Below, one piece after another: positions 1-21,117 of a stretch of DNA of 21,117 nucleotides; the first letter of the stretch is position 1; every line of letters starts with the position of its first letter. The stretch spans positions 1 to 21,117 of the IMG/VR virus record IMGVR_UViG_3300032677_000194. The stretch is one strand, 5' to 3'. Source of the DNA: a virus. The translations under genes were made by a program, and so were the position numbers. Below the pieces are notes generated by a model. That model worked only from the letters and a program-made list of their open reading frames with translations, did not search any database and was not told where the DNA came from.

Positions 1-3000
1 AAGGAAGTTTGCAATCTGAACGTTACCTGCGGTAGTAAAGAATTGATTATTACCTGTACCACTTTGTGTAATATTACCAGAAGCAATAACTGGACCATTG
101 GTCTGTATTACAGTTGATAAATCTTCATTTAATAATGCATAAGCATTGAAAGCACCTGAAGTAGAACCAGCACCTGTTGTACCAGCCCACCCTGAATAAG
201 TGTGTAAACCAATTAAGTTTTGTATAGTTAAGTTGGCACTAAATCCTGACACACTTGGTGATATTAAACGAGCATAAGCAATGTTAGCTTTACCTGTTGC
301 ACCAGCTGTGGACAATAAACTATGTACAGCTAACACACTTGTTGAATATTGTACGTTGGCTGTTGAACCAGCACTTGGTGCAACTAATGTACCAAGTGTT
401 CCACCAATAGCGGTACTAGTACTACCTGAACCATTAACGTTAACAATACTGGTCAGCGCCGTAATAGTTGTGGCGTTTTGACTGGTATTGCTCATTGTTC
501 CCCAAGTATAACCACGTAAATCCATATCTAAATAACTACCAAAGCCGCGAACACGATCATTGTTAGTCATTGAGTTAGCGGTTACTGGAGTTACATAAGT
601 TGTAATAGCTGAACCAACTGTATTACGGTTTTGACCAGCATAACCATAACCAGATTGTAATGCAATATTACTTGATTGTAGTAAACCAACAACTTGACTT
701 GAAGTACTAACAATACTACTACCAGCTGTTGTGGCATTGGATAATGGCGGTTGTTGAACTTGACCATTTGTGTAAACTGGTTTATAAACAGCATACGCAC
801 TATAGCTATTGTTGACAATAGTAGCGTCTGGTGTGCTTAATGGATAAGCGTTAGCAAATGTACGTTCATTGATTGCATCATATAATATTTGACCGCCTAA
901 GTTGCCATTAAAGCTACTTGTGCTTGTAGCAAAGGTACTATTGGCATAACTTTGGAACGCACCTAAATTAGCCTGTGTACTAATATTACCAAGATACAAT
1001 GTACCAATATTAGCTTGTATTGCGGTGATTGTTGGATCAGTTGGTAAGTATGCGGCTACGTTAGAATTGCCATATGTGCCTGTACCACCACCAGTATTGG
1101 TAATGGTAACTACACCAGTACCACCTGAGGGACTAATACTAATACCAGTGCCAGCAACAATTTGACTTACACCACTTGAACCACTGCCTGTTGAATATGG
1201 TGTGCCGTTGGCCCAGAAATAACCATTGGTACTTGTAATATTGGCTACTGTGGTTTTGACACCAATGTTAAATGTTCCACTGTTAGAAGTGTTACCGTGG
1301 AAGCGAGCAACTTCTGAGTTAGAGTAGAATGATCCAACACCAAAAACGATGTCATTGTAACTGCCAGCATAGTCTGTGGCTAATACTAAATTACCACCAA
1401 CTGTTGCGTTAGCACCAGAACCAAACAAGTAAGCATCGTTTGCTTTGGTAATTGAGTAGTTAGGATCATTAAACGCATCACCAGTAAATCCTACGTCTGC
1501 CCATCCGTGGTCATTTGTTGCACCAGGATAGTTATTGCCATATGCAATCCAGTCTGCGGAACCTGTATTGGTACGATTTTGTATAGCGGCCTGTGCGTAT
1601 GTTGAGCCGTTATCAACAGCAACAATAGTTGGAGTTGTTAAGTTTAAACTTAATGCGTTGGAACCAACATACAAGTTGTTGCCAACATAAGCATTACCAC
1701 CAATACTTGCACCACCTGACCCAGTTAATACTAATGCACCTGTGGTTGTTGTAGTTGTATCTGTGCCGCTAGTAATAACAACGTTGCCACCTTGTGTTGT
1801 TATTCCACTAACTGCCAAACTTGTTAATGTACCAAGGCTGGTAATATTAGGTTGACTTGAAGTTGATAATGTACCTGCCAATGTTGTAAAGGCACCAGTA
1901 TTTGGTGTACCACTACCAATTGGGCCTGGTGCTAATAAGTAAGCGGCAACTTGTGTATTACCATATGAACTACCGCCACCTGAACTATATGGTGTACCAT
2001 TAGACCAGAATACACCATTTGTCATAGTTAAACTACCTGGCAATACAAGATTACCAGTTGGGTATAAAACTGCTGTTGGAGTAGCTCCAGGACCGCCAGC
2101 ATAGAATGTTAATGCATCTGCGGTACCAACACTAATGCGACCATTGCCAGTTGTATAATCAACAACAATACCATCTGAATATGATTCAGTTATAGAACTT
2201 AATGAATATAATCCATTATTAGCTTGTAAGTATGTGCCTGCTGTAACTTGTCCAGAAGAATTAATTGCCGCGGCATTTACCACACCACTAGTAGCATTGA
2301 TATCTCCAGGATAGGTGCCACCACTTAAGTATGATAATACGTTAGCATTAGTATATGTGCCAGCCTGCACTGGTAAATTAGATAATTTACTACCATTACC
2401 AATAAAATAACCAGTTGATGTAATGTTGCCCATTACAAGTAAATGATTTGTAGCAGAACTTGGACCTCCACCAATAAGAACATTTCCGCCTGGTGTTGGT
2501 AATAATGACAAATCTCCTGCTGGCGCTGTAATGGTTGCACCAAGACCCAATTGGAGATTGCTAGCTTTAACAAATCCGCCATAAACAGGCAAGTAAGCGG
2601 CCACGTTGGCATTGCCGTAGTTGCTTGTGCCAAATGTAGCATTGGCGTAAGTTTCAAATGCACCTAAATTAGCATTAATTGTTTGTATTGCTGTATTGGC
2701 ATACGTTTCAAATGCACCAACGTTGGCATTTAATGCGTTAATGCTTGTTGCTTGTGAAGCCGCGTTGGCATTAGCATAAATCTGATATGCACCTAAATTA
2801 GCATTAATAGTTTGAATCGCTGTATTAGCATAAGTTTCAAATGCACCAACATTAGAATCTAATGTTTGTAATGATGTCTTGGTAGCAAATGTTACGTTGG
2901 CATAGGTTTCAAATGCACCAACGTTGGCATTTAAAGTGTTAATTTGCACAGCTTGTACAGCCGCATTGGCATTTAAAGTACTGATAGTTGGATCTGTATT

Positions 3001-5715
3001 ACTTGCCAAATAAGACGCTACGTTGGCATTACCATATGAACTTGTGGCACTAAATGGAGTACCATTGCTCCAAAATATACCATTAAATACTGTAAATGTA
3101 TTTGCTGTAATAGTTCCTGGAATAACAGGCTGTGAGTAAGAAATAGCAACAATACCAGAACCGCCAGCGGCTCCTGCGGTATGTGCGGAATAATAAGATC
3201 CACCACCACCGCCACCACCAGTTTGACCTGATCCAGCTACAGCGGCACTACCACCATTATATTGTGCTCCAGCACCACCGCCACCAGCGCCACCAGTACC
3301 ATTCACGAAACTGGCGCCGCCAGCGCCACCACCACCACCGCCACCAAAATATGACGAGACCCCAGTAATAGATGTTTGTATACCTTGACCACCATCAGGA
3401 GTTTGGTAAGCTCCGCCTGAAGTTGAACTTGCACCACCACCACCAGCTGTTCCAGAGCTGCCAGTAGTACCACCAGTACCACCACCGTTTGGTATACCCT
3501 GGGCACCTTTCCAACCAATACCTGATGTTGATGATCCTGCGGCGCCGCCAGTTACACTTAGAGTTCCAAATGCACTTGATTTACCAGCTTGTCCTGCGGC
3601 ACCACCTGCACCAACAGTAATGGTATAAGCTGTTCCAGGAGTTACAGAATAGGTAGTAACAATAGCATTACCACCGCCACCACCGCCACCAGCAAATGAT
3701 CCTGAAGAACCACTTCCACCGCCACCACCGCCACCTACTACTAATACGTTAATACTTGTAACACCATAAGGTGCTGTCCAAGAACTATTGCTTGTAAAGG
3801 ATTGTGTATATACGGTTGTGTAATCAATGTTTCCACCAATGTTTCCACCAAAGTACGGTAGATATTGTGCTACGTTGGCATTACCATAAGCGACACCGCC
3901 TGATATAGTATAAGTTAATTCTTTTGTTGTAGTATTGTAATAAACTGTTTGTGCGGTATTAGTTGGATCAAGACGAACTGGATCAATATATAATCCAGCG
4001 TTTGTTGCTGATAGACCTTGGTTATATCCAACATTAGCATTAATTACAATACTATTGGCGACTTGGGCAACTGGAGTGTTAATATTATAACCAGCAAAAG
4101 CGCCAATGGCAATAGCGTAATCACCTTGACCGTATCCACCTGCATTTGATCCAACTGCAACGTTTTGATTGCCTTGGCCAAGTTGGCCAGCATTATGTCC
4201 AATCGCAATAGAATAACTATTTTGACCAGTGTAACCAGCTTGATCGCCAATGGCAATTGCGGTACTTGCACTACTTTGATATCCAGCATTATAACCCCAT
4301 TTTTTAGCAAAATTAATAGCGTTGTTGGTACCAATACTACCATTGTATTGTGTTAAATATGTTCCAACGTTGGATGCAAAACCAGAAACCAAACTTTGTA
4401 TTTCTGTTTCTTGAAATGCCGCATTGGCATTAGAATATAATTGGTATGCACCTAAGTTAGCTGTAATAGTTGCTATTTGTGTATTAGCATAGATTTCATA
4501 TGCACCTAAATTGGCACTGATCTTTGCTACGTTAGAATTAATACCAATAATAGTTGGATCAACGTTGGCGGCAAGATATGCGGCTACGTTACTGTTGCCA
4601 TAGGCTGTTGCTGATGCAATAAATGTGGCATTGGCATAAATTTCAAATGCACCAACGTTGGCATCTAATGTTTGTAATGCTGTTTGGGTAGCAAAGGTAG
4701 CATTGGCGTAAGTTTCAAATGTAGTTAGGTTTGCTTGTACATAGGAAACATTAGAATTAATACCAATAATAGTTGGATCTGTGTTAGCCGCAAGATATGC
4801 TGTTACGTTTGCATTGCTATAGATACTACTCTGGAATGGTGCACCATTTGCCCAAAAATATTGTGTGGCATATACACCTTGTCCTGATACAACATTACTA
4901 TTAGTTGTAATGTTTCCGCCAACTGCTAATGTGCCCAAGTTTGCTGTAATGTTTCCACCAACATTTAAATCACCAACAATACCAACACCACCATAGGATA
5001 CGATAGTACCTGTTGTTGTATTTGTACTTGGTACATTGGCATTAGCCAATAATGTTGTTGTTACTGTTGTATTAACATTAGAAAAATGAGATACACCAGT
5101 GACATTAATATTACCAACTGTAATATTTCCATTAAAGAAACCGTTGTTAGCGTATACATTGCCAGTGTTAAGATTACCTGTACGTGTAGTACCAATATTG
5201 CTATTGTATGTAGGCAAAAATGTTGACATATAAGCCGCAACGTTACTATTACCATAACTTGAACTTAGGAATGCCTGACCATTGGCCCAGAAAATACCTG
5301 TACTAATAGTTAATGTATTACCAGTAATATTACCAGTGTAATGACTTAATGCTGTATTGCTTAATGTTGTGGTAACTGGTTGTCCAGTAATACCAAGACC
5401 TGTAACATCGCCCACTAAATGAATTTGTAAATTGCCACCACTTGTATTTCCTGTGATTGCAAATGCTTCTACCTTTTGATTTGCGTAAGCGGGATCTAAC
5501 TGAAAATAAACAGTACCATTATTGCTTAATAAATTTAATAATTGTTGTGCTGAACTTGGTACATAGACATTGCCGCCACGTGTGTATAGACCAGTAGTGT
5601 TTACTGATGAAACATTGGCTGTTACTACGTTGCCAGTATTGGCAATAGCATATAGGCCCATAGTATTACTGCTATTAACGGTTACATTACCGCTTTGTCC
5701 ATACAGACTTGGCAT
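1..5715 (-). CDS. Giant repetitive tail-fibre-like structural protein (3' end beyond window)
   Basis: An open frame of 1905 codons starts at ATG 5715 and has no stop before the left edge, so the protein is over 1900 residues. AAGGA lies 7 nt before the ATG, and the adaptor gene ends 14 nt upstream. It is rich in Asn, Gly, Thr, Ser and Ala and is strongly modular. About nine copies of a YGNxNVAAYL-like motif recur, with five copies of a FWxNGxPF-like motif at residues near 143, 288, 882, 1237 and 1501. There are also ETYANATF/LDANVGAF segments that look helical. Residues about 485-545 carry AIGxxAGxxGQG repeats like the YadA trimeric-adhesin head. Residues about 635-858 form a Gly-rich domain with poly-Gly runs and a WTAP(Y)GVTSINVLVVGGG motif. 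These features are typical of trimeric phage fibres or adhesins that contact the host surface. The adhesive role is inferred and no enzymatic motif was seen. The C-terminus, where a chaperone domain could lie, is outside the window. Confidence 0.85.
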   Translation of the reverse strand, partial: MPSLYGQSGNVTVNSSNTMGLYAIANTGNVVTANVSSVNTTGLYTRGGNVYVPSSAQQLLNLLSNNGTVYFQLDPAYANQKVEAFAITGNTSGGNLQIHLVGDVTGLGITGQPVTTTLSNTALSHYTGNITGNTLTISTGIFWANGQAFLSSSYGNSNVAAYMSTFLPTYNSNIGTTRTGNLNTGNVYANNGFFNGNITVGNINVTGVSHFSNVNTTVTTTLLANANVPSTNTTTGTIVSYGGVGIVGDLNVGGNITANLGTLAVGGNITTNSNVVSGQGVYATQYFWANGAPFQSSIYSNANVTAYLAANTDPTIIGINSNVSYVQANLTTFETYANATFATQTALQTLDANVGAFEIYANATFIASATAYGNSNVAAYLAANVDPTIIGINSNVAKISANLGAYEIYANTQIATITANLGAYQLYSNANAAFQETEIQSLVSGFASNVGTYLTQYNGSIGTNNAINFAKKWGYNAGYQSSASTAIAIGDQAGYTGQNSYSIAIGHNAGQLGQGNQNVAVGSNAGGYGQGDYAIAIGAFAGYNINTPVAQVANSIVINANVGYNQGLSATNAGLYIDPVRLDPTNTAQTVYYNTTTKELTYTISGGVAYGNANVAQYLPYFGGNIGGNIDYTTVYTQSFTSNSSWTAPYGVTSINVLVVGGGGGGGSGSSGSFAGGGGGGGNAIVTTYSVTPGTAYTITVGAGGAAGQAGKSSAFGTLSVTGGAAGSSTSGIGWKGAQGIPNGGGTGGTTGSSGTAGGGGASSTSGGAYQTPDGGQGIQTSITGVSSYFGGGGGGGAGGASFVNGTGGAGGGGAGAQYNGGSAAVAGSGQTGGGGGGGSYYSAHTAGAAGGSGIVAISYSQPVIPGTITANTFTVFNGIFWSNGTPFSATSSYGNANVASYLASNTDPTISTLNANAAVQAVQINTLNANVGAFETYANVTFATKTSLQTLDSNVGAFETYANTAIQTINANLGAYQIYANANAASQATSINALNANVGAFETYANTAIQTINANLGAFETYANATFGTSNYGNANVAAYLPVYGGFVKASNLQLGLGATITAPAGDLSLLPTPGGNVLIGGGPSSATNHLLVMGNITSTGYFIGNGSKLSNLPVQAGTYTNANVLSYLSGGTYPGDINATSGVVNAAAINSSGQVTAGTYLQANNGLYSLSSITESYSDGIVVDYTTGNGRISVGTADALTFYAGGPGATPTAVLYPTGNLVLPGSLTMTNGVFWSNGTPYSSGGGSSYGNTQVAAYLLAPGPIGSGTPNTGAFTTLAGTLSTSSQPNITSLGTLTSLAVSGITTQGGNVVITSGTDTTTTTTGALVLTGSGGASIGGNAYVGNNLYVGSNALSLNLTTPTIVAVDNGSTYAQAAIQNRTNTGSADWIAYGNNYPGATNDHGWADVGFTGDAFNDPNYSITKANDAYLFGSGANATVGGNLVLATDYAGSYNDIVFGVGSFYSNSEVARFHGNTSNSGTFNIGVKTTVANITSTNGYFWANGTPYSTGSGSSGVSQIVAGTGISISPSGGTGVVTITNTGGGTGTYGNSNVAAYLPTDPTITAIQANIGTLYLGNISTQANLGAFQSYANSTFATSTSSFNGNLGGQILYDAINERTFANAYPLSTPDATIVNNSYSAYAVYKPVYTNGQVQQPPLSNATTAGSSIVSTSSQVVGLLQSSNIALQSGYGYAGQNRNTVGSAITTYVTPVTANSMTNNDRVRGFGSYLDMDLRGYTWGTMSNTSQNATTITALTSIVNVNGSGSTSTAIGGTLGTLVAPSAGSTANVQYSTSVLAVHSLLSTAGATGKANIAYARLISPSVSGFSANLTIQNLIGLHTYSGWAGTTGAGSTSGAFNAYALLNEDLSTVIQTNGPVIASGNITQSGTGNNQFFTTAGNVQIANFL
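3140..3810 (-). other. Gly-rich domain within the fibre gene
   Basis: This part of the fibre frame encodes a Phe-Thr/Trp-Thr-Ala-Pro entry motif, then VLVVGGGGGGG, further poly-Gly tracts and VTPGTAYTITVGAGG. This matches the Gly-rich domain often found in phage tail proteins and bacterial surface proteins. On the plus strand it reads as repeated accacc/gccacc tracts, the most compositionally biased stretch of the window. Spurious open frames in other phases arise here and are not genes. Confidence 0.7.
4080..4260 (-). other. YadA-head-like AIGxxAG repeats within the fibre gene
   Basis: Four consecutive repeats of about 14 residues with the core (A/S)(I/V)A(I/V)G-x-x-AG are encoded here: AIAIGDQAGY, SIAIGHNAGQ, NVAVGSNAGG and AIAIGAFAGY. 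This periodicity is that of the left-handed parallel beta-roll of the YadA/Hia trimeric autotransporter head, which also occurs in phage fibres. It supports a trimeric fibre. Trimerisation itself is inferred. Confidence 0.65.
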
Positions 5716-5729
5716 ATCTTATTCCTTAA

Positions 5730-6467
5730 TTATCTTGCTGTGTAGCGTCTATCTTTACGTGGTTGGAAAATACTTGTCAAGCGATTATGTCCACCTGACC
5801 ATTTACCTTTGTTGTTCTGATCTTCAACAGTATCCCAAGCCAAGTTAAATTTGGCTAACCAACCATTGGCATCATCAGTCATTTTACGTTTTAGATAGTA
5901 GTTATGTAATGTTCCATATACATAACCTTCAGGAAATGATTGTAGTACTACGTTGTTTAAAATTGGATTACCACTTGTATCTAAACTAAACAGTTCTGGC
6001 CAAGTAGTAAAATAATACATATTGATTATTTCACCTTGACCAAGTCCTGGTAGGAATTCATAGTTCTGTCCTACTTCACTAAACTTACCACGATACACTT
6101 GCGGAATGTTTAAAGGTTTTAGATATAAGTTTTCAATCATCTGATCGCCAATCATATCGCGATCACCAATACGGTCATAAACAATCCAAGGACCAGCTGT
6201 GTTGGTTGCTCCAGCGGTAGTGCTGGTTAATCCTTGATTAAAGAATAGAATAGGTCTATTCATATCAGGTGGAATAGGAACAAAACCATTTTGGTCTGCA
6301 ATACCAAATGTATTATAAGGATTTGTACGCAATGCTGGTAGTTCAATGTTACGCATCATCATTTCAGTAAGGTAGATACATTGTTGTATCTCTTGATTAT
6401 TACTGGAACCCGTAAATGCTTGTATGTAAGAAACTAACGCTGTTGCGTCAGAAATTTGTGTGCTCAT
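5730..6467 (-). CDS. Head-tail adaptor (P22 gp4-like / connector protein)
   Basis: A protein of 245 residues that starts with MSTQISDATALVSYIQAF. The N-terminal third is helical, as in head-tail adaptor proteins that form a ring beneath the portal. The middle is rich in aromatics and Pro (PIPPDMNRPILFFNQG, GEIINMYYFTTWPELF) and the C-terminus is basic (QPRKDRRYTAR). Length and position, between capsid genes and the tail fibre, match the adaptor or tail-accessory factor of short-tailed phages. Its ATG overlaps the stop of the upstream gene as ATGA, with AAGG 9 nt upstream, so translation is probably coupled. The family call rests on overall character and gene order, not on a catalytic motif. 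A tail-completion protein is an alternative. Confidence 0.6.
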   Translation of the reverse strand: MSTQISDATALVSYIQAFTGSSNNQEIQQCIYLTEMMMRNIELPALRTNPYNTFGIADQNGFVPIPPDMNRPILFFNQGLTSTTAGATNTAGPWIVYDRIGDRDMIGDQMIENLYLKPLNIPQVYRGKFSEVGQNYEFLPGLGQGEIINMYYFTTWPELFSLDTSGNPILNNVVLQSFPEGYVYGTLHNYYLKRKMTDDANGWLAKFNLAWDTVEDQNNKGKWSGGHNRLTSIFQPRKDRRYTAR

Positions 6468-7072
6468 ACTTTATGGCCTTTAAAGAATTTATCAGAACCT
6501 ATTGGGTTAGGATAAGGTACATCAACAGGAATAGGCAATTTGCCTCCTGGGTAGCAAACAAAAGCATTAAACTCTTGTTGTACTACTTTATAAAATTGTG
6601 CTTTTAATGTCTTATCACGTTTAATAGCGGCCCAGGGCATACCACCAAAGTACTTATTACATATTTCAAATGCAATGACTTCTGGCAACTCCATCCACTT
6701 GTAGCCTAACTTGCCATCTGGCATAATAGGAGCTAATGGATCCATAAATCCTGCTTCTGCACGTTTGCGATAATCCTGACAATGTTCTAAAATTGCAGGA
6801 ATATTCATTTGTTCTTTTGTAAGATACATCTTGCCACCATCGCGACCAGTTGTTGTCTTAATGTTTTTACTTAGATTGTAACCTGTATTGGTCCAATCAC
6901 CTTTTAATTGTTTATATAGTTTATCATTTTGTAATAAACGATCAGCAATACCATTATCTGTTGTGGCTAATCCGCCTTTGTCCCAACGGTGTGCGTCTTG
7001 ATTAAACTCTGGATCAGGACCATCAAGTTCTGATTTATCGTGATAGTTAGCAAATTCATCGTATGTAGTCAT
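6464..7072 (-). CDS. Unknown structural-region protein, probably head completion/neck (leaderless start proposed)
   Basis: A protein of 202 residues starting MTTYDEFANYHDKSEL. I do not recognise the family. It is soluble with no signal peptide. The N-terminus is acidic and polar, the centre basic and helical, and the C-terminal part has many aromatics (FEICNKYFGGMPWAAIKRDK, then YKVVQQEFNAFVCYPGGKLP). The start was placed at 7072 because the longer in-frame version from 7165 would run through a terminator hairpin and the promoter. No Shine-Dalgarno precedes the ATG. Instead a CATAAATA octamer ends 5 nt before it, so the transcript should begin at or next to the ATG. It is the first gene of the adaptor-fibre block. 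A head-completion or neck role is inferred from position only. Confidence 0.7.
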   Translation of the reverse strand: MTTYDEFANYHDKSELDGPDPEFNQDAHRWDKGGLATTDNGIADRLLQNDKLYKQLKGDWTNTGYNLSKNIKTTTGRDGGKMYLTKEQMNIPAILEHCQDYRKRAEAGFMDPLAPIMPDGKLGYKWMELPEVIAFEICNKYFGGMPWAAIKRDKTLKAQFYKVVQQEFNAFVCYPGGKLPIPVDVPYPNPIGSDKFFKGHKV

Positions 7073-7077
7073 ATATC

Positions 7078-7085
7078 TATTTATG
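7078..7085 (-). promoter_or_regulatory. T4-type late promoter octamer CATAAATA (neck/fibre block)
   Basis: CATAAATA on the minus strand lies between the terminator after the capsid gene and the ATG at 7072. In T4-type late promoters the octamer covers about -13 to -6, which puts +1 on or beside the A of the ATG. It would restart transcription for the adaptor and fibre genes. Confidence 0.65.
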
Positions 7086-7091
7086 GCCAAA

Positions 7092-7118
7092 GGAAAAGGG
7101 CTCCTAAGAGCCCCTTCC
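7092..7118 (-). terminator. Intrinsic terminator after the major capsid gene
   Basis: On the minus strand GGGCTC-TTAG-GAGCCC forms a 6-bp GC-rich core that extends through G-U and A-U pairs to about 11 bp. The 3' side is TTTTCC. It lies 26 nt past the capsid stop codon and before the next late promoter, so it separates abundant capsid mRNA from the neck/fibre unit. Confidence 0.75.
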
Positions 7119-7143
7119 ATACTTGTAATTAAGTAAAACTTAA

Positions 7144-8553
7144 TTAGAAGGTTGAGTTGTCCCATGCATTGAGACGTTGTACGTATGTTGTAGAACGTAA
7201 TGAACCAGAAGCACCAGTTGATGGGTTAACACCAACGTATGTTCCGTTAGGACTAATATCGTGCAATACAGCTACGCCAGCTGGGTTACGTACGATTAAA
7301 GTACCTTCAAGGATGAACTGATCTAAACTAGCATCAGCATTACTGAATACTTCATTGTTAGGACCTAAATCACGTAAAGAGCCCCACTGGAGGACTTCCT
7401 CATTCAAGAAGTAGATCTGATTACCTACACCAACTTGATCCATAATCCAAGAATCAAAAATCTCGTAAGTGTAGTTGAAGTCGCCTTCGTATGTAGCAAT
7501 AGTATCGCCACGCTCACTATTTACGCGGTTGATGCTACGTGATGTAGGCATTGTATCGCTTAAATGTGTACGTAATGATGTTGGGCATACGATTGTGCGG
7601 ATCTTCGCATTGAAACGTTGTTCAGCTGTAGTAACTAACTGCTTGTATAAACTTGGAGCAAACTGTTGTAAGCTAGAAGTATATGAATAGTAAGAACTAC
7701 CTAAGTATTCACCGTTGTTATTGTTGCTTGCGCCACCACCAATAGTTAATACGTTTGCTGTACCTTGAGTAACTGTATCGCTACCTTCAGCATTGAAGTT
7801 TGTATAGAAACTTGCCGCTGGACTTGGGTTGAAACTGTGTGTGCCTGCGAATGCGTTCAATGAACCCATACGACGACCAGTTTGTGGACCAAATGTTGTA
7901 ACAGAACCAGAAACTGGACTTACAACAGGCTGTGAACTTACTGCCGCAAATGCACTACTTGTTTGATACTGAACGTTACCACCTTGGTCACCAGTAACGT
8001 TAGACACGAATGTCCAACCTGGAACTTGAGTAGAACTGCTGATGTTTATTACGTTACCAAATACGTTACCAGCGAAACCAGATGCAAAACCTGCTTGGCC
8101 ACTGTATTTTGTACCAATTTGGTCAGCACGTACGATTTGAGCTTCTACGTCAAACATCAATTCAATTAACTGCTTAACTTCTTGGTATGCTTGTGGATCT
8201 CCACCAGATTGTTCAACAGCACGTGCGGTACCAGTAGCACCAACAACTGTACTGAAAATCTGTGTGTAGTTACCTAAGTTGGCACGTGACTGTGATTCTA
8301 CACTAGCAGAACTAACAGCTTGACCTTCTTGGTTAGCTTGGATTTGTGGTAGACGATAAACGTCGTTTGTCCATAAAGGTAATGTAGAAACTACTTTACG
8401 CTTTTTAGCCATACACATATTTAAAACTGGGGTATCGTCTTTTACACGATTTGATACATCTAAGTCTAAGTCTTTAACAACGATATCAGTTTGGTAGTTA
8501 CCAGATGCACCATTGCCAATGACTGCGGTTGAGTTATAACCTTGAGCTGCCAT
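7144..8553 (-). CDS. Major capsid protein (DUF5309 / SU10-like HK97 fold)
   Basis: A protein of 469 residues that builds the icosahedral head. Residues about 42-70 (PVLNMCMAKKRKVVSTLPLW) and 90-145 (RANLGNYTQIFSTVV, then an Ala/Val linker and the helix EVKQLIELMFDVEAQIVRADQ) match the DUF5309 capsid pattern. So does the C-terminal third, with its IRTIVCPTSLRTHLSD, EIFDSWIMDQ and EGTLIVRNPAGVAVL segments. Residues about 150-290 are Ser/Gly/Asn-rich and could be an inserted or surface domain. It has the strongest Shine-Dalgarno in the window (AAAGGAGA, 8 nt from ATG), fitting very high expression. It follows the scaffold gene by 28 nt and is followed by a terminator. No cleaved propeptide is obvious. 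Confidence 0.9.
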   Translation of the reverse strand: MAAQGYNSTAVIGNGASGNYQTDIVVKDLDLDVSNRVKDDTPVLNMCMAKKRKVVSTLPLWTNDVYRLPQIQANQEGQAVSSASVESQSRANLGNYTQIFSTVVGATGTARAVEQSGGDPQAYQEVKQLIELMFDVEAQIVRADQIGTKYSGQAGFASGFAGNVFGNVINISSSTQVPGWTFVSNVTGDQGGNVQYQTSSAFAAVSSQPVVSPVSGSVTTFGPQTGRRMGSLNAFAGTHSFNPSPAASFYTNFNAEGSDTVTQGTANVLTIGGGASNNNNGEYLGSSYYSYTSSLQQFAPSLYKQLVTTAEQRFNAKIRTIVCPTSLRTHLSDTMPTSRSINRVNSERGDTIATYEGDFNYTYEIFDSWIMDQVGVGNQIYFLNEEVLQWGSLRDLGPNNEVFSNADASLDQFILEGTLIVRNPAGVAVLHDISPNGTYVGVNPSTGASGSLRSTTYVQRLNAWDNSTF

Positions 8554-8581
8554 AATATTTCTCCTTTAATTTGGCTTTGTT

Positions 8582-9766
8582 TTATCTACGCTTGGCTCTG
8601 ATGTTACTCAGATGTGCCAATAATAAATTATCTGCGGCTTTTATATCGCCGCCCCTGGCTTTTTCACGAAGGCTTTCAACTTGACTCTTTTGATTACCTG
8701 AAGGAATGGAACTTGCGGTCTTACGTGTAGTTAATGCGGCAATACTATTGCCAGCACCTTTAGCTTTGGGACGGTCACGATATTTTAAACCATCTCGTAT
8801 CAAGGATAAGATATGCTCATCACTTGTTACAAGGTCTATATTATTTACGCCAGGAACCAATTGATTCTTAGCCGCTCCCCAACCCTTACTTACCTTGTCA
8901 CGAACTTCTTCATAGATAGCACTATTACGCAATTCCTTATCTTGGAATGACTTTCTATTGCTATCAAGAATCTCGCGAACTTGATTACTACGTAACTGGT
9001 AAAACTGTTCCAGATTAGGCTTTAGACGATTGATTGTGCCACCAATTTGTTGTAGGTAACGATCATTCTGTTGCATATTAGCCTGTATCTGAGCCTGTTG
9101 TACAGGATCTTGAGTACGTGCTAACTGTTCTCTAAAGGTATTCTGATACTGCTGTACCTTAATCACTTCATCATACGCCTTTTGTAACTGTGGGCGTACA
9201 GTGAATTCCATTGCCAACATAAGTCCATCTTGTTCAGCTTTCTTATTGGTGAGATACTCATCAAATTCAGCTTTTTGAATCTTAAGTTGTCTTGCTTCTT
9301 CGCTAATTGCGGCACCTTGGCCTAATATGGCGGCGGCTTTCTTTGCATCTATTTCAATTTCTTTACCATTACGCATAAACTTAAATTTAGCGTTAGGGTT
9401 AGTTTCTGCAAACTCCAAGAAATCAATAACTTCTGCTTTAGACGAATCTGGTTCGCTTACCTCTTCAGGGGCTACTCCTTCTTCGTTGCCATCTTCATCA
9501 TACTCTGCTTCTAGTCCTGCAACTTCTGGCTCATTCAAATTGGTATCGTTCTCAGGAACTTCTTCCTGGATCTCTACACCTTTAGGTGCCACAGGGGCTT
9601 CTGCGTTTGCCTCATCAGAAGAACCTGTCCCAGCGGGTATGGTAGCTTGAACTTGGTTACGCATCGCGGCCATTTTCTGTGCTATTGCATCCAGTCCCAC
9701 ACTGGCTTCTTTGACAGGGACCGTGTCTACGACGACATTAGGTATATCATTAACAACTGTATCCAT
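8582..9766 (-). CDS. Scaffolding protein (capsid assembly)
   Basis: A protein of 394 residues encoded immediately before the capsid gene, the usual scaffold position. The first 120 residues are acidic and probably disordered (EEVPENDTNLNEPEVAGLEA, EEGVAPEEVSEPDSS). Residues about 150-290 are Gln/Glu/Lys-rich helices with coiled-coil character. The C-terminus is basic (KSQVESLREKARGGD to NIRAKRR), as in scaffolds whose basic tail docks onto the capsid protein. AAAAGGAG lies 8 nt before the ATG, and the gene follows the upstream one by 17 nt. No protease catalytic residues were recognised, so scaffold is preferred over a fused protease. The call rests on composition and position. Confidence 0.75.
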   Translation of the reverse strand: MDTVVNDIPNVVVDTVPVKEASVGLDAIAQKMAAMRNQVQATIPAGTGSSDEANAEAPVAPKGVEIQEEVPENDTNLNEPEVAGLEAEYDEDGNEEGVAPEEVSEPDSSKAEVIDFLEFAETNPNAKFKFMRNGKEIEIDAKKAAAILGQGAAISEEARQLKIQKAEFDEYLTNKKAEQDGLMLAMEFTVRPQLQKAYDEVIKVQQYQNTFREQLARTQDPVQQAQIQANMQQNDRYLQQIGGTINRLKPNLEQFYQLRSNQVREILDSNRKSFQDKELRNSAIYEEVRDKVSKGWGAAKNQLVPGVNNIDLVTSDEHILSLIRDGLKYRDRPKAKGAGNSIAALTTRKTASSIPSGNQKSQVESLREKARGGDIKAADNLLLAHLSNIRAKRR

Positions 9767-9783
9767 TGGATACTCCTTTTATG

Positions 9784-10143
9784 TTACGCTATGGGGTCTT
9801 CAGCGGCCAATTGACCTGTCTGTTGACTTACCACGCGGTTCTTAAAGTAAACCGCACGTTTAAGCGATTTAACGAACTCATCTACACCTGTGAGCTGGTT
9901 GCTAAGAGCAACTCTCAGGCTGTTATCTTCCTCGCTATGTCCTGCAATATCTGTTAGGACATCCAAACGTTCAAACTTGAACGTATGAACAAAGTATGCG
10001 AACTCTTTGTTCTTCAATAAATTCTCTGCTTGACTGCCCATATCTTTAACACGGTCCAGCTGTGCTGGTGTCATTGACTTAATATTGTTAAGATCAACAG
10101 TCATGCGTTTATTAAACGCTTCTACAACGTCATTTTCAATCAT
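9784..10143 (-). CDS. Small helical protein between portal and scaffold
   Basis: A protein of 119 residues with no recognised family. It appears wholly helical (TPAQLDRVKDMGSQAENLLK, then EFVKSLKRAVYFKNRVV) and ends in a short polar tail. It lacks a signal peptide or membrane segment. AGGA lies 6 nt before the ATG and a CATAAATA promoter lies 22 nt upstream, so it heads a scaffold-capsid transcript. Small helical proteins at this position in short-tailed phages often take part in head assembly, but that role is inferred here. Confidence 0.75.
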   Translation of the reverse strand: MIENDVVEAFNKRMTVDLNNIKSMTPAQLDRVKDMGSQAENLLKNKEFAYFVHTFKFERLDVLTDIAGHSEEDNSLRVALSNQLTGVDEFVKSLKRAVYFKNRVVSQQTGQLAAEDPIA

Positions 10144-10165
10144 TTCATTTCCTATCCAGTAAATC

Positions 10166-10173
10166 TATTTATG
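10166..10173 (-). promoter_or_regulatory. T4-type late promoter octamer CATAAATA (scaffold/capsid block)
   Basis: The octamer starts two bases after the portal stop codon. Predicted +1 is near 10160, giving a short leader of about 17 nt that contains the AGGA ribosome site of the gene at 10143. Confidence 0.7.
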
Positions 10174-10175
10174 CG

Positions 10176-12476
10176 TTAAAAAGCACGAGCCTTATGTTCG
10201 CCTAATAAAGCTACACCTTCTAATTGACGTTTAGCATCATTGCCGTTGATATCAGCAATAATCTCTTGAGCACGTGCTTGATCCAACTGTGCGCCTGCTT
10301 TGTCTTTAAGATCTTTAGCAGGAGGATTAGCTTGTGCGGCTTTTTGTGCGGCTTGTGCTTTTTGTTCTGCTTGTTGCGCCATTGCGGTAACTTCATCCAT
10401 TGTCAATAGGTATGCGTCAGCATCTTTAACACCTAATGTATAAAGCATATCTTCATATGGTTTACGCATCTTCTTAAACAATTCTGGAGTACCAGCACCC
10501 ATTTGAACAGCTTGTGCTACTTCAGCATTTAATTGTGTTTGTGCTTGTTTAATAATCTGACTACGTTGCAAACTGTTTTCTTCTGACTTCATACCTAATG
10601 CCAAGTCAATGTGAATAGTTTTACGATCATTAAAATCCATATTGTCAAATGATTCACCATCTAAGAATATGGCTTTCTTTTCTGGATTATATTCTTTGGC
10701 CAACTTCTTAACACCATAGTCATCAGCGTGTGCAACTAATGTACGCCATACTAACCAAATAGCATCTTTCAAGCCTTCAGCACAGTTTTTAACTGTATTG
10801 TCTTGAATAATTTGGTTAGGACTTAGAGCTAAGTTTAACTTTGCTCCTGAATTACCTGGATCCATAATTTCTGGATTGAATACATCTTGCGGACTTGTCA
10901 TACCAGTCATTGCCATACCATCATTCTGCATACGTTGTAGCGTATTGTCTAAGAATGTTGGATTACCTTGTGGTGTAGGCATTGCATAGATATCTGTTGC
11001 TGGATTAAACTTACTGTCCAAGATAAAGATTGCGGCTTCACCGTCTTGTATTTCTTCAAAGTCTACTTTATCTGGTTTAACACCAATACGTGGGGTTGAT
11101 TGTAGCAAGCCCATCATTAACTCTGCACGATAACCAGAGGTCATATACTCTTGCATAGGAGTTACTGATTCAGCAATACTCATACCATAGAAGTTTTGTG
11201 GTAATGGCTTTGGACACATATTGGCTACAGGAATAAATTCTACTTCGCGAGCACTAATAACATACTGTCCTGAATAGATTAGTTCAACAAGTTCCAACTC
11301 GCCATCGCCGTCAATATCATAGCGATTCCATACAGTAAGAACAGTAACTTGACGTGCTTCTGGTTCTTGTGCGGAATATCCTTGCGCTGGGAGTCCATTA
11401 ATAGGCACACTATCACGAGCATGAATGGCCAAGTTATTGAGTAAGCTACCAGCCTGATAAGAGCCCACGTTTGAGTATTCAGCATAGATCTTAAACTCCT
11501 CCAGATCAATGTCTGGATACAATTCAGTTGCTTCTTGAATACTCATTGGTTTGTAGAAACCGCAGAATGGTTGATCTTGTACTTCAATAACAGTTGGATC
11601 ACACATCCAATAGTGTTGTGCAATAGGACGGAACTTAATGTTTAATGTATAACCAGTAAGTTTGTACTCTGCATCATAGATAGTGTTACGTGCAATAGCT
11701 TCATCTAATGCATCTTCACCATTTTGTAGTTGTAAATTGTTTTCTTGTGCAAAATCTTCTGTAGGATCTTGTGCTGTATCGCCTTTGGCAATAGCACGGC
11801 TACGATCAATACGTGCTTGTATTTGTTGTTCAGCTTGTGCTTGATCCGTTGATTGTAGGAACTGTTGTGTCTCTGCAACTACCTTAGCCATATCTACTGA
11901 TTTCTTACGGCGACTATTACGTTTGGCTGTTAGACCTTGTTCTTCAGCTTGTTGTTCAAAGGCTTTAAGTTGGTCTAATGTACCTGTAGTAGTTACATAG
12001 CGTACAACTTGCTCACGCATTGGGCTGATTAGCATTTCGCCATTCTTGTGTAGACAAGCATCCATTACCCAATGTTGTAGAATAAAGTGCGGATCATTGT
12101 TTTGATTAATCAACTTGTGTACCATATTGGTAGCTTGACGTGCCGCGGCTTCGTCATCTTCGTTATCTGCAACGAATTCAAAGTTAATCTCGCCATTCTG
12201 TGCCATACCTTTAACAATTACACTAGTAGCGTAATCTACAGTAGGTTTAACTACAGGGTGGATATAGTCTAAACCGTTTACAGGTTCAGTTGACTGTGTC
12301 ATTGCTAATACAAGGTAATGATAATCGCTTGTACGGTTAATGTTGTTCTTGGTAGCTAACAAACGTAAGTTTGCCGCACACTTTTGATCCAACAAGCTCT
12401 TCATTTTTACAAAACGAGCCAATGAGCCAGTGTTTGTGTTTAGATTGCTAACAACTACGTTTTTTAAATCCAACAT
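10176..12476 (-). CDS. Portal protein (P22-type)
   Basis: A protein of 766 residues that would form the dodecameric DNA channel at the capsid vertex. Its length is close to the 725 residues of P22 portal. The N-terminal 130 residues are helical and contain YIHPVVKPTVDYATSVIVKG (71-90). The middle holds mixed wing/clip regions with many acidic segments, including the DIDGDGELELVELIYSGQY stretch. The C-terminal 90 residues are Ala/Gln-rich long helices (AMAQQAEQKAQAAQKAAQ), as in the barrel extension of P22-like portals. It lies directly after the large terminase and before the scaffold and capsid genes, the canonical order. AAAGG lies 10 nt before the ATG, and a CATAAATA promoter separates it from the terminase gene. 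Confidence 0.9.
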   Translation of the reverse strand: MLDLKNVVVSNLNTNTGSLARFVKMKSLLDQKCAANLRLLATKNNINRTSDYHYLVLAMTQSTEPVNGLDYIHPVVKPTVDYATSVIVKGMAQNGEINFEFVADNEDDEAAARQATNMVHKLINQNNDPHFILQHWVMDACLHKNGEMLISPMREQVVRYVTTTGTLDQLKAFEQQAEEQGLTAKRNSRRKKSVDMAKVVAETQQFLQSTDQAQAEQQIQARIDRSRAIAKGDTAQDPTEDFAQENNLQLQNGEDALDEAIARNTIYDAEYKLTGYTLNIKFRPIAQHYWMCDPTVIEVQDQPFCGFYKPMSIQEATELYPDIDLEEFKIYAEYSNVGSYQAGSLLNNLAIHARDSVPINGLPAQGYSAQEPEARQVTVLTVWNRYDIDGDGELELVELIYSGQYVISAREVEFIPVANMCPKPLPQNFYGMSIAESVTPMQEYMTSGYRAELMMGLLQSTPRIGVKPDKVDFEEIQDGEAAIFILDSKFNPATDIYAMPTPQGNPTFLDNTLQRMQNDGMAMTGMTSPQDVFNPEIMDPGNSGAKLNLALSPNQIIQDNTVKNCAEGLKDAIWLVWRTLVAHADDYGVKKLAKEYNPEKKAIFLDGESFDNMDFNDRKTIHIDLALGMKSEENSLQRSQIIKQAQTQLNAEVAQAVQMGAGTPELFKKMRKPYEDMLYTLGVKDADAYLLTMDEVTAMAQQAEQKAQAAQKAAQANPPAKDLKDKAGAQLDQARAQEIIADINGNDAKRQLEGVALLGEHKARAF

Positions 12477-12501
12477 TATTAAATACCTTTGTTTATTTTA
12501 T

Positions 12502-12509
12502 TATTTATG
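12502..12509 (-). promoter_or_regulatory. T4-type late promoter octamer CATAAATA (portal)
   Basis: Located two bases after the terminase stop codon, as GGCATAAATAATAAA on the minus strand. Predicted +1 is near 12496, about 20 nt before the portal ATG, and the leader carries the portal ribosome site. Confidence 0.7.
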
Positions 12510-12511
12510 CC

Positions 12512-14137
12512 CTACTCATCAGCAGAGTAAGTGCGTTTCCAAGCAGGACGGTCTGCTGTGTTTTGCTGTAGTTTGCGTACACGCATATTGTGTGCGGCAT
12601 CGCGGAATCGTTGTTGCGGACTACGGTTATCCCACTCTTCTGCCCAGCCATTTAAGCACCCAAGCAATGCGTAACGAGCAGAATCAATACAGTCATCTGG
12701 ATCACTAAACCTGCCCTTGTCATCCACATAATAGTTTTGAGCTTCTCTAAGAAATTCAACACAGTTTTCATTGACGTGAAAAGTCCCCATTTCAAGCATT
12801 TGACGCATTACGTTAATACCAAACGCTTTATGATTAGTAGTACGTCCTTGATCATCAGGCGGATTGTGTATTGGCTCTGGATATACGTTTAATTCGTATT
12901 GTTCAAATAGCTGTCTAATACTTAGTGCTGACATAGTATAGCGGCCTACGGTTCCCGCATCAGGTGGTAAGACAATAGGACATCCAAACACTTCAGGACG
13001 CATTAGATTTTGTATGTAGTTGATAGGATTGGCCTCTTCTGTGCCCTTGACTACTATTTGGCGATCTAACCAAGCTTCAGATCCATTAGGATCCCAGTAT
13101 ATAAGACTAAGCACGGTCTTGTCATTAACAAGTCCCAAGTCCAATGCGATAAGACGTAGTAGACCACTAGTATTGCGGAAATCATAAGTCCCGTTTTTAT
13201 AAGTAGGCCAGTTTCTAATTTGGAAAACAGCTCCTTTACCCATAACAGGAACACCATTGCGACGAGCATCTCGCTCATGTGGGAGATAATCTCGTTCAAG
13301 TTGTAACCTCGTAGAATTTAATAAGAATGGTTCGCCCCAAGGATCGTATTCAGGTACATCATCCCAGCTGACACGAATATGCTCATAACCTTCTTCATGA
13401 TGCCAGAACTTTGATACTAATCCGTTAAGTCCTTTGAGTGGGGTAAACGAACACAGTACTTGTCCTTGTGTAGTAGCTGTTCGCGTAACAATCTCACTGA
13501 AAAAGTCATCTGGCGGTTGCTCATCAAAAACGGCCAGGTTGAGTTTGAAACCCTGCATCTGTCTAACTTCCTGTGTATAGTTAGCAAACAACAAATAACT
13601 TTTACTACCAGATATGTGGCGTATTTCAACGCCAATACAATTAGCGCCATCGCTTCGCATAGTTTCCGTAATAATACAATCACGGGGTATAGCACCAGTG
13701 CCAATATGGTCTCGTATCTTAACATCGTTAGTTCCTAATAGTTCATTTTGTAATACAAGTGCAACCTGACTCCAGCCCTCACCAGCTACCATAGCTGTTA
13801 CAGGTTTATCAAAGCGACGTCCCGTCCACCATTCAGGATACCTACCAGTTAGGTGCATGGCTGTTTCATAACAGGTACTTACTGTTTTTCCAATACGGTT
13901 TGCAGCCAGGATACCACGACGATCACTTGAACCAGTGGCAAAGAAATCAAGTTGATGTTTAAATGGACGAAAGTATTTGAGTTGATTGTATTCCATATCG
14001 TCGCGAATGGAAATACCCAGCTCTTGAAAATGCATTTTTATTGATCCAGTATAATTAACTACATCATTGATAGGTATTTTATGTTGATCACAGACATAAC
14101 GTACTGCACGACGCATTAATACTGCTGGATCTAACAT
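12512..14137 (-). CDS. terL: Terminase large subunit (packaging ATPase and nuclease)
   Basis: A protein of 541 residues that drives DNA into the prohead and cuts it. A Walker A variant, AANRIGKT, lies at residues 78-85. Walker B LAVFDEQ is at 201-207 with catalytic Asp-Glu at 205-206, and a SFTPL coupling motif is at 230-234. The RNase-H-like nuclease domain shows ALDLG (Asp333), PPDAG (Asp393) and SDPDDCIDSARYALL (Asp481-Asp485), giving the usual acidic triad. All key motifs are present and the length is normal. The ATG follows the stop codon of the upstream helical protein without any gap. The AAGGA ribosome site lies inside that upstream gene, so the two are translationally coupled. Confidence 0.95.
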   Translation of the reverse strand: MLDPAVLMRRAVRYVCDQHKIPINDVVNYTGSIKMHFQELGISIRDDMEYNQLKYFRPFKHQLDFFATGSSDRRGILAANRIGKTVSTCYETAMHLTGRYPEWWTGRRFDKPVTAMVAGEGWSQVALVLQNELLGTNDVKIRDHIGTGAIPRDCIITETMRSDGANCIGVEIRHISGSKSYLLFANYTQEVRQMQGFKLNLAVFDEQPPDDFFSEIVTRTATTQGQVLCSFTPLKGLNGLVSKFWHHEEGYEHIRVSWDDVPEYDPWGEPFLLNSTRLQLERDYLPHERDARRNGVPVMGKGAVFQIRNWPTYKNGTYDFRNTSGLLRLIALDLGLVNDKTVLSLIYWDPNGSEAWLDRQIVVKGTEEANPINYIQNLMRPEVFGCPIVLPPDAGTVGRYTMSALSIRQLFEQYELNVYPEPIHNPPDDQGRTTNHKAFGINVMRQMLEMGTFHVNENCVEFLREAQNYYVDDKGRFSDPDDCIDSARYALLGCLNGWAEEWDNRSPQQRFRDAAHNMRVRKLQQNTADRPAWKRTYSADE

Positions 14138-14434
14138 TTAGAATCCTTTAAGGATAGTGTCTAATAACTGTGCTGTCTGAGCAAGGTCGCGTAGCTCCTG
14201 CGTTGACATACGCCAAGTGTCAGGATCCGCTACATCGCAACTATCACGCTTGTCCAAACCAGCTTGCAAGCGTTCCATAGTTAAGCGTAGGCAATGCTGT
14301 ACTTGTCCAGGATACTTTAACATAAAAGCATCACGATGTACAGCATTTACCTTTTGCAAGATTTTAGTATCAGCTACTAACTTGGCCTGTTGTTGGCGAT
14401 CACGTTCAGCATCAAAGCCAGGTGCATTTACCAT
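14138..14434 (-). CDS. Small helical protein fused in position to terL (possible terminase small subunit)
   Basis: A protein of 98 residues starting MVNAPGFDAERDRQQQ. The start at ATG 14434 overlaps the upstream stop as TAATG. A TTG start 12 nt earlier is possible but less likely. The protein is mostly helical and charged, ending DTWRMSTQELRDLAQTAQLL. It carries no GARPGAGR motif. Direct abutment to terL is the classic location of the small terminase subunit, which recognises the packaging site. The protein encoded at 18383-18763 competes for that assignment. Its role is therefore open. Confidence 0.75.
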   Translation of the reverse strand: MVNAPGFDAERDRQQQAKLVADTKILQKVNAVHRDAFMLKYPGQVQHCLRLTMERLQAGLDKRDSCDVADPDTWRMSTQELRDLAQTAQLLDTILKGF

Positions 14435-15159
14435 TAGACATTCCAAGGATTGTCAAGTGCTTGTGCGGCATCGCCACCAATAACGAAATCACGATCAATC
14501 CAAGTTTCCCACTGTGATTTATTACCAATTTTCATCTTGGTCATAAAGTTTTTTAAGCGTGTGCCAATAGGAGTAATACGTCCATCCGCATAGCGAATGA
14601 TTTGTTCGCCTGTGCGTGGATCAACCCATACAAACTTGTCTGGTACATCCTTACCATATTTGTTTACACGATTACCAATGGCACGTTGAGCCATGGGGCC
14701 AATGATTTCATAGGTAATGGTATTGTCAATATACTTACGGAAGATTACTGAACACTTTTGTCCCATAGCACTCCATTCTGGATCTGGATGTGGGAATGTA
14801 TCAGCTTGGAAGAATGTAACTGGCTTGTGGCCAAAGATTTCCTTAGGCTGTGGTGGTAATGTTTTTAATGGATCAACAGGAACAATATCGTTCTTGTCCA
14901 TATAAGGATTTTCACCACCAATAAGTTCTGCGGGTGGCATTAGACCATTAAGTGTATCCAGGGCAATCTGATACTTGACCTTGTTGCTACGACCTTTTAG
15001 ATTTAATACCACGCCAGTTTGATCATAGACAAACTTTTGTAGTTCGCCAGCCGTAGGGAAGTCTGACATTAGGCCTTCTAAGTCAAATCCTAAATCTACT
15101 GGTTCTTTTGTTACGGGTTCCGCGAATGCGGGTGCTAGAGTTTTTGTTTCTCGTTTCAT
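14434..15159 (-). CDS. Unknown protein of the terminase block
   Basis: A protein of 241 residues that I do not recognise. Residues 1-40 look disordered. Residues about 35-80 resemble a small helical DNA- or protein-binding unit (FPTAGELQKFVYDQTGVVL, then SNKVKYQIALDTLNGL). The remainder is mixed alpha/beta with Pro-rich linkers, and a QIIRYADGRITPIG turn lies near the end. No signal peptide, transmembrane helix or catalytic motif was found. Start and stop both overlap neighbours as TAATG, so it is locked into a coupled array with the gene before it and with the helical gene and terL after it. A DNA-packaging or head role is inferred from that arrangement only. Confidence 0.8.
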   Translation of the reverse strand: MKRETKTLAPAFAEPVTKEPVDLGFDLEGLMSDFPTAGELQKFVYDQTGVVLNLKGRSNKVKYQIALDTLNGLMPPAELIGGENPYMDKNDIVPVDPLKTLPPQPKEIFGHKPVTFFQADTFPHPDPEWSAMGQKCSVIFRKYIDNTITYEIIGPMAQRAIGNRVNKYGKDVPDKFVWVDPRTGEQIIRYADGRITPIGTRLKNFMTKMKIGNKSQWETWIDRDFVIGGDAAQALDNPWNV

Positions 15160-15563
15160 TACAGTTCCATTCCTTTTTTAATATTTGCTTGTTCTCTTAC
15201 TTCTGAATAATCATTTGGTGCATCATTAACAGTAATAAGATTTGCTTTTTGTTCCATTGCACGGCGACGTTCATCACGATCTTCATTATAAGCAATTCTT
15301 ACACGCCAGAAATCTACTTCATTTTTATCTGAATCAATTTGTTCTTGTAAATATTTGCGTGTGCGATCAAGACTTGGGCCATTTTGTATATTAAGTTCAT
15401 CTTTAATAATGGGCACTGGTTCTGTACCAGCATAAGCGTGATTACGCAATGCAATCAGCTGATTCAGTTCTTGTAATAATGGACGGATCTGACGACGCTT
15501 GATCCAATTTGGAGTGCACCAAGATATGATGCCTGATACTAGTTCTACCACAGTGGGATTCAT
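15159..15563 (-). CDS. Unknown charged helical protein of the terminase block
   Basis: A protein of 134 residues starting MNPTVVELVSGIISWCTPNW. The start at 15563 is chosen because AAAGGTAAGGA precedes it. The longer frame from 15608 would begin inside a hairpin. The N-terminal 25 residues are moderately hydrophobic (VVELVSGIISWC) and could be an amphipathic or membrane-touching helix. The rest is charged and helical (RTRKYLQEQIDSDKNEVDFW, then RDERRRAMEQ). No family was recognised. It is the first gene after the 15592-15612 hairpin and the TTAAAGTATAAT element. Confidence 0.75.
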   Translation of the reverse strand: MNPTVVELVSGIISWCTPNWIKRRQIRPLLQELNQLIALRNHAYAGTEPVPIIKDELNIQNGPSLDRTRKYLQEQIDSDKNEVDFWRVRIAYNEDRDERRRAMEQKANLITVNDAPNDYSEVREQANIKKGMEL

Positions 15564-15591
15564 TTCCTTACCTTTCAATAAAATAAAATAT

Positions 15592-15612
15592 GAGTGTGTT
15601 AAGGACACACTC
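15592..15612 (-). terminator. Hairpin with T-rich 3' flank (terminator-like or 5'-leader hairpin)
   Basis: On the minus strand GAGTGTGT-CCTTA-ACACACTC gives an 8-bp stem, followed by ATATTTTATTTTATTG. The T tract is interrupted, so termination would be partial. It sits between the gene ending at 15676 and the ATG at 15563. Confidence 0.6.
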
Positions 15613-15638
15613 TAAACCTTTATAGAAGTATTATTGTT

Positions 15639-15650
15639 ATTATACTTTAA
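15639..15650 (-). promoter_or_regulatory. Promoter-like TTAAAGTATAAT element
   Basis: This 12-mer on the minus strand matches the TTAATGTATAAT core of the duplicated accessory-region element at 11 of 12 positions and contains a perfect TATAAT. No good -35 box is visible. If active, its transcript would start near 15632 and carry the 15592-15612 hairpin in its leader. Confidence 0.35.
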
Positions 15651-15675
15651 TACTTATTACTACGGAGTTTACAAG

Positions 15676-16032
15676 TTAATCTTTGTACTTAGTCTTACGA
15701 GCTGTGAAGCGACGGATTTGACTATTAGCTTCAATCTGACCTGACTCAGGGACTTCGTGTTCGCCTGGATTAGCTTCTAACTCTGCGGCACGTCCTGCAA
15801 ATGCACGTTCAATCATATCTGCTAATGGCTTACGTTCCTCTTTCTGATCTAAGAAGTTGCCACGTTTGGCCTTGTGTGCACCTTCCATACCTACACGTGG
15901 TCCTTGTGCTACATTGACGTTGTCACGTGCATAGGGATTGCGACTAAATTTGGTACGCTCATCAGCGGTATCTCTACGATCTGATTCAACTTCTTTTAGA
16001 ATACGTACTTTACCTAATTGTTCTTTTGACAT
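15676..16032 (-). CDS. Small highly charged protein of unknown function
   Basis: A protein of 118 residues starting MSKEQLGKVRILKEVESDRR. Arg, Lys and Glu are abundant and hydrophobic residues scarce, so it is probably largely disordered or helical (NFLDQKEERKPLADMIERAF in the centre). The C-terminus is basic (QIRRFTARKTKYKD). AAGG lies 8 nt before the ATG. It is the last gene of the small-protein array. No family was recognised. Binding to nucleic acid or to the virion interior is possible from the charge pattern. Confidence 0.7.
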   Translation of the reverse strand: MSKEQLGKVRILKEVESDRRDTADERTKFSRNPYARDNVNVAQGPRVGMEGAHKAKRGNFLDQKEERKPLADMIERAFAGRAAELEANPGEHEVPESGQIEANSQIRRFTARKTKYKD

Positions 16033-16046
16033 AGTATTAACCTTAA

Positions 16047-16238
16047 TTATTTCTTATGGTGAAACGACTTTAAGGTCTCTGCAAGGTGAGCACGACGAGC
16101 TTCAACGCCACCCTTACGCTCTGCGGCCTTAAGTTTCTTCTCTGGAATTGGTTCTCCAGCTTTAACGTGTAGTTCTTTGTGTAGGATACCAGGATGCTTA
16201 ATAGCGCCCGCGATCCATTGTTTGCCTTTGGTAATCAT
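16047..16238 (-). CDS. Small basic protein with KHPGxLHKEL motif
   Basis: A protein of 63 residues, about one third Lys, Arg or His, starting MITKGKQWIAGAIKHPGILH. It contains GEPIPEKKLKAAERKGG and ends in LAETLKSFHHKK. From memory, short proteins of this pattern (GAI-KKPG-ALHKEL, then IPAKKL, then RANLAETL) recur in phages of aquatic bacteria and have no assigned function. GGAA lies 6 nt before the ATG, and the gene follows the beta-rich protein by 9 nt. Confidence 0.75.
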   Translation of the reverse strand: MITKGKQWIAGAIKHPGILHKELHVKAGEPIPEKKLKAAERKGGVEARRAHLAETLKSFHHKK

Positions 16239-16247
16239 AATAGTTCC

Positions 16248-16598
16248 TTATGCTACTGGTGTAATATGTACTGTAGCTGTACCTGTAACAGCATTGGCTG
16301 CCACAGTAATGTTACTATCAAATGCACCAGGTACGCCAACTTGAATAATCTTACTTGAATTATTCTGAATGGTAATGCCAGACTGTGGCGTACCAGCTGT
16401 GGGTACTGTGGCTGTTACTGTGCCAGCTGTTAACGACCAATTAACAAATACATCATTAGTAGTGTCTAAGTTTTCAACAAGGATACTTTGGATATTGTTT
16501 GCGCCAGCTGTAACATAAGTCTGTGCTGACGTTGTAGAGGCCGTTATGGCAAATGTTGGACCCAATGGGAAAACGTTTGTGCTTGTACTTAATGACAT
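16248..16598 (-). CDS. Small beta-rich protein, possible head decoration/fibre protein
   Basis: A protein of 116 residues rich in Thr, Ala, Val and Ser, with almost no Lys, Arg or His in contrast to its neighbours. Alternating patterns (TFAITASTTSAQTYVTAG, SILVENLDTTNDVFVNWSL, ATVHITP) suggest a compact beta-sandwich like small capsid-surface or fibre-associated proteins. There is no signal peptide. The ATG overlaps the upstream stop as TAATG. The decoration role is inferred from composition and the structural neighbourhood. Confidence 0.75.
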   Translation of the reverse strand: MSLSTSTNVFPLGPTFAITASTTSAQTYVTAGANNIQSILVENLDTTNDVFVNWSLTAGTVTATVPTAGTPQSGITIQNNSSKIIQVGVPGAFDSNITVAANAVTGTATVHITPVA

Positions 16599-16996
16599 TA
16601 TCTTTCAGCCTTAGTAATATAAATCTTATCAGGATTGCTAACGTGTGGACGCTTACCGTGTGCTTCAATGGGATGACCTTCTTTGGCTGTAGCGATAGTA
16701 TAACGTTCAGGATCCTTGGTCGCTGATGGACCAATACGTTCCATACGGTCTGTATGACAGTCAGACGCATTGCCTTTTATGGTTTTGTTACCATAGTTTT
16801 CTTTAGCTACAAGGCCACTGTGGTTGCCAGCTAAACGATGTGTCTTCTCACTACGGTTAACGCCATCGCCCATTTGTCCGTTAAAGGCAAAGTCTGCACC
16901 ATCGCCTGCTTGATCACGACGACGTGGCTCGTGTGTTGTTCCTTCATTCTTATGTATTGTGTTGCTAGGCTTGCGAGCCAATGTTGTATTCTTCAT
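16598..16996 (-). CDS. Small basic, disordered protein of unknown function
   Basis: A protein of 132 residues starting MKNTTLARKPSNTIHKNEGT. It is rich in Lys, Arg, His, Asn and Gly with few hydrophobic residues and no predicted core. FAFNGQMGDGVNRSEKTHRL and NYGNKTIKGNASDCHTDRM resemble repeated polar turns. The start lies 5 nt after the stop of the upstream gene, whose last codons supply the AAGGA ribosome site. It belongs to the run of charged proteins between 15676 and 17971, likely virion or genome-associated (inference). Confidence 0.7.
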   Translation of the reverse strand: MKNTTLARKPSNTIHKNEGTTHEPRRRDQAGDGADFAFNGQMGDGVNRSEKTHRLAGNHSGLVAKENYGNKTIKGNASDCHTDRMERIGPSATKDPERYTIATAKEGHPIEAHGKRPHVSNPDKIYITKAER

Positions 16997-17001
16997 TTAG
17001 A

Positions 17002-17301
17002 TTACATTCCTTTTAATTTGCGTACAGCGTGGTGATCATCTTCGTGTTTGCGACCATCAATATGCTTTTCATTCTTAGGATGACTATGGCGTGTTTGCAT
17101 AGCTGGATTCTCTGGGTGATGTACTGCACGTTCAACACCCGCCATATCAGCCGCCGCTTCGTGTGCTTCTGACATACGTGGACCATCAATACGGCCAGAC
17201 ATTGTCTTTGTACGTTCAGCACGTTCCGCTTCACTACCTTGTTTCATTACCATACTAGTTGGGTTAAGGTTGTATGTACCTTTTAAATGTTTAGCGGCCA
17301 T
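17002..17301 (-). CDS. Small His-rich protein of unknown function
   Basis: A protein of 99 residues. The N-terminal half (HLKGTYNLNPTSMVMKQGS, then AERAERTKTM) is basic. The second half is His-rich (AVHHPENPAM, RHSHPKNEKH, KHEDDHHAVRK). There is no signal peptide or transmembrane segment. The ATG overlaps the upstream His-rich gene as TAATG. Clustered His and acidic residues could bind metal, but no defined site is seen. Confidence 0.7.
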   Translation of the reverse strand: MAAKHLKGTYNLNPTSMVMKQGSEAERAERTKTMSGRIDGPRMSEAHEAAADMAGVERAVHHPENPAMQTRHSHPKNEKHIDGRKHEDDHHAVRKLKGM

Positions 17302-17630
17302 TATAGCTTGTGTCCTTTTTCTGTCATGTCTTCTGCACTCTCAGGTGCGTGTTCTGATTTGTGTGCCTTGGTGCTCATGCCCATAACTTCTGTTGGGCGT
17401 ACTTCTTCACCTGCCGTGTGCTCGTGATAGTGACTACTACGCTTAGAGCTATGGTCACTATGGTGTGCGTGTTCTTTATGCTTAGGAGCATGATGACGCT
17501 TGCTGGATTCAGCTTCATGCTTCTCACTGTATGCAATAGCAACTGCTTGCTTCTGTGGCTTGCCCGCTTGCATTTCAGTAGCTACATTCTTACCAAATGC
17601 TTTAGGACTTGTACTCTTAATTAATGGCAT
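17301..17630 (-). CDS. DUF6496-like small protein with His-rich tail
   Basis: A protein of 109 residues. Residues 1-40 (MPLIKSTSPKAFGKNVATEM, then QAGKPQKQAVAIAYSEKHE) match the pattern I recall for DUF6496-type proteins common in phages and bacteria. The remaining 70 residues are an extension unusually rich in His, Lys and Ser. This includes HSDHSSKRSSHYHEHTAG, which resembles a segment of the gene at 17663. It is the first gene after a CATAAATA promoter, with AAGG 10-11 nt before the ATG. The function of the family is not known to me. Confidence 0.75.
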   Translation of the reverse strand: MPLIKSTSPKAFGKNVATEMQAGKPQKQAVAIAYSEKHEAESSKRHHAPKHKEHAHHSDHSSKRSSHYHEHTAGEEVRPTEVMGMSTKAHKSEHAPESAEDMTEKGHKL

Positions 17631-17654
17631 TGTGTCTTAACCTTGTTATAAGTT

Positions 17655-17662
17655 TATTTATG
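17655..17662 (-). promoter_or_regulatory. T4-type late promoter octamer CATAAATA (small virion-protein block)
   Basis: The octamer begins immediately after the TAA stop of the gene at 17663. Predicted +1 is near 17649, leaving a leader of about 19 nt with an AAGG ribosome site for the ATG at 17630. Confidence 0.7.
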
Positions 17663-17971
17663 TTAGTTAGCAAGCCCAGGGAAACTGCGTACACCAGGAT
17701 TGGCTGTTGTTGGATTTAGCTTGGCTATGGCTTTGTCACCAAACTGTCCTGTCGCTGTTGTGCCAACAACTGTTTCTTTATAGTGCTTGCTACGATGTTC
17801 ACTGTGCTTGCTATGGTGTTCAAAGTTGTCAATGCTTGCTGGTGTTTGTTTATGTTTGGGCTGTGGCGACTCTACAAAGCCGTTGCCCTCTTTGGGATTG
17901 GCTGTACTTGTGCCGCTAGGCTTGTGGGTCTTAGCTAATGTCTCACGTAGTGGTTTTACTTGTGCTGTCAT
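17663..17971 (-). CDS. Small disordered, His/Lys-containing protein
   Basis: A protein of 102 residues starting MTAQVKPLRETLAKTHKPSG. It is Pro/Thr/Ser/Lys-rich and probably disordered. The central HHSKHSEHRSKHYKET segment resembles one in the protein encoded at 17301-17630, suggesting shared ancestry of that piece. The start is one base after the upstream stop, with AGGA inside the upstream gene. No family was recognised. Confidence 0.7.
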   Translation of the reverse strand: MTAQVKPLRETLAKTHKPSGTSTANPKEGNGFVESPQPKHKQTPASIDNFEHHSKHSEHRSKHYKETVVGTTATGQFGDKAIAKLNPTTANPGVRSFPGLAN

Positions 17972-17972
17972 G

Positions 17973-18386
17973 TTATTGTCCTATATTTGGACCAAATATA
18001 GGACCATTTGGATTAACCATTGTAGCGCCATACTGAGCTGAGCCCATTTGGCTACCACTACCAGGATTAGCCATAGTAGCGCCGTATTGTGCCATTACTG
18101 GTCCTGGCACTACTGGCGCATTGTATGCAGGTATCTGATCACTCTGTGCCACAGGGCTCGTGGGTGCTACTGCACCTGAACTAAACGTGCTCTGTCCTTG
18201 TACAGGATTCAAGCTCCCATTCTGTGGCTGTGCGGGTTGTATGGGATTAGGTTGTCCAAAGCTATTGTTAAACTGGCCTATAGTTGGTTGATTATAGTTA
18301 GGCACCATACCTTGCTGGCTTATGGCACCGCTTACATTAGCTTCACCTAACCCTGGGTTTGCACCGTTTAGTTTACCTTGACTCAT
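17973..18386 (-). CDS. Low-complexity Asn/Gln/Pro/Gly-rich protein with internal repeat
   Basis: A protein of 137 residues with almost no charged residues, dominated by Asn, Gln, Pro, Gly, Ala and Ser. AQYGATM(A/V)NP occurs twice in the last 45 residues, and QPNPIQPAQPQ is typical of extended disordered chains. The start overlaps the stop of the small-terminase-like gene as ATGA, so the two are coupled. It could be a linker or a virion-associated disordered protein. No function can be assigned. Confidence 0.7.
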   Translation of the reverse strand: MSQGKLNGANPGLGEANVSGAISQQGMVPNYNQPTIGQFNNSFGQPNPIQPAQPQNGSLNPVQGQSTFSSGAVAPTSPVAQSDQIPAYNAPVVPGPVMAQYGATMANPGSGSQMGSAQYGATMVNPNGPIFGPNIGQ

Positions 18387-18763
18387 TGTTTACCTTTGTT
18401 GTCCACGGTAGACAGGCTCTTTAACGCTTCTGCGAAAGCTTCAGCCTTTTGAGCCGTGGTGTCTTCTGAAGTAATAGTTTCTATTTCTTGTTTGTCAGCT
18501 ACTAACTTACCTAAGAGAATCTTTTCATAATCGCGCACACCAGCGTGGTCATCACGTTGAATAGCTGTGGCATAACTGATAGCTACACGTTCAGCAAAGG
18601 TCATTCCAACGTGGGTTTCTATATGGCCCATTAGATCTTCTAAGGTGATCTTATTGGTACTACCTTTCTTACGCCCTGCGCCTGGACGTGCACCACCTCT
18701 TGATGGTGTCTTAACCTTGTAGCGAGGCGTGTTTGCGGACTTTACTTTAACTGTATTAGACAT
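18383..18763 (-). CDS. Terminase small subunit-like protein
   Basis: A protein of 126 residues starting MSNTVKVKSANTPRYKVKT. It contains GGARPGAGRKKGSTNKITLE at about residues 23-42, the Gly/Arg-rich entry motif common at the N-terminus of phage small terminase subunits. Helices follow (DLMGHIETHVGMTFAERVAI, then YEKILLGKLVADKQ), with a polar C-terminus. In such proteins this part binds DNA at the packaging site. The start at 18763 is chosen because a CATAAATA octamer ends 5 nt before it. The longer frame from 18838 has only a weak ribosome site and would encode the promoter region. It is unusual that four kilobases separate it from terL. Confidence 0.7.
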   Translation of the reverse strand: MSNTVKVKSANTPRYKVKTPSRGGARPGAGRKKGSTNKITLEDLMGHIETHVGMTFAERVAISYATAIQRDDHAGVRDYEKILLGKLVADKQEIETITSEDTTAQKAEAFAEALKSLSTVDNKGKQ

Positions 18764-18768
18764 AATGA

Positions 18769-18776
18769 TATTTATG
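18769..18776 (-). promoter_or_regulatory. T4-type late promoter octamer CATAAATA (terS-like block, leaderless)
   Basis: On the minus strand the octamer is followed by TCATT and then the ATG of the small-terminase-like gene. The spacing is identical to that at 7078-7085 and puts predicted +1 on the start codon. Confidence 0.65.
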
Positions 18777-18807
18777 AAAGAGATTCCGTGAGCGGTAGGC
18801 GAACGTG

Positions 18808-18930
18808 CTAACTTGCCCTCTCCAGCTTCACCGCCCATTTCTTAGCGTGTTTGACTATATTTCTAAGTTGTCCCCAAGTTGAATAATGTATTTCTACACG
18901 TTCTCCTTGCCTGACAGCCCAAATCTTCAT
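18808..18930 (-). CDS. Tiny basic protein (40 aa)
   Basis: A protein of 40 residues starting MKIWAVRQGERVEIHYSTWG and ending KKWAVKLERAS. It is basic with several Trp. Its ATG overlaps the stop of the upstream 53-aa gene as ATGA, which supports it as a real coupled gene despite its size. It ends 31 nt before the late promoter of the terS-like gene. No family was recognised. Confidence 0.5.
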   Translation of the reverse strand: MKIWAVRQGERVEIHYSTWGQLRNIVKHAKKWAVKLERAS

Positions 18931-19088
18931 TTATCTCTGTTTTTAACTATCCATAATCTACGCTGTTCCGCCATATCTACAACCGTTCTTGAATACTCTT
19001 GAAATATCTTTAGGTTAACGATGGCTATAGCCACTTGTATATTACCTTGTACGACTTTAGCGGTACCTGGGATAGTGTTTGCTTGCAT
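18927..19088 (-). CDS. Tiny unknown protein (53 aa)
   Basis: A protein of 53 residues starting MQANTIPGTAKVVQGNIQVA, with a helical, hydrophobic middle (VAIAIVNLKIFQEY) and a basic end (AEQRRLWIVKNRDK). No good Shine-Dalgarno is visible. The gene begins 18 nt after the T tract of a strong terminator. The coupled ATGA junction with the next small gene supports it. No function is assigned. Confidence 0.5.
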   Translation of the reverse strand: MQANTIPGTAKVVQGNIQVAIAIVNLKIFQEYSRTVVDMAEQRRLWIVKNRDK

Positions 19089-19105
19089 TACATACTTATA
19101 GCCGT

Positions 19106-19162
19106 AAAAAACCCTAACTTGCTAAGGAAACCCAATGACGTGGGCGAAGAACAAGTTAGGGT
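19106..19162 (-). terminator. Long-stem intrinsic terminator with nested hairpin
   Basis: On the minus strand ACCCTAACTTG (19162-19152) pairs perfectly with CAAGTTAGGGT (19121-19111), an 11-bp stem followed by six T. The 30-nt loop holds a second small stem, CCCA/TGGG. It ends the accessory transcript 58 nt after the stop at 19221. Confidence 0.85.
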
Positions 19163-19181
19163 AAAACTATTATATAGTTTT
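19163..19181. repeat. Perfect 8-bp inverted repeat
   Basis: AAAACTAT-tat-ATAGTTTT lies directly next to the terminator stem, on the side transcribed just before it. In RNA it would stack as a second hairpin, or it could be a dyad operator. Nothing else in the sequence decides its role. Confidence 0.5.
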
Positions 19182-19220
19182 ATCTTAAACGCCAGGCTAT
19201 GTATAACAATAACACTATAA

Positions 19221-19403
19221 CTAAGATATGGAACACGTTTGACTCCTTGTAGCGGATAACTTCTCTACTTCTTGTAAGTCAGTTATTTGATCTTCCTCAC
19301 ACGCATACATTTCACATATATCTAATACTGCATCCATACGATCTGCGGCCATCGCGTGATAGATTTCTGGTTCATCTAATAAACGATATTTGAATACTTT
19401 CAT
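19221..19403 (-). CDS. Small acidic protein of unknown function
   Basis: A protein of 60 residues starting MKVFKYRLLDEPEIYHAMAA and ending with a Ser/Thr/Cys-containing tail. The middle is acidic and helical (MDAVLDICEMYACEEDQITD). AAGGAGGAG lies 10 nt before the ATG, inside the upstream gene, and the ATG overlaps that gene's stop as ATGA. It is the last gene before the long-stem terminator. No family was recognised. Confidence 0.75.
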   Translation of the reverse strand: MKVFKYRLLDEPEIYHAMAADRMDAVLDICEMYACEEDQITDLQEVEKLSATRSQTCSIS

Positions 19404-19666
19404 TCAGCAATCTCCTCCTTGACATATTGATATACAAAATAACCAATGCGTAAAAAGTCTTTGGCACTATCGTTAAATCCAACAACACGACCCAAGTCAT
19501 TGACAATGCGATATGGTCCTGCTCGTTGATCGCGATAGTCTAAGGCTAACTCTACATCATCAATAACAATAGACCAGTTAGTGTCTGAACTTGCCATCCA
19601 AAGTTCTACTATTTCGCGGAACTTGGCATTAAACTCATCATCAGTAGTGTTTATAGTAGTAATCAT
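19400..19666 (-). CDS. Small acidic protein of unknown function
   Basis: A protein of 88 residues starting MITTINTTDDEFNAKFREIV. The start at 19666 is chosen because GGAGG lies 7 nt upstream. The longer frame from 19699 would overlap the 44-aa gene more deeply and has no ribosome site. The sequence mixes helices and strands (NWSIVIDDVELALDYRDQ, DFLRIGYFVYQYVKEE). It has no signal peptide or membrane helix. No function is recognised. Confidence 0.7.
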   Translation of the reverse strand: MITTINTTDDEFNAKFREIVELWMASSDTNWSIVIDDVELALDYRDQRAGPYRIVNDLGRVVGFNDSAKDFLRIGYFVYQYVKEEIAE

Positions 19667-19797
19667 TCTGCGGCCTCCACGCTCTCTAACCCAAACCATT
19701 GCTGTAATGTCAGATGCTCTGGCGTTGTCAGTTTAAGTTGTTCATATAATGCTTGTATTTGATCTACAAGTTGCTGTTGCTGTGCGGTCAAGTTCAT
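19663..19797 (-). CDS. Tiny Gln-rich protein (44 aa)
   Basis: A protein of 44 residues starting MNLTAQQQQLVDQIQALYEQ, predicted as a single amphipathic helix followed by a short tail (HLTLQQWFGLESVEAAE). Its ATG overlaps the upstream stop and its TGA overlaps the downstream ATG, so it fills the space between two genes exactly. That arrangement is the main evidence for it. No family was recognised. Confidence 0.6.
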   Translation of the reverse strand: MNLTAQQQQLVDQIQALYEQLKLTTPEHLTLQQWFGLESVEAAE

Positions 19798-20045
19798 TCT
19801 TCTAACTCCATTAAAGCTTCTACAAACTGATCTTCATCCATCGCCCAAATAGCATTAGCAATATCATATTCATTAACAGTAGGCATTGTTGCTAACTTGG
19901 CCCAGGATAAGTTTGCTAAAGTTTGATCTAAGATATCAATGAAGAACTCATCTGACCAACATTCTTCAAAACTGCTATCTGGACAATAGTTAAGTTGGTG
20001 AAATGCTGTAATAATAGCCATTGATCTGACTGCGGTAATATTCAT
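19794..20045 (-). CDS. Small acidic protein of unknown function
   Basis: A protein of 83 residues starting MNITAVRSMAIITAFHQLNY and ending in DEDQFVEALMELEE. It is acidic and helical with several Cys and Trp. AAAGGAAG lies 5 nt before the chosen ATG at 20045. An ATG at 20078 is in frame but would sit within the promoter-like repeat. It heads the transcript that would start from repeat copy A. No function is recognised. Confidence 0.75.
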   Translation of the reverse strand: MNITAVRSMAIITAFHQLNYCPDSSFEECWSDEFFIDILDQTLANLSWAKLATMPTVNEYDIANAIWAMDEDQFVEALMELEE

Positions 20046-20076
20046 TTTACTTCCTTTGTTGTTAGTTGATATAAAC

Positions 20077-20121
20077 ATTATACATTAACGTGATTTATTG
20101 GTCTGTTGTCTTTTTACAACG
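20077..20121 (-). repeat. Promoter-like direct repeat, copy A
   Basis: A 45-nt element matching copy B at 40 of 45 positions, in the same orientation. Its minus-strand 3' end reads TTAATGTATAAT, which includes a perfect TATAAT, and lies 32 nt before the ATG at 20045. Its other half encodes the last residues of the membrane protein (KKTTDQ), so the element overlaps a coding end. No -35 hexamer at normal spacing is seen. Confidence 0.7.
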
Positions 20122-20358
20122 CCTACGACTACAACGACGCACTATATATGGTTTAGGTTCTTCCAAAGAGTCAATCATTCCTTGGGCTCTGTTGATTTCA
20201 TCTACCAACTGACGAGCATAAAGTTGCCAGCTTGCTCGCTGTTCTTCTTTGGTAGGTTCTGCGATGGGTTCTACACGGGCTTTAGGAGGTTTTTTAACAA
20301 ACTCTACAATAGCCGCTATCAACCACATACAAAAGATAATCCACATTACTTCAAGCAC
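20095..20358 (-). CDS. Small single-span membrane protein (possible inner-membrane spanin or accessory)
   Basis: A protein of 87 residues beginning at GTG 20358, chosen because AAGGAG lies 5 nt before it. An ATG four codons later has no such site. Residues about 5-21 (MWIIFCMWLIAAIVEFV) form one membrane helix. A Pro/Glu linker follows, then a helical stretch (ASWQLYARQLVDEINRAQGM) and a basic, Cys-containing end (RRCSRRRCKK). A membrane anchor plus helical outer part, encoded next to a lipoprotein gene, resembles a two-component spanin pair. The helical part is shorter than usual, so the spanin idea is tentative. Confidence 0.7.
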   Translation of the reverse strand: MLEVMWIIFCMWLIAAIVEFVKKPPKARVEPIAEPTKEEQRASWQLYARQLVDEINRAQGMIDSLEEPKPYIVRRCSRRRCKKTTDQ

Positions 20359-20387
20359 GTTAACTCCTTGTTTTTAACTGTACAACT

Positions 20388-20432
20388 ATTATACATTAAA
20401 CTGATTTTGTGGTCTGTCGTCTTTTTACAACG
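20388..20432 (-). repeat. Promoter-like direct repeat, copy B
   Basis: The second copy of the 45-nt element. It starts over the stop of the lipoprotein gene (KPL then TAA) and ends with TTAATGTATAAT 30 nt before the GTG of the membrane protein. The same bases that encode KKTTDQ in copy A are read past a stop here, so selection appears to act on the DNA element and not on the peptide. Confidence 0.7.
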
Positions 20433-20715
20433 GTTTATAATAGTCTGGGTTTGAGCAACCAATACGCAGGGCCCAAATGTTGATCCTGGTCAGTGCTTGA
20501 TATTCTCTGGCGGGTTCTGCCAGTAGTTCTGGATTGGTACGTGGTATGCCAGCACGTTGTTGGTTCAGTTCTAACTTGGCTACTATATCTTCTATTCTGG
20601 GACAGTCAGCATCTACTACTGTATTGTCGCGAAGTTGTTGTAGAGTTAATGGGGCAGGTTGATATGGTTTATGAGCACAGCCTGCTAATAATAATACTAA
20701 GATAATACCGCGCAT
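20425..20715 (-). CDS. Small lipoprotein (possible outer-membrane spanin)
   Basis: A protein of 96 residues with a short hydrophobic signal (MRGIILVLLLAGC) and a clear lipobox, Leu-Ala-Gly-Cys, with the lipid-bearing Cys at residue 13. The mature part begins AHKPYQPAPLTLQQLRDN and is partly helical, with two further Cys residues (38 and about 87). It should be anchored in the outer or inner membrane facing the periplasm, implying a Gram-negative host (inference). AAGG lies 6 nt before the ATG. The gene sits immediately after the terminator of the 20730-20893 leader, so its expression may depend on read-through. The next gene encodes a membrane protein. Confidence 0.8.
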   Translation of the reverse strand: MRGIILVLLLAGCAHKPYQPAPLTLQQLRDNTVVDADCPRIEDIVAKLELNQQRAGIPRTNPELLAEPAREYQALTRINIWALRIGCSNPDYYKPL

Positions 20716-20729
20716 ATTAGACCTTGTAT

Positions 20730-20763
20730 AAAAAAATACCCCAACACCATTGTCAGGGTATTT
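20730..20763 (-). terminator. Intrinsic terminator at the end of the structured leader
   Basis: On the minus strand AAATACCC pairs with GGGTATTT (8 bp) around a 13-nt loop, followed by seven T. It lies 15 nt before the lipoprotein ATG. Confidence 0.85.
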
Positions 20764-20766
20764 CCG

Positions 20767-20814
20767 TTAATAAAGTATCAAATAATAACGGATCTCTCCA
20801 TAGTTAAACTTCAT
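20767..20814 (-). CDS. Possible Tyr-rich leader peptide (15 aa)
   Basis: An ATG preceded by GGGGAG at 3 nt opens a 15-codon frame, MKFNYGEIRYYLILY, that ends inside the CCGTTA/TAACGG hairpin just before the terminator. Four of 15 residues are Tyr. Position and composition resemble attenuator leader peptides, but the ribosome site is too close to be ideal. A chance frame is equally possible. Confidence 0.25.
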   Translation of the reverse strand: MKFNYGEIRYYLILY

Positions 20815-20899
20815 TAACTCCCCAGTTTGTAACCAAACCCTGTCAAGTGTTTGCCTGGGGTACCAGCTTAATCAATTACACTTTTTATCGTGCAAGCAT

Positions 20900-20928
20900 A
20901 GTATACTATTCTTGTGTTTTATGGTCAA
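20900..20928 (-). promoter_or_regulatory. Sigma70-like promoter
   Basis: TTGACC and TATACT on the minus strand are separated by exactly 17 nt. Each hexamer matches its consensus at five of six positions. The promoter overlaps the 3' end of the partial gene at the right edge. Predicted +1 is near 20893. Confidence 0.75.
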
Positions 20929-21117
20929 CTGTGTCTTTTGCCATTTTGCGTCGCCGCCTATGTCCATATTCAATGCCTTCGCGTAGGTTATAGCTTGTCT
21001 TGTTGGTCTGCTTGTCAACGACATCCTTGGTTTGAATTACACGTCCATCTGGTAAACGTAGTGTTTCTGGTGGCAATAACTTGGGAGGCTTCGCGTTCTT
21101 TGCTCGTTTGGCAGGTA
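20906..21117 (-). CDS. 3' end of a basic protein of unknown function (start beyond window)
   Basis: An open frame entering from the right edge encodes the last 69 residues of a protein and stops with TAG. The visible part is Lys/Arg/Pro-rich (AKRAKNAKPPKLLPPETLRL, then DGRVIQTKDVVDKQTN). It ends in a strongly basic patch, GHRRRRKMAKD, followed by a short polar tail. This suggests nucleic-acid contact, but no domain is recognisable. A sigma70-like promoter for the next transcript is embedded in its last codons. Confidence 0.65.
   Translation of the reverse strand, partial: PAKRAKNAKPPKLLPPETLRLPDGRVIQTKDVVDKQTNKTSYNLREGIEYGHRRRRKMAKDTVDHKTQE

Follow-up and report, generated by a model that had tools for sequence, protein, structure and literature searches.

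Introduction

Late promoters of the T4 type have been associated with gp55 and with the replisome of T4. In T4, they consist of an 8-bp TATA box placed about one turn upstream of the transcription start, with an AT-rich segment downstream (PMC2988020); the T4 octamer TATAAATA covers positions -13 to -6, and the Aeromonas phage Aeh1 has CTAAATA at -12 (PMC1524935). Throughout the T4 group (T4, RB69, KVP40 and the cyanophages S-PM2 and Syn9), the late element is ATAAATA with a variable first base, no -35 and AT-rich downstream DNA, and these gp55/gp33/gp45-dependent promoters lie before virion genes and start about 6 nt past the element. Another kind of system is that of phiEco32, SU10 and 7-11, small phages whose late genes depend on one -10-like element with a start 6-8 nt downstream, and which encode an ECF-like sigma; here the element is tAATGTAtA (or GTAAtg-16-aCTA), the SU10 promoters being of the tAATGTATA type (PMC4281155).

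Here we describe elements of the first kind in a 21,117-bp viral contig (IMG/VR record IMGVR_UViG_3300032677_000194; hereafter the window), which alone makes up its record and is a fragment of a genome.

Results

A sequence-only reading of the window had reported five identical octamers, CATAAATA, all on the coding strand and at gene boundaries, and had taken them for T4-type late promoters. The five copies are indeed present (18769-18776, 17655-17662, 12502-12509, 10166-10173 and 7078-7085). All are on the minus strand, which encodes nearly every gene in the window, none is on the other strand, and each has the ATG of an ORF of 60 aa or more no further than 30 nt downstream. Their contexts are also as described: the copy at 17662 stands straight after a TAA, those at 12509 and 10173 lie 2 nt past a TAG and a TAA, respectively, that at 7085 follows a hairpin and T-run, and that at 18776 comes 31 nt after a TAG. 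A search of the window for NATAAATA gave no further instance. The number of octamers is modest (5 versus 2.05 expected, sd 1.27), and the count by itself was set aside as proof because one of 100 shuffles also reached five. Their significance comes from placement before ATGs: among the 158 8-mers with at least five coding-strand copies in the window, CATAAATA is the sole one found before ATGs in 100% of its copies, the next reaching 60%. From 18776 down to 7085, the distances to the ATG are 5, 24, 25, 22 and 5 nt, and the two outermost sites share a feature that had gone unreported, exactly 5 nt separating the octamer from the ATG.

The features described next are all on the minus strand. The octamer at 18769-18776 (5-nt spacer; the +1 predicted at 18763 falls on the A of the start codon, giving a leaderless message) precedes a terminase-small-subunit-like gene (18383-18763) with an RPGAGRKKGS motif and weak PHROG hits, upstream of the packaging and head genes. 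That at 17655-17662 (predicted +1 17649) would leave about 19 nt of leader, including an AAGG, ahead of the ATG at 17630 of a small conserved gene (17301-17630; phrog_2423). Behind the terminase large subunit (12512-14137; phrog_2, phrog_31467), the octamer at 12502-12509 (predicted +1 12496) would give a leader of about 20 nt to the ATG at 12476 of the portal gene (10176-12476; phrog_1216, E 4e-29). The copy at 10166-10173 (predicted +1 10160, leader about 17 nt) heads the head operon, with a first gene of 119 aa (9784-10143), an acidic protein (8582-9766; no PHROG hit) that is scaffold-like by its position before the capsid gene, and the major head protein (7144-8553; phrog_1328, E 1.5e-20). 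An intrinsic-terminator-like hairpin and T-run (7093-7118; 50-nt fold, MFE -19.7 kcal/mol, z -3.1) ends this operon. Right behind it, the octamer at 7078-7085 (5-nt spacer; predicted +1 7072, again the A of an ATG and leaderless) stands before the first gene of the tail-side operon (6464-7072; about 202 aa, conserved start MTT/MNEF...), which is followed by a virion structural protein (5730-6467; phrog_2941, E 1e-8).

Portal, capsid and TerL belong to other PHROGs than those of T4, matching non-T4 phages, and the earlier reading had already held portal, adaptor and capsid not to be T4-like; no T4-type head or packaging genes place the window among the T4-like phages (Straboviridae, Kyanoviridae). 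The accompanying label 'P22/SU10-like' is right in a loose sense, the PHROG hits being to portal, major head protein and TerL families and the best named relatives being MW202484 and short-tailed Pseudomonas and Vibrio phages of 44-51 kb. Elsewhere in the window, a promoter-like module GTAAAAAGACRACAGACCA...TTAATGTATAAT occurs in two copies (20393-20388 and 20082-20077, minus strand, plus some 40 nt of upstream sequence in each case); both precede small early genes, and the core of the module resembles the phiEco32 tAATGTAtA element.

Relatives were collected from IMG/VR, mostly as partial contigs: the terminase yielded 54 loci, and the capsid yielded 222, of which 80 were kept. Of these relatives, 37 whole records were taken, most of which were read. 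One locus (L001) overlaps the window at 99.93% identity and adds 2.1 kb. Seven records, of 33.9-36.7 kb, have identical contig ends (99-127 nt), and we infer from these repeats, which have the length of an assembler overlap, that they are circularly closed complete genomes. The window's clade is one of widespread small lake and freshwater phages of 34-37 kb. Two longer records, G020 (54,495 bp) and G021 (50,398 bp), contain two copies of the head region, about 82% identical and 35 kb apart; each is probably a chimera in which the assembly joined two strains with a circular genome of 35 kb. No tRNAs were found in the relatives, and a search of GTDB genomes with the capsid for a host gave no match.

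Across the relatives, the motif takes the more general form (A/C)TAAATA. When the 7-mers preceding 649 genes were ranked without bias, TAAATAA, ATAAATA and CTAAATA were all within the top four words, with Shine-Dalgarno words mixed in lower down; ATAAATA occurred 61 times versus 0.42 expected and CTAAATA 54 times versus 0.72. Opposite strands and coding bodies served as controls. The possibility raised at the outset that such words are equally common inside genes does not hold, [AC]TAAATA being concentrated in non-coding DNA (0.835 per kb and strand) and scarce within genes (0.069 in sense and 0.031 in antisense orientation), and non-redundant sites numbered 170 on the coding strand versus 24 on the other. 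The junctions orthologous to those of the window carry NTAAATA in 26/27 (18776), 24/27 (17662), 56/61 (12509), 55/58 (10173) and 48/48 (7085) non-redundant cases; on their other strand, these stretches have it in 4, 0, 1, 0 and 0. The element upstream of virion genes is thus of the (T/N)ATAAATA or CTAAATA form. In the divergent GNAT/HNH gap of relatives (e.g. G003, 15054-15130), (A/C)TAAATA is present on both strands in divergent orientation; another divergent gap, between the helical and zinc genes, contains the palindrome TGTAAATATTTACA.

The spacing of these sites follows the T4 rule. T4 TATAAATA spans -13 to -6, and therefore +1 would be the sixth base past the motif, which here is often the A of ATG: this base is A in 64% of the 170 non-redundant coding-strand sites, and an ATG begins exactly 5 nt after the motif in 32 of them, neighbouring offsets having 1-8 each. 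The base profile of the same sites has no -35 signal and is AT-rich downstream, as in T4 late promoters (PMC2988020). We infer a transcription start about 6 nt past the element from the 5-nt ATG spacing and the A at the sixth base. The distance to the ATG is bimodal, either 5 nt or about 19-27 nt, the long class having its own AAGG-type ribosome site. The short spacing is conserved at the orthologues of junction 18776 (15 of 27) and of junction 7085 (5 nt in 27/48, 4 nt in 17/48). At the latter, a hairpin terminator lies just upstream of the motif in 31/48 cases, with 25 distinct stem-loops among them (shuffled control, 0.15). It is therefore improbable that transcripts reading through from upstream bring a leader, and we predict a leaderless mRNA here. 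More generally, the conservation of the 5-nt spacing and an ATG there far above chance predict leaderless mRNAs. In the T4 genome, used as a control, 32 TATAAATA were found with A as the sixth base in 17 and G in 9, and leaderless-type spacing occurred at 1 of the 32.

On these sequence grounds, the five sites and their counterparts in relatives are very probably promoters. The name T4-type late promoter is well supported, since the pattern matches the late promoters of both T4 (ATAAATA) and Aeh1 (CTAAATA), and the original reading of them as such in a non-T4 background gains from their conservation throughout the clade and from the T4 spacing rule.

The nearest sister clade consists of MW202484 (Manatee Spring) and its relatives of about 40 kb (portal 45%, TerL 53% and capsid 62% identical), and differs in that MW202484 carries erf, SSB, rusA and cro genes. 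Neither ATAAATA nor CTAAATA was found upstream of its genes (0/694). The promoter system is therefore clade-specific, either gained in the window's clade or lost in the sister. In the sister loci (L200-L243), AAGTGAG is strongly enriched upstream of genes (40 versus 0.38 expected).

Several relatives have zero-mismatch TTGACA-N17-TATAAT promoters in their early, non-structural region, and in several genomes the GNAT operon has such or similar elements and (A/C)TAAATA standing in tandem. This suggests two classes of promoters, a presumably early one read by host sigma and a dedicated, presumably late one. In four genomes (G020 at 34132, G022 at 22136, G023 at 36348 and G028 at 30524), the perfect sigma70 promoter is followed by a conserved leader around ACATTGTTAAACATTAAGGAGGCTTACAATG, which varies slightly between genomes and precedes different small genes.

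The proposal of a gp55-like sigma encoded by the phage, with late transcription linked to the sliding clamp, found no support. None of 19 phage records matched the gp55 family phrog_234 (T4 control, 2.5e-70), the apparently complete relatives included; a seven-phage gp55 profile, run unfiltered on all relatives in six frames (29,578 segments), gave a best E of 6.5, and profile-profile comparison of gp55 with the core families of the clade was negative. No gp55-family sigma was thus found in the seven end-matched relatives or in many partial ones, the window being itself a fragment. Searches of the relatives found no Sigma70 region 2 (Sigma70_r2; PF04542), no phiEco32 gp36 (best E 0.58), no gp33 and no DNA polymerase; no clamp family is among the Pfam and PHROG matches listed for them; and the apparently complete relatives of 34-37 kb have no recognisable polymerase, helicase, primase or integrase. 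A set of 119 non-structural ORFs compared with Pfam and PHROGs yielded ferritin/Dps, GroES, tail-fibre assembly chaperones, HNH, methyltransferases and glycosyltransferases, and no expected replication or transcription proteins among the 25 commonest families listed; the gene caller for this set missed some small genes, and clusters were redone with all ORFs of at least 40 aa.

The non-structural core, present in 11/11 genomes, comprises an HNH protein with a C-terminal HTH, Dps-like, GroES and GNAT-like proteins, a 67-aa protein and a helical protein of 80-102 aa, none of them an obvious sigma or transcription-factor look-alike. The GNAT gene is the sole one of these shared with the sister genome MW202484, from which the HNH, Dps-like, GroES, 67-aa and helical genes are missing. 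For the best all-helical candidate (102 aa), the AlphaFold model (pLDDT 76) had no PDB match. In all 11 long relatives, the Dps/ferritin-like and GroES-like genes are conserved and adjoin the tail genes of a 35 kb phage. Some relatives encode a protein of 515-524 aa with a TVHDC motif (L021, 1153-2700; L020, 1929-3464; L157, 13183-14757), which by eye is suggestive of a single-subunit (family A or T7-like) polymerase; this candidate (P524) was set aside, its model being too poor for use (pLDDT 40) and no Pfam, PDB or phage match having been found.

Discussion

The probable promoters of the window's clade share with those of the T4 group the ATAAATA core with its variable first base, the lack of a -35, the AT-rich downstream DNA and the position before virion genes; a start about 6 nt past the element is predicted for them as well. 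They differ in their setting, a genome of 34-37 kb with virion genes that are not T4-like and in which neither gp55 nor gp33 was found, and in the greater frequency of predicted leaderless starts (32/170 sites versus 1/32 in T4). The second variant in the window's relatives, CTAAATA, is the element that Aeh1 has at -12; unlike Aeh1, which has its own diverged gp55, the clade mixes the A and C variants within one genome. In placing small-phage late genes under one -10-like element with a predicted start a few nucleotides downstream, the clade also resembles phiEco32, SU10 and 7-11, but its late element is not tAATGTAtA and no ECF-like sigma of the gp36 type was found.

A motif so T4-like would have a true gp55, the phage's own or a borrowed one, as its simplest reader. 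We nevertheless lean towards a reading in which the host RNA polymerase, together with a clade-specific phage factor that is not a recognisable gp55, reads (A/C)TAAATA. The late promoter would be this -10-like element, covering roughly -12 to -6 and lacking a -35, and transcription would begin from the A six nucleotides past it, which at two sites of the window would be the A of the ATG. The five octamers would head five late units, the terminator ending the head unit and the tail unit restarting right behind it. With the early genes of relatives under near-perfect host sigma70 promoters, an early phage product would redirect the host RNA polymerase to (A/C)TAAATA in an ordinary early-to-late switch, and the likeliest candidate for the reader would be one of the small core proteins specific to the clade.

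The main rival, which we regard as unlikely, is that these phages are virion-complete satellites, which build their own virions and borrow gp55, gp33 and gp45 from a co-infecting T4-like phage. It would fit the use of both promoter variants of T4-like phages (ATAAATA and CTAAATA), the great abundance of T4-like gp55 genes in the same collection, and the apparently complete genomes in which gp55, gp33 and replication genes are not recognisable. Several observations argue against it, and for a factor of the clade's own. The relatives possess strong host-type early promoters. The core accessory genes that were searched also gave no link between T4-like phages and the clade: it alone yielded the 67-aa and W.FNG/EFA proteins, GroES matches were weak and scattered, and the Dps-like protein had one cyanophage match, at 28%. 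Finally, HTVC106P, a SAR11 isolate of 36.9 kb, was obtained on its host and has no annotated replication genes, so that the absence of such genes is no proof of dependence.

Improbable to a greater degree is a gp55 encoded by the clade and too diverged for profiles. Motif, spacing and missing -35 are exactly gp55-like, and gp55 itself varies strongly (T4 versus cyanophage and phiM12, 32-37% identity), but even the unfiltered six-frame search came no closer than the E of 6.5 given above. Among core genes of about 150-200 aa, moreover, the Dps-like one alone is left unassigned, the others being an HNH endonuclease and the GNAT-like protein, an assignment made partly by eye, which is also present in the motif-free sister clade. 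We are equally doubtful that a host alternative sigma, or host sigma70, reads the element: it resembles a -10 and phages often use host holoenzymes, but the same genomes have perfect TTGACA-N17-TATAAT promoters elsewhere, the motif sites lack a -35 and the sigma70 -10 pattern, and near relatives in the sister clade do not use the element. That the motif is no promoter at all and acts as a translation or RNA-processing signal is hardly credible; it does lie almost always near start codons, but its bimodal distance to the ATG, the separate AAGG-type ribosome site of the long class and its occurrence at unit starts only, just behind a stop codon or terminator, and in divergent gaps on both strands, argue otherwise.

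A clade-specific factor acting with the host RNA polymerase thus remains the reading we favour, although dependence on a T4-like helper, if true, would be the more striking result. The same promoter grammar is fixed in an unrelated clade of small phages in which no gp55 was recognised, and this would mean a second reader protein, borrowed promoters or a gp55 beyond recognition. The conserved leaderless starts, for their part, would provide a natural set of late leaderless mRNAs whose first base is predictable.
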